From Variovorax sp. PAMC26660 (GTDB taxonomy: Bacteria > Pseudomonadota > Gammaproteobacteria > Burkholderiales > Burkholderiaceae_C): a stretch of DNA of 64,000 nucleotides. The notes under the pieces were generated by a model. It was given only the letters and a program-made list of their open reading frames with translations. It searched no databases and had not been told where the DNA came from. The translations under genes and the position numbers were made by a program. The stretch lies in NCBI RefSeq assembly GCF_014302995.1, contig NZ_CP060295.1:682001-746000 (forward strand), in the 5' to 3' direction. Shown one piece after another: positions 1 through 64,000 of the stretch; position 1 is the first letter of the stretch; each line of letters begins with the position of its first letter.

Positions 1-860
<860 letters not shown>

Positions 861-873
861 GGAGACCCACCAC

Positions 874-1659
874 ATGCCCAAGTTCGCAGCCAACCTCACG
901 ATGCTCTTCACCGAGCTGCCCTTCATGCAACGCTTCGAGGCCGCCGCCAAAGCGGGCTTCAAGGGGGTCGAATACCTCTTCCCCTATGCCTTCGAGAAGA
1001 AGGAGCTGGCCGCCGCCCTGCGCGCCAACAGCCTGCAGCAGGTGCTGCACAACCTGCCGGCCGGCGACTGGGACAAGGGCGAGCGCGGCATCGCCTGCCA
1101 CCCGGATCGCGCGGGCGAGTTCGCCGAAGGCATCGCGATGGCCATCGACTACGCGACCGCGCTCGGCTGCCCGCAGGTCAATTGCCTGATCGGCAAGATT
1201 CCGCCCGGCGCCGACATCAACGTGGTCAACCGCACAGTGATCGACAACCTGCGCCTTGCTGCGCGCGAGCTGGAAGCCGCGGGCCTGCGCCTTCTGATCG
1301 AGCCGATCAACAGCTTCGACATTCCGGGCTTCTTCCTCACGCGCACCGACAAGGCGCTGGCGCTGATCGAAGCCGTGGGCTCGTCGAACCTGCGCGTGCA
1401 GTACGACATCTATCACGCGCAGCGCATGGAAGGCGAACTGGGCAACACGCTCACGAAGCATCTGGCGCAGATCGGCCACATCCAGTTGGCCGACAACCCC
1501 GGACGCGGCGAGCCGGGCACGGGCGAAATCAACTACCCGTGGCTCTTCAGGCACATCGATGCATTGGGCTACGACGGCTGGATCGGCTGCGAATACAAGC
1601 CGCGCACCGACACGGTCAACGGCCTGGGCTGGCGCGAAGCCCTCACGCAACCGCAATGA
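874..1659 (+). CDS. hyi: Hydroxypyruvate isomerase
   Basis: 261-aa TIM-barrel protein of the xylose-isomerase-like family. It interconverts hydroxypyruvate and tartronate semialdehyde. The PKFAANLTMLF start, LIEPINSFDIPGF, QYDIYHAQR and GCEYKPR segments are characteristic of Hyi and carry the acidic and His metal/active-site residues. The ATG at 874 follows a GAGGAG Shine-Dalgarno (SD) 13 bases after the gcl stop; an ATG at 790 in the same frame lies inside gcl and is rejected. It sits between gcl and glxR in a co-directional operon. Confidence 0.93.
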   Translation: MPKFAANLTMLFTELPFMQRFEAAAKAGFKGVEYLFPYAFEKKELAAALRANSLQQVLHNLPAGDWDKGERGIACHPDRAGEFAEGIAMAIDYATALGCPQVNCLIGKIPPGADINVVNRTVIDNLRLAARELEAAGLRLLIEPINSFDIPGFFLTRTDKALALIEAVGSSNLRVQYDIYHAQRMEGELGNTLTKHLAQIGHIQLADNPGRGEPGTGEINYPWLFRHIDALGYDGWIGCEYKPRTDTVNGLGWREALTQPQ

Positions 1660-1679
1660 ACAACACAGGAAAAGCAGAC

Positions 1680-2588
1680 ATGGCAACCCAACAAAAAATC
1701 GGATTCATCGGCCTCGGCATCATGGGCGCGCCCATGGCGGGGCACCTGCTCGACGCGGGTTTCGAGCTGTTCGTCAACACGCACGGCAACACGCCGGAGC
1801 CTTTCGTCTCGAAGGCCACGATCTGCGCCTCGGGCGCCGAGGTGGCGCGCAAGGCCGACATCATCTTCATCATGGTGCCGGACACGCCCGACGTGGAGAA
1901 GGTGCTGTTCGGCGAACCGGGCAAGGAAGGCGTGGCCGCCGGTCTGAAGGACTCGCACGGCAAGATCGTGGTGGACTGCAGCTCCATCGACCCGATTGCC
2001 ACCAAGGACTTTGCGCGCCGCATCGTCGCGCTGGGTGCCGGCTATATCGACGCGCCGGTCTCGGGCGGCGAAGTGGGCGCGAAGGCCGCAAGCCTGACGA
2101 TCATGTGCGGCGGCGATGAAGGCACTTTCGGCCGCGTGAAGCCGCTGCTCGACAAGATGGGCAAGAACATCACGCTGGTGGGCGGCGCGGGTGACGGCCA
2201 GGTGTGCAAGGTGGCCAACCAGATCATCGTGGCGTTGAACATTGCGGCAGTGAGCGAGGCGCTGGTGTTCGCCTCGAAGGCCGGTGCCGATCCCGCCAAG
2301 GTGCGGCAGGCACTGATGGGCGGCTTTGCCAGCTCGCGCATTCTGGAAGTGCACGGCGAGCGGATGATCAAGCGCACTTTTGCGCCGGGGTTCCGCATCT
2401 CGCTGCACCAGAAGGACCTGAATCTGGCGTTGCAGAGTGCGCGTTCTCTGGGCGTGTCGTTGCCGCAGACGGCCAATGCGGCGCAGCTCATGAACGCTTG
2501 CTCGGCGCTGGGCTATGGCCAGCTCGACCACTCTGCGCTGGTCAAGTCGCTGGAAGCGCTCGCTCAGCACACTGTTACACCAGACTGA
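1680..2588 (+). CDS. glxR: 2-hydroxy-3-oxopropionate (tartronate semialdehyde) reductase
   Basis: 302-aa beta-hydroxyacid dehydrogenase. It reduces tartronate semialdehyde to D-glycerate with NAD(P)H. The Rossmann motif GFIGLGIMGAPMAG is at residues 8-21, the substrate-binding DAPVSGG near residue 122, and the catalytic Lys in GDGQVCKVANQ at residue 177. The ATG at 1680 has an AGGAA SD and follows hyi by 20 bases; an earlier in-frame start at 1182 overlaps hyi completely. It is last in the gcl-hyi-glxR operon, and downstream lies a composite hairpin repeat that may serve as terminator. The position after Gcl and Hyi favours this substrate over 3-hydroxyisobutyrate. Confidence 0.92.
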   Translation: MATQQKIGFIGLGIMGAPMAGHLLDAGFELFVNTHGNTPEPFVSKATICASGAEVARKADIIFIMVPDTPDVEKVLFGEPGKEGVAAGLKDSHGKIVVDCSSIDPIATKDFARRIVALGAGYIDAPVSGGEVGAKAASLTIMCGGDEGTFGRVKPLLDKMGKNITLVGGAGDGQVCKVANQIIVALNIAAVSEALVFASKAGADPAKVRQALMGGFASSRILEVHGERMIKRTFAPGFRISLHQKDLNLALQSARSLGVSLPQTANAAQLMNACSALGYGQLDHSALVKSLEALAQHTVTPD

Positions 2589-2634
2589 GCATCCGTTGAG
2601 TTGCCGGGCGCGGGTTCGGGTTCGTTCGGGGCGG

Positions 2635-2861
2635 GTGCGAATGACACCGGGTGCTCCCCTCCGCGAATGTCCCCCGCTTCGCTCCTCCTTTATTTCGCTG
2701 CGGGGAACACCCGGTGCCATTCGCACTGGGGCACGCTGCTGGTGAACCTGCGATCAACAACCGCTCTGTCCAACGCTCACGTCGATACGGGGCTCTTTTT
2801 CGCGAAATAAAGGAGGAGCGAAGCGGGGGACATTCGCGAAAAAGAGCACCGTGTCGGCGTG
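2635..2861. repeat. Composite double-hairpin repeat, copy A (REPIN/BIME-like)
   Basis: Two long imperfect hairpins, 2635-2726 and 2778-2861, are joined by a 51-bp linker. Each has its own outer stem (GAATGACACCGGGTGCTCCC against its complement; CGATACGGGGCTCTTTTTCG against its complement). Both enclose the same 36-bp core, in opposite orientation: 2663-2698 and 2802-2837. A second copy of the whole unit, inverted, lies at 30897-31119. Both copies sit between convergent genes, here glxR and the flavoprotein, consistent with a mobile palindromic element that also ends transcription. The rest of the 2589-2905 gap shows no gene. Confidence 0.85.
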
Positions 2862-2905
2862 TGCGACGCCCTGAACAACAACGGCGCCCGATGCCCCACA
2901 AGAGA

Positions 2906-4243
2906 TCAAGTTTTCGCGGCTTCCAGCGACTCCTTCAGGTTGCGCCGACGCCACGCCCAGGTCTTCACGGCCTGCGGCAGGATGCCGATGCACGACACGT
3001 AATACGTCACCTTGAAGCCCCAGAAACGCGGCCCGATGGGTGTGTCGCGGAACAGGTCGCCAGCCAGGATGGACAGCAACGCCTCCTGCATGCGCCAGAT
3101 GTTGCGCGGCGCCATGAACAGGCGGCGAATGGCCGGCGAGGTGATGCGGTAGATGAACCACGAGAACATCTTCGGCCCATGCTTCATGACCTTCTCGTAG
3201 TGACGGAAGGCCTTCTCGGCTTCTTTCGCCTCGCCCTTGAGCCAGAGATCCGCCGCAGTGGCGCCCTCGAAGCCACTGTTCATTGCCAGGTACACACCCG
3301 ACGAGAACATCGGGTCGACGAAGGCATAGGCGTCGCCGACCATCATGAAGCGGTCGCCGCGGCAGAACTTCGAGTCGTAGGCGTAGTTGCCGGTGGAGGT
3401 CGCGCCCTCCATCAGCGTGGCGTTCTTCAGGCGCGTGGCCAGCTTGGGCGCCAGCGCGATGGTTTCCATCAGGAACTCTTCGAGCGAACCCTTGCGGCGC
3501 TTGAAGTAGGCCGGCGATGCCACCGCGCCCACGCTCACCGTGCCGTCTTTCAGCGGGATGTACCAGAACCAGCCATGGTCGAACCAGAACAGCGAGATGT
3601 TGCCCTCGAAGCGGCCGGGCCGACGCTCGGCATTGGCGAAGTGGCCGTAGAGCGCGGCGCTCGCGTGCTTGCGGTTGCGCTGCTTGGCGTCGAACTGGTT
3701 CGACAGCAGCGTGTCGCGGCCACTGGCGTCGATCACGAAGCGCGGGCGCCAGGTGGTCTCGGCACCGTCGTCGGCCTTGACCTTCACCAGCGGGCGGTTG
3801 TCTGGCGTGCCCTTGCCGGCGTCCATGTCCACGCCGGTGACGCGTTGCCCCTCGAAGGTGCGCGCGCCCCGGTTGCCGGCATGGCGGAACAGCAGTTCGT
3901 CGAACTCCGAACGGCGCACGTGCACGGCATAGGGAAAACTCTTGTCCATCGCCTGGCCGAAGTCGAAATGGCTGGTGTGGTCGTGCCAGGGCGAGACGAA
4001 CTCGGCGCCGTGCTTGCGGATGCCGATGGCCTCGACCTCGGTGCGCACGCCCAGCCGGTCGAACAGCGGCATGTTCATCGGCAACAGCGATTCGCCGATG
4101 TGAAAGCGCGGATGCTGCGCCTTCTCGATCAGCACCACGTCATGGCCCTTGTCCGCAAGCAGCGCCGCCACCGTGGAGCCCGAGGGGCCGCCGCCGATGA
4201 CCAAGACGTCCGGGTCGGTACTGGTGAAAGGTCCGGGTGTCAT
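2906..4243 (-). CDS. FAD-dependent oxidoreductase, tryptophan-halogenase/geranylgeranyl-reductase-like
   Basis: 445-aa flavoprotein. The N-terminal dinucleotide-binding motif is VLVIGGGPSGST, followed by FHIGESLLP, which is typical of flavin-dependent halogenase-like monooxygenases. The second FAD motif is RFMMVGDAYAFVDPMFSSGV. I do not see the WxWxIP motif of true halogenases; FWFDHGWFWYIPL is the nearest stretch (WFWYIP at the equivalent place), so halogenation is unproven and an oxidase or reductase role is equally possible. The ATG at 4243 has a strong GGAGGGG SD; a start 48 bases upstream would lack it. It is monocistronic and divergent from maeB. Substrate unknown. Confidence 0.75.
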   Translation of the reverse strand: MTPGPFTSTDPDVLVIGGGPSGSTVAALLADKGHDVVLIEKAQHPRFHIGESLLPMNMPLFDRLGVRTEVEAIGIRKHGAEFVSPWHDHTSHFDFGQAMDKSFPYAVHVRRSEFDELLFRHAGNRGARTFEGQRVTGVDMDAGKGTPDNRPLVKVKADDGAETTWRPRFVIDASGRDTLLSNQFDAKQRNRKHASAALYGHFANAERRPGRFEGNISLFWFDHGWFWYIPLKDGTVSVGAVASPAYFKRRKGSLEEFLMETIALAPKLATRLKNATLMEGATSTGNYAYDSKFCRGDRFMMVGDAYAFVDPMFSSGVYLAMNSGFEGATAADLWLKGEAKEAEKAFRHYEKVMKHGPKMFSWFIYRITSPAIRRLFMAPRNIWRMQEALLSILAGDLFRDTPIGPRFWGFKVTYYVSCIGILPQAVKTWAWRRRNLKESLEAAKT

Positions 4244-4330
4244 GCGCTGCCCCTCCGTTGTCGTTTTGTATCGCGGTTGACGGTGCCCCAATTAACCTTG
4301 GGTAACAGTGTCGGAGTTTAGCGAACCGAC

Positions 4331-4350
4331 CCGCCGGGCTTATCCGGCGG
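4331..4350 (+). other. Hairpin in the maeB leader
   Basis: CCGCCGG and CCGGCGG form a perfect 7-bp stem with a 6-base loop, 110 bases upstream of the maeB ATG in the 217-bp divergent gap. It could be an RNA leader structure or part of an operator; no U-run follows, so it is not a normal terminator. I could not assign convincing -35/-10 boxes here. Confidence 0.35.
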
Positions 4351-4460
4351 AAGATATACATCCGGGCGTTATCGATCCAGGCGTTTTCGGCATTCCCCCT
4401 GTAAGAACAAGCCGCGCTTTTGCGGTAGCCTCATTGCCCGTCAGAAACAAGGAGACATTC

Positions 4461-6764
4461 ATGGCTGCACCCCTTTCCCCGGCAGAAGAAGCACTTCGCG
4501 AAGCAGCGCGCGAGTACCACCGGTCGCCCGTCAAGGGCAAGATTTCGATCACCCCGACCAAGCCCCTGCTGAACCAGCGCGACCTGTCGCTGGCGTATTC
4601 GCCGGGCGTGGCCTATCCCTGTCTGGACATCGCGGCCGACCCGTCGCTGGCCAACGAGTACACGGCGCGCGGCAACCTGGTGGGCGTGATCACCAACGGC
4701 ACGGCCGTGCTGGGCCTGGGCAACATCGGCCCGCTGGCCGCCAAGCCGGTGATGGAGGGCAAGGGGTGCCTCTTCAAGAAGTTCGCCGGCATCGACGTGT
4801 TCGACATCGAGCTGGCCGAGAACGACCCCGACAAGCTGGTCGAGATCATCGCGGCGCTGGAGCCCACGCTGGGCGGCATCAACCTGGAAGACATCAAGGC
4901 GCCCGAGTGCTTCTACATCGAGAAGAAGCTGCGCGAGCGCATGAACATCCCCGTGTTCCATGACGACCAGCACGGCACGGCCATCATCTCGGCCGCCGCG
5001 CTGCTCAACGGGCTGGAGCTGGTCGGCAAGAAGATCGAGGACGTGAAGATCGCCGTGTCGGGTGCCGGCGCCGCCGCCATTGCCTGCCTCGACGTGATGG
5101 TGGGCCTGGGCGCCAAGCCCGCCAACATCTACGCCTGCGACTCCAAGGGCCTGATCTACGCCGGCCGTGCAGGCGGCTTCGACGAATCCAAGACGCGCTA
5201 CGCCCAGAAAGACACCGGCGCCCGCACCCTGGCCGACGTGGTGAAGGACGCCGATGTGTTCCTGGGCTGCTCGGCCCCTGGCGTGATGTCGGCCGAGATG
5301 GTCAAGACCATGGGCACGCAGCCGATCATCCTGGCGCTGGCCAACCCCGAACCCGAGATCCGGCCCGAGCTGGCCAAGGCCGTGCGGCCCGACTGCATCA
5401 TTGCCACCGGCCGTTCGGACTACCCGAACCAGGTCAACAACGTGCTGTGCTTCCCGTACATCTTCCGCGGCGCGCTCGATTGCGGCGCCACCAAGATCAC
5501 GGAAGAGATGAAGCTGGCCTGCGTGCGCGAGATCGCCGATCTGACCAAGGCCGACATCAGCGAAGAAGTGGCCACCGCCTACGCCGGGCAAGAGCTGGCC
5601 TTCGGCCCCGACTACATCATTCCCAAGCCCTTCGATTCGCGCCTGATCCTGCGCATCGCACCGGCCGTGGCGAAGGCTGCTGCCGCCTCCGGCGTTGCCA
5701 CCCGCCCGATCGAGGACATGGAGGCCTACCGCCAGCACCTGACGCGCTTCGTCTACCAGACCGGCATGTTCATGCGTCCGGTGTTCACCGCCGCCAAGCT
5801 GGCCACGGCCAAGCGCGTGGCGTACGCCGAAGGTGAAGACGAGCGCGTACTGCGCGCCGCGCAACTGGCCGTCGATGAAGGCCTGGCGCAGCCGATCCTG
5901 GTCGGCCGCCCCGCCGTGATCGAGGCACGCATCAAGAAGGCCGGCCTGCACATCCGCGTGGGCACCGACGTGGAAGTGGTCAACCCCGAAGACGATCCAC
6001 GCTTTCGCATCTACTGGGAGAGCTTCCACAAGCTCATGGGCCGCCGCGGCGTCACGCCCGAAGCCGCCAAGACGATGGTGCGCCGATCCAACACCACCAT
6101 TGCCGCGCTGATGCTGCACCTGGGCGATGCCGACGCCATGATCTGCGGCCTGGTCGGGCGCTTCGACGTGCACCTGGAGCACATCCGCAACCTGATCGGC
6201 CTGAAGCGCGGCGCGCCGGGCTTCGCGACGCTGAACGCGCTCACGCTGGAAAAGCGCACGGTCTTCATCACCGACACCAACGTGAACGAAGACCCGAGCG
6301 CCGAGCTGCTGGCGAGCATCGCGATGATGGCGGCCGAGGAAGTGCGCCGCTTCGGCCTGCCGCCCAAGGTGGCGTTTCTCTCGCACTCGAACTACGGCAC
6401 CTCGAGCCGCGGCTCGGCACGCAAGATGCGGCTGGCGCGCGACCTGTTCTCGCAGATGGCACCCGACATCGAGTGCGACGGCGAAATGCACGGCGACTCG
6501 GCCCTGTCCGAAGAAGTGCGCCGCACCGCCCTGCCCGAGACCACGCTCACCGGCGAAGCCAACCTGCTGGTGTGCCCGAACCTCGACTCGGCGCACATCC
6601 TCTACAACGTGCTGAAGATGACCGGCGCCAACGGCATCACGGTCGGGCCGATCCTGCTGGGTGCAGCGGGCTCGGCGCATGTGCTGACGCCTACGTCGAC
6701 CGTGCGGCGCATCGTCAACATGACGGCGCTGGCCGTGGCGAATGCGACGACGGCGCTGAAGTAA
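4461..6764 (+). CDS. maeB: NADP-dependent malic enzyme, MaeB type with phosphotransacetylase-like C-terminal domain
   Basis: 767-aa cytosolic enzyme that oxidatively decarboxylates malate to pyruvate with NADP+, supplying NADPH. The N-terminal malic domain carries [15 protein letters not shown]; the NAD-binding domain has [13 protein letters not shown] near residues 195-210. From about residue 430 a phosphate acetyltransferase-like domain follows ([29 protein letters not shown]), usually catalytically silent and used for allosteric control by acetyl-CoA. The ATG at 4461 has a GGAGA SD at 4451; the in-frame upstream extension to 4308 has no SD. A bidirectional terminator follows at 6784. Confidence 0.95.
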
Positions 6765-6783
6765 GCCTGCTCTCGCATCAATG

Positions 6784-6821
6784 AAAACGCCCCGCTGCGG
6801 TCATCGCAGCGGGGCGTTTTT
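6784..6821. terminator. Rho-independent bidirectional terminator
   Basis: AAAACGCCCCGCTGCG (6784-6799) pairs perfectly with CGCAGCGGGGCGTTTT (6805-6820) around a 5-base loop. There is a T-run on the + side and an A-run on the left, so it can end both maeB and the convergent racemase gene. Confidence 0.92.
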
Positions 6822-6832
6822 CTTGGGCTGTC

Positions 6833-7624
6833 TCAAGCGTTGAACGGCGATGCGATGGGCACCTGCGCCGGGTCGAAGACGTTCCAGGCCAGCAGCTCTT
6901 CGGCTTCAGGCGGCGGTTCGCAGCCACCCACGCGGCTGGGCTTCCAGCCGAAACGCTGCTTCGTATCGGCCAGCGCCTCGGCGCGCTTGAAGGCGGCCAG
7001 CGCCGAGTCGATGACGGGCACGCCCAGCACGTCCTGCAACTGCCTGTAGAAGCCGAACTCCAGCGTGCAGCCGAGGATCAGCGCCTCGGCGCCGTCTTCG
7101 TCGATGGCGCGGCGGCCCTGCTCGACCATGCGGCGCACGGTCTCGTTGCGGTCGCGCTGGAAGTCTTCCACGCCCAGTTGCAGCGCGCGGCACGAGGCCA
7201 GCAGATGGCCGTGGCCGTACTCGCGCACGCGCGACTCGATGCGCGGTACCCACTTGCGGCGCCCGACGATGATCGACACCTTCTGCGCCAGGTTCGAGGC
7301 GACCTCGAACGAGGCCTGGCACGGCGCGACCACCACCGTCTCTCCCGAGATCTCGCGCGCCTCGACCAGCACCGGGTCGTAGAAGCAGCCGACCACCACG
7401 GCGTCGAACTGCTTCACGGCGGCATCGCGCACCACGCGCACGATGTCGGCGCCCAGCAGCGCCTCGTAGCTCTGGTACTCGACGTGGTGTTGCACCGAAG
7501 CGTTTCGCAGCGACACCACTTCGACTTCGGTGCCTTGGTTTTTCACCTCGGCAAACTCCTGGGCAAAGCGTTCGTTGTAGGTGTCGTTGCCGACGGTTCG
7601 GATCCATCGCACGCGCAATGTCAT
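6833..7624 (-). CDS. Asp/Glu/hydantoin racemase family protein
   Basis: 263-aa member of the Asp/Glu racemase superfamily, closest in type to hydantoin racemases (HyuE). These epimerise 5-substituted hydantoins or related acids by two-base chemistry with paired Cys. The two expected cysteines are at residues 80 (VVVGCFYDP) and 186 (LILGCTLEF). The ATG at 7624 has a GGGAGGA SD; longer frames overlap the DUF917 gene. It is third in the run OPT transporter - DUF917 protein - racemase, separated from the DUF917 gene by 31 bases, so it probably acts on the compound that transporter imports. The exact substrate cannot be read from sequence. Confidence 0.82.
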   Translation of the reverse strand: MTLRVRWIRTVGNDTYNERFAQEFAEVKNQGTEVEVVSLRNASVQHHVEYQSYEALLGADIVRVVRDAAVKQFDAVVVGCFYDPVLVEAREISGETVVVAPCQASFEVASNLAQKVSIIVGRRKWVPRIESRVREYGHGHLLASCRALQLGVEDFQRDRNETVRRMVEQGRRAIDEDGAEALILGCTLEFGFYRQLQDVLGVPVIDSALAAFKRAEALADTKQRFGWKPSRVGGCEPPPEAEELLAWNVFDPAQVPIASPFNA

Positions 7625-7655
7625 GGTGATTCCTCCCTGTGTAGGTTTGAACGGA

Positions 7656-8720
7656 TCAGGCCAGCGCTTCTTCTTCAGGTGCGAAGGCCTCGCCCAGCGA
7701 CTTTTCCAGCGGCCGGTACAGCTCGGGCATGAACATCGTGCGCGACAGCAGCAAGCGCGCGCGCGGCGCGACCAGCACGCGCAGCTTCGCGCCCTGGCGC
7801 ACATGCGCCGACACCACCGGCTGGCCATCGTCCGAGAAGGTCATCACCAGATCGGGGAAGCGCGCGATGCGCTTGCCGCCTTGTTCCAGCAGCATGTATT
7901 CGTTGATGAAGCGCAGCGTGGTGCCGGCCGCGTCGTCGAGTTCGACCACGCCCACGTCCAACCCTTCCTGCTGCTCGCAGCGGTAGGTGCGCACTGTCCC
8001 CTCGGCCACGATGCGGCCGTCCAGCGAACGGGCCACGGCATCGACGCCGCCGTCGAGGTAGGTCTGGCCCAGCGCGATCGCATGGCTGATGGCACCCGGC
8101 GCGCCGTGCTGCCCCGCATAGCCCACGCTCACCGGATTGCGCGCCACGGCCACGAGACCGCCCGCCTCGACCGAGGCGCGGCGCACCACGGCGGAGGTCT
8201 GTTCGAGCCGGCCCGACACCACGCCTTCGACATAACGGTGCGGCTCGCCGCCGGCATAGGCCTGGATCGACAGGTAGTCCGGCTCGGTGTGCAAGCCCAG
8301 CGCGCCCATCACGCTCGACGGATGCGCGCGGCCGTTGCAGGCCAGGTCGATCACGGGCAGGCCGGTCATGGCGGCGTGGAACCAGCCATTGACGGTGGTT
8401 TCAGCGCCGTTCTCGTTGGCATGCAGGCCGACCAGCTTCTGGCCCACCGGCAGTTCGCGGCGCAGCAGCTCGATGGTGCGCAGCAGGTGCGCGGGCTGCA
8501 CATGCGGATCGGGTGCGGCGGGTGCGCCGACCAGCGCCATGGTGGCGGTGAGCGCCGCGGGGTCGAACTCGTCGATGCTCCACAGTTGCGGTGTGCCGAC
8601 CTGCAGCGCGAGCTTCGCGGCGCGCTCGCCGGCCTCGATCAGCCCGCCACCGCCGCCGCCGAGGATGGCGCCGCCCCAGATGGCCGCGCGGACGTCGTCG
8701 CTTGTCAGATTGCGTTTCAT
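7656..8720 (-). CDS. DUF917 family protein (S-methyl-thiohydantoin desulfurase-like)
   Basis: 354-aa protein with the Gly-rich N-terminal stretch AAIWGGAILGGGGGGL that marks DUF917. Other family blocks are ATVNGWF-like NGWFHAAMTGLPVIDLACNGRA and the C-terminal region GAKLRVLVAPR. Characterised relatives include thiohydantoin desulfurase and hydantoinase-type proteins, so a role on hydantoin-like rings is plausible. The start at 8720 has an AGGAA SD. It lies between the OPT transporter and the racemase, all on the minus strand, implying one catabolic operon. No hydantoinase (dihydropyrimidinase) or carbamoylase is present nearby, so the route here is incomplete or different. Confidence 0.8.
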   Translation of the reverse strand: MKRNLTSDDVRAAIWGGAILGGGGGGLIEAGERAAKLALQVGTPQLWSIDEFDPAALTATMALVGAPAAPDPHVQPAHLLRTIELLRRELPVGQKLVGLHANENGAETTVNGWFHAAMTGLPVIDLACNGRAHPSSVMGALGLHTEPDYLSIQAYAGGEPHRYVEGVVSGRLEQTSAVVRRASVEAGGLVAVARNPVSVGYAGQHGAPGAISHAIALGQTYLDGGVDAVARSLDGRIVAEGTVRTYRCEQQEGLDVGVVELDDAAGTTLRFINEYMLLEQGGKRIARFPDLVMTFSDDGQPVVSAHVRQGAKLRVLVAPRARLLLSRTMFMPELYRPLEKSLGEAFAPEEEALA

Positions 8721-8770
8721 GGATTCGTTGTTCCTGTGTGATGAAGGGAAGAAAAGACAGATGCAGAGCG

Positions 8771-10441
8771 CTACTTGCGCAGGCTCTTCACGGCGCCGGA
8801 GAAGAAGCTGTAGAGCGCATCACCTGCGATCACGCCGCCCGCGAAGACTTCGAGCTTTTCGCGCGCGGACACGCCGACCACGCGATGCACGACAAGGCGG
8901 CAGGCGATGCCGGCCGCGACCATCCAGCCGGCCATCGGGCTTGCGATGAGAAGGCCTGTGGCGAACAGCACGCCCAGTTGCTGGCGCGAACCGCCCAGCA
9001 CTTGCAGGATCGCGCCCGGCACGGCCCACAGCGCCAGGTTGCGCGCCGTGTCGCCCGAGATGCCGGCCTTGATGGCAGCCACGTAAGCGGCATTGATGGG
9101 CGCCGTCTGGTGGTTGGCGAAGAACATCTTGTAGGTGCAAGCGACCACGACGATGGCCACCGCGAAGCCCACCATGCCGGCGATCATCTGTTCGCGCCGG
9201 CCGTCCAGCTCGAACGCGGTGCCCGAGGTTTCGCCACGCAGGATGTGGCCGGCCTTCAGGTCGTAGCCCATGTCTGCGAAGGCCGGGCCGGTGGCGGCAG
9301 AAAAGCCGGCCAGCACCACCAGCGCCTCGGGCGGAAAGCCGATCAGGATGCCGATGAGCAGCGAGATCAGCGCCACCGCGAACGCGGGGAACCAGCCCGA
9401 GTGCATCGCCGCGATGCCGACGATCAGCTCGTGCACGAAAGCCGCAAAGGTGCCGTAGACGACGAAGCACACGAGCATCGTGGGCGACATGCCGGTGTAT
9501 ACGCCGGTGCCGACGGCCAGCAGCACCATGATCGCGAGATAGCCGACGCTGCCCAGCCGCAGCGAGCGGCCCAGCGCGGTGGCGCCGCGTGCTTCCTGCG
9601 TGTCGGCGGCTGCGTTGCGCGAGCCGCTGTCGCGCTTCTTCAGCACCACGCGCCCCACCTGTACCAGCGCGACGATGCCGGCGCCGATCATCATGCCGTG
9701 CGGGACGTACAGCGCGCCGATGTCCAGGCCGAAGAGCGGCGCCGAATAGCCGCGCACCAGCAGCCCGATGCCGAAGGCGATCATGGCGCCGAGGCCGCCG
9801 ATCAGCGCCACGCCGAAGGCCGACATCGGCAGCTTGAACACCGCGCCCGCCACACCCGTTGCCAGCCCGCCGAGCAACAGCCACGCCTGCTTGCCACCGC
9901 CGTCACCGGCCTTGATGGCCTCGGCCGCGGCAATGCCCAGCGGCCACGGGTTCCTGGCCGGAAAGGCCGGCGTGTCGAACATGCGATAGAGCAGCCAGGC
10001 GTCGAGCAGCATCGCCAGGCTCACGCCCACCAGCATCGGCACCACCATGTCGGGCAGGCCGAAAAGAAAGGGAATGCCGATCGGCAGGAACAGGCTGTTG
10101 GCCGCGCCGAAGGTGGCCGACGAAATGCTGGTCTGCGCCAGGTTCTGCGCATGCACCGAGCGAAAGCCACGGAACATGGCCAGCGGCACCCGCGCCAGCG
10201 TCATGGCCGCGAGCGCGCCGATCAGCGAAGTGCTCGGCGTGATGCCCAGGCTCGCCAGCATCTGCATGCCGACGATGGCGCCGAACACGCTCAGTACCAC
10301 CGTGAGGATCAGGTTGGCGGGTGCCAGCGCCTTTGGATGTGGGTGATGGTGCGGGCCGCTCGATGCCTGCGCAGCCAGCCGGGCCTTCGATGCAGCGCCT
10401 TCGTCGTGCAGCGGTGCGAGCGCCGTCACTTCATGGGTCAT
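8771..10441 (-). CDS. OPT/YSL-family transporter
   Basis: 556-aa polytopic membrane protein with about 13-15 hydrophobic segments spread over the whole length. The His-rich cytoplasmic N-terminus (GPHHHPHPKAL) precedes the first segment. The repeated small-residue helices and the MGYDLKAGHILRG and PMAGWMVAAGI regions fit the oligopeptide transporter (OPT) superfamily; a bacterial member with catabolic neighbours probably imports a small organic acid, peptide or hydantoin-like compound. Two in-frame ATGs occur, 10447 and 10441. AAGGA directly abuts the first, so the second has correct spacing and is chosen. It is first in the operon with the DUF917 and racemase genes, divergent from the IclR regulator. 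Confidence 0.8.
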   Translation of the reverse strand: MTHEVTALAPLHDEGAASKARLAAQASSGPHHHPHPKALAPANLILTVVLSVFGAIVGMQMLASLGITPSTSLIGALAAMTLARVPLAMFRGFRSVHAQNLAQTSISSATFGAANSLFLPIGIPFLFGLPDMVVPMLVGVSLAMLLDAWLLYRMFDTPAFPARNPWPLGIAAAEAIKAGDGGGKQAWLLLGGLATGVAGAVFKLPMSAFGVALIGGLGAMIAFGIGLLVRGYSAPLFGLDIGALYVPHGMMIGAGIVALVQVGRVVLKKRDSGSRNAAADTQEARGATALGRSLRLGSVGYLAIMVLLAVGTGVYTGMSPTMLVCFVVYGTFAAFVHELIVGIAAMHSGWFPAFAVALISLLIGILIGFPPEALVVLAGFSAATGPAFADMGYDLKAGHILRGETSGTAFELDGRREQMIAGMVGFAVAIVVVACTYKMFFANHQTAPINAAYVAAIKAGISGDTARNLALWAVPGAILQVLGGSRQQLGVLFATGLLIASPMAGWMVAAGIACRLVVHRVVGVSAREKLEVFAGGVIAGDALYSFFSGAVKSLRK

Positions 10442-10466
10442 GGTCATTCCTTGAAAGCTCCATATT

Positions 10467-10542
10467 TTGGAACTACATCCAATAAAATAGAACCGAATGA
10501 TAGATCGGCGCAATCCGCTGTCAAGACGTGTTCGCGCCGATC
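10467..10542. promoter_or_regulatory. Two inverted repeats in the OPT/IclR divergent promoter
   Basis: TTGGA-N6-TCCAA is perfect at 10467-10482 within an A/T-rich stretch. Further right, GATCGGCGC (10503-10511) and GCGCCGATC (10534-10542) form a perfect 9-bp repeat with a 22-bp spacer. Either could be the IclR-type operator controlling both directions. The 158-bp gap holds no gene. Confidence 0.55.
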
Positions 10543-10600
10543 CGGGAAGACCCCGACGCTGTCGAACCTATGATCCCCAACCCGCCACAAGCCAAGAAAT

Positions 10601-11374
10601 ATGAGCACCCTCGCCAACGCCATGGACGTCCTGAAGCTGATCGCGCGGCTGCGCCGCGACATCACGGTGACGGACGTGGTGACCGAGCTGGGCCTGCCGA
10701 AAAGCTCCGCCTCGCGCACGCTGAGCATGATGGCCGGCTACGGTTTTCTCGACCGCGATGCGGCCACCCGCGCCTACCGGCCGGGCGGCGTGATCATGGA
10801 AGCCTCCTACCACTTCCGCGCATCGCGCAACACGGCGTCACTGGTGGAAGAAGCCCTCGACGCATTGGTGCGCGAGACCAGCTTCACGGGCTACATCAAC
10901 GTGCTCGACGGGGTCGACACGCTGGTGATCCAGATGCGTACCGGCGCCGGCGCGCTGCAGATCTACACGCCGCCGGGCAGCCGTGCGCCGGCCTATTCGA
11001 GCGCCATGGGCCGCGCGCTGCTGGCCCGCCAGAGCGACGAAGAAGTGACGGCGCTGCTCGGCAGCCGGCTCGACCAGGGCCGCGGCCATGCCCCCAAGAC
11101 GCGAAAGGATTTGCTGGGCCGGCTGGCCGTGATTCGCGAGACCGGCTGGGCGTTGTCGCGCGGTGAATACGTGACCAACGTGGCCGGCATCTCCGCGGCG
11201 GTGTTCGATGCCGCCACGCGCCAGACCTACGCCTTCGGCATCGCGCTGCCGGCGGAAATGCTGTCGGAGCCGCTCATCGAGCGCTTCAGCGCGATCGTGC
11301 GCGACGCCGCCAGCAGCGTCGGCAAGCGGGTGGGCGATCCGTATTGGCTCGGCTTCGGTGCATCAAATGCCTGA
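10601..11374 (+). CDS. IclR-family transcriptional regulator
   Basis: 257 aa. The N-terminal winged helix-turn-helix spans roughly residues 1-65 (TVTDVVTELGLPKSSASRTLSMM is the recognition region). The C-terminal IclR effector domain follows, with YSSAMGRALLA and SRGEYVTNVAGISAAVFD. It is divergent from the OPT/DUF917/racemase operon and precedes an ABC importer, so it probably controls one or both in response to the imported compound. The SD is weak (AAGAAAT), but the ATG at 10601 begins exactly at the conserved domain. Confidence 0.88.
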   Translation: MSTLANAMDVLKLIARLRRDITVTDVVTELGLPKSSASRTLSMMAGYGFLDRDAATRAYRPGGVIMEASYHFRASRNTASLVEEALDALVRETSFTGYINVLDGVDTLVIQMRTGAGALQIYTPPGSRAPAYSSAMGRALLARQSDEEVTALLGSRLDQGRGHAPKTRKDLLGRLAVIRETGWALSRGEYVTNVAGISAAVFDAATRQTYAFGIALPAEMLSEPLIERFSAIVRDAASSVGKRVGDPYWLGFGASNA

Positions 11375-11469
11375 GACACAGAGCTGAACCCCTGAAGGGT
11401 GCAGGCCATGCACCACCGCGTTTCACCGGAAGGGTTCGCACCAATCGCGTGCGGGCACCGTTTTTGCTT

Positions 11470-11485
11470 GAATGCCGAAGCATTC
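11470..11485. promoter_or_regulatory. Inverted repeat upstream of the ABC binding-protein gene
   Basis: GAATGC-CGAA-GCATTC is a perfect 6-bp repeat 18 bases before the start codon. A second hairpin, GGTGCA-GGCCA-TGCACC, lies at 11398-11414. One may be the regulator site of this operon, the other an mRNA structure. Confidence 0.35.
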
Positions 11486-11502
11486 ACATTCACGGAACCC
11501 GC

Positions 11503-12537
11503 ATGAACAAGCGCCAACTGGTCCAGTCCTTCCTCGCCGCCTCGGCCCTCAGCTTCGGCCTGTCTTCGGCCTTTGCGCAGACCCCGACGCCGATCAAGTT
11601 CCAGCTCGACTGGCGCTTCGAAGGACCGGCCGCGCTGTTCCTGCATCCCGCGGCCAAGGGCTACTTCAAGGCAGCCGGTCTGGACGTGACCATCGACGCG
11701 GGCAACGGCTCGGGCGGCACGGTCACGCGCGTGGCTTCGGGCGCTTATGAAATGGGTTTTGCCGACCTCGCGGCGCTGATGGAATTCCACGCCAACAACC
11801 CCGACAGCCCGAACAAGCCGGTCGCGGTGATGATGGTCTACAACAATACGCCGGCCTCGGTCATGGCGCTCAAGAAGAGCGGCATCACCAAGCCGGCCGA
11901 CCTCGCGGGCAAGAAGCTCGGCGCGCCGGTGTTCGACGCGGGCCGCCGCGCGTTTCCGATCTTCGCCAAGGCCAACAACATCGGCGCCGTCAACTGGACC
12001 GCCATGGACCCGACGCTGCGCGAAACCATGCTGATGCGCGGCGACATCGACGCCATCACCGGCTTCACCTTCACCTCGCTGCTCAACCTCGAAGCACGCG
12101 GCGCCAAGACGGCCGACGTGGTGATCCTTCCCTACCCCGACTACGGCGTGAAGCTCTACGGCAACGTCATCATCGCGTCGCCCAAGCTCATCAAGGAGAA
12201 CCCGGCGGCGGTGAAGGCCTTCCTCTCGGCCTTCACCAAGGGCGCGAAGGAAGTCATTGCCAACCCTGCGGTGGCCATCGAATCGGTGAAGGCACGCGAC
12301 GGCATCATCGACAGCAAGCTCGAAACGCGCCGCCTGCAACTGGCCATCGACACCGTCATCAACAGCCCCGACGCGCGCGCCGAGGGCTTCGGCGGCGTCA
12401 ACGCGGGCCGCATGGCGCTGATGGCGTCGCAGGTGTCGGACGCCTTCAACACCAAGACCCGCGTGAGCCCCGATGCCGTGTGGACGGCCTCGCTGCTGCC
12501 GCCCGCCGCTGAACTCAACACCGTCCTGCGCAAGTGA
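11503..12537 (+). CDS. ABC transporter periplasmic substrate-binding protein, NMT1/THI5-like
   Basis: 344 aa with a Sec signal peptide (MNKRQLVQSFLAASALS...SSAFAQ, cleavage after AFA). The mature part begins PIKFQLDWRFEGPAALF and contains GYFKAAGLDVTIDAGNGSGGTVTRVASG, typical of the NMT1/THI5-like proteins that bind pyrimidine precursors, taurine, sulfonates or aromatic acids. The ATG at 11503 begins the signal peptide. The ATPase gene starts on its stop codon, so binding protein, ATPase and permease form one importer. Its neighbours (IclR, racemase, DUF917) suggest a nitrogen heterocycle or hydantoin substrate, by inference. Confidence 0.9.
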   Translation: MNKRQLVQSFLAASALSFGLSSAFAQTPTPIKFQLDWRFEGPAALFLHPAAKGYFKAAGLDVTIDAGNGSGGTVTRVASGAYEMGFADLAALMEFHANNPDSPNKPVAVMMVYNNTPASVMALKKSGITKPADLAGKKLGAPVFDAGRRAFPIFAKANNIGAVNWTAMDPTLRETMLMRGDIDAITGFTFTSLLNLEARGAKTADVVILPYPDYGVKLYGNVIIASPKLIKENPAAVKAFLSAFTKGAKEVIANPAVAIESVKARDGIIDSKLETRRLQLAIDTVINSPDARAEGFGGVNAGRMALMASQVSDAFNTKTRVSPDAVWTASLLPPAAELNTVLRK

Positions 12538-13394
12538 TGCAGGCAGCCGCACCGGACACCACGGCCCCCTTCGTCGACTTCCAGGACGTCTGGCTCGCCT
12601 ACAACGAAGAACTGCTGCGCGAGAACCACTTCGCGGTCGAGGCCATCGACCTGAAGGTCAAGCGCGGGGAATTCATCGCCATCGTCGGGCCTTCAGGCTG
12701 CGGCAAGTCGACCTTCATGAAGCTCACCACGGGGCTGAAGATGCCGTCGATGGGCAAGATCCGCATCGACGGCGCACCGGTCACCGGGCCGCTGAAGATT
12801 TCCGGCATGGCCTTCCAGGCGCCCTCGCTGCTGCCGTGGCGCACCACGGTCGACAACGTGCTGCTGCCGCTGGAGATCGTCGAGCCCTATCGCTCGAACT
12901 TCAAGGCCAAGCGCAAGGAATACGTCGAGCGCGCGCGCAAGCTGCTGCAGAAGGTGGGCCTTGCGGGCTATGAAGACAAGTTTCCGTGGCAGCTTTCGGG
13001 CGGCATGCAGCAGCGCGCAAGCATCTGCCGCGCGCTCATTCACGAGCCCAAGATGCTGCTACTCGACGAGCCCTTCGGCGCGCTCGACGCGTTCACGCGC
13101 GAAGAGCTGTGGTGCATCTTGCGCGACCTCTGGACCGAGCAGCAGTTCAACGTGATCCTGGTCACGCACGACCTGCGCGAGTCGGTGTTCCTGGCCGACA
13201 CGGTGTACGTGATGAGCAAGAGCCCGGGGCGCTTTGTGGTCAAGCGCGAGATCGAGCTGCCGCGTCCGCGCGAACTCGAAATCACCTACACCAAGGAGTT
13301 CACCGACATCGTGCTGGAGCTGCGCGGGCACATCGGCGCCATCCGCAACACGGGCATCAGCGCGGCGCAGACGGCCGCTGCCGTGTCACATTGA
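12537..13394 (+). CDS. ABC transporter ATP-binding protein (nitrate/sulfonate/taurine type)
   Basis: 285-aa cytoplasmic ATPase. Walker A GPSGCGKST is at residues 51-59, the Q-loop is in AFQAPSLLPWRT, the signature is LSGGMQQR, Walker B is LLLDEPFGALD and the switch is VTHD. The ATG at 12537 overlaps the stop of the binding-protein gene (TGATG), implying translational coupling. Length and motifs fit the SsuB/TauB group. Confidence 0.92.
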   Translation: MQAAAPDTTAPFVDFQDVWLAYNEELLRENHFAVEAIDLKVKRGEFIAIVGPSGCGKSTFMKLTTGLKMPSMGKIRIDGAPVTGPLKISGMAFQAPSLLPWRTTVDNVLLPLEIVEPYRSNFKAKRKEYVERARKLLQKVGLAGYEDKFPWQLSGGMQQRASICRALIHEPKMLLLDEPFGALDAFTREELWCILRDLWTEQQFNVILVTHDLRESVFLADTVYVMSKSPGRFVVKREIELPRPRELEITYTKEFTDIVLELRGHIGAIRNTGISAAQTAAAVSH

Positions 13395-13407
13395 GCGGAG
13401 CGCACCC

Positions 13408-14178
13408 ATGAAGAACACCAAGCAAATCGAACGCTGGTCGCCCTGGCTGCTGCTGGTCGCCGTGCTCATACTTTGGCAGGTCATCTGCGCGGGCTTCGAG
13501 GTCTCCGACTTCATCTTCCCGAGCCCGTGGCGCATCTGGACGCAGTTCTGGGAATACAAGGAAATCATCGCGGGCCATGCGTGGCGCACCTTCTGGGTCA
13601 CGATGGCGGGCTTCGGCCTGGCGATCGTGGTGGGCGTGCTGATGGGCTTCGTCATCGGCAGCTCGCGCATTGCCTATGCGGCGATCTACCCGCTGATGAC
13701 GGCCTTCAACGCGCTGCCCAAGGCGGCCTTCGTGCCGATCCTGGTGGTGTGGTTCGGCATCGGCGCGGGGCCGGCGATTCTCACGGCCTTCCTGATCAGC
13801 TTCTTCCCGATCATGGTCAACATCGCGACCGGCCTGGCCACGCTGGAGCCGGAGCTTGAAGACGTGCTGCGGGTGCTCGGCGCCAAGCGCTGGGACGTGC
13901 TCATGAAGATCGGCCTGCCGCGCTCCATGCCCTACTTCTTCGGCTCGCTGAAGGTCGCCATCACGCTGGCCTTCGTCGGCACCACGGTGAGCGAGATGAC
14001 GGCCGCCAACGAAGGCATCGGCTACCTGCTGATCTCGGCCGGCTCGGCCATGCAGATGGGCCTGGCCTTCGCGGGCCTGATGGTGGTGGGCGCGATGGCG
14101 ATGCTGATGTATGAACTCTTCAGCGTGATCGAGAAGCACACGACCGGCTGGGCGCATCGCGGTTCGCAGAACCAATGA
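13408..14178 (+). CDS. ABC transporter permease (nitrate/sulfonate/taurine type)
   Basis: 256-aa inner-membrane protein with about six hydrophobic helices. The coupling (EAA) loop is visible as LEDVLRVLGAKRWDVLMKIGLPRSMP, where the EAA---G motif has the usual conserved Gly. It lies 13 bases after the ATPase gene and completes the three-gene importer. A strong hairpin at 14189 ends the operon. Confidence 0.92.
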   Translation: MKNTKQIERWSPWLLLVAVLILWQVICAGFEVSDFIFPSPWRIWTQFWEYKEIIAGHAWRTFWVTMAGFGLAIVVGVLMGFVIGSSRIAYAAIYPLMTAFNALPKAAFVPILVVWFGIGAGPAILTAFLISFFPIMVNIATGLATLEPELEDVLRVLGAKRWDVLMKIGLPRSMPYFFGSLKVAITLAFVGTTVSEMTAANEGIGYLLISAGSAMQMGLAFAGLMVVGAMAMLMYELFSVIEKHTTGWAHRGSQNQ

Positions 14179-14188
14179 TGCGCGGCCA

Positions 14189-14234
14189 CCACTGACCGGC
14201 CGGCACGCGCCCTGCGGCGCGTGCCGGTCAGTGG
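14189..14234. terminator. Hairpin terminator between convergent genes
   Basis: CCACTGA (14189) pairs with TCAGTGG (ending 14234), and CCGGCACGCGCC pairs with GGCGCGTGCCGG around a 4-base loop; the left arm has a 4-base bulge. It sits between the permease and the convergent lipoprotein gene. There is no clear T-run, so Rho-independent activity is likely but not certain. Confidence 0.7.
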
Positions 14235-14235
14235 C

Positions 14236-15195
14236 TCAATCCCCGCAACTGTTCGACGCGTCGACCGCCTTGTTGCGCATGTCGAACCACTGGTTCGCGG
14301 CATCGGCGACCGCCTTGCCCGAACCGTCCTTCATGGCGCTCACCAGCGTGCGCGTGCCACCGATCAAAGTGTCGATCTTGTCCTTGTACATCGCGCACAC
14401 CGGGTCCCATGCGGGCGGTGCCTTCGGGTCCTTGCGCAGCGTGCCGAGTTCGGTGTTCGCGGCGCTCACGGCCTGCAGTGCGGTGTCGATGGCAGGTACG
14501 TTCTGTTTGTCGTCGAGCGCGAGCTTGACGGCGCTGGCGAGCTTGCGGGTTTCGAGCGACACCTTCAGCTTGTGAAAGCCCAGGGTGCCCGGCTTGAGCG
14601 CGGCCAGCTCCGCCTCGTCGCGCTTGAGCGTCTGCCCGGACAGGGCGGTGCCGAAGGTCGCCGTGGCCTTGTTGGCCGCACCGAGTGCCGCGACCAGCGG
14701 CGCATCCATCTGGCGCGCCTTGGCGCCCTTGTCGCTCAGGTATTCCTTGGTGCTTTCGTAGGTGCGGGCTTCCTTGATCAGCGGGTTGACCGCTTCGAGC
14801 GCGGCCTTGAGCACCTTGCCCGGCTCGTCCAGCTCCGGCAGTGGCTGCGTCATGGCCATTGCCTTGTCGAAGGCGCGCAAGGCGTCGTCGACGTCACCAC
14901 CACCGAAGCTGTAGCTGTCGAGCGGCGCGCCGGCCTTGGCGATCTTCGGGTTGGCACGTTGGTAGTCGCGCAGGATCTTGCCGAAGCTGTGCCATTGCAG
15001 CAGCTTGTTGTAGGCCACGACGTAGGCGTTGAGCTTTTCGGCTTGCTGCTTCTCGGGCACCACCAGGCCGGCCGGGGCCACCGCAGCCGACGGTGCCGCA
15101 GGGGCTTCTGGCTTGCAACCGGCAAGCACGACGACCAACGGCAGCGCGAGAACGGAAACGAGACGAGCGACGTTGCTTCGGCGAAATGCTGTCAT
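14236..15195 (-). CDS. YiiG/DUF3829-family lipoprotein
   Basis: 319 aa. The lipoprotein signal ends in the lipobox LAGC with Cys27. The mature part is helical, with LNAYVVAYNKLLQ near residue 55 and a C-terminal FDMRNKAVDASNSC, matching the DUF3829 (YiiG) lipoproteins. It is exported and lipid-anchored; function unknown. The start at 15195 has a strong AGGAGGA SD. It is monocistronic and convergent with the ABC operon. Confidence 0.8.
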   Translation of the reverse strand: MTAFRRSNVARLVSVLALPLVVVLAGCKPEAPAAPSAAVAPAGLVVPEKQQAEKLNAYVVAYNKLLQWHSFGKILRDYQRANPKIAKAGAPLDSYSFGGGDVDDALRAFDKAMAMTQPLPELDEPGKVLKAALEAVNPLIKEARTYESTKEYLSDKGAKARQMDAPLVAALGAANKATATFGTALSGQTLKRDEAELAALKPGTLGFHKLKVSLETRKLASAVKLALDDKQNVPAIDTALQAVSAANTELGTLRKDPKAPPAWDPVCAMYKDKIDTLIGGTRTLVSAMKDGSGKAVADAANQWFDMRNKAVDASNSCGD

Positions 15196-15293
15196 GCGGA
15201 TTCCTCCTGAATTTGCGAATCGGCCACTCTATACGGCGGTGACCGCCGAGGCCTTCAGGTTCGTGTGCTAGTGCAAGCCATTGCGGCGATGCC

Positions 15294-15524
15294 TCAGGCC
15301 GAGTCGAGCAGCAGGGAAGCCTCGTCGCGCCAATAGGCCACTGCCGCCAGCCAGCCCTCCCACACGCATCCATTGCAGCCGCGACCACAGCAGGTGGTGG
15401 GCTCGGACGGTGGCACGCGCAAGGCGACCTGCTGCATCGCGGCTTCGGATTGAATGGCCGCGATCAGCGCCTGGGCGCTGGCAAGGTCGACAGGCTGGGG
15501 AAGGTCTAAGTCGGCGAAAGGCAT
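15294..15524 (-). CDS. Small oxidoreductase-like domain protein
   Basis: 76 aa. The C-terminal half contains CCGRGCNGCVWEGWLAAVAYWR, the Cys-rich block of the 'oxidoreductase-like' family (paired Cys and a CVW motif), suggesting metal or Fe-S binding. The N-terminal half is Pro/Ala-rich. It is divergent from the acyltransferase gene. No enzymatic activity can be assigned. Confidence 0.7.
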   Translation of the reverse strand: MPFADLDLPQPVDLASAQALIAAIQSEAAMQQVALRVPPSEPTTCCGRGCNGCVWEGWLAAVAYWRDEASLLLDSA

Positions 15525-15597
15525 GGGCAGCGTTCGATTGTCGGTGCTTCAGCAGCCCTTCAGGCTCGACCCGAAGAGCTCGCACAGAATCGCCGCG

Positions 15598-16794
15598 ATG
15601 GCCCGTCTTGCCACCGCCCCGCTCCCATTGCAAACCACGCCGCCGCGCATGGCGCACGTCGACCTGCTGCGCGGGCTGCTCGTGGTGTTCGTCGTGCTGC
15701 TGCACGCGAACCTGCGCATTCCGTTCGGGCCATCGGAGCTGGCGCAGTCGTTGGGGCCACGGCTCATGGGCATCCTGTTTCGCAGCGGCTACTACGCGGT
15801 GATCGTGTTCTTCGTGGTCTCGGGCTATCTCATCACAAGCGCATCGATACGGCGTTGGGGCGATCTGTCGCAGGTGCGGCCGGCCGCCTTCTATCGCCTG
15901 CGCGCCGCGCGCATCCTGCCGAGCCTGCTGTTGCTCCTGATGGTGCTGAGCGTGCTGCATCTGGCGGGCAGCACATGGTTCGCACTGGACGCGGGCAAGG
16001 TCTCGCTGTGGCGCGCATGGCTGGCGGCGCTGGGGCTGCATCTGAACTGGCTGGAAGCCCAGGTCGGCTACCTGCCCGGGCCGTGGGGCGTGCTGTGGTC
16101 GCTGTCGGTGGAAGAGGCCTTCTACCTCTTCTTTCCCCTCCTCTGCGTGCTGACGGGCAACGAGCGGCGGCTGGGCTTGCTGCTGCTCGTGCCGATCGCA
16201 CTCGGGCCGTTTGCGCGCAGCGTGTTCACCGACAACGAGCTGTGGCAGGACCACGCGTACCTCTCCGGCATGGACGGCATCGCCTTCGGCTGCCTTGCGG
16301 CCCTGCTCGCGCACCGCATGCCCCGGTTGCCGACGGTGACCATGCAGCGGCTCATGCTGTTCGCGGGCGTGGCGCTGAGCGTGGGGGTCTTCTGCTTTCG
16401 CAAGGAAGCGTTCCATCTGGGCCTGACGCGCTTCGGCCTGCAGGTGACGCTGCTGGAACTGGGCGTGGCGCTGCTGCTGGTGGTCACGCAGTGGCGGCCG
16501 TGGACGTGGTGCGCAGGTGTGGCGGCCGCACCGCTTCGCTGGTTCGGGCGCAACAGCTACGAGGTCTATCTGACGCACATGTTCGTCGTGATCCCCGGTG
16601 CCTGGCTGTACCAGCAGACCGGTGCGCCGGCTGCGTGGATTCCGCTCTGGTTCGTGGCCGTGGTCGCCGCCTCGGGCCTGCTGGGGCAGGTGGTAGCGCA
16701 GTGGTTTTCCGAACCCTGCAACCGGGCACTCAGGCGTCGAGGTTCAGCTCCAGCCGCATCTTCGCGCCCCCCGATTCGCCCGACCCGATCGTGA
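15598..16794 (+). CDS. Acyltransferase-3 family membrane protein (O-acetyltransferase-like)
   Basis: 398 aa with about ten hydrophobic helices. The family start is MAHVDLLRGLLVVFVVLLHAN, where the Arg and His match the conserved pair of acyltransferase-3 proteins; NSYEVYLTHMF near the C-terminus is also typical. These proteins add acetyl or other acyl groups to LPS, exopolysaccharide or peptidoglycan. Two ATGs are possible, 15598 and 15649; the first is kept but has no strong SD. The last 65 bases overlap the 3' end of the convergent histidine kinase gene. Confidence 0.82.
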   Translation: MARLATAPLPLQTTPPRMAHVDLLRGLLVVFVVLLHANLRIPFGPSELAQSLGPRLMGILFRSGYYAVIVFFVVSGYLITSASIRRWGDLSQVRPAAFYRLRAARILPSLLLLLMVLSVLHLAGSTWFALDAGKVSLWRAWLAALGLHLNWLEAQVGYLPGPWGVLWSLSVEEAFYLFFPLLCVLTGNERRLGLLLLVPIALGPFARSVFTDNELWQDHAYLSGMDGIAFGCLAALLAHRMPRLPTVTMQRLMLFAGVALSVGVFCFRKEAFHLGLTRFGLQVTLLELGVALLLVVTQWRPWTWCAGVAAAPLRWFGRNSYEVYLTHMFVVIPGAWLYQQTGAPAAWIPLWFVAVVAASGLLGQVVAQWFSEPCNRALRRRGSAPAASSRPPIRPTRS

Positions 16795-18076
16795 GCTGCC
16801 CGCCGTGCAGGCGCGCAACCTCGGCAACCAGGTGCAGTCCGAGCCCTGCACCGCGCCCGCGCGGCACGAGCCGGTGAAACGGCGCCACCACGCGCTCGCG
16901 GTCCGCCTCGGGAATGCCGGGGCCCGAGTCCAGCACCTCGATGCACGACGGCTCGCACAGCCGCACCTGGATGTCGCAGCCCTGCCCGCCATGCTCGATG
17001 GCGTTCTGGATCAGGTTGGCAAGCGCGCGTTCGAGCGAGGGTGCATCGCCACGCACCATCAATGCCAGGGGCGCGTCGACCGACAGCGTGCAGCGGTTCA
17101 TGATCGCCAGCGGCGCAATGTCGGCCGCCGCGCGCTCGCACAGCGCCTTCAGGTCCACCTGCTGGTCGTGCGATGCGATGTGGTCGAGCCGCTGCAGATC
17201 GAGCAATTGCTCGGCCAGCGTGGCCAGGCGCGCCGAGGCCTGCATCAGCTTCACCTTGAGCGCACCGCTCGGCAGCCCTTCGAGATGAATCTGCAGCGTG
17301 GTGATCGGCGTGCGCAGCTCGTGCGCGGCGTCGGCCAGAAAACGTTCCTGCCGGTCGTAGCCTTCGTTGAGCCGGTCGAAGGCGCGGTTGACCGCATTGA
17401 CCAGCGGCCGGATCTCGCTGGCCACGTTGTCCAGCGGCAGCCGCGTGGTGCGTTCGTGCACGTCGATGCTCTCGGCATGTTCGGCGGTGGCCACCACGCC
17501 CTTGAGGCCGCGCTTCACCACGAAGGGCGTGGCCAGGATCACGCCGAGGCTGGTCAGCAGCGCCATCGGCGCGACCAGGAACAGGAACACGATGCCCGTG
17601 CCCTTGAGCGTGTTCTTGACCGTCAGCGGGCCGCCGGTCTGGGCCATCACGTTGACCGGGCCCGCGCTGGTTTCCACGCGCTCGAAGCGGGCCTTGGGCT
17701 GCGTGTTGTCCGGCGAGGGCTCGATGCCCATGCGTTCCATGCCGTCGAGTGCCGCCAGCAGCGCGACGTACCTCGGCGGCACCTCGCCTTCGCGGACTTC
17801 TTCGCCCTTGGTATCGCGGGCGATGAACCAGAAGGGCGGATCGGCCTTTTGCAGGCGCTGGAACTCGGGCGTTGGCGCCATGACGAGCTTGCCTTCGGCA
17901 TCGCGGGCCAGCGCCCGCTGGATCACCCCGATGGTCTCCTGCCCGGTTTCGTCGACCACGCGGCCCAGCACCCAGGCCAGGCCGATGAAACCACCCAGCA
18001 CCAGCGAACCGACCACCACCTGCAGCAGGATCAGGCTCCAGATCAGCCGCCACCGCAGCGAGAGCAGGCTCATCAT
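16730..18076 (-). CDS. Two-component sensor histidine kinase
   Basis: 448-aa inner-membrane kinase. TM1 is at about residues 12-36, a periplasmic loop follows, and TM2 is near residues 165-190 (VFLFLVAPMALLTSLGVIL). A HAMP-like linker leads to the H-box DAAHELRTPI, then N-box (ALANLIQNAIEHGG), G1 (DSGPGIP) and G2 (GRGAGLGLHL). The start ATGATG overlaps the response-regulator stop by 4 bases. Its 3' end overlaps the acyltransferase gene on the other strand. The partner regulator and the divergent PAP2 gene suggest control of lipid or LPS modification. Confidence 0.92.
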   Translation of the reverse strand: MMSLLSLRWRLIWSLILLQVVVGSLVLGGFIGLAWVLGRVVDETGQETIGVIQRALARDAEGKLVMAPTPEFQRLQKADPPFWFIARDTKGEEVREGEVPPRYVALLAALDGMERMGIEPSPDNTQPKARFERVETSAGPVNVMAQTGGPLTVKNTLKGTGIVFLFLVAPMALLTSLGVILATPFVVKRGLKGVVATAEHAESIDVHERTTRLPLDNVASEIRPLVNAVNRAFDRLNEGYDRQERFLADAAHELRTPITTLQIHLEGLPSGALKVKLMQASARLATLAEQLLDLQRLDHIASHDQQVDLKALCERAAADIAPLAIMNRCTLSVDAPLALMVRGDAPSLERALANLIQNAIEHGGQGCDIQVRLCEPSCIEVLDSGPGIPEADRERVVAPFHRLVPRGRGAGLGLHLVAEVARLHGGQLTIGSGESGGAKMRLELNLDA

Positions 18077-18756
18077 GGGGAAGACGACGCGGCGCAGATC
18101 AGATAGCCCACGCCGCGTATCGCATGGATCTCGACCTGCGCGCCGGCCTTGTCGAGCTTGGAGCGCAGGCGCGAGACGTGCGTGTCGAGCGCGTTCGACT
18201 GGATCTCGTCCTTGTGGCCGTACACGCGGTCTTGCAGGGTTTCGCGCAGCACCGTGCGGCCCCGTTGCTCGAGCAGGGTTTCGAGCACGAGCAATTCACG
18301 GCGTGGCAGCGTGAAGCTCGACTCGCCCACGTGGGCCTGCCGCGCGTGGTGGTCGAAGCGCAGTTGCCCCAGCGTCATGACGAGGTTGGCGCGCACGGCG
18401 GGGCGCCGCGCCAATGCACGCACGCGCGCCATCAACTCGTCCATTGAAAAAGGCTTGGCCAGGTAGTCGTCCGCGCCGCCGTCCAGGCTCAACACACGCT
18501 GGGCCACGTCGGTCATGGCGGTGAGCACCAGCACGGCGGTGGCAATCTCGTTCTGGCGCAGGAAGGCCACCAGCGACAGGCCGTCGCCGTCGGGCAGCCC
18601 GCGGTCGAGCACGATCACGTCATGCTGGGCACCGAGCACGGCCTCTTCGGCTTCGCGCAGCGAGCTGGCCACATCGACCACCGCCTGGTTCTGACGCAGC
18701 GCCGATGCCAGGGCTTGCGCCAGATCGACTTCGTCTTCGACGAGCAGGATTCTCAT
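18073..18756 (-). CDS. OmpR/PhoB-family response regulator
   Basis: 227 aa. The receiver domain has acidic residues in VEDE, the phospho-acceptor Asp in VIVLDRGLPDGDG and Lys in LAKPF. A winged-helix DNA-binding domain follows (SNALDTHVSRLRSKLDKAG; IHAIRGVGYLI). The QseB/TctD/PmrA-like subgroup fits by sequence feel. It is first of the RR-HK pair, divergent from a PAP2 gene; direct repeats at 18816-18845 are a likely binding site. Confidence 0.93.
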   Translation of the reverse strand: MRILLVEDEVDLAQALASALRQNQAVVDVASSLREAEEAVLGAQHDVIVLDRGLPDGDGLSLVAFLRQNEIATAVLVLTAMTDVAQRVLSLDGGADDYLAKPFSMDELMARVRALARRPAVRANLVMTLGQLRFDHHARQAHVGESSFTLPRRELLVLETLLEQRGRTVLRETLQDRVYGHKDEIQSNALDTHVSRLRSKLDKAGAQVEIHAIRGVGYLICAASSSP

Positions 18757-18815
18757 GAGGGATGGTGACGCGCCGGTTGCTGAAAAAATAAGCGGGTCAT
18801 TTTAGGAGAGACCTT

Positions 18816-18845
18816 GCGCAATGTTCGCGCAATGCACGCGCATAA
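18816..18845. promoter_or_regulatory. Three direct repeats at 11-bp spacing (putative response-regulator site)
   Basis: GCGCAATG at 18816, GCGCAATG at 18827 and GCGCATAA at 18838 repeat at exactly one helical turn. OmpR-family regulators bind such head-to-tail half-sites. They lie in the 92-bp gap between the response-regulator gene and the PAP2 gene. Confidence 0.65.
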
Positions 18846-18848
18846 GCT

Positions 18849-19571
18849 GTGTCGTTTCGTCCTACTGAAGAAGCTGCATCGGTGACATTCCGCCCCGCGA
18901 GCCCCTCCTCCTTTCCCTCCGTGCCCTGGTACATGGCATTGGGACAGCGGATCGCCGCGCTCTGGCTGGTCAAGATGATCGGCACCACGCTCGGCATCTC
19001 GGGCTTCTTCGTCCTGTACTTCTGGGTGATGCACAACCCGCCGTCGGAGCCGACGGTGATGCCGCTCACGCCGCTGGACCACTGGGTCGGCGTGAGCGAC
19101 GACGCCATGCTGCTGTACGGCTCGCTGTGGTTCTACATCTCGCTGGCCCCGGCCCTCGCGAAGGACAAGGCCGAACTGTGGGCCTGCGCGCGCGACGCCG
19201 CGATCATGGCGGCCGTTGGCCTGGCGGTCTTCTGGCTTTTTCCGACCACGGTGCCGGTGTTTCCGGTGGACTGGGCACAGTACCCGGCGCTGCAGTTCCT
19301 CAAGGCCACCGACGTGGGCGGCAATGCGTTCCCTTCATTGCACGTCGCGTTCGCGGTGCTCACCGCCGTGCTGCTGGGGCGCCAGTTGCGCAGCATGAAG
19401 GCGCCCGCGTGGACGCATGCGGTGAATGTGCTTTGGTCGCTCGGCATCGTCTACTCGACGCTGGCGACGCGCCAGCACGTGCTGATCGACGTGCTCGGCG
19501 GCACGTTGCTCGCGGGCGTGGTGAGCTGGGTCGGAACCACGCGCGGCCGGCTCGTCTTGACCGAAGCCTGA
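18849..19571 (+). CDS. PAP2-family membrane phosphatase
   Basis: 240 aa with about five or six hydrophobic helices. The phosphatase motifs are GGNAFPSLHVAFAV (SLH motif) and STLATRQHVLIDVLGG (R-x(3-6)-H-x3-D motif). Such enzymes dephosphorylate lipid A, undecaprenyl pyrophosphate or phosphatidic acid in the envelope. The first motif K-x6-RP is not obvious, so the substrate is open. The start is uncertain: GTG 18849 has no SD and nearly abuts the repeats, GTG 18882 is alternative, and ATG 18931 would still keep all helices. Confidence 0.8.
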   Translation: MSFRPTEEAASVTFRPASPSSFPSVPWYMALGQRIAALWLVKMIGTTLGISGFFVLYFWVMHNPPSEPTVMPLTPLDHWVGVSDDAMLLYGSLWFYISLAPALAKDKAELWACARDAAIMAAVGLAVFWLFPTTVPVFPVDWAQYPALQFLKATDVGGNAFPSLHVAFAVLTAVLLGRQLRSMKAPAWTHAVNVLWSLGIVYSTLATRQHVLIDVLGGTLLAGVVSWVGTTRGRLVLTEA

Positions 19572-19586
19572 GCCGGCCCGTCAGGA

Positions 19587-20030
19587 TCAGGCAACGGCCT
19601 GCGCCCCCACGGCCGCCACCTGCGCGTCCTGTGTCGACTGCATGCCCGAGACGCCGATGGCGCCGATCAATTGCCCGTCGTGCATCAGCGGCAAGCCGCC
19701 TTCGAGCGGGCACGCGCCTTCGGTGGCGAGCAGCCGCAGGTTCAGCCCACCCGCGGCCAGCGCTTCTTCGAACACGCGCGTCGGCCGCTTGAAGCGCACG
19801 GTGCTGCGGGCCTTGGCCTGCGCGATCTCCACGCTGCCGGTCTGCGCGTGGTCCATCTTGTGCAGCACGACGAGGTTGGCGGCGCTGTCCATCACGGCGA
19901 TCACCATCGGCCAGCCGTTGACGCGTGCCTCGGCCTCGGCGGCGGCGGCCACGCGCCGCGCCACATCGAGGGACACGGGCGCGCCGTAGGGAATGAAGGG
20001 TTGTTGCTGCGTTGCTGGCGCGATGTTCAT
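19587..20030 (-). CDS. GlcG/HbpS-family (heme-degrading type) protein
   Basis: 147 aa of the GlcG/HbpS-like fold. Family segments visible are GWPMVIAVMDSAANLVVLHKMDHAQTGSVEIAQAKARST and GGLPLMHDGQLIGAIGVSGM. No signal peptide is seen, so it is probably cytoplasmic. Proteins of this family bind haem or corrinoids or accompany oxidases such as glycolate oxidase; none of those is adjacent. The ATG at 20030 starts the conserved region after a short linker. It is divergent from a LysR gene that may regulate it. Confidence 0.8.
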   Translation of the reverse strand: MNIAPATQQQPFIPYGAPVSLDVARRVAAAAEAEARVNGWPMVIAVMDSAANLVVLHKMDHAQTGSVEIAQAKARSTVRFKRPTRVFEEALAAGGLNLRLLATEGACPLEGGLPLMHDGQLIGAIGVSGMQSTQDAQVAAVGAQAVA

Positions 20031-20119
20031 GCGAAGTCCTTGGAAGATGAAACGAACGATGCGCCGAACGATAGCGACGGGCAGAATCAACCGCCATTCC
20101 CCAAACCTTCGCATCTGTT

Positions 20120-21022
20120 GTGCACGAATCGCCAGCTCACCCCCACGACGCCGCACTCGCCTCGCTCACCTGGGACGACATCCGCTATTTCGTGGCGGTG
20201 GCGCGCGAGGGCAGCCTGTCGGGCGCGGCCCGGCAGTTGCGTGTCGAGCATTCGACGGTGGCGCGCAGGGTCGGCGCGCTGGAGTCGCACATCGGCGTGC
20301 GCCTGTTCGATCGCCTGCCGCGAAGCTGGGCACTGACCAGCGAGGGCGAAGCGCTGCTCGCGCCCGCCGAGCGGCTGGAGCAGGAGGTGATGGCCTTCGC
20401 GCGCGCCGCCGCCGCCAGCACCGCTGCGCAGGGCACGGTCAGGGTTTCGGCGCCGCCGGCCTTTGCCAGCCACTTCATCGTGCCGTTGTGGGCCGCACAG
20501 GCCGGGCGGTGGCCGGGCATCGAACTGGACATCGTCGGCGAGCTGCGCAGCGCCAACCTGCAGCGGCGCGACGCGGACATCGCACTGCGCTTCATGCGCC
20601 CGACCGAGCCCGGCCTTGCGGCGCGCAAGCTCGGAGAACTGTCGTTCAGGCTGTACGCCGCACCGGCATGGCTGTCACGGCCCGAAGCCGACTGGCGCTT
20701 CCTGGGCTACAGCGATCCGCCCGGCAACGTGCCGCACCAGCGGTTGCTGGCCGACATCGCGGGCGAACGCCCTTTCGTGCTGCGCAGCAACGACCTGACG
20801 GCGCTGCACAACGCCTGCCGCGGCGGTCTCGGGCTTGCGATGCTGCCGGACTTCATGGCGCGCGGCGACGCGCTGCTGGTCGAAGTGCCCGGCGAAGGCC
20901 GGCCGGCAATGCGGGAGATATGGAGCGTGGTGCACCCCGATGTGAGGCGCTCGCCGCGCGTGCGGGCCGTGGCCGACGCGCTGGCGGAAATGGTCGGCGC
21001 CCACGCCGGGCGCCTTGCATGA
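20120..21022 (+). CDS. LysR-family transcriptional regulator
   Basis: 300 aa. The winged HTH is at about residues 17-75 (RYFVAVAREGSLSGAARQLRVEHSTVARRVGALE), followed by a periplasmic-binding-protein-like effector domain ending near residue 290. The start is GTG at 20120; no better ATG precedes the HTH. It is divergent from the GlcG-like gene by 89 bases, the usual LysR target arrangement, and ends 11 bases before the convergent lpxO stop. Confidence 0.88.
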   Translation: MHESPAHPHDAALASLTWDDIRYFVAVAREGSLSGAARQLRVEHSTVARRVGALESHIGVRLFDRLPRSWALTSEGEALLAPAERLEQEVMAFARAAAASTAAQGTVRVSAPPAFASHFIVPLWAAQAGRWPGIELDIVGELRSANLQRRDADIALRFMRPTEPGLAARKLGELSFRLYAAPAWLSRPEADWRFLGYSDPPGNVPHQRLLADIAGERPFVLRSNDLTALHNACRGGLGLAMLPDFMARGDALLVEVPGEGRPAMREIWSVVHPDVRRSPRVRAVADALAEMVGAHAGRLA

Positions 21023-21033
21023 ACCCTGGCTGG

Positions 21034-21930
21034 TTACCAGAAGATCCAGAGGGCGAGGCCACCGAAGATGGCCCACTTCACGAGGTAGTACGCGCGCTTG
21101 TCCCAGGCCTTCAGTCGCTTGCCGACCACGCGGATCTGGTAGATGTACTTGAACGCGCGGTTGATGCCGCCCGTCTTGTCGCCCGCGTCATTGGGCGAGC
21201 TGGCGGCGGCCAGCAGGTTCTTGGCGAACCAGCGGTTCACCGCGCTGGCCCATCGGTACTTCAGCGGGCGCTCGATGTCGCAGAACAGGATCACGCGGTC
21301 GTGGTCGGTGGTGTTCTCGGCGTAGTGGATGAAGGTTTCGTCGAACACCACGGCCTCGCCGTCGCGCCAGTGGTAGCGCTGGCCGTCCACGTCGATGTAG
21401 CAGCCTTCGACGCCTGGCGTCCACAAGCCCAGGTGATAGCGCAGCGAGCCGGCGAAGGGGTCGCGGTGGCGCACGAGGCGGCTGCCGGGTGGCAGCTCGG
21501 CGAACATCGCCGCCTTGATGGTGCCGATGCCCTTGAGCAGCTCGGTCGTGCGCGGGCACAGGACAGCCGCCGAGGGATGAGCCTCGTCGTACCACTTCAG
21601 GTAGAAGCGCTTCCAGCCGCTCTTGAAGAAGGAGTTGAAACCCACGTCGTTGAACTGGCTCGATGCCTTGATGCTGCCGCCGTTGCGCATGGCCAGCGCT
21701 TCTTCGCGGATGACTTCCCAGTTCTCTTCGAGGATGCGCATTTCGGGAAACTGCGCAGGCGACAGGTACGGCGTACCCGGCACCTTCGAGAAAAGGTACA
21801 TGAAGACGTTCAGCGGGGCCAGGAAGGTCGAGTGGTCAGAGAGCTGTCTGAAGAACTTGTGCCGGACCTGGCCACGGAAATGAACGTAGAGCGCGCTGAG
21901 CGCGAAGATAGCAAGAATGACCCACTTCAT
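21034..21930 (-). CDS. lpxO: LpxO-like lipid A hydroxylase (Asp/Asn beta-hydroxylase family)
   Basis: 298 aa. One N-terminal TM helix (residues 2-18) anchors it to the inner membrane. The catalytic domain has the Fe(II) ligands H155-R-D157 and H202 and the 2-oxoglutarate-binding R212 (HYAENTTDHDR). LpxO hydroxylates a secondary fatty acid of lipid A, altering outer-membrane behaviour. The ATG at 21930 starts the TM helix; the upstream in-frame extension is not hydrophobic or conserved. It follows the histidine kinase gene by 95 bases on the same strand, so it may be read with that two-component system. Asp beta-hydroxylase activity on other substrates remains possible. Confidence 0.85.
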   Translation of the reverse strand: MKWVILAIFALSALYVHFRGQVRHKFFRQLSDHSTFLAPLNVFMYLFSKVPGTPYLSPAQFPEMRILEENWEVIREEALAMRNGGSIKASSQFNDVGFNSFFKSGWKRFYLKWYDEAHPSAAVLCPRTTELLKGIGTIKAAMFAELPPGSRLVRHRDPFAGSLRYHLGLWTPGVEGCYIDVDGQRYHWRDGEAVVFDETFIHYAENTTDHDRVILFCDIERPLKYRWASAVNRWFAKNLLAAASSPNDAGDKTGGINRAFKYIYQIRVVGKRLKAWDKRAYYLVKWAIFGGLALWIFW

Positions 21931-22025
21931 TTTTGAAAGTGTCCTGTAGAGCGCACCGGCTAGTGTAAATCGCGGCCCCGAAACGGACCTGACCAAGCCC
22001 TTTGGCCACGTCCCGGAAGGGATCT

Positions 22026-23453
22026 TCAGCTGCAGAGCATGGGCTGGGGCGCATCGGCCATCGCCAGCGGCAGCCGCACGGAGGCCAGCAGACCACCCCC
22101 CGGCGCTTCGCCCAGGACCACCTCGCCACCGTGCTTGTCGACCACCGACTTGACGATGGCCAGCCCCAGGCCGCTGCCACTCTGGTTCTGATCTGGGTTG
22201 CGAAAGAACCGGTCGAACACCCGCTCGCGCAGCGCGGCCGGAATGCCGGGGCCCTGATCGGCCACCGTCAGCAGGGCTTGCTGCCCGTCCTGGGCCACAT
22301 GCACCATGACCGTTCCGCCCGGCGGGCTGTACTTGATGGCGTTGTTGATGAGGTTGTCGATCATCGAGACCAGGCTCTCGCGCTCACCCAGCACCGGCAC
22401 GCGGTCGTCGCTCACCAGTTCCAGCTCGACGTCGCGGGCGCTGGCCAAGCCTTCGATCATGGCGAGCCTGTCCTGCACCAGCGCGTCGAGCGACAGCATG
22501 ACCGGTAAGGCGTTGTCAGAAACGGCGTCGCTGCGCATGAGCTGCAGCAACTGGCCCACCAGCCGCGCCGCGCGGTCGTTGCTTCGCAGCAGATTGCCCA
22601 TCAATTCCCGCTGGCCCTCGTCGGTGCTCTGTTCCTTGAGTGCTTCCACGTTCACCCGCATGGCGGCCAGCGGCGTGCGCAGCTCGTGCGCCGCATCGGC
22701 GATCAGGCTGCGCTCGCGCGAGGTGCTGTCGCGCACCCGCTGCAGCAGGCTGTTGATGCTGTGCACCAGCGGCTTCAGCTCCTTGTGGGGCGGCGCATAC
22801 GACAGCGGTGTCAGGTCGTTGGGGCCGCGCTCGGAGGTCTCCTTGCTCACCTGGCGCCACGGACGCAGCGCCAGCCGCACCGACAGCCAGGCCGGAAAGA
22901 TCAGAAACGGCAGGCTGATGACCAGCGGCAGCAGGTAAAAGCCCCGGTTGATGACCGTGACGGTCAGCCGCCAGACGCTGGGCTCGGCCAGCATCACGCT
23001 GGTATCGGAGTTGGGAGACTGCAGCGTGCGCGCACGCCACTCGCGCCCGCCCGCCTTGACGGTCTCGATGAGATTCGGCGCCGAATTCAGGATGACGGGC
23101 ACCGCCGCCGTCGAACGGTAGATCAGCTTGCCGCGTTGCCACACCTGCATGACGGGCGAGGTGTCGGAGGCGGCGTCGCCGTCGCCCACGGTTTCGAGCA
23201 ATGCGGCGTCGAAGGCGGCGAGCGTTTCCTGCTGCTTGTCGGGCCGATCGACCAGGTTCTGCGCGATCGAGGTGACCGTCTGGTAGATCTTGTCGTACTT
23301 CAGAAGCTCCGGGTCTTCGTAGGAGTCGTACAGCAGCAGCGCAATGGCCATGGTCCACAGCAGGGCGACCACGCCCATCTGCGCCAGCAGCAGGCGCCGC
23401 ATCAGGGAAGGTTGTGCCCAGTTCTTCCAGCGCTGCGCCAGCGCCTGCATCAT
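22026..23453 (-). CDS. Two-component sensor histidine kinase
   Basis: 475-aa membrane kinase. TM1 is about residues 20-42, a periplasmic sensor of roughly 130 residues follows, and TM2 is near residues 170-190 (RGFYLLPLVISLPFLIFPAW). Then come the H-box DAAHELRTPLAAMRV, N-box MIDNLINNAIKYSPPGG, G1 DQGPGIP and G2 GSGLGLAIVK. The start overlaps the response-regulator stop by 4 bases. Order and type resemble QseC/PmrB-like sensors; the signal is unknown. Confidence 0.92.
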   Translation of the reverse strand: MMQALAQRWKNWAQPSLMRRLLLAQMGVVALLWTMAIALLLYDSYEDPELLKYDKIYQTVTSIAQNLVDRPDKQQETLAAFDAALLETVGDGDAASDTSPVMQVWQRGKLIYRSTAAVPVILNSAPNLIETVKAGGREWRARTLQSPNSDTSVMLAEPSVWRLTVTVINRGFYLLPLVISLPFLIFPAWLSVRLALRPWRQVSKETSERGPNDLTPLSYAPPHKELKPLVHSINSLLQRVRDSTSRERSLIADAAHELRTPLAAMRVNVEALKEQSTDEGQRELMGNLLRSNDRAARLVGQLLQLMRSDAVSDNALPVMLSLDALVQDRLAMIEGLASARDVELELVSDDRVPVLGERESLVSMIDNLINNAIKYSPPGGTVMVHVAQDGQQALLTVADQGPGIPAALRERVFDRFFRNPDQNQSGSGLGLAIVKSVVDKHGGEVVLGEAPGGGLLASVRLPLAMADAPQPMLCS

Positions 23454-24133
23454 TTCGGCGTGCTCCGCACCAGCGATTGCACGTCGATCACATAACCGAT
23501 GCCACGCACCGTGCGGATATAGCCCTGGCCGATCTTGCGGCGCAGGTTGGAGATATGCACTTCGAGCGAGTTGCTGCCATTGGCCTGGCCACCGGGCAGC
23601 ACCTGCTCTTCCATCACGCGGCGCGTCACCACGCGGCCGGTGCGCTTGAGCAGCAGCGCCAGCAGATCGAATTCGCAGCGCGACAGTTCCACCGGCTCGC
23701 CGTCGACGATCACGCCGCGCGTGGGCTCGTGCAGCGCCAGGCCGCGCATGCGGATGGTCTCGTCGTTGAAGCCGTAGCTGCGGCGAGCGAGCGCCCGCAC
23801 ACGCGACAGCAGCTCGGCCAGCGCGAAGGGCTTGACCAGGTAGTCGTCCGCACCGTCGTCCAGGCTGCGCAGGCGGTCGTTGAGCGCATCACGCGCGCTC
23901 AGCACCAGCACCGGCAGGATCTGGCGGTCGCGGCGCAGGCGAAACAGCAGGTCGAGCCCGTCGCCGTCGGGCAGGCCCAGGTCGAGCAGCACCATGTCGA
24001 AGGTGCCGCCGTCGAGGGTACGCAGGGCGTCGTCGAGGCGGCGGACCCACACCACGTCCATGCCTTGATTGGCCAGCGCAATGCGCACGCCGTTGCCGAG
24101 ATCAAGGTCGTCCTCAACAAGCAAAAGATTCAT
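23450..24133 (-). CDS. OmpR/PhoB-family response regulator
   Basis: 227 aa. The receiver has the acidic pair VEDD, phospho-Asp in VLLDLGLPDGDG and Lys in LVKPF; the C-terminal winged helix ends with RTVRGIGYVIDV. The ATG at 24133 begins MNLLLVEDD; a start 60 bases further upstream would add a non-conserved tail. It is cotranscribed with its kinase and perhaps lpxO. Phased CTTCA repeats in the upstream gap may be its operator. Confidence 0.93.
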   Translation of the reverse strand: MNLLLVEDDLDLGNGVRIALANQGMDVVWVRRLDDALRTLDGGTFDMVLLDLGLPDGDGLDLLFRLRRDRQILPVLVLSARDALNDRLRSLDDGADDYLVKPFALAELLSRVRALARRSYGFNDETIRMRGLALHEPTRGVIVDGEPVELSRCEFDLLALLLKRTGRVVTRRVMEEQVLPGGQANGSNSLEVHISNLRRKIGQGYIRTVRGIGYVIDVQSLVRSTPK

Positions 24134-24200
24134 GGGTCTCCACGCGAACTCGCCCGATTTCGGGATAAGGCCGAAGTATCTGCCAAGCACCATCCACGCA

Positions 24201-24238
24201 CTTCAGGAAATCTTCATGAATGCTGCAGGGGTTCTTCA
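24201..24238. promoter_or_regulatory. Helically phased CTTCA repeats (putative response-regulator site)
   Basis: CTTCA occurs at 24201, 24212 and 24234, that is at 11 and 22 bp intervals, in the gap between the response-regulator gene and the divergent hydrolase. This spacing suits head-to-tail binding by an OmpR-type regulator. The last copy lies beyond the ATG at 24220, which favours the later hydrolase start. Confidence 0.5.
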
Positions 24239-24261
24239 GGTACGAAAACGACACTGGATCG

Positions 24262-25404
24262 ATGCCTCACACACGGAACTTCGACGTGAATCGCCCCCCT
24301 GTCCAGCCGCTTCGGCCCACCCGGTTTCAACCGGGGCGCAGGGACATCCTGCGTACCCTGGCACTCACCGGTGTGGCCGGTCTCGCGGCCTGCGGCCGCA
24401 GCAGCGCTCCCCACGTGGGAGCGGGCAGCAGCGCGGGCCACGGCCCGGTTTCCGTCACCAACCGCCGTGTGAAAGTGTCGACCGCGCCCGACGTGTCCTT
24501 ACAGGTGCGCGACTGGCAGCGCCCCGGCGCCACCGGACCGACCATTGTGCTGCTGGCGGGCCTGGGCGGCAACGCGCGGTGTTTCGACAGCCTTGCGCCC
24601 GCGCTGGCTTCCCGCTCGCGCGTGGTGGCGATCAGCCGGCGCGGCTACGGCCAGTCCGACAAACCACGGCCGATGAAGACGGCGACCCAGCATTACGAGG
24701 TGGACACGCTCACCTGCGACCTGAAGGCGGTGCTCGATGAACTGGGCCTGCTGCGTGTGGTGCTCGGCGGCCATTCGATCGCGGGCAACGAGCTGACGCG
24801 CTTTGCGGGGCGTCACCCCGAGCGGGTGCGAGGGCTCATCTACCTCGACACCAGCTTCGACTACACCGTGAGCGGCGACACCGGCGGCGAGGAGCCGCCG
24901 CTCAACCGGCGGCTCGACGAGCCCAGGCCAGGCCCCAAGGACGGCCGCTCGCTGGAGGCCGCCATCGCGTTCAACCGACGCAAGACCAAGAACTGGTGGC
25001 CCGCGCTCGAAGCGAACCTGCTCGCTGCCGTCGACCTGCGCGCCGACGGCAGCGTGCGCATGAACACACCCGAGGACATCGACACCGCCATGGACACCGC
25101 CGCCCACAATTTCTCGCCGGACTACCGGGCCGTGCGCGCGCCCTCGCTGGTCGTGACCGCCCTGCCCGCAGACAACCGCGACCTGTTTCCCTGGCTCGAA
25201 CTGCCGCTCGATGCAAAGACGGAGAAAGACGCGGCGGACTACCTGCGCATCTTCCGGCACGCGCGCATTTCGGACTCGAACCGCCTCATGACCGCCCTGA
25301 ACACACCGCACCGCCTGACCCTCGACAACTGCAGCCACACCGACTTCTACATGGAGCGCGAAGCCGAGGTGTTGCGGGCGATCCAGTTCATGACATGGGC
25401 TTGA
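24262..25404 (+). CDS. Alpha/beta hydrolase with Tat-type lipoprotein-like N-terminus
   Basis: 380 aa from ATG 24262 (ATG 24220 is a longer alternative with an AGGAAA SD). The N-terminus carries RRDILRTLALTGVAGLAAC, which looks like a twin-arginine signal ending in a lipobox, so the protein is probably exported folded and anchored. The hydrolase core has the oxyanion region LLAGLGGNARCF, the nucleophile elbow GGHSIAG, and a C-terminal catalytic His in NCSHTDFY. Substrate unknown. It is divergent from a response regulator whose putative site lies in between, so it may be in that regulon. Confidence 0.78.
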   Translation: MPHTRNFDVNRPPVQPLRPTRFQPGRRDILRTLALTGVAGLAACGRSSAPHVGAGSSAGHGPVSVTNRRVKVSTAPDVSLQVRDWQRPGATGPTIVLLAGLGGNARCFDSLAPALASRSRVVAISRRGYGQSDKPRPMKTATQHYEVDTLTCDLKAVLDELGLLRVVLGGHSIAGNELTRFAGRHPERVRGLIYLDTSFDYTVSGDTGGEEPPLNRRLDEPRPGPKDGRSLEAAIAFNRRKTKNWWPALEANLLAAVDLRADGSVRMNTPEDIDTAMDTAAHNFSPDYRAVRAPSLVVTALPADNRDLFPWLELPLDAKTEKDAADYLRIFRHARISDSNRLMTALNTPHRLTLDNCSHTDFYMEREAEVLRAIQFMTWA

Positions 25405-25435
25405 GCTTCCATTGCCCTTCCTATCGGTGCGCCAT

Positions 25436-26308
25436 CTATTGACGCAACAACTTGATCAGCGCCGCCAGCTCCTCGCCACCGAGTCCTGCCGCATCGGCCC
25501 GCTTGAAAAGGCCCGCCGCAAAGGCCGGAAACTCGGTGTTGATACCCGCTTCTTGCGCCGCCTGCAGAATGCGCTGTGTCGCCTCGACCGAAATGCGCAT
25601 CGGGCTTTGCGAGATCGTGAAGTCGCCGGACTGGATCACGGAGCCTTCATGCTGAAGGAAGGCCGCGAAGGTCGGCATGATGCCGGCGACGATGCGGCCG
25701 AATTCGGCCACGTCGAAGCCTTCGTGTTCGGCAATGCGCGCGCCATGCAGAAAGCCGAGCATCGTGCCGTAGATGGTGGACAGCGTGGCCAGGTCCATGG
25801 CCGCCGCCGCGCTCGCCTTTTCGCCCAGGTAGACGATGCCGCCGGCCAGCACCTTCAGCCACGGCTCGGCTTCGCTGAACACGCCTTGCGCGCCGGACGC
25901 CAGCAGCGGCGTGTCGGAGCGGCCCATCTGGTCCGGCGCGGCCTGGATCGCACCCTCGAGGTACGCGGCGCCGTGCCGGTGCGCCCAGGCTTCGGCGTCG
26001 CGCGCATCGCGCGGGCTGCCGGTGGTCAGTTGCACCAGCAGGCGGCCGTCCATCGCGGCCGCCACGCCGTCCATGGCGAAGATGGCATCGGCGGCGCGGT
26101 AGTCGTACACGCACATCACGGCGACGCGGCTGGCCCGCAATGCTTCGGCCGCGCTGCGCGCCAGCACGGCACCCTTGGCCACCAGTGCATCGGCCTTGTC
26201 CGCCGTGCGGTTCCACAACGTGACCTTGTAGCCCTGGTCCAGATAGATCTGTGCAATGACGAGGCCCATCGCCCCCAGGCCCAGAACGGAAACTTCCTTG
26301 TTGCTCAT
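25436..26308 (-). CDS. Imine reductase-like NAD(P)-dependent oxidoreductase
   Basis: 290 aa. The N-terminal Rossmann motif is VLGLGAMGLVIAQ, and WNRTADKADALVAKGA follows, as in imine reductases and reductive aminases (6-phosphogluconate dehydrogenase superfamily). The all-helical C-terminal half with YGTMLGFLHGARIAEHEGF fits the IRED dimerisation domain. The ATG at 26308 starts the Rossmann strand; the long upstream frame overlaps the divergent HxlR gene. It probably reduces a C=N or C=O substrate with NADPH. Regulation by the divergent HxlR protein is supported by a perfect inverted repeat between them. Confidence 0.82.
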   Translation of the reverse strand: MSNKEVSVLGLGAMGLVIAQIYLDQGYKVTLWNRTADKADALVAKGAVLARSAAEALRASRVAVMCVYDYRAADAIFAMDGVAAAMDGRLLVQLTTGSPRDARDAEAWAHRHGAAYLEGAIQAAPDQMGRSDTPLLASGAQGVFSEAEPWLKVLAGGIVYLGEKASAAAAMDLATLSTIYGTMLGFLHGARIAEHEGFDVAEFGRIVAGIMPTFAAFLQHEGSVIQSGDFTISQSPMRISVEATQRILQAAQEAGINTEFPAFAAGLFKRADAAGLGGEELAALIKLLRQ

Positions 26309-26369
26309 GACGATTTGTTCGCAGGTTGTGATGACGCCCGCATCGTAGGAATTTCGCCTCCCAACGGTC

Positions 26370-26396
26370 AAGTACCTACAATAAAGTAAGGTACTT
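26370..26396. promoter_or_regulatory. Inverted-repeat operator between HxlR and the imine reductase gene
   Basis: AAGTACCT (26370-26377) and AGGTACTT (26389-26396) form a perfect 8-bp repeat with an 11-bp A/T-rich spacer. The form resembles operators of HxlR/YodB-type repressors. It lies 26 bases before the HxlR start and 61 bases before the reductase start. Confidence 0.72.
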
Positions 26397-26422
26397 ACAA
26401 AAACGTCAGTAATGGAACCCTC

Positions 26423-26776
26423 ATGAAGTCCAAGAAGCCCTACAACTGCGGCATCGGTCCCGCCTTCGACGTCATCGGCGGCAAGTGGAAAGCGGTGATC
26501 CTCTGGGAGCTGCACGCCAAACCCTGCCGCTTCGGTGAACTGAAGCGGCTGCTGCCCGGCATCAGCGAGAAGATGCTGATCCAGCAATTGCGCGAGCTGG
26601 AAACCGACGGCATCGTCCATCGCGAGGTGTTCCACGAAGTGCCACCGCGCGTCGAATATTCCGAGACCAAGCTGGGTGCGACGCTCAACACGGCGCTGGG
26701 GGCGCTGGCCGATTGGGGCGACCTCTACGCCAAGCGCGTGGATGCCGCACGCAAGAAGGCCGAAGCGGCGAAGTGA
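26423..26776 (+). CDS. HxlR-family transcriptional regulator
   Basis: 117-aa winged-HTH protein. The family pattern is GKWKAVILWELHAKPCRFGELKRLLPGISEKML followed by ETDGIVHREVF and VEYSET. Cysteines are at residues 9 and 35; the N-terminal YNCG Cys corresponds to the redox-sensing Cys of several HxlR proteins, so thiol or electrophile sensing is possible. It is divergent from the imine reductase gene and 22 bases upstream of a beta-lactamase-like gene. Confidence 0.9.
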   Translation: MKSKKPYNCGIGPAFDVIGGKWKAVILWELHAKPCRFGELKRLLPGISEKMLIQQLRELETDGIVHREVFHEVPPRVEYSETKLGATLNTALGALADWGDLYAKRVDAARKKAEAAK

Positions 26777-26798
26777 TCACGCGAGCCGGAGAAACCAC

Positions 26799-27989
26799 AT
26801 GCCATCGTTGCTGAAGATTTCGTCGGCCGTGCTCTTCGCGGCCCTGCAGCTTTCGCCCGGTCTGGCGCTGGCTCAATCGGCGTGCGCGTCCTCGCCCGTC
26901 TACGCCGGCCCGCCGATGCGTTCGGCGCCCGAGTCGGTATGGCGGAAAGACTTCAGCCGTTCCATCGATGGCGAACTTCCGACCGAGTTGCAAAAGACCC
27001 TCGGCGACGCGCTCGACAAGATGCTCCAGCACGTGCCCGCCGCCAGCGTGGCGGTCGCGATTCCGGGCGAAGGCATGTGGTCCGCCACGCGCGGAATGGC
27101 GAACAAGGCGTCGTCCACGCCGGTCGTTGCCGACCAGGCCTTCCAGGTCGCCAGCACGGCCAAGACCTTCACGGCGACCGTGGTGCTGCAACTCGTCGGG
27201 GAAGGCAAGCTGAAGCTCGGCGACAGCATCGACCGTTGGTTTCCCGATGCACCGAATGCGCGGCTCATCACCATCGAGCAACTGCTGCGGCACACGAACG
27301 GACTGGTGAGTTTCAACGCGCTGCCTTCGTTCGGAACGAAGTACCGCCCGCCCGCCGAGATCATCGCGCTCGGCACCGCGCAGCCGCCGCAGTTCTGCCC
27401 CGGCACGGGCTGGAGCTACACCAACACCGGCTACGCCATGCTGGGCGTGATCGTCGAGAAGATCGAAGGCATGCCGCTGTCCGAGGTGCTCGCGAAACGG
27501 CTGCTGCAGCCGCTGTCGCTTTCCCGCACGGTGATGCGCCGGCCCGGCGTCGCGCTGCCCGTGGTGGCGGGACATTCGGCTGGCCGCCCCGTCGACGATG
27601 CGCCGGACCAGTACGCCACGCCCTACGCGGCAGGCGCGCTGGCATCGACCGCGGGCGACCTCGTGCACTTCTGGCATGCGCTGCTGGCCGGACAGGTGCT
27701 GCCCACGCAGACGGTGCGCCGCATGTTCACCGACATGCCGCCGATGCTCGGCCCCTATGCCGGGAGCAATGCCTTCTACGGCATGGGCGTTCAGCTCTAC
27801 GACGTGCCCGACGGCCCCGGCCTGATGCTCGGCCACAGCGGCGGCATCGAAGGCTTCACGAGCATCGTGGCCTATGTGCCGGCCGACGACGTGTACATCG
27901 CCGTAGCGTTCAACGAGAAGAACGTGCCGGCGGAAGCGGGGCTGTGGGCGCTGCTGCGCGCCCTGCGGGCCTACCGCGTGCTGCGCTGA
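26799..27989 (+). CDS. Serine beta-lactamase-like (class C / DD-peptidase fold) hydrolase
   Basis: 396-aa exported protein with a Sec signal peptide (cleavage near ALAQ, residue 26). Active-site motifs are S119-T-A-K122, Y207-T-N209 and a C-terminal GHSGG in place of KTG. That pattern matches the beta-lactamase-related family (esterases, DD-peptidases, EstB-like), not a proven AmpC. The ATG at 26799 has a GGAGA SD. It follows the HxlR gene closely and may be cotranscribed. Its stop lies in a tetranucleotide repeat shared with the convergent OsmC gene. Confidence 0.83.
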   Translation: MPSLLKISSAVLFAALQLSPGLALAQSACASSPVYAGPPMRSAPESVWRKDFSRSIDGELPTELQKTLGDALDKMLQHVPAASVAVAIPGEGMWSATRGMANKASSTPVVADQAFQVASTAKTFTATVVLQLVGEGKLKLGDSIDRWFPDAPNARLITIEQLLRHTNGLVSFNALPSFGTKYRPPAEIIALGTAQPPQFCPGTGWSYTNTGYAMLGVIVEKIEGMPLSEVLAKRLLQPLSLSRTVMRRPGVALPVVAGHSAGRPVDDAPDQYATPYAAGALASTAGDLVHFWHALLAGQVLPTQTVRRMFTDMPPMLGPYAGSNAFYGMGVQLYDVPDGPGLMLGHSGGIEGFTSIVAYVPADDVYIAVAFNEKNVPAEAGLWALLRALRAYRVLR

Positions 27990-28007
27990 TCAATCAATCA
28001 ATCAATC
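27989..28007. repeat. Tetranucleotide repeat (ATCA)n spanning two stop codons
   Basis: Nearly five tandem ATCA units. The beta-lactamase-like gene stops on the first base of the tract (TGA 27987-27989), and the convergent OsmC gene stops inside it (28002-28004). Confidence 0.85.
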
Positions 28008-28403
28008 GGCCCAGCCGGTCTCGATCTCGGTCTTCACCTCGGTCATGAGCTTGTGGATGGGGCACTTGCCGGCCACGCGCAGCAGCTCGTCGCGCTGTGC
28101 TTCGGTGAGGTCGCCGGTCAGGCGCAGGCCGGACTTCAGGCGGTAGACGCCCTTGCGCTCCTCGCTGTCGTCGCGGTCGACCACCACCTCGATGTCTTCC
28201 ACCGGAATGCCCTTGCGGCGCGCGTAGATCAGCACCGTCAGCGCCTTGCAGGCGGCCAGCGATGCGTCGTACAGGTCGTGCGGCTCGGCGCCGCCGTCGC
28301 TGCCACCACCAGCCGGCGAGGCATCGACCGGAATCTCGTGGTTGCGGATCTTGAGGATGTGGCGCGTGCCGGTGGTGCCGTCGCGGCGAATTGAAATGCT
28401 CAT
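28002..28403 (-). CDS. OsmC-family peroxiredoxin-like protein
   Basis: 133 aa. The two conserved cysteines of OsmC proteins are visible: SLAACKALTVLIYARRK and AGKCPIHKLM. Such proteins reduce organic hydroperoxides with thiols. The start ATG at 28403 begins the conserved fold. The protein is a little shorter than classical Ohr/OsmC and closer to the YhfA-like group. It ends convergently with the beta-lactamase-like gene inside the ATCA tract and follows the GNAT gene by 28 bases. Confidence 0.87.
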   Translation of the reverse strand: MSISIRRDGTTGTRHILKIRNHEIPVDASPAGGGSDGGAEPHDLYDASLAACKALTVLIYARRKGIPVEDIEVVVDRDDSEERKGVYRLKSGLRLTGDLTEAQRDELLRVAGKCPIHKLMTEVKTEIETGWAD

Positions 28404-28431
28404 GCCGGTGTCCTTGGTGAAGGGAAAGGGT

Positions 28432-28920
28432 TCAAAGGCCGAGCGGTTTCACGTACAGGATGGTCGTGAAGCCGCTGTGCCATTCGAGATCAGGGTAGCG
28501 CCCCGCCTCGCGGTAACCGTGCGCCAGGTAGAAGCCCTGGCTGCTTTCGTTGAAGGTGTCAGTTTCGAGTCGCGCCACGTCGACGCCCGCCGCGCGCATG
28601 CCGTCTTCGGCGAAAGCCATCAGCGCGCGGGCGACGCCCTTGCGCTGGTGCGCGGTGGGCACGTGCAGCGCATGCACGAAGTCGTGTTCCCAATGCACCA
28701 TGCCGACCACTTCGCCGTCGATCTCGGCGACGAAGAACGCAGTGCCCATCTGGTCGATGTAGCCGATGGGCTCGCCGCTGTCCCGGTAGACCTGCAAGGC
28801 CTCGGGCGTGAGCTGCGGCTGCCAGGTGCTCGCGAAGCTGTCGTCGAGGATGGCCTTGACGACGTCGAAATCGGCGAATTGCCAGGGGCGGATGACGATG
28901 GGAATGGCTGTGTCTTGCAT
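28432..28920 (-). CDS. GNAT-family N-acetyltransferase
   Basis: 162 aa with the acetyl-CoA site in VHALHVPTAHQRKGVARALMAFAE (Q/R-x-x-G-x-A) and the C-terminal NESSQGFYLAHGYREAGR. Substrate unknown. The ATG at 28920 begins the first strand. It lies between the Lrp-like gene and the OsmC gene on the same strand. Confidence 0.85.
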   Translation of the reverse strand: MQDTAIPIVIRPWQFADFDVVKAILDDSFASTWQPQLTPEALQVYRDSGEPIGYIDQMGTAFFVAEIDGEVVGMVHWEHDFVHALHVPTAHQRKGVARALMAFAEDGMRAAGVDVARLETDTFNESSQGFYLAHGYREAGRYPDLEWHSGFTTILYVKPLGL

Positions 28921-28955
28921 GCGCCCGAGATGGTAGCCGCCGTGCACAGCGATCG

Positions 28956-29423
28956 TCAGCGGTCCACCGCCAGCATCAGCGTTTCCTTGATCTCTTCCAT
29001 GACCACATAGCTGTGCGACTCGGCCGCCACCGGCAGCTTCTTCAGGATGTCGCCCAGCAGGTGCCGGTACTCGCTCATGCCGCTCAGACGCGCCTTCACG
29101 AGGTAGTCGAAGCTGCCCGATACCAGGTGGCATTCGAGCACCTCGGGCATGTGCAGCAGCTCCTGCTTGACCTTGTCGAACACCTCGCCCGACTTGGCCG
29201 ACAACTTGATTTCGACGAACACCAGCAGCGTCTTGCCCAGCGCCTCGGGCGACACCCGCGCGTGGTAACCGGTGATGACGCCGTCGCGCTCCATGCGCTT
29301 GACGCGCTCCGCGCAAGGCGAGGCCGACAGGCCGATGTGCTCGGCCAGCTCGGTCATGGAGACACGGCCCTGGCGTTGCAGCAGGTCGAGGATCTTGCGG
29401 TCGATTCGGTCGAGTTCGGGCAT
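28956..29423 (-). CDS. Lrp/AsnC-family regulator (DadR/BkdR-like)
   Basis: 155 aa. The N-terminal HTH is MTELAEHIGLSASPCAERVKRME (residues 22-45); the C-terminal RAM effector domain binds amino acids (LVSGSFDYLVKARLSGMSEYRHLL). It is divergent from dadA. In pseudomonads a homologue in this position activates D-alanine catabolism in response to L-alanine, so the same role is likely. A perfect 11-bp inverted repeat lies between the two genes. Confidence 0.92.
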   Translation of the reverse strand: MPELDRIDRKILDLLQRQGRVSMTELAEHIGLSASPCAERVKRMERDGVITGYHARVSPEALGKTLLVFVEIKLSAKSGEVFDKVKQELLHMPEVLECHLVSGSFDYLVKARLSGMSEYRHLLGDILKKLPVAAESHSYVVMEEIKETLMLAVDR

Positions 29424-29457
29424 TTCACTCCGGGCGCGTCATTCGGCGATTCCTGAC

Positions 29458-29500
29458 AGTGAATTCCACCGCCAAACGCCCAAAAACAATGGAATTCACT
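29458..29500. promoter_or_regulatory. Lrp-type operator between the regulator gene and dadA
   Basis: AGTGAATTCCA (29458-29468) and TGGAATTCACT (29490-29500) are perfect complements separated by 21 bp, giving about three helical turns centre to centre. Further related A/T-rich half-sites (ATTCACATCATTCC) continue to 29530, as expected for Lrp arrays. Confidence 0.78.
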
Positions 29501-29551
29501 TCATTGTGCACCTTAGATTCACATCATTCCATTTGAATCAGCGGAAACACC

Positions 29552-30853
29552 ATGAAAGTCATCGTTCTGGGCGGCGGCGTGATCGGCACCACCACGGCTT
29601 ACTACCTTGCACGCTCCGGCGCCGAGGTCACCCTGCTCGACCGGCAGGCCGGCCCCGCCGAGGAAACCAGCTTCGGCAATGCGGGCCAGGTGTCGCCCGG
29701 CTACTCCACGCCATGGGCCGCGCCGGGCATTCCGCTGAAGGCGATCAAGTGGATGTTCCAGAAGCACGCCCCGCTGTCCATTCGCCCCGACGGCACGCTC
29801 TACCAGTTGCGCTGGATGGCCGCGATGCTGCGCAACTGCTCGCCCGAGCGCTATGCGATCAACAAGGAACGCATGATGCGCGTGGCCGAATACAGCCGCG
29901 GTTGCCTGCAGCAACTGCGCGCCGACACCGGCCTGCAGTACGAACACCGTACCGGCGGCACGTTGCAACTGTTCCGCACGCAGGCGCAGCTCGATGCGGT
30001 GCAGCGCGACATCGCGGTGCTCGAGGAATGCGGCGTGCCGTACGAGCTGCTCGACCGCGATGCGCTCGCCAGCGTCGAGCCCGCGCTGGCCGGCGCGCGC
30101 GACCGCCTCTCCGGTGGCCTTCGCCTGCCCAATGACGAAACCGGCGACTGCCACCTGTTCACGCGTGGCCTGGCCGACATCGCACGCACGCTGGGCGTGG
30201 ACTTCCGCTTCGGCCAGACCATCGACGGCCTGGAAACCGACGGCGGCCGCATCACCGGCGTGCGCACCACCACCGGCAAGATCCTCACGGCCGACCGTTA
30301 TGTGATGGCATTCGGCAGCTATTCGCGCGCCGCCATTGCCTCACTGGGTCTCGACATTCCGGTGTACCCGGTCAAGGGCTATTCGCTGACCGTGCCGCTG
30401 GTCGATGAATCGCTGGCGCCGCAATCGACCGTGCTCGACGAGACCTACAAGGTTGCGGTCACCCGTTTCGACAACCGCATCCGCGTGGGCGGCATGGCCG
30501 AACTCGGCGGCTACGACCTGCGCCTGAACCCGAACCGTCGCGCCACGCTCGAGAAGGTGGTGAGCGATCTGTTCCCGGGCGGTGATCTGCCGAACGCGAG
30601 CTTCTGGACCGGCTTGCGCCCGATGACGCCCGACAGCACGCCCATCGTCGGCGCTACGCGCTACGCCAACCTGTTCCTCAACACCGGCCACGGCACGCTG
30701 GGCTGGACCATGGCCTGCGGCTCGGGCAAGCTCATCTCCGACATGGTGATGGGCCAGCGGCCGGAGATTCGTACCGACGGGCTGGGCATGGACCGCTACG
30801 AGCAGGGCGCGTCGCACACCGCGCGCCCGAACCCTGCGACCGCGCCTGCTTGA
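29552..30853 (+). CDS. dadA: D-amino acid dehydrogenase (DadA-like)
   Basis: 433-aa membrane-associated flavoprotein that deaminates D-amino acids such as D-alanine to keto acids, feeding electrons to the respiratory chain. The FAD-binding motif [18 protein letters not shown] is at the very N-terminus, followed by [20 protein letters not shown], diagnostic of DadA. The C-terminal [14 protein letters not shown] and [12 protein letters not shown] also match. No alanine racemase (dadX) follows; instead a composite repeat lies downstream. Control by the divergent Lrp-like regulator is likely. Confidence 0.94.
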
Positions 30854-30896
30854 CGCTGTTTGGTCGTTCGTTGGCGCTGCTGTTCAGGGCGGCACT

Positions 30897-31119
30897 CACG
30901 CCGACACGGTGCTCTTTTTCGCGAATGTCCCCCGCTTCGCTCCTCCTTTATTTAGCTAAAAAGAGCCCCGTATCGACGTGAGCGCTCAGAGCACTGGTTG
31001 ATCGGCGATCACCAACCGCGTGCCCCTGTGCGAATGACGCCAGGTGCTCCCCGCAGCGAAATAAAGGAGGAGCGAAGCGGGGGACATTCGCGGAGGGGAG
31101 CACCTGGTGTCATTCGCAC
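30897..31119. repeat. Composite double-hairpin repeat, copy B (inverted relative to copy A)
   Basis: Hairpins 30897-30980 and 31028-31119 are the reverse complement of copy A's second and first hairpins, and the 47-bp linker is related. The 36-bp core is kept, with a TTAGC change at one end. The copy again lies between convergent genes (dadA and the Rieske oxygenase). The other bases of the 306-bp gap contain no gene. Confidence 0.85.
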
Positions 31120-31159
31120 TCGCCCTGAATGAACCCGCATCACACCGTGCAGCACCCCC

Positions 31160-32242
31160 TCAAGCAGCCTTGGCTATCGGAATGACCGCACTGCTCATGC
31201 CCCGATAGACCTCCGCCTCACCATGCTTCGCAAGCAACTGCATCAGATACTTGCGAATCAACATGCCCGGCCGATCCGACTCCATCGAATACTCGACACC
31301 CCGCCGCCGCGTATCGACCAACGCATCAGGGTCCGTCGATTCAAGAATGTCCTTGTCCTCCCGCGTGATCTCTTCGTCGAAGTCGATCAACATCTGCGCC
31401 GCGCAATCCGCCTCGGTGTCGTTGCGGAACAGCCATTGGCACAACTGCATGCGGCCATCGTCGATGGGCGTGAAGCAGTTGATGATGATGTGCCGAATGC
31501 CCGAGGGGTACTCGATGTCGAGCCGGCGCGAGAACGGCAGAAAGTAGGCGTTGCGCATGTGGCGCGTGGTGATCGCATCGGTCACGCCGCTGATCGTGTG
31601 GAACTTCACCGGGTTGTTCGCTTCGATCACCGTCTCTGCATAGAAGCCCGACTCGTTCTCGACCAGCTCGTACTTGCTCGGCTTCGGGCTCGCAGCCACA
31701 CCGAAAGTGGCGCGGTGCACAAAGCTGAAGTGCGAGTTGTCGAAAGAGTTTTCGAGCGCGCGCATCGGGCTCGTCTGCCACTCCTCGTAAAACTGGAAGA
31801 TCGTGCGATAGCCCGCGTCCTCGAACTCCGGAATCGCCGGAATGTCGGCAACGGGCTCTTCCAGCGCCACCCACGCATAGCCGTAGCGCGAAGTGCAACG
31901 GTAGGCCGTGGTGCGGTAGTCGGGCGATATCTTGCGGTCGGCCTCGTACTGCGGAATGCGGATCACCTGCCCGCTGCGGTCATAAGTCCAGCCGTGATAA
32001 CCGCACTGAATGGCGCCCTGCCCGCAGGCCTTGCCTTCGCCATCCACGCACCAGCCCTTCGAGAGCTTCGCGGTGCGGTGGCAACAGCGGTCTCGCAGCG
32101 CGGCAGGCTGGCCGTCGGCGTCGATGAAGAGAACGATGTCTTCGCCCAGCAGCGTGAAAGGCTTGGGGCCGTGGGCCAGTTCGGTCAGCGGCATGACGGC
32201 ATGCCAGAACTTGCGGAAGACGGGTTGTTGGGTAACGAGCAT
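31160..32242 (-). CDS. Rieske non-haem iron oxygenase, alpha-subunit type
   Basis: 360 aa. The Rieske ligands are C53, H55 (DRCCHR) and C80, H83 (CGYHGW). The gap between the pairs is longer than usual and holds two more Cys. The catalytic iron motif is NSFDNSHFSFVHR (D168, H171, H176). These oxygenases hydroxylate or demethylate aromatic or N-methyl substrates using a reductase partner; no reductase or beta subunit is nearby. The ATG at 32242 precedes FRKFWHAV, the usual beginning. It is divergent from a binding-protein/deaminase operon and shares a mirrored promoter with it. Confidence 0.87.
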   Translation of the reverse strand: MLVTQQPVFRKFWHAVMPLTELAHGPKPFTLLGEDIVLFIDADGQPAALRDRCCHRTAKLSKGWCVDGEGKACGQGAIQCGYHGWTYDRSGQVIRIPQYEADRKISPDYRTTAYRCTSRYGYAWVALEEPVADIPAIPEFEDAGYRTIFQFYEEWQTSPMRALENSFDNSHFSFVHRATFGVAASPKPSKYELVENESGFYAETVIEANNPVKFHTISGVTDAITTRHMRNAYFLPFSRRLDIEYPSGIRHIIINCFTPIDDGRMQLCQWLFRNDTEADCAAQMLIDFDEEITREDKDILESTDPDALVDTRRRGVEYSMESDRPGMLIRKYLMQLLAKHGEAEVYRGMSSAVIPIAKAA

Positions 32243-32281
32243 GCGCGGACTCCTTCGGTGTGCGTGTGGGGACGAACGTGA

Positions 32282-32529
32282 AAGAGCAATTTCCGACCAC
32301 GGTGCCTTCGGGATATATGTGAAGGCAAGGGGCTGAACGCTTCTACTCTGCGCCAGATGCCATGCAAATTGCGCGCCCGGATTGTGGCGCGCCCTCGCAC
32401 CCAATGCACGCACTTTCGCGCAAAGCCCAAGCGAAACGCCTTGGCATGCGTCCTGCATGGCCCCTTGCAAGAGTAGAAGCGTTCAGCAGCGCACGCACCA
32501 CCCAAGTGCGCCGCCCGGAAATTGCTCTT
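32282..32529. promoter_or_regulatory. Mirror-duplicated divergent promoter region
   Basis: Three perfect inverted pairs nest around a centre near 32408: AAGAGCAATTTCCG 32282-32295 with 32516-32529 (14 bp); GCTGAACGCTTCTACTCT 32332-32349 with 32470-32487 (18 bp); GCCATGCA 32359-32366 with 32454-32461 (8 bp). Read outward, each gene therefore has the same elements in the same order, with spacings of 9/8 and 36/28 bases. The 345-bp gap contains no gene. Confidence 0.85.
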
Positions 32530-32587
32530 GAAGCGCCTTCTGCTGCCCTGCAGGGGATTTCAAGACCCACGATTCCGAGGCCCCACC

Positions 32588-33622
32588 ATGCAACGCCGAT
32601 CCTTTCTCGCGGTCACCTCTGCCGTCGCCGCATCCCTTGCCGCTCCTTCCGTCCTGGCACAGGGCGGCAAGCTCACCCCGCTCAAGTTCACGCTCGACTT
32701 CCGCATCAACGGGCAGACCGCGCCCTTCTTCCTTGCGCAGACCAAGGGCTACTACAAGGACGAAGGCCTGGACGTGACCATCGACACCGGTGCCGGCTCG
32801 GTCGCGTCGATCACACGCATCGCCAGCGGCGTCTATCAACTGGGCCTGGGCGACATCAGCTCGCTGGTCGAGTTCAATGCGCAGAACGCGGGCACGCCGA
32901 TGGTGCAGGCCGTCTACCAGTACTACAACCGCGCACCGTTCGTGATCATCGGCCGCAAGGACCGCGGCGTGACGGGTGACTTCAAGAGCCTGCAGGGCAA
33001 GAAGGTTGCGGCAGCCGCCGTCGAATCGACCCGCCGTGCTTGGCCGATGGTGGCGCGCAAGCAAGGCATGCGCGCCGACGCCTTCCAGTGGCAGACCACC
33101 GACTTCAGCGCGCGCGACAACGTGATGGTGCGCGGCGACGTCGATGCCGCCACCTACTTCCATGACTCGGCCATCTCGCTCTTCGCGCGCATGAAGCCCG
33201 ATGAACTCTCGGTGCTCAAGTACGCGGACGCGGGCGTCAACCTCTACGGCAACGCGATCCTTGCGAGCAGCAACCTCATCGCGCAAAACCCGAAGGTGGT
33301 TGCCGCTTTCCTGCGCGCGACCAACCGCGCCATCGTCGAGACCTTTGCCAACCCTGCCCCCAGCATCGCCGCCATGCGCCAGCGCGAGCCCATCCTCGAC
33401 GAGAAGATCGAGCTTGAACGCTGGGGCGTCACGGCGCAGTATGTGGGCGCGGCGGACACGCGCGGCCACGGCCTCGGCGACATCAGGAAGCTCACGCTCG
33501 AACAGCAGGTCGACGAAGTGGCCGATGTGTTCGGCCTCAAGGTCAAGCCCGCGTCCGACGCCATCTTCAACGGCTCCATGCTCCCATCGCGCAGCGAACG
33601 AACGATCCCCACCAAGGCATGA
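32588..33622 (+). CDS. ABC transporter substrate-binding protein, NMT1/THI5-like
   Basis: 344 aa with a signal peptide (MQRRSFLAVTSAVAAS...SVLAQ). The mature protein starts PLKFTLDFRINGQTAPFFLAQTKGYYKDEGLDVTID, closely parallel to the binding protein at 11503. No ATPase or permease follows, so it either uses a transporter encoded elsewhere or acts as a sensor. Its stop overlaps the deaminase start by 4 bases, linking uptake to deamination of a nitrogenous ring, perhaps a purine or pyrimidine (inference). Confidence 0.88.
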   Translation: MQRRSFLAVTSAVAASLAAPSVLAQGGKLTPLKFTLDFRINGQTAPFFLAQTKGYYKDEGLDVTIDTGAGSVASITRIASGVYQLGLGDISSLVEFNAQNAGTPMVQAVYQYYNRAPFVIIGRKDRGVTGDFKSLQGKKVAAAAVESTRRAWPMVARKQGMRADAFQWQTTDFSARDNVMVRGDVDAATYFHDSAISLFARMKPDELSVLKYADAGVNLYGNAILASSNLIAQNPKVVAAFLRATNRAIVETFANPAPSIAAMRQREPILDEKIELERWGVTAQYVGAADTRGHGLGDIRKLTLEQQVDEVADVFGLKVKPASDAIFNGSMLPSRSERTIPTKA

Positions 33623-34140
33623 ACTCCAGCAACTCCACCACCTACCCTGAAGAAACCACGCTCGACGAACGCGACGGCCGTTATCTGCGCAAGGCCATCG
33701 TCTGGTCGCACGCAGCGCGCCGGCGCGGCAACCGGCCCTTCGGCTCGGTCATCGTCTCTGCCGCCGGCGAAGTGCTGGCCGAGGCCGGCAACAGCAACAC
33801 CGAAACCGGCGACTGCACCGCCCACGCCGAGGTCAATGCGCTGCGCGCGCTGGCCGGGCGCAAGCTCACGCGCGAAGAACTCGCGGGCGCCACGCTCTAC
33901 GCCTCGGGCGAGCCCTGCGTGATGTGCGCGGGCGCGATCTTCTGGTCGAACATCGGCCGCGTGGTGTTCGGCATCGACGCCGAGCGCCTGCGCGTGTTCC
34001 GTGGCGAGCGGCAAGACCAGCGCGATGCGGAACTGTCGTGCCGCGACGTGTTCCGCGCTTCGCCCCACCCGATCGAATGCATCGGCCCGGCGCTCATCGA
34101 CGAAGCCAGCGCCGCGCACGACGGCGCCTGGAAGGTCTGA
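33619..34140 (+). CDS. Nucleoside/nucleobase deaminase (CMP/dCMP deaminase superfamily)
   Basis: 173 aa. The zinc site is H69-A-E71 with C100-V-M-C103, the standard HAE...PCxxC pattern. Length and the NRPFGSVIV start resemble guanine deaminase-like and cytosine-deaminase-like proteins rather than TadA. The ATG at 33619 overlaps the binding-protein stop (ATGA), so the two are translationally coupled. It lies 32 bases before ureD. Probably releases ammonia from a base or related heterocycle. Confidence 0.85.
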   Translation: MNSSNSTTYPEETTLDERDGRYLRKAIVWSHAARRRGNRPFGSVIVSAAGEVLAEAGNSNTETGDCTAHAEVNALRALAGRKLTREELAGATLYASGEPCVMCAGAIFWSNIGRVVFGIDAERLRVFRGERQDQRDAELSCRDVFRASPHPIECIGPALIDEASAAHDGAWKV

Positions 34141-34172
34141 CCGACCACGAGAGCGCGCACTAGACTCGCCGC

Positions 34173-35003
34173 ATGCCCTGGCACGCCCGTCTCCACCTCG
34201 ACTACCAAAAAGAAGCCGCCCGCACCGTCGCCCGTTTCCGGCATGACGGCCCGCTGCGCATCCTGCAGAGCCTGTACCCCGAAGGCGACACCGTCTGCCA
34301 CAACGTGCTGGTGCATCCGCCAGGCGGCCTGGTGGGTGGCGACACGCTCGACATCGACATCGAGGCCGCCGACGGCAGCCACGGCCTGATCACCACGCCC
34401 GGCGCCTCGCGCTTCTACCGCTCCGAAGGCGAGCTGGCGCTGCAACGCACGCGCATCCGGCTGGCGGCTGGCGCGCGGCTCGAATGGCTGCCGCTCGAAG
34501 CGATCTGCTACAGCGGCTGCCAGGCCGAGAACCGGCTGAACATCGAAGTCGAACCCGGCGCCGAGCTGATCGGCTGGGACGTCACCGCGCTTGGCCTGCC
34601 AAATGCCAACCAACCCTTCGAGCGCGGCACCTACCTGCAGCACATCGAAGTGCCTGGCGTTTGGCTGGAGCGCGGACGCATCGACGCGGCCGACCATCGA
34701 CTGCTGCAAAGCCCGCTCGGGCTGGGCGGCCACCGCTGCATGGCATCGCTGTTCTTCGTGGCGGGCTCGCCGATGGCACGCGCGCGTCGCGACGCGCTGC
34801 TTGCCCAGGCGCGCGAACTGCTCGATGCGCACGGCCTGCAGGACAGCGCGGGCGCCACCAGCCCACATCCGGAAGTGGTGGTGCTGCGCGTGCTGACGCC
34901 CGTGGTCGAGCCGGCGATGAAACTGCTGCGGCAGGTCTGGCTGGCTTGGCGAAACGAGCTGTGGCAACTGAGCGCAGCCATGCCGCGCATCTGGGCGACC
35001 TGA
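34173..35003 (+). CDS. ureD: Urease accessory protein UreD
   Basis: 276 aa. Family blocks are HPPGGLVGGDTLDIDI, TTPGASRFYRS, EAICYSGCQ (equivalent to the usual E-ifF-GR stretch) and FERGTYLQHIEV. UreD helps insert nickel into urease as part of the UreDFG complex. It is isolated: ureABC, ureE, ureF and ureG are not in the window, and the next gene is unrelated. It may act with a urease operon elsewhere, or be left from a rearranged cluster. The ATG at 34173 has no clear SD. Confidence 0.88.
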   Translation: MPWHARLHLDYQKEAARTVARFRHDGPLRILQSLYPEGDTVCHNVLVHPPGGLVGGDTLDIDIEAADGSHGLITTPGASRFYRSEGELALQRTRIRLAAGARLEWLPLEAICYSGCQAENRLNIEVEPGAELIGWDVTALGLPNANQPFERGTYLQHIEVPGVWLERGRIDAADHRLLQSPLGLGGHRCMASLFFVAGSPMARARRDALLAQARELLDAHGLQDSAGATSPHPEVVVLRVLTPVVEPAMKLLRQVWLAWRNELWQLSAAMPRIWAT

Positions 35004-35111
35004 GCGCCCTGGTCCCCCGCCCCGGGGACGAATTTGTAGCCGCTGTCTGACGGACAGCCGCGCCGCAAAGGCGCACGCTGCCTCTTCCCTGCTGGACAAC
35101 AAGGAACGGCC

Positions 35112-36002
35112 ATGCCTGCGCACGACACCCAGAACGAGAACACGCGGCTTCACCGGCGCCTTGCGAAGTTCAACGCCGAGCGGCTCAGGCTCGGCGTCCC
35201 CTCTCCACGGTGGCGGGACGATCTCACCAACGAGCATCAATTCCGGCTGCTGGAAGGCCACTACCTCGAAACCCTGCGCGCCACGGTGCAAGCGCAGACG
35301 GCAGGCGCCGCGGGCAACGCAGCGCACTTCGTCGAGTGGTTCCAGGCCCTCGAACACACCGGGCCGGGCCAGCAGCACCCGTTGTTCGACTGGCTGGCGC
35401 ACGAAGCCACGCTGCCGCAGATGCGCTGGTTCCTCACGCAGGAAGCTGCGGGCGAAGCGGGCTTCGAGGACCTGCTGGCCTACACCCAGGTCAAGCTGCC
35501 GCCGCAGCCCAAGCTCGAATGCGCGCGCAACTTCTGGGACGAGATGGGCCACGGCAAGCAGAGCGCGATGCACGGCCAGATGCTCGAACACATGGTGCGT
35601 GAACTCGACCTGCACCCGGGCATCGACACCACCGTGTGGGAATCGCTCGCGCTCGCCAACACCATGGTGGGCCTGGCGACCACCCGCCGCTACGGCTACC
35701 ACGCCATCGGCGCGCTCGGTGTCATCGAACTCACTGCGCCCGGCCGCGTGAAGCAGGTGGCGGCCGGCATGCGCCGCCTGGGCCTGAGCGGGCGTGCGCG
35801 GGCCTACTTCGACCTGCATGGGGCGCTCGATGTGTCGCATGCGCGCGCATGGCTGCGCGAAGTGATCCGCCCGCTGGTCGAGGCCGACCCGGCCTGCGGG
35901 CAGTTCATCGCCGAAGGCGCGCTCATGCGGCTGGTGTGCGGCGAGCGCTGCTTCGCGCGCTACAGCGAAGCCTTGCGCACCGAGGAGGCGCTCGCATGCT
36001 GA
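35112..36002 (+). CDS. Iron-containing redox enzyme (haem-oxygenase-like diiron oxidase family)
   Basis: 296 aa, predicted all-helical. Potential metal ligands in the expected order are E111 (LTQEAAGE), E144 and H147 (WDEMGHG), E206 (GVIE), H236, D240 and H243 (DLHGALDVSH). This is the ligand pattern of haem-oxygenase-like diiron oxidases, which include N-oxygenases, decarboxylases and desaturases such as SznF, UndA and BesC. The ATG at 35112 has an AGGAA SD. It is first of five coupled genes; the next gene starts 7 bases before its stop. Substrate unknown. Confidence 0.78.
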   Translation: MPAHDTQNENTRLHRRLAKFNAERLRLGVPSPRWRDDLTNEHQFRLLEGHYLETLRATVQAQTAGAAGNAAHFVEWFQALEHTGPGQQHPLFDWLAHEATLPQMRWFLTQEAAGEAGFEDLLAYTQVKLPPQPKLECARNFWDEMGHGKQSAMHGQMLEHMVRELDLHPGIDTTVWESLALANTMVGLATTRRYGYHAIGALGVIELTAPGRVKQVAAGMRRLGLSGRARAYFDLHGALDVSHARAWLREVIRPLVEADPACGQFIAEGALMRLVCGERCFARYSEALRTEEALAC

Positions 36003-36940
36003 ATGCCGCCGGCGTTCTGCGCGAGGTGGCCGCCACCGGCTATCGCTTCACCACGGTCACGCCGCTGACCCATCAGCGCGTCATGGCCCGGCGCGAACCC
36101 GGCACGACGTTGCGGGACATCTTCGGCTGGAACCTGCCGTTCGAGACCGGCGCCGTCTCGCCGTCGATGCTGGCCGGCATGAAGGACGCCGGCATCGTGC
36201 GGCATTCGGGCACGCTGCTGCAAAGCACCGTGCGCATTGCCAGCCTTGGCGACGACCTGTTCTTTCATTCGGCCTACCCGACCGTCCAGGAGAACGCGGT
36301 TTTCTTCGGGCCGGATACCAGCCGCTTCGCGCGCTTCATCCGCAATGCCTTGCAGCCGCGCCGGGCACACACGCCACGCCCGCTGCGCGTGCTGGACGTG
36401 GGCTGCGGCAGCGGCGCGGGCGGCGTCGCCGCAGCGCGTACATTGGCCGAAGCCGGCTTGTCGTCAGCGGTGGTCATGAACGACATCAACCCGCTGGCGC
36501 TGCAATTCACCGCCGTCAACGCAGAAGTGGCACGAGTGCCGGTGACGCTCGCGCAGGGCGATGCGCTGTCGGCTGTCGAAGGCGACTTCGATCTCATCAT
36601 TTCCAACCCGCCCTACCTCGACGATACGGCACAACGCGCATACCGGCACGGCGGCATGCGGCTCGGCCGGGCGCTGAGCGCGCGCATCGCGGCCGAGTCG
36701 CTCCAGCGGCTGGCACCGGGCGGGCAACTGTTGCTCTACACCGGCGTGGCCATCCTCGACGGGGGAGACCCGTTCCTCGCGGAGATGCAGCCACTGCTGG
36801 AAGCGTCCGGCTGCGACTGGTCGTACGCGGAGATCGACCCCGACGTGTTCGGCGAAGAACTCGAGCGGCCGGTGTATGCGCACATCGACCGCATCGCGGC
36901 TGTCGGACTCGTCGCCACCCGCCCCTCGGGAGCTGCCTGA
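35996..36940 (+). CDS. SAM-dependent methyltransferase (HemK/MTS-like)
   Basis: 314 aa. The SAM motif VLDVGCGSGAGG is at about residues 132-143 and the catalytic NPPY at residues 204-207, as in N-methyltransferases of the PrmC/RsmC type. The first 120 residues do not resemble PrmC's substrate-binding domain, and the operon context argues for a small-molecule substrate. The ATG at 35996 has a GGAGG SD and overlaps the upstream stop; the stop at 36940 overlaps the next ATG by one base. Confidence 0.82.
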   Translation: MLNAAGVLREVAATGYRFTTVTPLTHQRVMARREPGTTLRDIFGWNLPFETGAVSPSMLAGMKDAGIVRHSGTLLQSTVRIASLGDDLFFHSAYPTVQENAVFFGPDTSRFARFIRNALQPRRAHTPRPLRVLDVGCGSGAGGVAAARTLAEAGLSSAVVMNDINPLALQFTAVNAEVARVPVTLAQGDALSAVEGDFDLIISNPPYLDDTAQRAYRHGGMRLGRALSARIAAESLQRLAPGGQLLLYTGVAILDGGDPFLAEMQPLLEASGCDWSYAEIDPDVFGEELERPVYAHIDRIAAVGLVATRPSGAA

Positions 36941-38034
36941 TGGCCGCCGAACTCGACTTCGGCGTGGACACCGCCCGACTGGCCGTGGTGCGCGAATGCA
37001 GCGTGCTCGAACGCATGCCCAAGTGGCTCATCTGCGTGCCGCTGGTCATGCAATGGCTGTGGCTCTCGCTGCGATACGGCGGCGCCACGGTGCCGTCCGC
37101 CGCCAACCCGCACATCACCTCGGGCGGGCTGGTGGGCGAAGGCAAGCTCGAATACTTCAGCGGCATGGGGCCGCTCGCGCGCTCGGTCACGGCCGACTAC
37201 TCCGGGGTCTTCAACGACGGCTTGGCAACGGAAGCCTCGCTTCAACAAGCCATGACTGACAGCGGCCTCGCCTTCCCCGTGGTCGCCAAGCCGAACCTCG
37301 GCCTGTGCGGCTACGGCGTTCGCATGCTGGCCGACATGGCGGCCCTGAAGGCCTACCTGCACGCCTTCCCGCGCGATGAAACCGTGGTGCTGCAGCGCTA
37401 CCTGCCGCAGGAGGGCGAAGCCGGCATCTTCTACGCGCGCGACCCGGTCAGCGGCCAGGGCCGCATCATCGGACTGGCGCTGCGCTACTACCCGCGCGTG
37501 ACGGGCGACGGCCACAGCACGGTGGCCGAACTGGTGGCGGCCGATGTGCGCGCGCGCCGCATCGCACGCTCGCCGCGCCACGAATGCGGCGTGCCGCCCG
37601 ACAGCGTGCCCGCCGCCGGGCAGCAGGTGCGGCTGGCCACCATCGGCTCGACCCGCGTGGGCGGGCTGTACCGCGACGGCGCGGCGCTCATCACGCCGGA
37701 GCTCGTGCGCGCCATCGATGCGGTCGCGCGCGACATGCCCGACTTTCACTTCGGGCGCTTCGACGTGCGCTACGACAGCCTGCGCGAGCTGGGCGCCGGG
37801 CGCGGCTTCACCCTGATGGAGATCAACGGCGCAGGCTCCGAAGCCATCGAGGCCTGGGACCCGGACACCGGTGTGCTGCAAGGCTTTCGCATGGTGTTCG
37901 CCAAGCAGCGGCTGCTGTTTGCCATTGGCGCCGCCCAATGCAGGGCCGGCGTGCGGCCGATCGGCCTGCTCGCGCTCGCACGGCTCAACCGGCGGCAGAA
38001 TCGGCTGGTCGACCGGTACCCGCCCTCCAACTGA
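36940..38034 (+). CDS. ATP-grasp ligase (D-Ala-D-Ala ligase / carboxylate-amine ligase-like)
   Basis: 364 aa. The ATP-grasp fold shows VVAKPNLGLCGYGVRML (the phosphate-binding Lys and Gly-rich loop), VLQRYLP (adenine-binding strand), and the Mg-binding end FDVRYDSLREL...FTLMEINGAGSEAIEAWDP. Such enzymes join a carboxylate to an amine via an acyl phosphate. It starts on the methyltransferase stop (TGATG). Together with the N-acyltransferase downstream it suggests assembly of an amino-acid conjugate. I recognise no specific product. Confidence 0.78.
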   Translation: MAAELDFGVDTARLAVVRECSVLERMPKWLICVPLVMQWLWLSLRYGGATVPSAANPHITSGGLVGEGKLEYFSGMGPLARSVTADYSGVFNDGLATEASLQQAMTDSGLAFPVVAKPNLGLCGYGVRMLADMAALKAYLHAFPRDETVVLQRYLPQEGEAGIFYARDPVSGQGRIIGLALRYYPRVTGDGHSTVAELVAADVRARRIARSPRHECGVPPDSVPAAGQQVRLATIGSTRVGGLYRDGAALITPELVRAIDAVARDMPDFHFGRFDVRYDSLRELGAGRGFTLMEINGAGSEAIEAWDPDTGVLQGFRMVFAKQRLLFAIGAAQCRAGVRPIGLLALARLNRRQNRLVDRYPPSN

Positions 38035-38042
38035 GTCATCGC

Positions 38043-38864
38043 ATGCAGACGGAAACCCTCGCCCGGCACACCTCATCGCATCACTGGGCCGCCAACACGC
38101 ACGCGCTCCGGCTGCAAACGCACTGGGCCGACTGCGAAGACGACGTGCGCGACGCACAGCGCCTGCGCTACCGGGTCTTCGCACAGGAGATGGGCGCGCG
38201 CCTGACACCGCCCCACGGCACGCCGCCCGGCCTGGATGTCGATCGCTTCGATCCGTTCTGCGACCACCTGCTGGTGCGCGCCGTCGATCCGGTGCACGGG
38301 CCCGGCCCGCTCATCGGCACCTACCGCGTGCTGACACCCGAGGCGGCGCGGCGCGCGGGCGGTTTCTACACCGACACCGAGTTCGACCTGGCCCCGCTCG
38401 CGCCGCTGCGCGGCCGCGCACTGGAGCTGGGCCGCTCGTGCGTGGACGCCGACTGGCGCTCGGGCAGCGTGATCATGGCGCTGTGGACCGCGCTGGGGCA
38501 GTACATGGTCGAGCACCGGCTCGACACCATGATCGGCTGCGCCAGCATCGGCATGGACGACCACGGCCTGACGGCGGCACGGCTGTGGCACCGGCTGTGC
38601 CGCACGCACCTGGTCGAGCGGCGCTGGCGCGTCGAGCCGCGCGTCGCATTGCCGCTGGACACCGATGCACAGGCCGATGACGACAGCGACACCGCACCGC
38701 CCGCCGCGCCCCCGCTCATCAAGGGCTACCTGCGCTGCGGCGCGCGCCTGCTTGGCCCGCCCGCGCTCGACCTCGCCTTCAACACCGCCGACCTGCCGCT
38801 GATGCTGCGCGTGGACGACGTGGCGCCGCGCTACCGCCAGCACTTCTTCGGCGCCCCCGCGTGA
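38043..38864 (+). CDS. OlsB-like N-acyltransferase (ornithine-lipid type GNAT)
   Basis: 273 aa. Segments typical of OlsB and hemolysin-like acyltransferases are AQRLRYRVFAQEMGARL, FDPFCDHLLV, LIGTYRVLTPE, ELGRSCVD and PPLIKGYLRCGARL. OlsB transfers a 3-hydroxyacyl chain from acyl carrier protein to the alpha-amine of ornithine, making lyso-ornithine lipid. No OlsA-like second acyltransferase follows; instead an LplT-like transporter starts 4 bases before its stop. The ATP-grasp enzyme 8 bases upstream could supply or alter the amine. Substrate ornithine is inferred, not shown. Confidence 0.8.
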   Translation: MQTETLARHTSSHHWAANTHALRLQTHWADCEDDVRDAQRLRYRVFAQEMGARLTPPHGTPPGLDVDRFDPFCDHLLVRAVDPVHGPGPLIGTYRVLTPEAARRAGGFYTDTEFDLAPLAPLRGRALELGRSCVDADWRSGSVIMALWTALGQYMVEHRLDTMIGCASIGMDDHGLTAARLWHRLCRTHLVERRWRVEPRVALPLDTDAQADDDSDTAPPAAPPLIKGYLRCGARLLGPPALDLAFNTADLPLMLRVDDVAPRYRQHFFGAPA

Positions 38865-40066
38865 CGGTGCACCTGCGTTCGCGGCGCGCGCTGGCAACGG
38901 TGGTCGCAGCCCAGTTCTTCAGCTCGCTGGCAGACAACGCACTGCTGATCGTCGCCATCGACTTGCTCATGCAGCGCCACGCGCCCGGCTGGATGACGCC
39001 GGCGCTCCGGCTGTTCTTCTATCTTTCCTACGTGCTGCTGGCGGCCTTTGCGGGTGCGGTGGCCGACGCGGCACCCAAGGGCCGCGTGCTGATGGTCACC
39101 AACCTCATCAAGCTCGGCGGCTGCGGCCTGTTGCTGCTCCACGTGCAGCCGCTGGTGGCCTACGCGCTGGTCGGGCTGGGTGCGGCGGCCTACTCGCCGG
39201 CCAAGTACGGCATCCTGCCCGAGCTGCTGCCGCAGGACGCGCTGGTGGGCGCCAACGGCTGGGTCGAGGCGGCCACGGTGCTGTCGATCCTGTTCGGCGT
39301 GGCGCTCGGCAGCACGCTGGTCGGCAGCGGCCAGTCGCTGCTGGCCATCGGCGCGATCTACCTGCTGGCTGCGGCGTGCACGCTCGCGATTCCGCACAGC
39401 CCGGCGCGCAACCGCGCGGCGCTGGCGCATCCGGGCGTGCTGCTGCGGGGCTTCGGGCATTCGCTGGCCCTGCTGTGGCGCGACCCCGATGCGCGCATTT
39501 CGCTGGCCGTCACCAGCCTGTTCTGGGCGGCCTCCGCCACGCTGCAATTCCTGGTGCTGCGCTTCGCCGCCGAACGGCTGGGCATGACGCTGTCGCAAGG
39601 CGCGCTGCTGCAGATCGCGGTGGCTGTCGGCATGGCGATGGGTGCGCTGGGCGCATCGCGCTGGTTTCCGCTGCCGCGTGCCCTGCGCGCGCTGCCGCTG
39701 GGCGTCGTGCTCGGCGCCGCGGTGCTGCTGATGACACTGGTCACGCAGCCCGCCGTCGCGGCCGCGCTGCTGGTGGCGATCGGCGCGTTCGCCGGCCTGC
39801 TGCTGGTGCCGATGAACGCGCTGCTGCAAAGCCGTGGCCTGCTGCGCATGAACCCGGGCCAATCGATCGCGGTGCAGAACTTCAACGAAAGCCTGGCCTC
39901 GCTGGCCATGCTCGGTGTGTACGGCGCGCTGATCTACGTCGAGGCGCCGCTGCTGCCCACGCTGGCGGGCTTCGGCGGCTTCCTGGTGCTGGCCATGGGC
40001 GGCATCTTCGTCTGGTCGCGGCGCCTGCGGCCGGCGCGCGACGCGCTCGCCGCCCAGAACGTGTAA
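38861..40066 (+). CDS. MFS transporter, LplT (lysophospholipid flippase)-like
   Basis: 401 aa with about twelve hydrophobic helices. The start VVAAQFFSSLADNALL and the block YSPAKYGILPELLPQDALVGANGWVE match LplT, which flips lysophospholipids across the inner membrane. GTG at 38861 overlaps the acyltransferase stop. No Aas acyltransferase, the usual LplT partner, is present, so the cargo here is more likely the product of the preceding genes, for example a lyso-aminolipid (inference). Confidence 0.83.
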   Translation: MTVHLRSRRALATVVAAQFFSSLADNALLIVAIDLLMQRHAPGWMTPALRLFFYLSYVLLAAFAGAVADAAPKGRVLMVTNLIKLGGCGLLLLHVQPLVAYALVGLGAAAYSPAKYGILPELLPQDALVGANGWVEAATVLSILFGVALGSTLVGSGQSLLAIGAIYLLAAACTLAIPHSPARNRAALAHPGVLLRGFGHSLALLWRDPDARISLAVTSLFWAASATLQFLVLRFAAERLGMTLSQGALLQIAVAVGMAMGALGASRWFPLPRALRALPLGVVLGAAVLLMTLVTQPAVAAALLVAIGAFAGLLLVPMNALLQSRGLLRMNPGQSIAVQNFNESLASLAMLGVYGALIYVEAPLLPTLAGFGGFLVLAMGGIFVWSRRLRPARDALAAQNV

Positions 40067-40151
40067 CGCGCGGGGGTAGCTGCCGCGCGGAGCCTGCGCG
40101 GGGTGTCGCTTGGGATACAGTCCCGCACCTCCCCCACGTCCCGCCGCCAGA

Positions 40152-41738
40152 GTGAATTTCAGAAAACCTGCCAACAGCCTGGTTGTGCGCCTGCTCGTGA
40201 TGGGCCTGTTGATGGCCATCGTGGGAACCGCCACCAGCTACATCCAGCTCAGCCGCTTCCTGCGGGAAGACCTGACCCAATCGGTGGCGGTGCAGCAAAC
40301 GGCGCTGGCCGCCTACGTGGCACGCGATGTCGACAACTACCTCGGCGAGCGCCTGTCGTTCCTGGAACGCCTGGCGGCCACCCTGCCGCCGGAACGCCTG
40401 GCACAGCCCGAGCGGCTGCGCGCGTGGCTGCAGGAGCGCAGCACGCTGAGCCCCGTTTTCCCGCTCGGCCTGAAGGTCGCGGACGCCACCGGCAAGCGGC
40501 TCGACGGCGACGGGCAACTGGTCACGGACGGTTCGGAATACATGGCCGCGCGCGAGGGACGGTCCGCACTGGGCCGTCCGCAGGCGGCACCCTCCGGGCA
40601 CTCGGTGCTGCCCATGGCCGTGCCCGTGCGCAACGCCGCCGGGCAAGTCACTGCCCTGTTGCTCGGCACGGCGGACCTCTCGGCCGACGGCCTGCTCGAT
40701 CATCTGCAACGCGGGCGCGTGGGCCAGGACGGCGGCATCCTGGTGGTGTCGCCGCGCGACCGCATCTTCGTGGCCTCGACGGACGTCTCGATGTCGCTCA
40801 CGCCGACCCCGCCCGAAGGCGTGAACCTGCTGCACGACCGCGCCATGACAGGTTTTCGCGGCAGCGGCACGACGCGCAACGCCAAGGGCATCGACGAGAT
40901 TTCCGCCATTGCATCGGTGCCGAACAGCGGCTGGTTCGTGGTGGCGCGGGTGCCGGTTGCGCAGGCGCTGGCGCCGGTGGGGCGCATGCAGACTTTCATC
41001 CTGCAGCAACGCGCACCCGCCGTGATCTCGGTGCTCGTCGTGATCGGGCTGATCATGGCCTGGCTGCTGCGCCCGCTGTTGCGTGCCGCCGACCAGGCCG
41101 ACCGGATGACCCGCGGCGAACTCGCGCTGGCGCCGCTGCGGGTGGTGCGCAACGACGAGATCGGGCACCTGACGCAGGCCTTCAACCGGCTGCTGGCCAA
41201 GCTGCTCGACAACCAGCAGGCGCTGGCGCACCTGGCCCACCACGACACGCTGACCGACCTGCCCAACCGCAAATTGCTGGACGAACGGCTGCAGCAGGCG
41301 CTGCTCCGAGCCAGGCGGCATGCCCACCAGGTGGCCGTGCTCTACCTCGACCTCGACGGATTCAAGACACTCAACGACACCTTCGGCCACGAGGCGGGCG
41401 ACAAGGCGCTCAGGGAAATCGCGCACCGGCTGCAGGCACTGGTGCGGCAGACCGACACGGTGGCGCGCATCGGCGGCGATGAATTCGTGCTGCTGGCCGC
41501 CGACTTCGCAGAGGCCCCGGAACAGGGCGCCTTGACCTTGGCACAACGATGCATCGACGCGATCGCCCAGCCCTTGCAACTGGCGCATTCCGAGACGGTC
41601 ATCGGCGTGTCGATCGGCATCGCCCTGGGCAACGGCAACGAAACGCCGCAAGACCTGCTCGCCGCAGCCGACAAAGCCATGTACCGGGCCAAGCAAAGCG
41701 GGCGCAGCAGCTATGCGATGACGCCCGCTTCGAGCTGA
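40152..41738 (+). CDS. Membrane diguanylate cyclase (sensor-HAMP-GGDEF)
   Basis: 528 aa. TM1 is residues 8-30, a periplasmic Cache-like sensor of about 260 residues follows, and TM2 is near residue 295 (VISVLVVIGLIMAWLL). A HAMP segment leads to the GGDEF domain. The catalytic motif is intact, GGDEF at residues 441-445, with the inhibitory RxxD site (RQTD) five residues before it, so it should make c-di-GMP under product feedback. The GTG at 40152 is chosen because TM1 follows closely; a TTG at 40110 is an alternative. No EAL domain is present. Confidence 0.9.
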   Translation: MNFRKPANSLVVRLLVMGLLMAIVGTATSYIQLSRFLREDLTQSVAVQQTALAAYVARDVDNYLGERLSFLERLAATLPPERLAQPERLRAWLQERSTLSPVFPLGLKVADATGKRLDGDGQLVTDGSEYMAAREGRSALGRPQAAPSGHSVLPMAVPVRNAAGQVTALLLGTADLSADGLLDHLQRGRVGQDGGILVVSPRDRIFVASTDVSMSLTPTPPEGVNLLHDRAMTGFRGSGTTRNAKGIDEISAIASVPNSGWFVVARVPVAQALAPVGRMQTFILQQRAPAVISVLVVIGLIMAWLLRPLLRAADQADRMTRGELALAPLRVVRNDEIGHLTQAFNRLLAKLLDNQQALAHLAHHDTLTDLPNRKLLDERLQQALLRARRHAHQVAVLYLDLDGFKTLNDTFGHEAGDKALREIAHRLQALVRQTDTVARIGGDEFVLLAADFAEAPEQGALTLAQRCIDAIAQPLQLAHSETVIGVSIGIALGNGNETPQDLLAAADKAMYRAKQSGRSSYAMTPASS

Positions 41739-41765
41739 GCGCTGCCTTGCCCGGTGCCGTTGCCT

Positions 41766-42638
41766 TCAGGCCGGCGCGTCCGTGCCCGGCAAGCGCAGGT
41801 GCTTCTTCAAGGTCTCGAACACCTGCCGCGTGACCGGGTTCACCACGTGGCTGCGCACGTACAGGTAATACGCCAGGTCGGGCAGGCGCGGCATGCCGTC
41901 GCCCGCGCCCAGCACGCGCAGGCCCGCGTCGAGCTGCTCCACGCCGCGCGCCGTCACGCCCAGGCCCGCGCGCAACGCCGCCTTGATGCCGATGAGGCTC
42001 GACGAGGTGTAGCGCGGCGTCCAGGCCACGCCGGCCGCGTCGAGCGCTTCGTGGCCGATGCGGCGGAAGATGCTGGGCCCGTCGGCCATGATCAGCGGCA
42101 CCGGCTTGGTCGGGTCGTGCACATAGCTCGCGGCGCACAGCCACACAGTGGGTGAATTGCGCAGCACCACGCCGTCGAACTGCGGGTCGGCCCGGTTGGA
42201 GATGATCATGTCGACTTCGCCGCTCTTGAGCGAAGTCATCAGGTAGGGGCTGCGGCCGATGTGGATGTCGAGCTGCAGCAGCGGCGACGTGCGCGCCACC
42301 TCGGTCAGCAGCAGCGGCAGCATGGTCTCGGCCACGTCGTGCGGCGCGCCGATGCGCAGGTTGCCTTCGAGCTGGCCCTGCCGCATGCTGCGCAGCGCCT
42401 CGTCGTTCAGCGCGAGCATGTGATGCGCGTAGGTGAGCAGGCGTTCGCCCTGCTCGGTCAGCCGCTTCTGGCGGCCCTGCTTGGCAAAAAGCGGCTGGCC
42501 GATCTGCTCTTCGAGCCGCTGCATCTGCTGCGTGATGGCCGACTGGGTACGCCCCAGGTGAACGGCCGCCGCCGCAAAGCTGTGGTGGCTGACGACAGCC
42601 GCGAAGGAACGCAGCAGTTCAAGATCGAGCGTGGGCAT
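41766..42638 (-). CDS. LysR-family regulator of the thiol/sulfur operon
   Basis: 290 aa. HTH at residues 5-62 ([37 protein letters not shown]) then an effector domain ([16 protein letters not shown]). It is divergent from the thiol dioxygenase gene by 107 bases with several inverted repeats between, so it probably controls the sulfur operon and itself. Confidence 0.9.
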
Positions 42639-42640
42639 TC

Positions 42641-42707
42641 ATTAATTTTATTGATGTGTTTCTTGCGCTGCTTGGATTGTGGCGTCACGCCACCGTCACT
42701 ACAGTGA
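42641..42707. promoter_or_regulatory. LysR/thiol-dioxygenase divergent promoter with three inverted repeats
   Basis: ATTAAT-TTT-ATTGAT (42641-42655) has the T-N11-A form of LysR boxes and lies just before the LysR start. GTGGCG-TCA-CGCCAC (42679-42693) is perfect, and TCACT-AC-AGTGA (42696-42707) follows at once. The latter two are candidates for the activating site of the + operon. Confidence 0.55.
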
Positions 42708-42745
42708 ATGCACACGAAACAGGCCACCCCACTGGAGAACACCGC

Positions 42746-43336
42746 ATGAGCACCCCATCCGAGCAACGCCGCCAAGCCGTAGCGGCGTCCATCGCCGACA
42801 TGAAGCAAAGCATCGGCGGCGCTGAACCCACCCGCGAAAAGCTCGCCGTGGTGCTGGCCTCGCTGGAAGGGCTGGCCGCGCACACCGCGTACTGGGGCGC
42901 CGCCGATTTCCCGCCGCCCGAGGCCGGCGAGCACCAGGCCCGCTACCTGATCGCCGAAGACCCGGACCAGAGCTACGCGCTCTACCTGAACGTGATGCGC
43001 CCGGGCAAGAAGATCGTGCCGCACAACCACACGACCTGGGCCTGCATCTCCGCCGTGGAAGGCACCGAGCACAACCGCGTGTACGAACGCACCGACGACG
43101 GCTCCGTGCCCGGCGTCGGCAAGCTCGAGGAAACGGCGCTGGTCATCGTGGCGCCGGGTACGGGCATCGCGCTGATGCCTGAAGACATCCACTCGGTCGA
43201 GATCCAGGGCGAGCAGGTGATTCGCCACCTGCACATGTACGGCCGCGCGCTCGAAACGCTGACGCAGCGCACCGCGTACGACGTGGCCGCTGGCACCTAT
43301 CAAACGATGGGCATCGGCGTGCAGACGCGCCGCTGA
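42746..43336 (+). CDS. Cysteine dioxygenase-family thiol dioxygenase
   Basis: 196-aa cupin. Iron ligands H93 and H95 (VPHNHTTWA) and H149 (EDIHSVEI) match bacterial cysteine and 3-mercaptopropionate dioxygenases, which oxidise a thiol to a sulfinate. The Arg typical of substrate carboxylate binding may be R66 (HQARYLI). The ATG at 42746 has a GGAG SD. It is first of four co-directional sulfur genes. Cysteine versus 3-mercaptopropionate or homocysteine cannot be decided from sequence. Confidence 0.87.
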
Positions 43337-43447
43337 GCGCCTCCTTCTTCTTTCCCCTTTGCAGTTTCCGGATGCGGGCCGCCGTGCGGCCTCGCAGGGG
43401 CGCGCTCGTCCCGCCGCATTCGCTGTTGTTGACCGACCTTCCTGCCC

Positions 43448-45046
43448 ATGACGACTTCCTACATCGACCCGAAGACCCTCAAATCCTGGCTGCACGATGG
43501 CAGCGAGATCGCGCTGCTCGACGTGCGCGAGCACGGCCAGTACGGCGAGGCCCACCTGTTCTACGGCATCCCCCTGCCCTTCAGCCGGCTGGAGATCGAC
43601 GCACCGCGCCTGTTGCCGCGCCGCGCCGTACGGGTGGTGGCCTACGACGCGGCCGACGACAGCACGGCCAAGGTCGCCGAGCGCGCCGCCGCACGGCTCG
43701 CATCGCTGGGCTACACCGACGTGCATGTGCTGCAGGGCGGCACGCTGGCCTGGAAAGCCGAGGGCTATGTGCTCTTCGCAGGCGTCAACCTGCCCTCCAA
43801 GACCTTCGGCGAACTGGCCGAAGAGACGTACCACACCCCCCGCGTCAGCGCCGACCAGTTGGCGCAGATGCTGGCGCGCCAGGACAAGGTGGTGGTGCTC
43901 GACGGGCGCCCCGTCAGCGAGTTCCACAAGATGAACATTCCGGGCGCCACCTGCTGCCCCAACGGCGAGTTGGCCTACCGTGTACGCCGGCTGGTGCCCG
44001 ACACCACCACGCCCATCGTCATCAATTGCGCGGGCCGCACGCGCAGCATCATCGGCGCGCAGACGCTCATCAACCTGGGCCTGCCCAATCCGGTCTATGC
44101 GCTGGAAAACGGCACGCAGGGCTGGTATCTGGGCGATCACGTGCTGGGACACGGCGACACGCAGCGCTATGCGGACGACAGCGGCAATGCCGACCTGCGC
44201 CCCGCTGCCAAAGCCCTGGCCGCGCGCTTCGATGTGCCGACCGTCACGGCACCCACGGTTCAACAGTGGGCCGCCGACGCGGGCCGCACGCTGTTCCTGT
44301 GCGACGTGCGCACGCCCGAGGAATTCGCGGCCGGCAGCCTGCCGGGTGCGCAGCACACGCCCGGTGGCCAGTTGATGCAGGCCGGCGATCAGTACTTCGG
44401 CGTGCGCGGCGCGCGGCTGGTGCTGTTCGACAACGACGGTGTGCGCGCCCCCACCATCGCAAGCTGGTTGCGGCAGATGGGGCATGACGCGAGCGTGCTC
44501 GAAGGCGGGCTTGCGAGCGGCTTGTCGCTGGCGCCTGTGGATGCGCCTTCCGCACCCGCGCTGTCGACCATCGATGCACAAGCGCTGTCTGCGCAACTGG
44601 CACGAGGCGATGTCGCGCTGATCGACCTGCGCGCGAGCATGCAATTCCGTGCCGGCCACATCCCGCAGGCCCGCTGGTCGATCCGCCCGCGCCTTGCCGA
44701 CGATCTGAAGGGCGAGACGCGCCAGCTCGTACTGGTCGCCGACGACGCCGCGCTCGCGGCCTGGGCCGTTGCCTCCGAACTCGCGGGCCACGCGCCCGCT
44801 CCGCTGCTGCTCGAAGGCGGCATGGCCGCATGGCGCAAGGCCGGCCTGCCGGTAGCAGCCACACCCGAGTTGCCCGCCGACGCCGCCTGCATCGACTACC
44901 TGTTCTTCGTGCACGACCGGCACGACGGCAACAAGGAAGCCGCACGCCGCTACCTCGCCTGGGAAACCGGCCTCGTCGCGCAGCTCGACGCGCAGGAGCG
45001 GGCCGCCTTCCGGCTGCCTGCCGGCCCCGCCGCATCGCACACCTGA
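43448..45046 (+). CDS. Four-domain rhodanese-like protein
   Basis: 532 aa made of four rhodanese modules (about residues 1-120, 130-245, 255-365, 375-480). Only the second has the active-site Cys, C194 in INCAGRTRS; the loops of the others read AYDAADD, LFDNDGV and VADDAAL, with no Cys, so they are probably structural. A short C-terminal tail follows (YLFFVHDRHDGNKEAARRYL). Rhodaneses move sulfane sulfur to thiols or cyanide. Next to a thiol dioxygenase and a C-S lyase, it probably handles persulfide or sulfite formed during thiol breakdown. Confidence 0.88.
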   Translation: MTTSYIDPKTLKSWLHDGSEIALLDVREHGQYGEAHLFYGIPLPFSRLEIDAPRLLPRRAVRVVAYDAADDSTAKVAERAAARLASLGYTDVHVLQGGTLAWKAEGYVLFAGVNLPSKTFGELAEETYHTPRVSADQLAQMLARQDKVVVLDGRPVSEFHKMNIPGATCCPNGELAYRVRRLVPDTTTPIVINCAGRTRSIIGAQTLINLGLPNPVYALENGTQGWYLGDHVLGHGDTQRYADDSGNADLRPAAKALAARFDVPTVTAPTVQQWAADAGRTLFLCDVRTPEEFAAGSLPGAQHTPGGQLMQAGDQYFGVRGARLVLFDNDGVRAPTIASWLRQMGHDASVLEGGLASGLSLAPVDAPSAPALSTIDAQALSAQLARGDVALIDLRASMQFRAGHIPQARWSIRPRLADDLKGETRQLVLVADDAALAAWAVASELAGHAPAPLLLEGGMAAWRKAGLPVAATPELPADAACIDYLFFVHDRHDGNKEAARRYLAWETGLVAQLDAQERAAFRLPAGPAASHT

Positions 45047-45113
45047 CCTTCGTTTCAAGCCCCGGTTTCGCTTTCTTTTCGTCGTTGTCCGTTCCTACCC
45101 CAGGAGTTCCGTC

Positions 45114-46142
45114 ATGTCGTCTGCCAGCCGTATCCCGCACCTTGCCCGCTTTGCCCGTCTTGCCAATTTCGCGGTCGCCGCCGCGTGGCTCGCGACACTC
45201 GCCCTGCAGCCCGCCTCGGCCGAGCCCCTACCGCAGCGCAACGGCTTCCCCTCGCAAACGGTGAAGTTCATCTCGCCCTTCCCGCCGGGCGGCGGCAACG
45301 ACGCGACGGCTCGGCTGGTTACCACGCGGCTGTCGGAAGTCATGGGACAGGTCGCGGTGGTCGACAACCGAGGCGGCGCGGGCGGCAACATCGGTGCCAA
45401 GGCCGTGGCCGACGCCCGGCCCGACGGCTACACCGTGCTCACCTCGCAGGTGTCGATCATGGCCGTCAACCCCACGCTCTATGCGTCGGCCGGGTTCGAT
45501 CCCATTAAGAACTTCATTCCGATCACGCAGATCAACGCCGCGCCGCTCGCGCTCGTGGTGGATGCCAACTCGCCGCTCAAGAACTTCGCCGACCTTGCCA
45601 CCAAGGCCAAGGCCAGCCCCGGCAAGGTGACCTATGCGACGCCGGGCAACGGCACGCTGTCGCACCTCGTCGGCGTGGTGCTGTCGAAGGACGACGGCAT
45701 CGCCATGACGCACGTGCCCTACAAGGGCGCCGGCCCCGCGCTCACCGACCTGCTCGGCGGACAGGTCGACGTGCTCGTGACCTCCACGTCCTCGGTCGCA
45801 GGCCTGGTGCAGAACGGCAAGCTGCGCGTACTGGCCGTGACCAGCCCGCGCCGCATCGGCGTCTTCAAGAATGCACCGACGCTCGAGGAACTGGGCTACG
45901 CCGGCGCACGCTTCGAAGACTGGTACGGCTTCTTCGCGCCGGCCGGCACGCCGCCCGAACGCGTGGCCTACCTGAACGAAGCCATCGTGCGCACGCTGCG
46001 CATGCCCGAGGTGACCAAGCTGGTGAACGATGGCGGCAGCGAAGTGGTGGCCAACTCGTCGGAAGCCTTTGCCGCGCAGTTGCGCCAGGACATCGACCGC
46101 TGGTCGCGCATCGTCAAACTTTCCGGCGCCAAGGCAGATTGA
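45114..46142 (+). CDS. TctC/Bug-family tripartite tricarboxylate transporter binding protein
   Basis: 342 aa with a long signal peptide (cleavage after ASA, about residue 36). The family core is VKFISPFPPGGGNDATARLV, then GGAGGNIGAKAVADARPDGYT and VPYKGAGPALTDLLGGQVDV. No membrane subunits TctA/TctB are adjacent, as is common for Bug proteins in this lineage. The genes around it suggest an organosulfur or thiol-acid ligand (inference). Confidence 0.9.
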   Translation: MSSASRIPHLARFARLANFAVAAAWLATLALQPASAEPLPQRNGFPSQTVKFISPFPPGGGNDATARLVTTRLSEVMGQVAVVDNRGGAGGNIGAKAVADARPDGYTVLTSQVSIMAVNPTLYASAGFDPIKNFIPITQINAAPLALVVDANSPLKNFADLATKAKASPGKVTYATPGNGTLSHLVGVVLSKDDGIAMTHVPYKGAGPALTDLLGGQVDVLVTSTSSVAGLVQNGKLRVLAVTSPRRIGVFKNAPTLEELGYAGARFEDWYGFFAPAGTPPERVAYLNEAIVRTLRMPEVTKLVNDGGSEVVANSSEAFAAQLRQDIDRWSRIVKLSGAKAD

Positions 46143-46183
46143 CGCACCATTGAGGCCTGGCCCACGCTCGATCGAAGAACACC

Positions 46184-47392
46184 ATGTCCGACCCGCACAA
46201 AGAAGACCCCGCTGTACAGGCCCTCGACACCCGGCTCACGCGCACCGGCAAGGCGCCTGCGTATTTCGGCGGCACGCCCGTCAACACGCCGCTGGTGCGC
46301 GCGAGCACCGTGTTGTTCGACAGCGTGGCCGCGATGCGCGACACCCGGGCGCGCCGTGGCGACGAACGCGCATTCAGCTACGGCGCACGCGGCACGCCCA
46401 CCACCTTCGCGCTCGAAGACGCGGTGAGCGAGCTGGAAGGCGCGTACCGCACGCGGCTCTTTCCGACGGGCCTGGCGGCCATCGGCATGGTGCTGCTGTC
46501 GTACCTGAAGCCCGGCGACCATGTGCTGCTGTCGGACAGCGTGTACGAGCCCACGCGCAACCTCGTGCATTCGTTCCTGGCGCCGTATGGCATTCGCAGT
46601 TCGTTCTTCGCTGCGGATGGCAGCGGCATCGAGGAACTGTTCGAGCCCACCACGAAGCTGGTGTACGCCGAGTGCCCCGGCTCGCTGGTCTACGAGATGT
46701 GCGACCTGCCGAAGCTGGCGGCCCTGACGCATGCGCGCGGCGCGCTGCTCGCGGCCGACAACACCTGGGGATCGGGCGTGCAGTACCGCCCGCTCGAACT
46801 GGGTGCGGACATCTCGACGATGGCCGCCACCAAGTACCTCTCGGGCCATTCGGACGTGATGATGGGCACGGTCGCCACCACGCGCGAAGCCTGGCAGCCG
46901 CTGAACGAACGCTGTGACGCCTTCGGCATGACCGTGAGCCCCGATGACGCCTGGCTGGTGCTGCGCGGCATGCGCACGCTGTCGGCGCGGCTGCAGATGC
47001 ACGAGCGGCATGCGCTCGAAGTGGCGCACTGGCTGCAGACGCGGCCTGAAGTGGCAACGGTGTTCTGCCCGGCGCTGCCGCAGCATCCGGGGCATGCCAT
47101 CTGGCAGCGTGACTGCCGCGGCACCAACGGGCTGCTGTCGATCGAACTGCAACCCGGCATCGAGAACGCGGCCGTCGAGCGCTTCGTCGATGCACTCACG
47201 CTGTTCGGGCGTGGCTCGTCATGGGGCGGCTATGAGAGTCTGGTGGCCTGGACGAACATGCGCGCGGTGCGCAGCGTGACGGATTGGAGCCGGCGCGGTG
47301 CGGTCGTGCGGTTGCACGTTGGGCTGGAGGCGCCTTCGGATCTGGTGGCGGATCTGGCGCGCGGGTTTGCAGCGATGAAAACGGCGGACTGA
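46184..47392 (+). CDS. metC: Cystathionine beta-lyase (Cys/Met metabolism PLP enzyme)
   Basis: 402 aa. The PLP-binding Lys is K217 in MAATKYLSGHSD, with the family residues in DNTWGSGVQYRPLELGAD and R in AWTNMRAVRS. It cleaves C-S bonds of cystathionine or cysteine, giving pyruvate, ammonia and a thiol. The bacterial MetC subgroup is indicated by SFGARG-like SYGARGTPTTFALED. It is last of the sulfur operon, so it may release thiols for the dioxygenase and rhodanese. It ends 20 bases before a convergent gene with no visible terminator. Confidence 0.88.
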   Translation: MSDPHKEDPAVQALDTRLTRTGKAPAYFGGTPVNTPLVRASTVLFDSVAAMRDTRARRGDERAFSYGARGTPTTFALEDAVSELEGAYRTRLFPTGLAAIGMVLLSYLKPGDHVLLSDSVYEPTRNLVHSFLAPYGIRSSFFAADGSGIEELFEPTTKLVYAECPGSLVYEMCDLPKLAALTHARGALLAADNTWGSGVQYRPLELGADISTMAATKYLSGHSDVMMGTVATTREAWQPLNERCDAFGMTVSPDDAWLVLRGMRTLSARLQMHERHALEVAHWLQTRPEVATVFCPALPQHPGHAIWQRDCRGTNGLLSIELQPGIENAAVERFVDALTLFGRGSSWGGYESLVAWTNMRAVRSVTDWSRRGAVVRLHVGLEAPSDLVADLARGFAAMKTAD

Positions 47393-47412
47393 AAACCTCC
47401 CTCGACCTGGCC

Positions 47413-48675
47413 TCAGCGATTCTCCCGATGCTCGACGCCGTTTTCATCGGTCCACCGCCCTGACCATGTCAGCGGATAAAGCTGCTGCCGCCAGAACCCC
47501 TTGGGCACATAGTCGCCCACCACGCCGTAGTTGTCGGGCCAGACCTTGTTCTTGTCGGCCTTCACCGCCGTGCCGAACAGGTAGTCCCAGAACGCGAAGT
47601 GCGCGGCATAGCAACGGTCCAGCCCTTCCGCATCGCGGCTGTGGTGCCAGTGATGGAAATTCGGCGTCACGATCAGGTAGCGCAGCGGCCCCAGCCGCAC
47701 CGACGCATTGGTGTGGTTGAACACCGCCTGCACGCCCGCAATCACGATGTAGACGTTGATCACGCTCTGCGAAAACCCGAGCAGGAAGGCCGGCGCCAGG
47801 ATCACCACGGTCGACAGCACCGTTTCGACGCCGTGCGTGCGGCTGCCTGAAATCCAGTCCATGCTTTCGGCGCTGTGGTGAATGGAATGCAGGCGCCAGC
47901 CGATGGCGGTCTCGTGATAGAAGCGATGCAGCCAGTAGCGCGCGAAGTCGGTGATCAGCATCAGCAGCAGCAATGCATAGCCGAACGGCAGGTTGCGAAA
48001 CCAGCCGCGCAGCGTGTCTTGCCCCACCGGGTTCACACCCGCGAACATGCCGGTCACGCCGTAGAGGATGGCGTAGACCAGGAACAGCGTGAGCCCCACC
48101 AGCAGGTGGCCCGTCACGAAGTACATGAAGTCGGTCTGCCACTCCTTGCGAAAGATCGGCATGTCGGGCCGCAGGGGCTTGAGCTTCTCGATCGTGGTGA
48201 ACAGCAGCGTGGTCGCCAGCAGGTCGAAGATGAACCAGTCGACGCCGAGGTACGGCATGTTCGACGGCAGGCTGCCGGCGGGCAGCCACCCGTGCCCGGT
48301 GGCACTCACGCCCAGTTGGGACCCGACCACGGCAACCGCCAGCCAGAACAAGGCCCATGCCGACAGGCGGCGCACACGGTTGAAGACGATGTTGGTCAAC
48401 GCCAGTGCGCCGCACAGCACCATTGCCACCAGCAGCACGGTGCGCATTGCGTCGAAGCTCAGCACCTCGCGCACCTTGGGCGTACTCAGGAAGGCCGGGA
48501 ACTGGAACATCAGCACGGCCAGCATGCTGAAGTTGGCCAGCACGAGGGCGATCATTCCGCTGACCATGCCCTTGCCGCGTCGCAGCGGGCCGTGCGAGAG
48601 GGCGAGGTCTACGCCCTTGCGGATTTCATGGGCAACGTCGTTCTTGAGGCGGTCTACGGGAGAAGGAGTGGGCAT
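47413..48675 (-). CDS. Sterol desaturase / fatty acid hydroxylase family membrane protein
   Basis: 420 aa with about six or seven hydrophobic helices. The eight-His diiron boxes are HRFYH, HSIHH and HHWHHSR, plus NHTNA in between. Such enzymes hydroxylate or desaturate lipids; the substrate is unknown (hopanoid, fatty acid or alkyl-glycerol are options). The start ATG at 48675 is preceded by a weak SD. It is downstream of the esterase gene on the same strand, 48 bases apart. Confidence 0.85.
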   Translation of the reverse strand: MPTPSPVDRLKNDVAHEIRKGVDLALSHGPLRRGKGMVSGMIALVLANFSMLAVLMFQFPAFLSTPKVREVLSFDAMRTVLLVAMVLCGALALTNIVFNRVRRLSAWALFWLAVAVVGSQLGVSATGHGWLPAGSLPSNMPYLGVDWFIFDLLATTLLFTTIEKLKPLRPDMPIFRKEWQTDFMYFVTGHLLVGLTLFLVYAILYGVTGMFAGVNPVGQDTLRGWFRNLPFGYALLLLMLITDFARYWLHRFYHETAIGWRLHSIHHSAESMDWISGSRTHGVETVLSTVVILAPAFLLGFSQSVINVYIVIAGVQAVFNHTNASVRLGPLRYLIVTPNFHHWHHSRDAEGLDRCYAAHFAFWDYLFGTAVKADKNKVWPDNYGVVGDYVPKGFWRQQLYPLTWSGRWTDENGVEHRENR

Positions 48676-48723
48676 ACAGGGTCGCTCTTTTCGTGGCGAC
48701 CGAGTATGGACGAGCGGCGCTTC

Positions 48724-49824
48724 TCAACGCCCCAGGTGCCTGTCGAAGAAACGCGCGATATCGCCAAATGCTTCCCGGGTTTCTGGCGCGTCCGAGTTGA
48801 TCCCGTACTGTGCGTGCGACTGGCCTTCGTAGACATTCAGCTCCGCCTCGACGCCGGCGCGCCGCAGCTTGCGATGCGTGCGCACCGTGTTCGACAGGAA
48901 CAGGTCGCGCGTGCCCGTGGTCAGGATCGCGGGCGGAAAGCCGCTGAAGTCCCCATAGATCGGCGAGAGCTGCGGGTCTTTCAGATCGCGGCCGGCGGCG
49001 TACAGCAGCGCGGCGCGCCCCAGCCAGCCGTCCCAGGTGACGAGGATGTTGTCGATCCATTCGTTGGTCTGGTAGCTGTCACCGATCTTCGCGATGTCCG
49101 ACCACGGGGTTCCCGGTGCGATGGCGCCGGGCAGCGGCACTTTCTCCGCCTTTGCGCGAAGCACGAGTGCCAATGTCATCGCGCCGCCCGTCGACGTGCC
49201 GAAGACCGCCATGTTCTGCGGCTTGTTGGTCTTGACCAGTTCCTTCCAGACCGCCATGGCGTCGTCCATGGCCGCGGGGTAGGGAAAGTCCGGCGGCATG
49301 CGGTAGTCGACCGACACCACCTTGAAGCCGCCGAAGCCGGCCAGCAGCATCGCTTCGGGCAAGGCGGACTCGCCGGGGCCGAACACGTAGCCGCCGCCAT
49401 GCACGTGCATCAGAAGGCGCTTCTCGTTGCCTCGCGCAATCTTGTTGGGCGTGACGATGAACGCGTTCACGCCGGCGATCTTCACGGCCTGCACGGAGAC
49501 GCCGAGCTTTTCCTTGAGCGCGGGAATCATCGCCACCACCGGCGCCGCGCGGCTGTTGACCAGCGCTTTCCACTCGGCCGTGTCCTTGGGTGCCGCGTTG
49601 AAGTGGCCGGGGTAGCCACCGCCGATCAAGGCCTGCATCTGCGGGCTCACCTCGTTCGTCGGCACCGGGCTCACCTGCGCCGGAGAGCGCCGTGCGCCGG
49701 GCTGCGCATTGGCCGTGGCTTGCGCAGCGGCCTTCTCGGCATAAGTCGGCGGCAGTTGCGAACAGGCGGCGAGTGCGACAGCGGCAAGCAGCGCCGCGAC
49801 ATGGAGGGGGAGCCTGAAGTTCAT
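48724..49824 (-). CDS. Alpha/beta hydrolase lipoprotein (hormone-sensitive-lipase-type esterase)
   Basis: 366 aa. The lipoprotein signal ends LAAC with Cys21. The HSL-type oxyanion motif is HVHGGGYVFG, the nucleophile is in GTSTGGA, and the acid/His pair is expected in TTGTRDLF and GQSHAQY. Probably a membrane-anchored carboxylesterase of the envelope. The ATG at 49824 has a GGAAGA SD; the in-frame extension upstream is Arg/Pro-rich and lacks a signal. Confidence 0.87.
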   Translation of the reverse strand: MNFRLPLHVAALLAAVALAACSQLPPTYAEKAAAQATANAQPGARRSPAQVSPVPTNEVSPQMQALIGGGYPGHFNAAPKDTAEWKALVNSRAAPVVAMIPALKEKLGVSVQAVKIAGVNAFIVTPNKIARGNEKRLLMHVHGGGYVFGPGESALPEAMLLAGFGGFKVVSVDYRMPPDFPYPAAMDDAMAVWKELVKTNKPQNMAVFGTSTGGAMTLALVLRAKAEKVPLPGAIAPGTPWSDIAKIGDSYQTNEWIDNILVTWDGWLGRAALLYAAGRDLKDPQLSPIYGDFSGFPPAILTTGTRDLFLSNTVRTHRKLRRAGVEAELNVYEGQSHAQYGINSDAPETREAFGDIARFFDRHLGR

Positions 49825-49959
49825 TGTCTTCCTCTGTAGTTCTTTCGACGGACGCGCCCGCTTCGGACCTTGCATGGGCGCTGCCATGCTCTCACCGCGC
49901 TTGCACGGCGGGCCTCCGTTGAAACCCCAACTGTGCACAGAGGAATTGCGACGCGGCCT

Positions 49960-50328
49960 CTACTCGCCCACCTCTTCCGCCGCCAAGGCGGCCAGGTAGA
50001 TGCATGCGCCTGCGACCACGCTCGACAACACCGCCAGCGTGTAGGCGAGCCGCTTGCCATGAAAGAGCGATCCGAGCCATGCCTCGGACTCGACCATCCA
50101 GACGGTCGCCTTGCCGCCCATCCGTTCGACCTCTTGCAGCTCGCGTTTCGATGCATCCAGCGGCACCGTGTAGACCTGCCCGTTCACGACGCGCTGGTCG
50201 GCTGCCATGCCATCTTCGTTGCGCTCTGCCAGGACAAAGAGAAACGCCGCGACAACCCACCCGGCAATCAGGATGACGATGCCTGCGCGATGAAGGCGGC
50301 TGGGTGGTGAGGCGGCAGGCTGGGTCAT
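49960..50328 (-). CDS. Hypothetical membrane protein with two TM helices
   Basis: 122 aa. TM1 is about residues 14-34 and TM2 about 96-117, with a soluble loop (DQRVVNGQVYTVPLDASKRELQEVERMGGKATVW) between. The ends are charged. I recognise no family. It reads as a real gene because of the hydrophobic layout and plausible ATG, with a GGGCAAACC leader but only a weak SD. Confidence 0.6.
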   Translation of the reverse strand: MTQPAASPPSRLHRAGIVILIAGWVVAAFLFVLAERNEDGMAADQRVVNGQVYTVPLDASKRELQEVERMGGKATVWMVESEAWLGSLFHGKRLAYTLAVLSSVVAGACIYLAALAAEEVGE

Positions 50329-50371
50329 GGGAGGTTTGCCCGGATTCTGACCGCAGCCGCTCTTCTTTGGT

Positions 50372-50791
50372 TCAACCGCAGGCGCTCTTGCCCGCCGGCG
50401 ACCCGCGCAACCTGTTCAGGAACGCCAGTTGGACCTTCGCGGTTTCGCTCCCCTGCCCGGCAGCCCGGAGCATCCATGTCCGCGCTTCACAGCGGTCGGC
50501 CTTCACCGCCGGCCCGTACAGCGTCTGGCCTGTCAGCAGCACCATGCCCAGCATTTCCTGCGCCTCGGCGTGGCCTTCGGTGGCAGCCAGCCGCAACTGA
50601 TCGAGCATGGTGCGGTAGTCGCGAGCCGTCTGTGCTTCCAGGGCCAACTGGAAGCGCTGCTCCGCATGCAGATCGGTGTTCTCGTCGAAGGGCTTCGCCG
50701 ATGCGAGTGCCGCCGCAAGGAACAGCACGCCCGAAAGAAAAATGCGCCAACGCAGCGACCAACTGGCGATCTGGTTGAGTTCGGATGACAT
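50372..50791 (-). CDS. Small exported Sel1-like repeat protein
   Basis: 139 aa. An N-terminal helix and Ala-rich cleavage region (FLSGVLFLAAALASA) suggest export. The mature part contains a Sel1/TPR-like repeat: AATEGHAEAQEMLGMVLLTG and AAGQGSETAKVQLAFLNR. These repeats mediate protein contacts. The ATG at 50791 has a GGAG SD; an ATG 15 bases upstream lacks one. Confidence 0.65.
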   Translation of the reverse strand: MSSELNQIASWSLRWRIFLSGVLFLAAALASAKPFDENTDLHAEQRFQLALEAQTARDYRTMLDQLRLAATEGHAEAQEMLGMVLLTGQTLYGPAVKADRCEARTWMLRAAGQGSETAKVQLAFLNRLRGSPAGKSACG

Positions 50792-50906
50792 CGATGTTCT
50801 CCACAAATAACGTGGATACCATCCTGGCGCGAAGGCGCTCGAAAGAGAACTTGGAATTCACGCAGGCCGCCTCAGCCGCTGCCTGAGGCCTTGCCTTCAG
50901 TGCCCC

Positions 50907-51959
50907 TCAGAACATCGACAGCACCAGCGCGTTCACGCAGTAGCCGCCAACCGTGAGGAACACGAACAGCAGCGCCCCCAGCTTCAGCGGCTGCACACCG
51001 GCGCGGCGCAGGCTCACGGCACTGGTGCGAAGCCCCATCGCGGCCATGGCGGTGGCCAGCAGCAGTGTGTCCAGCTGCACCAGCCCTTCGACCAACGCAT
51101 GCGGCAGTACATCGAGCGAATGCACCGCACTCACGACGATGAACAGCACCGCGAACCACGGAATTCGCACCTGCTTCCAGCAGGCCTTGAAGCTGGTCGC
51201 GCCCTTCATGGACGCGGCGGACTGGAACGACAGCCACATGAGGAACGGCGCGAGCATCATCACGCGCAGCATCTTCTCGACCACGGCTGCGTTGGCTGCC
51301 GCGGGGCCGACGGTTTCGCCCACGGCCACCACCTGCGCCACCTCGTGGATGGTCGACCCGGCGAACAGGCCGAAGGCATGCTCCGACAGCCCCAGGTACG
51401 GAAACACCAGCGGGTACAGCACCATCGACAGCGTGCCGAACACCACCACCGTGGCGACGGCGATCGAGACCTTGTGCTCCTCGCCGCGCACCACCGGCTG
51501 CGTGGCCATGACCGCGGCCGCGCCGCAGATGGCGCTGCCCGCGCCGATCAGCGCGGCGGTCTGCCGGTCGAGCCCCAGCCAGCGGGTGCCGACATGGACC
51601 GCGATGCCGAAGGTCAGCGCCACCATCGCCATGCCGATCAGCAGGCCGGGCCAGCCGACCGCGCCGATGTCGTGCAGCGAAATGCGAAAGCCGTAGAGCA
51701 CGATGCCCGCGCGCAGCAGCACGCTGCGCGCAAAGTCCACGCCCGCACCGGCGCGGTCGGCCACCGAGGGAAACGCGGTGTTGCCCACCAGCATTCCCAA
51801 CGCGATGGCCAGCGTCATCGCGCTCAGGCCCATCTGCAGCATCGGGCTCCATTGCGCCAGCAGCGCGGCCATGGCGGCCAACAGGGCCGCGAGAAGCAGC
51901 CCGGGCCAGCGGGTGCGAACAAAAGAGAAACCGGGGAACGAAGCAACAAGGGAGTGCAT
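50907..51959 (-). CDS. YeiH-family (UPF0324) putative anion exporter
   Basis: 350 aa with about ten hydrophobic helices. Family blocks are LRAGIVLYGFRISL, IGAGSAICGAAAVMAT and FGLFAGSTIHEVAQVVA. Relatives are called putative sulfate/sulfite exporters; that function is weakly supported. The ATG at 51959 gives the usual length; a longer frame would overlap the divergent LysR promoter. The YeiE-like divergent LysR is the expected partner. Confidence 0.87.
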   Translation of the reverse strand: MHSLVASFPGFSFVRTRWPGLLLAALLAAMAALLAQWSPMLQMGLSAMTLAIALGMLVGNTAFPSVADRAGAGVDFARSVLLRAGIVLYGFRISLHDIGAVGWPGLLIGMAMVALTFGIAVHVGTRWLGLDRQTAALIGAGSAICGAAAVMATQPVVRGEEHKVSIAVATVVVFGTLSMVLYPLVFPYLGLSEHAFGLFAGSTIHEVAQVVAVGETVGPAAANAAVVEKMLRVMMLAPFLMWLSFQSAASMKGATSFKACWKQVRIPWFAVLFIVVSAVHSLDVLPHALVEGLVQLDTLLLATAMAAMGLRTSAVSLRRAGVQPLKLGALLFVFLTVGGYCVNALVLSMF

Positions 51960-52002
51960 GGACCCGAGGTTAGGAATGGACACCCCATGAGTCAAAGACA
52001 TA

Positions 52003-52029
52003 AACTTCACCGATGCATGAAATGAAGTT
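52003..52029. promoter_or_regulatory. LysR-type inverted repeat abutting the regulator start
   Basis: AACTTCA (52003-52009) and TGAAGTT (52023-52029) are perfect complements with a 13-bp spacer and end at the base before the LysR ATG. The site is placed for autorepression and for control of the divergent YeiH-like gene 44 bases away. Confidence 0.6.
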
Positions 52030-52947
52030 ATGGCGATGAACCTGCACCTGCTGCGCCTTTTCGTCGCGGTGGCGGAGGCGGGCAGCTTTTCTCGCGCGGC
52101 CGAAGGGTTGTGGATCAGCCAGCCGGCGGTGTCCAAGGGCATCCGCGAACTGGAGCATCAGCTCGACCTGACGCTGATCGAGCGCGGCACCGGCAAGGGC
52201 TTCCGGCTCACCGAGGCGGGCACCTCGCTGCTCACGCATGCGCGCGGCATCTTCGCGATGGAGCGCGCCGCGCTCGACGATGTGCGTGCGCGTGTCGGCG
52301 TGCAGCGCGGCAGCCTGACCATCGGCGCCAGCACCACGGTGGCGAGCTACTGGCTGCCGCCGTATGTCGCGGCCTTCTGCGACGCCTATCCGGCGGTGGT
52401 GCCGCGCATGACGGTCGGCAACACGCAATGGGTGTGCGAGCAGTTGCTTGAATGCCGCATCGACCTGGCGCTGGTGGAAGGCCGCGTCGATGAAGAGCGC
52501 ATCGAGGTCAGCGAATGGAAGGCCGACCCGCTCACACTGGTGGTGGCGCCGGACTCGGCGTTGCCGCGGCGTGCGGTGACGGCACAGGCGCTGGGCCGCC
52601 AGAACTGGATCTTGCGCGAACCCGGCTCAGGCACGCGGCAGGCCACCGAGGCGCTGTGCGAAACCCACGGCATCGCTGCCCTGCCCTGGATGGAAATGGC
52701 CAGCAACGAAGCCATCGCACGCACCGTGGCCAGTGGCGTCGGCATCTCGATGCTGCCGCGCGTGGTGGTGGTCGACATGCTCGCACTCGGCACGCTGCGC
52801 GAGCTGAAGCTGGCGGGCGGTGCCGCCCTCTCGCGTCCGCTCTATCGGCTGGCGCTGAAGAACCGGCCGCTCGCGCCCGCTGCGCTCAAGATGGTCGAGC
52901 TGCTGGAGCGCAAGGGCGGCGCATCGACCCGCGCGCCGCGGGCCTGA
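52030..52947 (+). CDS. LysR-family regulator (YeiE-like)
   Basis: 305 aa. HTH at residues 5-62 (FVAVAEAGSFSRAAEGLWISQPAVSKGIRELE), effector domain from about residue 95 (LTIGASTTVASYWLPP). Two ATGs, 52030 and 52036, are possible; both have the inverted repeat immediately upstream. It probably controls the divergent exporter. Its 3' end is 16 bases from the convergent receptor gene. Confidence 0.88.
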   Translation: MAMNLHLLRLFVAVAEAGSFSRAAEGLWISQPAVSKGIRELEHQLDLTLIERGTGKGFRLTEAGTSLLTHARGIFAMERAALDDVRARVGVQRGSLTIGASTTVASYWLPPYVAAFCDAYPAVVPRMTVGNTQWVCEQLLECRIDLALVEGRVDEERIEVSEWKADPLTLVVAPDSALPRRAVTAQALGRQNWILREPGSGTRQATEALCETHGIAALPWMEMASNEAIARTVASGVGISMLPRVVVVDMLALGTLRELKLAGGAALSRPLYRLALKNRPLAPAALKMVELLERKGGASTRAPRA

Positions 52948-52963
52948 TGCGCAACAACCGTCG

Positions 52964-55129
52964 TCAGAACTTCGCGGTCAATGCCACCTGCAGTTCGCGC
53001 CCTGCGCCGGGCATGATGAGGTTGTCGACGCTGCCGTGCCCGGAGACGTAGTACTTCTTGTTGGTGAGGTTCTTCAGGTTCACCGAAATCTCGTAGCGCG
53101 CCGTCTTGTAGCTGGCCGCCAGGTCGGCCGTGACGTAGCCCGGCAGCGTGACCAGGTTGCTGAGCGACGCATAGCGCGCGGCCACATAGTTCACGCCGCC
53201 GCCTGCGCTCAGGCCGTTGCCCAGGTCTTTCATGAGCCACACGAAGGCCGAGTGGCGCGGCGTGAGCGCCGCCACCTTGCCCTGTACCGGCAACGCCGCG
53301 CCCACCGGCAGTTGCAGCGAGCTGACCGTGGCCAGCGACTTCACCATGCGGCCGTCGAGGTACGCATAGCCCGCGCTGATGTCCCAGCGCCCCGGCAGCT
53401 TGCCGGCCAGCGCGAGTTCGAGCCCGTTGGTGCGCTGCGTGCCCACGTTGATCTGCCGCGCCGGGTTGGCAGGGTCGGTGTTCTTCATGCCCGAGCGTTC
53501 GAGGTTGAAGATCGCCGTCGTGAAGTTGAGCGCGCCGTCCAGAAAGTCGAACTTGGCGCCGATTTCCTTGTTGACCGTGATCTCGGGGTCATTGGCCGCA
53601 ATGCCGGTCGACAGCGCGAAGGTCTCGGCCGAAGGCTGGAACGAGCGGCTGTACGAGACGTAGTAGGACTGCGTTTCGCTCGGCTGCCACACCACGCCTG
53701 CGCGCGGGCTGAACTTCCGGTCGGTGCGTTCGATGGGCGCCTGCGAGCGCTCGAACGAGGTCTCCTGGCCGAACACGTCGTAGCGGCCACCCACAAGCGC
53801 CTTCCATTGCGGCGCCAGGGTGATCTGGTTCTGCGCGTAGATCGCGGCCGTCTTGAAGGTCGAGTTGCTCGGGATCGCACTGGCGGCCTGGTAGCTCGCC
53901 AGTGGAATGGGCGCGGGCGCGGCCATCGGGTTCAGGATGCTCACGCGTTCGTAGCCGGTGGCCGAAGACACCGAGTACAGGCGCTTGTCCTGCTTGCCGA
54001 ACTCCGCGCCCACCAGCCACTCCTGCTTGAAGCCGCCGATGGTGTTGCGCCAGGTCAGGTCGGTCTGGTTGAACCAGCCGCTTTCGTCGCGGTCCACGAA
54101 GCCGCGCGTGCGGCCCACCGTCATGCGCACCGGGTCGGTGGTGCCGCTGGGCAAGGTGTTGAAGCGGTCCAGCTTGTAGGTGTAGTAGCGCGTGACGTTG
54201 CGCAGGTCCAGCGATTCGTTGAAGCGGTGGTTCAGCGTCGAGGTGAAGGACTGCACGCGGGTCGTGGTGGTGTCGTCGCGCTTGCCGAAGGCCGAGCCGT
54301 AGTAGGTGCCGATGGGCACGTTCACCGGCCGGCCGTTGAGCGCGGGAATGCCGAAGTCGGTCAGGCGCTGGTCGTAGGCGTTGGTGTACTGCAGCAGCAG
54401 GTCGGTCTGCGGGCTGAACTTGATCGCCAACGACGGCGCGATGCTGTAGCGGTCGATGAACTGCTGGTTGCGAAAGCTGCCCGACTTTTCGCGCGCAACG
54501 TTCAGGCGAAAGGCCATGTTCTCGCCGATGGGCGTGTTCAGGTCGGTGGTCAGCCGCTTGAAGTCATGGGTGCCCAGGCCGAGCGAGACTTCGCCGAAGG
54601 GGCGCTCGAACACGGGCTTCTTGGTCACGCGGTTGATGAGGCCACCCGACGAGCCACGGCCATACAGCACGGCAGCCGGGCCCTTCAGCACCTCGATGCG
54701 TTCCGTGTCCGACAGGTCACGAAAGTACAGCGCATCGTCGCGCACGCCGTCCACGAACCAGTCGGCAATGGCCGAGAAGCCGCGAATGACCACCTGGTCG
54801 CGCTGGCCGTCACCCGCGTTGAAGGACACGCCCGGCACATTGCGCAGGGCGTCCTGCATCGAGGTCGCGCCCTGGTCGTGCAGCAGTTGCGCCGGCAGCA
54901 CGTTCACCGCCTGCGGAATGTCGCGCAGCGGCGCACTGCCCTTGGTGGCGGTACTGCTGACGGAGGGGGCGTAGCCAGCATCCTGCTCGGAGCTGACGGT
55001 GACTTCCTTGAGCGTGGTGCCACCGGCACTCTGCTGGGCATGCGCGGCGCCGTTCAAGGCGGCCAGCACGGCAAGGAACAAGGACGGATGGCGCAGGCGA
55101 AAACGCGGCGCAGGCGAGCGAACGGACAT
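52964..55129 (-). CDS. TonB-dependent siderophore receptor
   Basis: 721 aa. The signal peptide ends near AHAQ (residue 32). A plug domain follows (PQAVNVLPAQLLHDQGATSMQDALRNVPGV; RIEVLKGPAAVLYGRGSSGGLIN). The beta-barrel ends with a typical C-terminal Phe (QVALTAKF). The plug motifs fit Fiu/FhuE-like catecholate or hydroxamate receptors. No siderophore synthesis, ABC uptake or FecR/sigma genes are adjacent. The start has a GAGGGAA SD. Iron control is expected, but I find no convincing Fur box. Confidence 0.9.
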   Translation of the reverse strand: MSVRSPAPRFRLRHPSLFLAVLAALNGAAHAQQSAGGTTLKEVTVSSEQDAGYAPSVSSTATKGSAPLRDIPQAVNVLPAQLLHDQGATSMQDALRNVPGVSFNAGDGQRDQVVIRGFSAIADWFVDGVRDDALYFRDLSDTERIEVLKGPAAVLYGRGSSGGLINRVTKKPVFERPFGEVSLGLGTHDFKRLTTDLNTPIGENMAFRLNVAREKSGSFRNQQFIDRYSIAPSLAIKFSPQTDLLLQYTNAYDQRLTDFGIPALNGRPVNVPIGTYYGSAFGKRDDTTTTRVQSFTSTLNHRFNESLDLRNVTRYYTYKLDRFNTLPSGTTDPVRMTVGRTRGFVDRDESGWFNQTDLTWRNTIGGFKQEWLVGAEFGKQDKRLYSVSSATGYERVSILNPMAAPAPIPLASYQAASAIPSNSTFKTAAIYAQNQITLAPQWKALVGGRYDVFGQETSFERSQAPIERTDRKFSPRAGVVWQPSETQSYYVSYSRSFQPSAETFALSTGIAANDPEITVNKEIGAKFDFLDGALNFTTAIFNLERSGMKNTDPANPARQINVGTQRTNGLELALAGKLPGRWDISAGYAYLDGRMVKSLATVSSLQLPVGAALPVQGKVAALTPRHSAFVWLMKDLGNGLSAGGGVNYVAARYASLSNLVTLPGYVTADLAASYKTARYEISVNLKNLTNKKYYVSGHGSVDNLIMPGAGRELQVALTAKF

Positions 55130-55146
55130 GGTTGATTTCCCTCAGG

Positions 55147-55168
55147 GCGATTTTTTTTGTGAAATCGC
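55147..55168 (-). other. Hairpin in the receptor leader
   Basis: GCGATTT and AAATCGC form a 7-bp stem with an 8-base T-rich loop 18 bases before the receptor start codon (minus-strand leader). It is a candidate translational or small-RNA control structure. The remaining 55169-55360 gap shows no gene or known riboswitch pattern. Confidence 0.4.
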
Positions 55169-55360
55169 GAAGCAACACGCCGGCTCGCCACCTCTCAAGT
55201 GGAGAAACCGGATGTGCCCTGCCTGGAAAAATCTGGGTTGGGTGCCTTTGCCGCTCGGCACCGGCGCGGGGCCGGGCTTGCAGCAAAGGGATCGCATCGC
55301 GCGAACCAAAGAATTATAAATCGTGCCTTCTCTGTGTCCGGCAGCCGCACAGGCCCGCCG

Positions 55361-55567
55361 CTAGCAGCAGCGTCCCTTGCCCGCGCCGTAGCGCGCCTCC
55401 AGCCGCTCCCTGAAGAAAACCTCGTAGCTCATCGGCGGCCGGTCCGGGTGGGTGGCCGCCATGTGGGTCAGGTAGGCGTCGTAGTCGGGCAGCCCGACCA
55501 TGAGCCGCAGCGACTGCTTGAGCGAGCGCGCAAAGTAGCGCCCGGCTTCCGGCAATGCGAGGCCCAT
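55361..55567 (-). CDS. ybdD: YbdD/YjiX family protein
   Basis: 68 aa. The family pattern is [38 protein letters not shown], with a C-terminal GKGRCC. These small proteins are encoded directly after CstA/BtsT-type transporters and are needed with them for uptake. The ATG at 55567 follows the cstA stop by 4 bases; a start 54 bases upstream would overlap cstA. Confidence 0.88.
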
Positions 55568-55571
55568 GGCG

Positions 55572-57644
55572 TCAGTGGGCTGCCGACGACGCAGTGCCCA
55601 CCGGCTCGAACGGCGTTTCACGCGTGGTCGGCCGGTTGGCCGCGCGCGCCGCCAGGCAGGCCTTGATGCTGTAGACCAGCACGCTCAGCACCACGAAGAT
55701 GAAAAGCGCGCACAACGCCGCATCCAGCCGGTCGTTGAAGACGATGCGTGACATGGCCTCGGGCGTCTTGGCCGGCGCCACCAGCACGCCGTTGGCCAGG
55801 CCTTCGGTGTACTTCGCCGCATGCGAGAGAAAGCCGATCTTCGGGTCGGCCGAGAAGATCTTCTGCCAGCCCGCCGTGAGCGTGCAGGCCAGCAGCCATG
55901 CGGCCGGCGCAATGGCCACCCACGCATAGCGCTCGCGCTTCATGCGGAACAGCACCACCACGCCCAGCAGCAGCGCCACCGCGGCCAGCATCTGGTTGGA
56001 GATGCCGAACAGCGGCCACAGCGTGTTGATGCCGCCCAGCGGATCGACCACGCCCTGGTACAGAAAGTAGCCCCAGGCCGCCACGCACAGCGCCGTGGCA
56101 ATCAGGTTGGCCGGCAGCGAATCGGTGCGCTTGAGCGCAGGCACGAAGCTGCCCAGCAGGTCCTGCAGCATGAAGCGGCCGGCGCGGGTGCCGGCGTCCA
56201 CCGCCGTGAGGATGAACAGCGCCTCGAACAAAATTGCGAAGTGATACCAGAAGGCCATCATGGCCTGCCCACCGATCACCTGATGAAGGATGTGGGCAAT
56301 GCCCACCGCCAGCGTCGGGGCACCGCCCGCGCGGCCCAGGATGGTGGTTTCGCCCACGTCCTTCGCGGTCTGCAGCAGCATCTCGGGCGTGATCACGAAG
56401 CCCCAGCTCGAGATGGTCTGCGCCGCCTGCTGCGCCGTGCTGCCCACCAGCGCGGCCGGGCTGTTCATCGCGAAGTAGATGCCCGGCTCGATGCACGAGG
56501 CCGCCACCAGCGCCATCACTGCCACGAAGGATTCGGCCAGCATGCCGCCGTAGCCGATGAAGCGCGCATGGCGCTCGTTGTCGAGCATCTTGGGCGTGGT
56601 GCCCGAGGAGATCAGCGCGTGGAAGCCCGACACCGCACCGCAGGCGATGGTGATGAACAGGAACGGGAACAGGCTGCCGGACCACACTGGGCCGCCGCCC
56701 TGCGCGAACTGCGTGAGCGCAGGCATCTGCATCGTCGGCATCACGAACATGATGCCGATGGCCAGCGCGATGATCGTGCCGATCTTCAGGAAGGTCGAAA
56801 GATAGTCGCGCGGCGCCAGCAGCAGCCACACCGGCAGGCTCGCGGCCACGAAGCCGTAGCCCACCAGCATCCACGTGAGCGCCTTGCCGTCGAAGGTGAA
56901 GAGCGGCGCCCATTCGGCGCTCTGGCTCACGGCCTGGCCGCCGAAGATGGCCAGCATCAGCAGCACGAAGCCGATCAGCGACACCTCGCCGATGCGCCCC
57001 GGGCGAATGAAGCGCAGGTACACGCCCATGAACAGCGCCACCGGCACCGTGGCCGCCACCGTGAAGGTGCCCCACGGCGATTCGGCGAGTGCCTTGACCA
57101 CGATCAGCGCCAGCACCGCCAGGATGATGATCATGATCATGAAGGTGCCGAACAGCGCGATCATGCCGGGCACCACGCCCATCTCCTGCTTGACGAGGTC
57201 GCCCAGCGAGCGGCCGTCGCGCCGCGTCGAGATGAACAGAATGATGAAGTCCTGCACCGCACCGGCGAACACCACGCCCGCCAGGATCCACAGCAGGCCG
57301 GGCAGGTAGCCCATCTGCGCGGCCAGCACCGGGCCCACCAGCGGACCCGCACCCGCGATGGCCGCGAAGTGGTGGCCGAACAGCACGTTCTTGTCGGTCG
57401 GCACGTAGTCCAGGCCGTCGTTGTGGCGATGTGCCGGCGTCTTGCGGTTGCCATCCAGGCCCAGCACCTTGTCGGCGATGAAGAGGCTGTAGTAGCGGTA
57501 GGCGATCAGGTAGGTGCAGATCGCGGCGGCCACCACCCACAGGGCGTTGACGCTTTCACCTCGGGTCAGGGCCACGGTGCCGAGCGCGAATGCGCCGACC
57601 ACGGCCACGACCAGCCACACCAGATGGCGTCGGATGCTGTGCAT
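55572..57644 (-). CDS. cstA: Carbon starvation protein CstA (peptide/pyruvate transporter)
   Basis: 690 aa, about sixteen to eighteen hydrophobic helices. Family blocks are [57 protein letters not shown] and [16 protein letters not shown]. It imports peptides or pyruvate in carbon-poor conditions. It has a GAGGAG SD. ybdD follows immediately, the standard pair. In Escherichia coli cstA translation is repressed by CsrA; a hairpin holding the SD here may allow similar control (inference). Confidence 0.94.
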
Positions 57645-57652
57645 GCGGATGT

Positions 57653-57675
57653 CTCCTCAATATTGGAGCGAGGAG
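57653..57675 (-). promoter_or_regulatory. SD-sequestering hairpin in the cstA leader
   Basis: On the minus strand CTCCTC (57675-57670) can pair with the ribosome-binding GAGGAG (57658-57653), 11-base loop, just before the cstA ATG. A separate perfect 10-bp repeat, CTGCGTGGCA/TGCCACGCAG with a 30-bp spacer, lies at 57724-57773. Confidence 0.5.
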
Positions 57676-57860
57676 TCTTGCCGGCGCGGGGTGTTGGCGC
57701 ATCCGTCGGACCGCGTGGGCGGCCTGCGTGGCATTGCGTAATGGAAAACCCGAACAATCAGCCTGCCACGCAGCAGTGCTATGCCTGCGGGCCTACACGC
57801 ACGAACCGGACCAGACTGCAACATACGCCCTGCCATCGACGGTACAGAAAGATCGAAGCC

Positions 57861-59135
57861 ATGGACATACCTTCCGCCACTCCCCCGGCCGCCGCGCCAC
57901 CGCGCTGCTGCATCGCGGGCGGCGGTCCGGCCGGCATGGTGCTGGGCCTGCTGCTTGCGCGGGCCGGCGTGCCCGTCGTGGTGCTGGAGAAGCACACCGA
58001 CTTTCTGCGTGACTTTCGCGGCGACACCGTCCATCCATCGACGCTGGAGATCCTGCATGAGTTGGGCCTGCTCGACGCATTTTTGCAGCGCCCGCATGAC
58101 CGCATCGAAGAACTGCGCGTGACCTTCGAAGGCCGGGACCTTCCCGTGGCCGATTTTTCGCACCTGCCTTCGCACAGCAAATTCCTGGTGCTGATGCCGC
58201 AATGGGAGTTCCTGGATTTCATGTGCGACGAGGCCCGGCGCTATCCGGGCTTCGAGCTGTGGACCGATGCCGAGGCCATCGGCCTGCTGCAGGACAAAGG
58301 CCGCGTCAACGGCGTGAAAGTACGGCGCGGCAGCCGGGCCGGCCAGCCGCAGGACATCGAACTGCACGCCTCGCTGGTGGTGGCGGCCGATGGCCGCCAC
58401 TCCACGCTGCGCGATGCCGCTGCACTGCCGCACATCAGCTACGGCGCGCCCATCGACGTCTTGTGGATGCGCATTCCCAAGGCACCCGGCGACCCCGAAG
58501 CCACCGCCGGCCACATCGCCGGCGGGCATCTCCTGGTGACCCTGAACCGTGGCGACTATTGGCAGTGCGCCTTCGTGATCCCCAAAGGCGGCCACGCCGC
58601 ATTGCAGGCCAGGGGCATCGCCGCGTTTCACGCCGAGATCGCCAAGGTCGCGCCTTTTCTTGCGGCCCGGCTGCCGTCGGCCCTGCCCGACTGGGACGCG
58701 GTGAAGCTGCTCGAAGTGACGGTCGACCGGCTCGAGTCGTGGTCATGCCCCGGCCTGCTGTGCATCGGCGATGCCGCACACGCCATGTCGCCGGTGGGTG
58801 GCGTGGGCATCAACCTCGCCGTGCAGGACGCCGTGGCCGCCGCCAACCTGCTGGCATTGCCGCTGGCCGGCAGCGCGACCGACAAGCAGATCGACAACCT
58901 GCTGCCTCAACTGCAACGCCGCAGGGAATGGCCGGTGCGTGTGACACAGGCCGCCCAGCGCATGGCGCAAGACCGTGTGCTGATGCCCGTGCTCGACGGC
59001 AAGGTTTCGGGCGCGGCAGGGCATGTGCCATGGCCGCTGCGGCTGCTGTCGCGCTGGCCCTTGCTGCGCAGGCTGCCCGCGCGCGCGGTCGGGCTGGGTG
59101 TGCGGCCCGAGCACGTGCAGTCGCCGCGCGCCTGA
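57861..59135 (+). CDS. FAD-dependent aromatic monooxygenase (UbiH/PHBH-like)
   Basis: 424 aa. FAD motif CCIAGGGPAGMVLGLLLARAG near residue 16, FAD/NADPH motif VVAADGRHSTLRD near residue 170, and the second FAD motif LCIGDAAHAMSPVGGVGINLAVQDA. It belongs to the p-hydroxybenzoate hydroxylase class and would hydroxylate an aromatic substrate with NAD(P)H. The frame is open far upstream across cstA, but the ATG at 57861 starts the FAD domain. It is divergent from cstA by 216 bases. Confidence 0.85.
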   Translation: MDIPSATPPAAAPPRCCIAGGGPAGMVLGLLLARAGVPVVVLEKHTDFLRDFRGDTVHPSTLEILHELGLLDAFLQRPHDRIEELRVTFEGRDLPVADFSHLPSHSKFLVLMPQWEFLDFMCDEARRYPGFELWTDAEAIGLLQDKGRVNGVKVRRGSRAGQPQDIELHASLVVAADGRHSTLRDAAALPHISYGAPIDVLWMRIPKAPGDPEATAGHIAGGHLLVTLNRGDYWQCAFVIPKGGHAALQARGIAAFHAEIAKVAPFLAARLPSALPDWDAVKLLEVTVDRLESWSCPGLLCIGDAAHAMSPVGGVGINLAVQDAVAAANLLALPLAGSATDKQIDNLLPQLQRRREWPVRVTQAAQRMAQDRVLMPVLDGKVSGAAGHVPWPLRLLSRWPLLRRLPARAVGLGVRPEHVQSPRA

Positions 59136-59238
59136 GCACCTTCTCTTTATGTCTTGTTTACGCGCTCGCGTGAACATTCGACGCCGTTTTTATGCGCGTC
59201 TTCGGACACTCGATGCTTCGCAAGGCAACGAGTGAGCA

Positions 59239-59349
59239 ATGGACTTCGTGTGGTTGGTCGTCATCGCGGCCGTGTGGATCGTCTCGGCTGAAACATGGGT
59301 GCGCATTCGCAGGCTCGACGCACCGCGCAGCCGTTCGGGCAGGGCGTGA
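59239..59349 (+). CDS. Putative 36-aa single-TM protein
   Basis: The frame reads MDFVWLVVIAAVWIVSAETW then a basic tail (RIRRLDAPRSRSGRA). One hydrophobic helix with a positive C-terminal side suggests a small inner-membrane protein. Its stop is one base before the ATG of the next gene, a translationally coupled arrangement. The SD is weak. Support is positional and compositional only. Confidence 0.4.
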   Translation: MDFVWLVVIAAVWIVSAETWVRIRRLDAPRSRSGRA

Positions 59350-59350
59350 C

Positions 59351-59686
59351 ATGGTGTTGAACGCAACGCTCTGGTATCGCGCCGCCGCCTGGGTCAGGCA
59401 GACCCAGGCGCGGCCGGACATGACGCTGTTCTGGTCGTGCTGCGGCACGCCCACGCTCGGTGACCAGACCCTCATCGGACGCCACGGTGGGCGCGACGCG
59501 CTCGTGGCCTCATGCAGTCACTGCGGCGCGGAGTGGCTGAGCCTGTCTCAGGCCGAGAACCCGAGCGACTGGCAACCCTTGAGGCGCAGCGAAGCCACAG
59601 CCGCGCGAACGACATGCAGGCCGGCGCGCGTCAGCGATGAACACCGTGCCTGGCGCCAAAGGAAGCAGCGCGACCTCGAAGACTGA
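59351..59686 (+). CDS. Small hypothetical protein with CxxC-type cysteines
   Basis: 111 aa from the ATG at 59351 (the frame is open upstream from 59192). Cysteines occur as FWSCCGTP and CSHCGAEW, a possible zinc-ribbon-like pair of sites, with a charged C-terminus (RQRKQRDLED). I recognise no family. It ends 4 bases from the convergent NlpC/P60 gene. Confidence 0.5.
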   Translation: MVLNATLWYRAAAWVRQTQARPDMTLFWSCCGTPTLGDQTLIGRHGGRDALVASCSHCGAEWLSLSQAENPSDWQPLRRSEATAARTTCRPARVSDEHRAWRQRKQRDLED

Positions 59687-59690
59687 GGAC

Positions 59691-60179
59691 TCAGGGCCGG
59701 CGCGCCTGCATCGCCTGCCGCGACCAGTACACGCCATCCAGCCGATCGAGTCGCACCTCGCCACCGGTCGACGGCGCATGCACGAAACGCCCGCCCCCAA
59801 CATAGATGCCCGCATGCGATGGCGTGGACGGACCGAAGAGCACCAGGTCGCCGGTGCGGATCTCGGACATCGCCACCGGACGGCCGAAGCCCGCCATTCG
59901 CGCCACCGTGCGCGGCGGCACCTGCCCCACGCTGCTGCGGTATACATAGCCGATGAGCCCGCTGCAATCGAAACCGCCCTCCGGCGTGTTGCCGCCATAG
60001 CGGTACGGCGTGCCGACCAGACCCAGCGCATGGATCGCGATGCCGTTCGACTGATCGGGCGTCAGCGAAGACATGACGGGTGCGGACGATGACGATGGCG
60101 GTCCCGGCGGACTCGCGCAGCCCAGCACCAGAAGGCAGGCCCCGATCGGGAGCCATCGAAGAAGCTGAAGCAGGGACAT
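59691..60179 (-). CDS. NlpC/P60-family peptidoglycan hydrolase lipoprotein
   Basis: 162 aa. Lipobox LVLGC with Cys21. The catalytic triad is C72 (GGFDCSG), H122 (PSHAGIY) and H134 (FVHAPS), so it should be an active gamma-D-Glu-diaminopimelate endopeptidase of the periplasm (Spr-like, compact form). The ATG at 60179 starts the signal peptide; the in-frame region upstream to 60251 is charged and rejected. Confidence 0.9.
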   Translation of the reverse strand: MSLLQLLRWLPIGACLLVLGCASPPGPPSSSSAPVMSSLTPDQSNGIAIHALGLVGTPYRYGGNTPEGGFDCSGLIGYVYRSSVGQVPPRTVARMAGFGRPVAMSEIRTGDLVLFGPSTPSHAGIYVGGGRFVHAPSTGGEVRLDRLDGVYWSRQAMQARRP

Positions 60180-60234
60180 GTGGCGTGACGGGTCTTGTGG
60201 TCGTGGGCCGACTCTAGCGCGACGGCACTGCCTG

Positions 60235-60329
60235 CTAGGGTGAGTCGACATTCAAACGGGGCCGCGAAGGACGAATGCCGGGTGCAAAGCGGGCCAACGC
60301 GGCCCCGTTTGAATGTCGATTCACCCTAG
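60235..60329. repeat. Near-perfect 32-bp inverted repeat with 31-bp loop
   Basis: Arms 60235-60266 and 60298-60329 match at 31 of 32 positions (one C/T change). They begin and end with CTAG. The right arm contains the stop codon of the DUF4345 gene (60326-60328). It may be the terminator of that gene or a small palindromic mobile element; no T-run follows on either strand. Confidence 0.85.
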
Positions 60330-60712
60330 TGACCCACGTAGTGAGCCCCGGCCATGACAAAAGGAATGAGAAGCTCGGGGATCAGATAGCCGAGCCAGAC
60401 GGCCGCCGGCTCGGGAAGGCCCACTTTGCTGATGGACAACAGGCGCCCACAACCAGCAAGCAACACGCCGAGCGCCAGGAGATAGATGAGAACGCCCTGC
60501 TGGCGAACCGTGAACGCGGCCCAGAGACAGATGAGCCCCGTGGACAGATAGACCCCCGCCATGAACCTGTGCACGTTGTCGTAGCGCGGCGAGGTTTCAG
60601 GCTGGCCCAGGTACATCTGGAGGCTGCCGCCGAAGATGGCGATGGCAGCCACCAAGAACAAGCAGACCTGGACGACGATCTGGCTGATGCTGAGAGGAGC
60701 TTCGGGCGACAT
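60326..60712 (-). CDS. DUF4345-family membrane protein
   Basis: 128 aa with four hydrophobic helices (about residues 10-32, 48-66, 72-90, 100-122). The middle YLLALGVLLAGCGRLLSI and the Gly/Pro-rich loop GLPEPA fit the DUF4345 family of small inner-membrane proteins. Function unknown. The ATG at 60712 starts just before TM1. Its stop codon lies within the 32-bp inverted repeat. Confidence 0.72.
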   Translation of the reverse strand: MSPEAPLSISQIVVQVCLFLVAAIAIFGGSLQMYLGQPETSPRYDNVHRFMAGVYLSTGLICLWAAFTVRQQGVLIYLLALGVLLAGCGRLLSISKVGLPEPAAVWLGYLIPELLIPFVMAGAHYVGH

Positions 60713-60797
60713 GGACGACGGTCTCCGTTGTTGATGGGCTCGACCCGATGGCAGAAGATCGGCCTTCCACGCACATCGGGCGGCGCACCGCCGGAGT

Positions 60798-61712
60798 CTA
60801 CGACTGCGCCGCCTCCTTGAGCATCCACTCGCGAAACGCGAGCACACGCGGATCTTCGCTGCTGCCCTCCGGACAGACAAGGTGGTAGGCGTAAGGCCGC
60901 GCCACGCTCACGCCGATGTCGAACAGCCTCACCAGCCGGCCCTGCGCAAGATCGGTGGCGATCATGTCCAGGTCGGCCAGACCCACGGCACCGCTTTCGA
61001 TGACCGCCTGCACCACGAAGCCTGAATCGGAGAACGCCACGCACCGGCTGTCGTCGAAATCAGCGATGCCGGCCGCGGCCATCCACATGCGCCAGTTGGG
61101 CCAGATCATGCCCTCGGTCTTCCAGTCCACGTAGCACAGCGTGTGCTGCAACAGGTCCTGTGGCTCCTGCAGCCGGGGTCCGGTTTCGAGCAGCTTCGGG
61201 CTGCAGACCGGCACGATCACCGTGTCGAACAATCGATCGGATCGTGCGTGTTCATGGCTACCGGTGCCAAAGCGGATCGCGACATCGATGTCGTCCATGT
61301 CGAAGCTGCGAAGCTCGTCGCTGATGTCGAAGCTCAGCTCCAGGCCCGGGTTCTCGGCGCGGAACCGGGCAAGCCTGGGCAGCAGCCAGTTGGTCGCGAA
61401 CCTTGCGCTCAGCGAAATGCGCAGATGCGCGGCGCTGCGCGTCATGCGCCGGGCGCGGCCGGCGGCGCGCTGCAGGGTGTCGAGCGCATCGGCCGTTGTC
61501 TCGAACATCACGGCGCCGGCCGGCGTGAGCTGGATCGTGCGGCTGGTGCGCGTGAACAGCACCACGCCCAGTTGGTCTTCGATCTCCTTGATCTGGTAGC
61601 TGACCGCCGCTGGCGTCAGCCCGACCTCGTCGGCCGCGCGCGTGAAGTTCAGGTGCCGCGCGGCCGCCTCGAAGGTCCGGAGTGCGCGCGTTCCCGGCAG
61701 CATGCGGTTCAT
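60798..61712 (-). CDS. LysR-family regulator, GcvA-like
   Basis: 304 aa. The start PGTRALRTFEAAARHLNFTRAADEVGLTPAAVSYQIKEIED is typical of the GcvA subgroup; the effector domain follows (LRISLSARFATNWLLPRL). Two starts 9 bases apart are possible (MNRM). It is divergent from an MFS exporter gene by 104 bases, probably its target. Confidence 0.9.
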   Translation of the reverse strand: MNRMLPGTRALRTFEAAARHLNFTRAADEVGLTPAAVSYQIKEIEDQLGVVLFTRTSRTIQLTPAGAVMFETTADALDTLQRAAGRARRMTRSAAHLRISLSARFATNWLLPRLARFRAENPGLELSFDISDELRSFDMDDIDVAIRFGTGSHEHARSDRLFDTVIVPVCSPKLLETGPRLQEPQDLLQHTLCYVDWKTEGMIWPNWRMWMAAAGIADFDDSRCVAFSDSGFVVQAVIESGAVGLADLDMIATDLAQGRLVRLFDIGVSVARPYAYHLVCPEGSSEDPRVLAFREWMLKEAAQS

Positions 61713-61816
61713 CGATCTTCAAGCTCCATTTGATGGTTCGTCGAGAACTACTCGTTTCCCAACGCCCGCTCCCCCGGGAATGATCGTGCGAATTGACAAC
61801 GATGGAGTGAATATAA

Positions 61817-63244
61817 ATGTCGGCTTGCTCGACCCCGTGCGAAGAGCGCACGGCCGGCGGGACCTTGGGCGGCCCCCTGGACCCTGATGGAGATTCCCTG
61901 CATTGGCCCGCGCGCCTGTGGGTCGCGCTGCTCATCTTCAGCGGCGTGATTCTGCTGGACGGGCTCGACATCTCGATGATTGCCGTCGCCATACCCGAGA
62001 TACAGCACGAGTTCGGCATCAGCGCGGGCACCGCGCAGTGGTTTGTCGGCGCCTACATCCTGGCGTTCGGCAGCTTCCTGTTGCTCGGCGGGCGATGCGC
62101 CGATCTGTTCGGCCGGCGGCGCGTGCTGGTGATCGGACTGGCCGTGTTCGCGCTGGTGTCGGTGTTCGGCGTGTTCGCCGACGACGCGTTCCTGCTCATC
62201 GTCTCGCGCTTCATCAAGGGCATGACCGCAGGCTTCACCGGACCGGCCGCCATGTCGTTGCTGGCCACCAGCTTTGCCGAAGGACCGTATCGCAACAAGG
62301 CTTTCGGCATCTTCAATCTCTTCGAGGCGTCGGGCTACTCCTCAGGGTTGTTGATCGGCGGCCTGCTCGCGGCGATGAACTGGCGCTACATCTTCATCCT
62401 GCCGATCCCGGTGGCCGTGCTGCTGCTGTTGGCCGCCCTGCGGTTTCTGCCACCGGACCCGCCGCGCACCGAACGGCTGCGGCTCGACATCGGCGGTGCG
62501 CTGACGCTGGTTGCGGGGACGTTGCTGTTGGTCTTCACTGTGGTCTCTGCAGAAGAGGCGGGCTGGGTATCGCTGCGGACCCTCGGCGGCTTCGCCCTGT
62601 CCGTGCTGTTGCTCGTGGGCTTCGTTGTCATCGAGCGCAACGCGAAGCAGCCGCTGATCCGGTTGAGCATCTTTCGCAACCGGGGCCTGGTGGCCGCCAA
62701 CGTCAGTGCCGCATTGCTGTACGGCGGCGCGATGGGCTTTCAGTTCCTGATTGCGTTGTACCTGCAGAACCTGCACGGCTGGACGCCGTGGCAGATGGCG
62801 CTGGTGCTGTTGCCTGCGGGGTTGATGGTGGTCGTCATCGGGCCGAAGATCGGCGCGCTCATCGGCAGGTTCGGCGTCAACCGCGTGCTGCTGGTCGGGC
62901 TCGCGGCCTTCGTGCCCTGCTACCTGCTGATGCTGCGCATCGGCCCGGAGCCGGACCTGTGGGGCGTGCTGCTGCCCGCGTCGGTGTTGTGGGGTGTGGG
63001 CTTTGCCCTGAGCATCTCGGCGCTGATGGTGGCCGGCACCAGCGGCGTGGCCGACGAAGAGCAAGGGCTCGCCGCCGGCCTGCTCAACAGCTCGCTGCAG
63101 GTGGGCGGGGCCTGCGGCCTCGCGGTGGTCACCGCAGCGATCTTGCCCGGCACACAGCTGTCGATGCTGTATGCGGGCGTGGCGGTCATCCTCGTGTTCG
63201 CCGTGCTGACCCTGCTTGCGCAGTTGATCCGCGCAAAAGCATGA
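61817..63244 (+). CDS. MFS multidrug-type exporter (DHA2, EmrB/QacA-like)
   Basis: 475 aa with about fourteen hydrophobic helices. TM1 carries GVILLDGLDISMIAVAIPEIQHEF (the D-x-x-I-V-N-V-A-L-like motif) and the cytoplasmic loop GGRCADLFGRRRVL is motif A; GPAAMSLLATSF is the motif C region. It probably exports a drug or metabolite by proton antiport. The ATG at 61817 has no strong SD; no other start fits TM1. Divergent LysR gene upstream. Confidence 0.88.
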   Translation: MSACSTPCEERTAGGTLGGPLDPDGDSLHWPARLWVALLIFSGVILLDGLDISMIAVAIPEIQHEFGISAGTAQWFVGAYILAFGSFLLLGGRCADLFGRRRVLVIGLAVFALVSVFGVFADDAFLLIVSRFIKGMTAGFTGPAAMSLLATSFAEGPYRNKAFGIFNLFEASGYSSGLLIGGLLAAMNWRYIFILPIPVAVLLLLAALRFLPPDPPRTERLRLDIGGALTLVAGTLLLVFTVVSAEEAGWVSLRTLGGFALSVLLLVGFVVIERNAKQPLIRLSIFRNRGLVAANVSAALLYGGAMGFQFLIALYLQNLHGWTPWQMALVLLPAGLMVVVIGPKIGALIGRFGVNRVLLVGLAAFVPCYLLMLRIGPEPDLWGVLLPASVLWGVGFALSISALMVAGTSGVADEEQGLAAGLLNSSLQVGGACGLAVVTAAILPGTQLSMLYAGVAVILVFAVLTLLAQLIRAKA

Positions 63245-63265
63245 CAGGCAACGCGATGCGGATGC

Positions 63266-63286
63266 CGCCTGAAGAGCCGTCAGGCG
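63266..63286. terminator. Possible terminator hairpin at the hup stop
   Basis: CGCCTGA and TCAGGCG pair perfectly around a 7-base loop, between the convergent MFS and HU genes; the HU stop (63280-63282) lies inside. No T-run follows, so it is a weak call. Confidence 0.45.
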
Positions 63287-63558
63287 ACGTTGACCGCGTC
63301 CTTCAGCGCCTTGCCGGCGGCGAACTTGGGCGCCTTGCTGGCCTTGATGGTCATCGGCTCGCCGGTCGACGGGTTGCGGCCCGAGCGCTCGGGGCGGCTC
63401 GCCACCGTGAAGGTGCCGAAGCCGATCAGTTGCACCGTTTCGCCACGCGCCAGGGCGCCCGACAGGTTTTCGATGGCGGAGTCGAGCGCGCGGGCTGCGT
63501 CGGCCTTGCTGAGGTTCGTGTCCGTGGCGATGGCGGCGATGAGTTCGGTCTTGTTCAA
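63280..63558 (-). CDS. HU-family DNA-binding protein, TTG start
   Basis: 92 aa: NKTELIAAIATDTNLSKADAARAL, the DNA-binding arm RPERSGRNPSTGEPMTIKASKAPKF and KALKDAVN are all standard HU. The only start giving the family length is TTG at 63558; the frame remains open to 63672 but that part is Arg-rich and not HU-like. It compacts and bends DNA. It is alone between an MFS gene and an AraC-type regulator. Confidence 0.93.
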   Translation of the reverse strand: MNKTELIAAIATDTNLSKADAARALDSAIENLSGALARGETVQLIGFGTFTVASRPERSGRNPSTGEPMTIKASKAPKFAAGKALKDAVNVA

Positions 63559-63728
63559 AACGAGGGGTTCTTTCTTCAATGGAAGGGTTGGGAGGGTTCG
63601 GTTCACGCGCAAGCGCACCGGCACCGAATTTAAACGCCCCGGAGCCCGTATCGAGGCACGCAGGCGTTTCAAAACTGAAACATCGTGATCGATGGCCGGG
63701 TCTTCGCCCGATCAAGCCGGCGCTGCCT

Positions 63729-64000
63729 CTACCTGAAAGCCGGCCTGCGCCAGGACGAATGCAGATCCGGTTTCGAGCGGTCGCGTTGGATCAACGGCGC
63801 ATATTCATGCAGTTCCTGCGGCGCGATGTCATAGGCACGACGAAACGCACGCGTGAAGCTCGATGCATTGTTGAACCCCAGCCCCGATGCAATGTCCTGC
63901 ACCGCCACATGCGGAAAGCGCACCAGTTCATCGGCCGCCGTTCGCAGCCTGCGGGCGCGAATGTAGGCGGCCAGTCCACCTTCGTGCTCGAACAGGCGGT
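63729..64000 (-). CDS. AraC-family regulator, C-terminal part (truncated by the window edge)
   Basis: The frame is open from the right end of the window (first full codon at 63998). It reads into the second HTH of AraC/XylS proteins: RLFEHEGGLAAYIRARRL, then VQDIASGLGFNNASSFTRAFRRAYDIAP. About 90 residues are visible; the sensing domain is outside. Function unknown. Confidence 0.88.
   Translation of the reverse strand, partial: RLFEHEGGLAAYIRARRLRTAADELVRFPHVAVQDIASGLGFNNASSFTRAFRRAYDIAPQELHEYAPLIQRDRSKPDLHSSWRRPAFR

Follow-up and report, generated by a model that had tools for sequence, protein, structure and literature searches.

What is made by five closely joined genes that bring together a haem-oxygenase-like diiron enzyme, a methyltransferase, an ATP-grasp ligase, an OlsB-like acyltransferase and an LplT-like transporter is the question raised by this locus of the window, the whole 64,000-nucleotide stretch of Variovorax sp. 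PAMC26660 DNA that was analysed. We put at roughly one half the probability that its product is a modified aminolipid of the ornithine-lipid type, whose basic amino acid is N-oxygenated and probably also N-methylated. The gene content, gene order, co-occurrence, exchange of the oxidising genes and predicted folds are directly supported, and from these we infer the reactions, substrates, order of steps and product.

Layout and conservation of the cassette

All five genes are encoded on the forward strand between positions 35112 and 40066. The first encodes the haem-oxygenase-like diiron enzyme (HDO, 35112..36002), a predicted HrmI-like amine N-oxygenase, and is followed by the genes for a class I SAM methyltransferase with an NPPY motif that resembles HemK, PrmC and RsmC (MT, 35996..36940), the ATP-grasp ligase (36940..38034), the OlsB-like N-acyltransferase (38043..38864) and the LplT-like transporter (38861..40066), an optional member. 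The tight joining described in the initial annotation stands, with overlaps of 7 bases between HDO and MT, 1 base between MT and the ligase and 4 bases between the OlsB-like and LplT genes, and one gap of 8 bases between the ligase and OlsB-like genes. The overlapping junctions suggest translational coupling instead of the fixed stoichiometry that had been read from them.

The cassette is bounded by a UreD-like gene on the left (34173..35003, PF01774) and a gene for a GGDEF protein on the right (40185..41738, PF00990, with the open reading frame read from 40110), both on the forward strand and outside the cassette. These two genes adjoin each other in a relative (L167) from which the five genes are absent, and because this relative retains both flanks, the five genes are regarded as one cassette. 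The UreD gene and the upstream genes for a deaminase and an NMT1 binding protein were rejected as members, since they remain with the GGDEF gene in L167. Three other relatives (L168-L170) were not counted as empty sites because their fetched regions showed the GGDEF gene only. The urease alpha gene lies elsewhere (C1:1101243). A promoter scan of the locus returned no sites, and a terminator scan returned 3 against 1.9 expected.

One genome scan yielded 535 relatives of the ATP-grasp ligase, of which the best 80 were analysed as loci with up to 8 kb on each side (less at contig ends); counts over these loci describe the closest part of the family. Genes were called with a codon-model caller, some calls being cut or frameshifted (L073, L079, L129), and were grouped into families by single-linkage BLAST, with model names checked on single representatives. 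Among these best 80 of 535, HDO and MT are neighbours on one strand in 27 loci (23 with a gap of at most 10 bases), MT and the ligase in 27 (21 at most 10 bases apart), the ligase and the OlsB-like gene in 25 (12 likewise) and the OlsB-like and LplT genes in 16 (13 likewise). The order HDO-MT-ATP-grasp-OlsB-like recurs beyond Variovorax, e.g. in Ramlibacter, and the coupled gene order is kept across families and is not due to chance. Together with the joint presence or joint absence of the set between these two flanking genes, this recurrence answers the initially proposed conserved-neighbourhood check in favour of co-conservation.

By content, the best 80 of 535 loci comprise 39 with HDO and MT (type I), 20 with a GntA-like haem N-hydroxylase and a DUF1989 protein (type II), none with both pairs and 21 with neither. 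The membership of the set is not constant: L004, L006, L008, L010 and L012 showed no LplT gene next to the cluster, and the OlsB-like gene was unseen in 12 of the 39 type I loci, of which some lie on cut contigs, and in 14 of the 20 type II loci. Among the genomes scanned, V. gossypii DSM 100435 and V. guangxiensis DSM 27352 are examples of a cluster lacking LplT. A fixed five-gene unit, as initially assumed, was therefore rejected. Such absences would also fit neighbouring genes with unrelated roles, a very improbable explanation that is contradicted by the overlapping order retained across families and by the presence or absence of the whole set between the same flanks. A search of viral contigs, with the ATP-grasp protein as its one query and thus limited to close relatives, gave no match.

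Predicted nitrogen oxidation and the exchange of its genes

HDO matches the haem-oxygenase-like family PF14518 with 146.8 bits (cut-off 28.9). Among solved structures, it is nearest in sequence and fold to the lysine N-oxygenase HrmI, with RohS and SznF next by fold. The proposed check of the diiron site recovered a haem-oxygenase fold with three histidine and three carboxylate ligands, and all six ligand positions align with those of HrmI. Since the diiron enzyme most resembles N-oxygenases, HDO probably oxygenates an amine nitrogen, as judged from its nearest relatives. In the Herminiimonas HDO (L068), three of the six ligands are lost and the neighbouring genes are retained. MT matches PF05175 (MTS) with 52.6 bits (cut-off 23) and remains under the cut-off of the HemK/PrmC models (66.4 of 199.1 bits). 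Over 38 sequences, N204, P205 and P206 of its NPPY motif are invariant and Y207 occurs in at least 93%, and from this motif MT is predicted to be an N-methyltransferase.

In one clade, the GntA-like haem N-hydroxylase and the DUF1989 protein replace HDO and MT; Rhodanobacter is one carrier of this second pair. This swap is a single event on the ATP-grasp tree, which means that the 80 loci do not count as independent cases. The tree was built by a quick method, with a midpoint root, from the window and 72 of these loci; the eight left out had no ATP-grasp call of at least 300 residues (L079, L100, L108, L110, L113, L123, L127, L129). An HDO query, run without a positive control, found nothing in 27 genomes lacking a local oxidising pair. 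Because of this result and of the 21 loci with neither pair, nitrogen oxidation is regarded as a module and not as the core of the system.

The ligase and its probable link to aminolipid synthesis

The product of 36940..38034 matches no curated ATP-grasp family, with no Pfam match at E 0.001 and weak NCBIfam matches to cyanophycin synthetase far under cut-off; it is assigned as ATP-grasp by these weak matches and by a predicted ATP-grasp fold with conserved catalytic-type residues. A hydrophobic helix is located near its N-terminus (residues 28-46). The hydropathy of the N-terminal segment (median best window 1.39, compared with 1.26 for the remaining sequence, which it exceeds in 46 of 78 cases) is not decisive, and a transmembrane anchor was not retained.

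The OlsB-like protein matches PF13444 with 111.4 bits (cut-off 22.4) and reaches 167 of 320 and 166.1 of 350 bits against the OlsB equivalog models; scores under cut-off are also obtained for the second OlsB of the genome (158.8 of 350) and for the OlsB-like protein of L106 (229.6 of 350). As these NCBIfam scores do not separate the two copies in the genome, no difference in substrate is claimed between them. The initial annotation had allowed that the acyltransferase might be part of a known ornithine-lipid operon; instead, another OlsB is encoded elsewhere in the genome and the cluster copy is its paralogue, with 52% identity. PF01553 has no match inside the window, i.e. the OlsB-like gene is without a linked OlsA there. 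The earlier statement that OlsA and Aas are missing thus holds for the cluster but not for the genome, which encodes an OlsA-like protein at C1:1522798-1523544 (125.6 bits against a cut-off of 300) and, at C1:2149884-2151806, a fusion of LplT with an acyltransferase (522 bits against a cut-off of 1349).

Among the relatives, OlsA-like, OlsB-like and ATP-grasp genes share a locus in L080, L090, L103, L106 and L115 as well as in L041 and L042, which are more distant, the OlsA-like gene being model-named OlsA only in L106 and L041. Distant ATP-grasp genes are flanked by OlsF-like or by OlsB-like and OlsA-like genes (L039, L041, L042). The OlsB/OlsF family is encoded elsewhere in 41 of 42 genomes without an OlsB-like gene at the locus, and 153 of 369 genomes in the background have it (p 9e-14 by Fisher's test); the background is one class, and some of the 42 belong to other classes and phyla. 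Within this background, all 7 genomes with the ATP-grasp gene have the family.

The LplT-like protein exceeds the NF008397 cut-off (450.8 of 297 bits), and its gene adjoins the OlsB-like and GGDEF genes and not aas. In relatives, the ligase is partnered by MprF-like proteins (L106, 131.8 of 600 bits and no Pfam match; L107, PF03706 with 46.7 of 33.4 bits) or by VTT proteins that are fused to it or encoded by overlapping genes. The ligase family therefore has lipid-transport-type partners of three unrelated kinds, which upholds the assignment of a lipid transporter as partner and, with the OlsB/OlsF tie and the OlsA-like genes, the view that OlsB-type aminolipid chemistry is involved.

These same observations bear on whether the product is a membrane lipid at all. 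A secreted, small lipopeptide-like compound, i.e. an N-acylated, N-oxidised dipeptide acting as antimetabolite or metal binder, with LplT as efflux pump, would agree with the patchy distribution of the cassette (an orthologue in 14 of 61 genus genomes, and an empty site) and with the HDO and ATP-grasp clusters for peptide antimetabolites, such as that for mangotoxin; PMC13185094 gives at least 25 types of such clusters. The retention of the OlsB/OlsF family elsewhere in genomes that do not show it at the locus, the OlsA-like gene at the locus in some relatives and the three kinds of lipid-transport-type partners speak against such a product and make it unlikely.

Cerilipin is a taurine-ornithine lipid of Gluconobacter, for which we know of no ligase. 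By analogy, HDO and MT could act on the side-chain amine of an ornithine lipid, with the ligase attaching a simple amine to the carboxylate of the lipid. Since 21 of the best 80 of 535 loci have the ligase without a local oxidising pair, a bare aminolipid may be its substrate; type I loci also occur in Gluconacetobacter (L127, L131), and ornithine lipids are known in hydroxylated, N-methylated and taurine-bearing forms (PMC12493201). However, HrmI holds its free amino acid through the alpha-amine and carboxylate (PMC13108848), groups that an N-acylated lipid does not have; if HDO keeps these contacts, they would speak against direct action on the lipid, a reading that is judged unlikely.

Proposed route and relation to known systems

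In the preferred reading, with an aminolipid bearing an N-oxygenated basic amino acid, the OlsB-like enzyme would, as in its family, transfer a 3-hydroxy-acyl chain to a nitrogen of ornithine or of a closely related amino acid. HDO would oxygenate a nitrogen in the side chain of one of the basic amino acids Lys, Orn and Arg, as its likeness to HrmI, RohS and SznF suggests, and MT would methylate a nitrogen of the same amino acid. The ligase, probably membrane-held via its hydrophobic helix, would form an amide bond between the modified and the acylated amino acid, most likely activating the free carboxylate of the lipid, as cyanophycin-synthetase-, ArgX- and RimK-type folds suggest. O-acylation would be performed by OlsA, encoded elsewhere in the genome or, in some relatives, at the same locus. 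Transport of the lipid, or of its lyso form, across the membrane would fall to LplT or, in relatives, to an MprF-like or VTT protein. In the sister clade, the haem N-hydroxylase and DUF1989 protein would stand in for HDO and MT. The oxidised, methylated, acylated amino-acid conjugate first envisaged thus keeps its oxidase, methyltransferase and ligase in one conserved pathway, with the oxidation sharpened to nitrogen, and loses the fixed five-gene set.

More tentative is a wider reading, in which a membrane-associated ligase, served by two unrelated oxidation modules, would join N-oxygenated derivatives of Lys, Orn or Arg to OlsB-made acyl amino acids. The resulting aminolipids, flipped outward in the membrane, would have a head group with a nitrogen-oxygen bond, as in a hydroxylamine, nitro, N-nitroso or N-hydroxyguanidine group. 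If true, a ligase step and nitrogen oxidation would be added to ornithine-lipid-type membrane lipids in a family whose relatives include Bacteroidota. Lipids of this kind could serve to bind metals, to store or release reactive nitrogen, or to alter surface charge. The joint roles of this uncharacterised ATP-grasp family, the GntA-like enzyme with DUF1989 and the MprF-like and VTT partners become testable, and candidate ligases are offered for carboxylate-modified ornithine lipids, the taurine form of which is known chemically.

A full-text literature search, carried out on abstracts and matching passages, returned no such pathway and no ornithine-lipid paper describing the ligase, HDO and methyltransferase, in line with the initial impression that the gene set is undescribed. 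The mangotoxin cluster likewise combines an HDO (MboA) with ATP-grasp ligases, but MboA oxidises carbon, and 'methyltransferase' and 'N-acyl' are absent from the main text of PMC13185094. In pathways related to that of SznF, the diiron HDO is replaced by the haem YqcI/YcgG enzyme ChmN (PMC10849742), whereas the swap described here involves a pair (HDO and MT for YqcI and DUF1989) with aminolipid genes as partners. Among solved structures, HrmI/BelK is closest to HDO in sequence and fold, with the six ligand positions aligned, but the two share about 29% identity and HDO sits beside a methyltransferase in an aminolipid cassette. Cerilipin would also require a ligase acting on the ornithine-lipid carboxylate, although no link to the cassette is shown here. 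A close parallel in lipid chemistry is ornithine-lipid synthesis by OlsB/OlsA and OlsF, with which the cassette shares an OlsB-type N-acyltransferase and OlsA- or OlsF-like proteins at the locus or elsewhere in the genome, and from which it differs in having the ATP-grasp ligase, the methyltransferase and the N-oxygenase-like HDO as well.

The five-gene cassette and its limits

The genome around the window is a single contig (C1) of 7.39 Mb, of which the window spans C1:682001-746000; the closest relatives that carry a name belong to Variovorax. At 35112-40066 on the forward strand, five genes encode a PF14518 haem-oxygenase-like enzyme of the diiron type (HDO), an NPPY methyltransferase (MT), an ATP-grasp enzyme that falls in no Pfam family, a PF13444 N-acyltransferase resembling OlsB, and a transporter of the LplT type. 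The close coupling described in the initial annotation is real: adjacent genes overlap by 7, 1 and 4 bases or, at one junction, lie 8 bases apart. An orthologue of the ATP-grasp is found in 14 of the 61 genomes of the genus, the remaining matches being weak (E 7e-8 or worse). In L167, the locus of a relative lacking it, NMT1-deaminase-UreD is directly joined to GGDEF-LysR, with a UreD-GGDEF spacing of ~110 bases. Because these flanks adjoin without the cluster, the five genes are one cassette, gained or lost together, and UreD and GGDEF lie outside it. The UreD-like gene of the window (34173-35003) is a lone one, situated beside an NMT1-type binding protein and a cytidine-deaminase-like protein and distant from urease alpha at C1:1101243.

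Oxidising modules around the ATP-grasp

Neighbourhoods were compared for the best 80 of 535 relatives in an ATP-grasp alignment scan, many of them metagenome assemblies. HDO and/or MT occur in 39 loci (type I) and YqcI/YcgG (PF08892) and/or DUF1989 (PF09347) in 20 (type II, its Pfam names resting on one representative, L085), while none has both and 21 have neither. HDO-MT and MT-ATP-grasp are same-strand neighbours in 27 loci each, YqcI-DUF1989 in 18 and DUF1989-ATP-grasp in 19. The L085 YqcI protein scores above the cut-off of the GntA guanidine N-hydroxylase model (246.2 against 145 bits), and the DUF1989 protein of that locus has sub-cut-off matches to urea-amidolyase-associated and trimethylamine-N-oxide demethylase models.

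The two types exclude each other in this set with a Fisher p of 1e-7, but as the loci are related by descent, the ATP-grasp tree (73 rows, midpoint root) is the fairer statement. Here, type II forms a single clade (SH-aLRT 97) within the type I rows, comprising 20 rows and L084, whose contig ends ~200 bases upstream of its ATP-grasp. Since this clade is nested in type I, we read type II as a probable single en-bloc swap of the oxidising pair. Twelve oxidase-free rows, including VTT-bearing ones, lie on the opposite side of the root.

At the positions of E144, H236 and H243, a Herminiimonas HDO (L068:5835-6710) no longer has ligand-type residues, although MT, ATP-grasp, OlsB-like and LplT genes are retained; no HDO gene is called in L070, a second Herminiimonas locus. 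The Acinetobacter desiccation protein DtpC is also an HDO and is reported to need E143, H153 and H232 (PMC13232832), which have nearly the same numbering as E144, H154 and H236 of the cassette HDO.

Aminolipid genes and lipid-transport partners

Among the best 80 of 535 relatives, an OlsB-like gene lies in the locus in 27/39 type I, 6/20 type II and 5/21 other cases. A PF13444 protein is encoded elsewhere in 41 of the 42 genomes with no local copy seen (best E 1.7e-22 to 5.4e-36), the exception being the 2.2 Mb assembly of L095, compared to 153/369 genomes of the window's class (p 9e-14). In that class sample of 369, all seven ATP-grasp genomes also have a PF13444 protein (p 0.002, or 0.005 if the own genome is excluded; counting its six companions only once for each genus, against an uncollapsed background, gives p 0.03). 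Three of the 41 genomes were examined by model: the Rhodanobacter genome of L085 has an OlsF above cut-off (727.9 against 620), and those of L071 and L097 have OlsB-like proteins scoring 158.9 and 157.6 of 350, the latter followed by a 247-residue protein.

One PlsC/OlsA-type family accompanies OlsB-like and ATP-grasp genes in L041, L042, L080, L090, L103, L106 and L115, and the ATP-grasp alone in L102. The copies in L041 and L106 are recognised as OlsA by models, at scores under the cut-off (171.7 and 150.5 of 300), and L039 carries an OlsF-like fusion (389.4 of 620). The earlier statement that OlsA and Aas are absent is true of the cluster and untrue of the genome. The genome's other OlsB (within L045, G000:C1:5764000-5782000) adjoins genes resembling polyphosphate kinase, SixA, Ppx and pst, named from sequence starts; such neighbours are of the kind expected of a phosphate-starvation ornithine-lipid gene.

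LplT was not found next to the cluster in L004, L006, L008, L010 and L012, and is present there in L013, L014 and L015, which have more diverged cluster proteins; a second LplT lies elsewhere in the window's genome. LplT is an optional cassette member. Across the best 80 of 535 relatives, the ATP-grasp has three kinds of lipid-transport-type partner. Two are LplT (14/39 type I, 3/21 neither-type loci) and an MprF-flippase-like family (13/20 type II loci, also L084); the third is a VTT domain, which L112, L118 and L119 carry as a fusion with the ATP-grasp, and in L126 the two overlap by 4 bases.

Other neighbours include DinB-like and TANGO2/NRDE proteins in loci of other gammaproteobacteria, L041, L042 and L039 (Pfam on L041 and L039). 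L085 also has a second ATP-grasp (10022-10936) next to its MprF-like gene. This enzyme is related to the D-cycloserine synthetase DcsG (175.4 of 360 bits), and its family occurs in four Rhodanobacter-type loci of the best 80 of 535. In Rhodobacterales loci (L118:9231-10202, L128:9080-10012), the gene downstream of the ATP-grasp belongs to an alpha/beta hydrolase family, the L118 member having only a faint OlsI match (25.2 of 385 bits).

A putative nitrogen-oxidised aminolipid

In the best-supported pathway, the OlsB-like enzyme would N-acylate an amino acid, a presumably basic amino acid would separately be N-oxygenated and N-methylated, and the ATP-grasp would couple the two through a predicted bond; O-acylation by OlsA and then translocation may follow. 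The chief alternatives are that the product is a soluble lipopeptide-like metabolite, or that an ornithine lipid is tailored directly and its carboxylate capped. The initial annotation took the right direction in proposing an aminolipid-type pathway, but not in treating the five genes as a fixed set. Among the papers listed by searches of the open PMC library, no pathway came up that combines HDO, ATP-grasp and ornithine lipid, and no aminolipid pathway with ATP-grasp, OlsB and a flippase; the one paper found for ornithine lipid with ATP-grasp names the latter once, in the title of a reference. The cassette probably encodes a new variant of the ornithine-lipid-type pathway, whose head group is likely nitrogen-oxidised.
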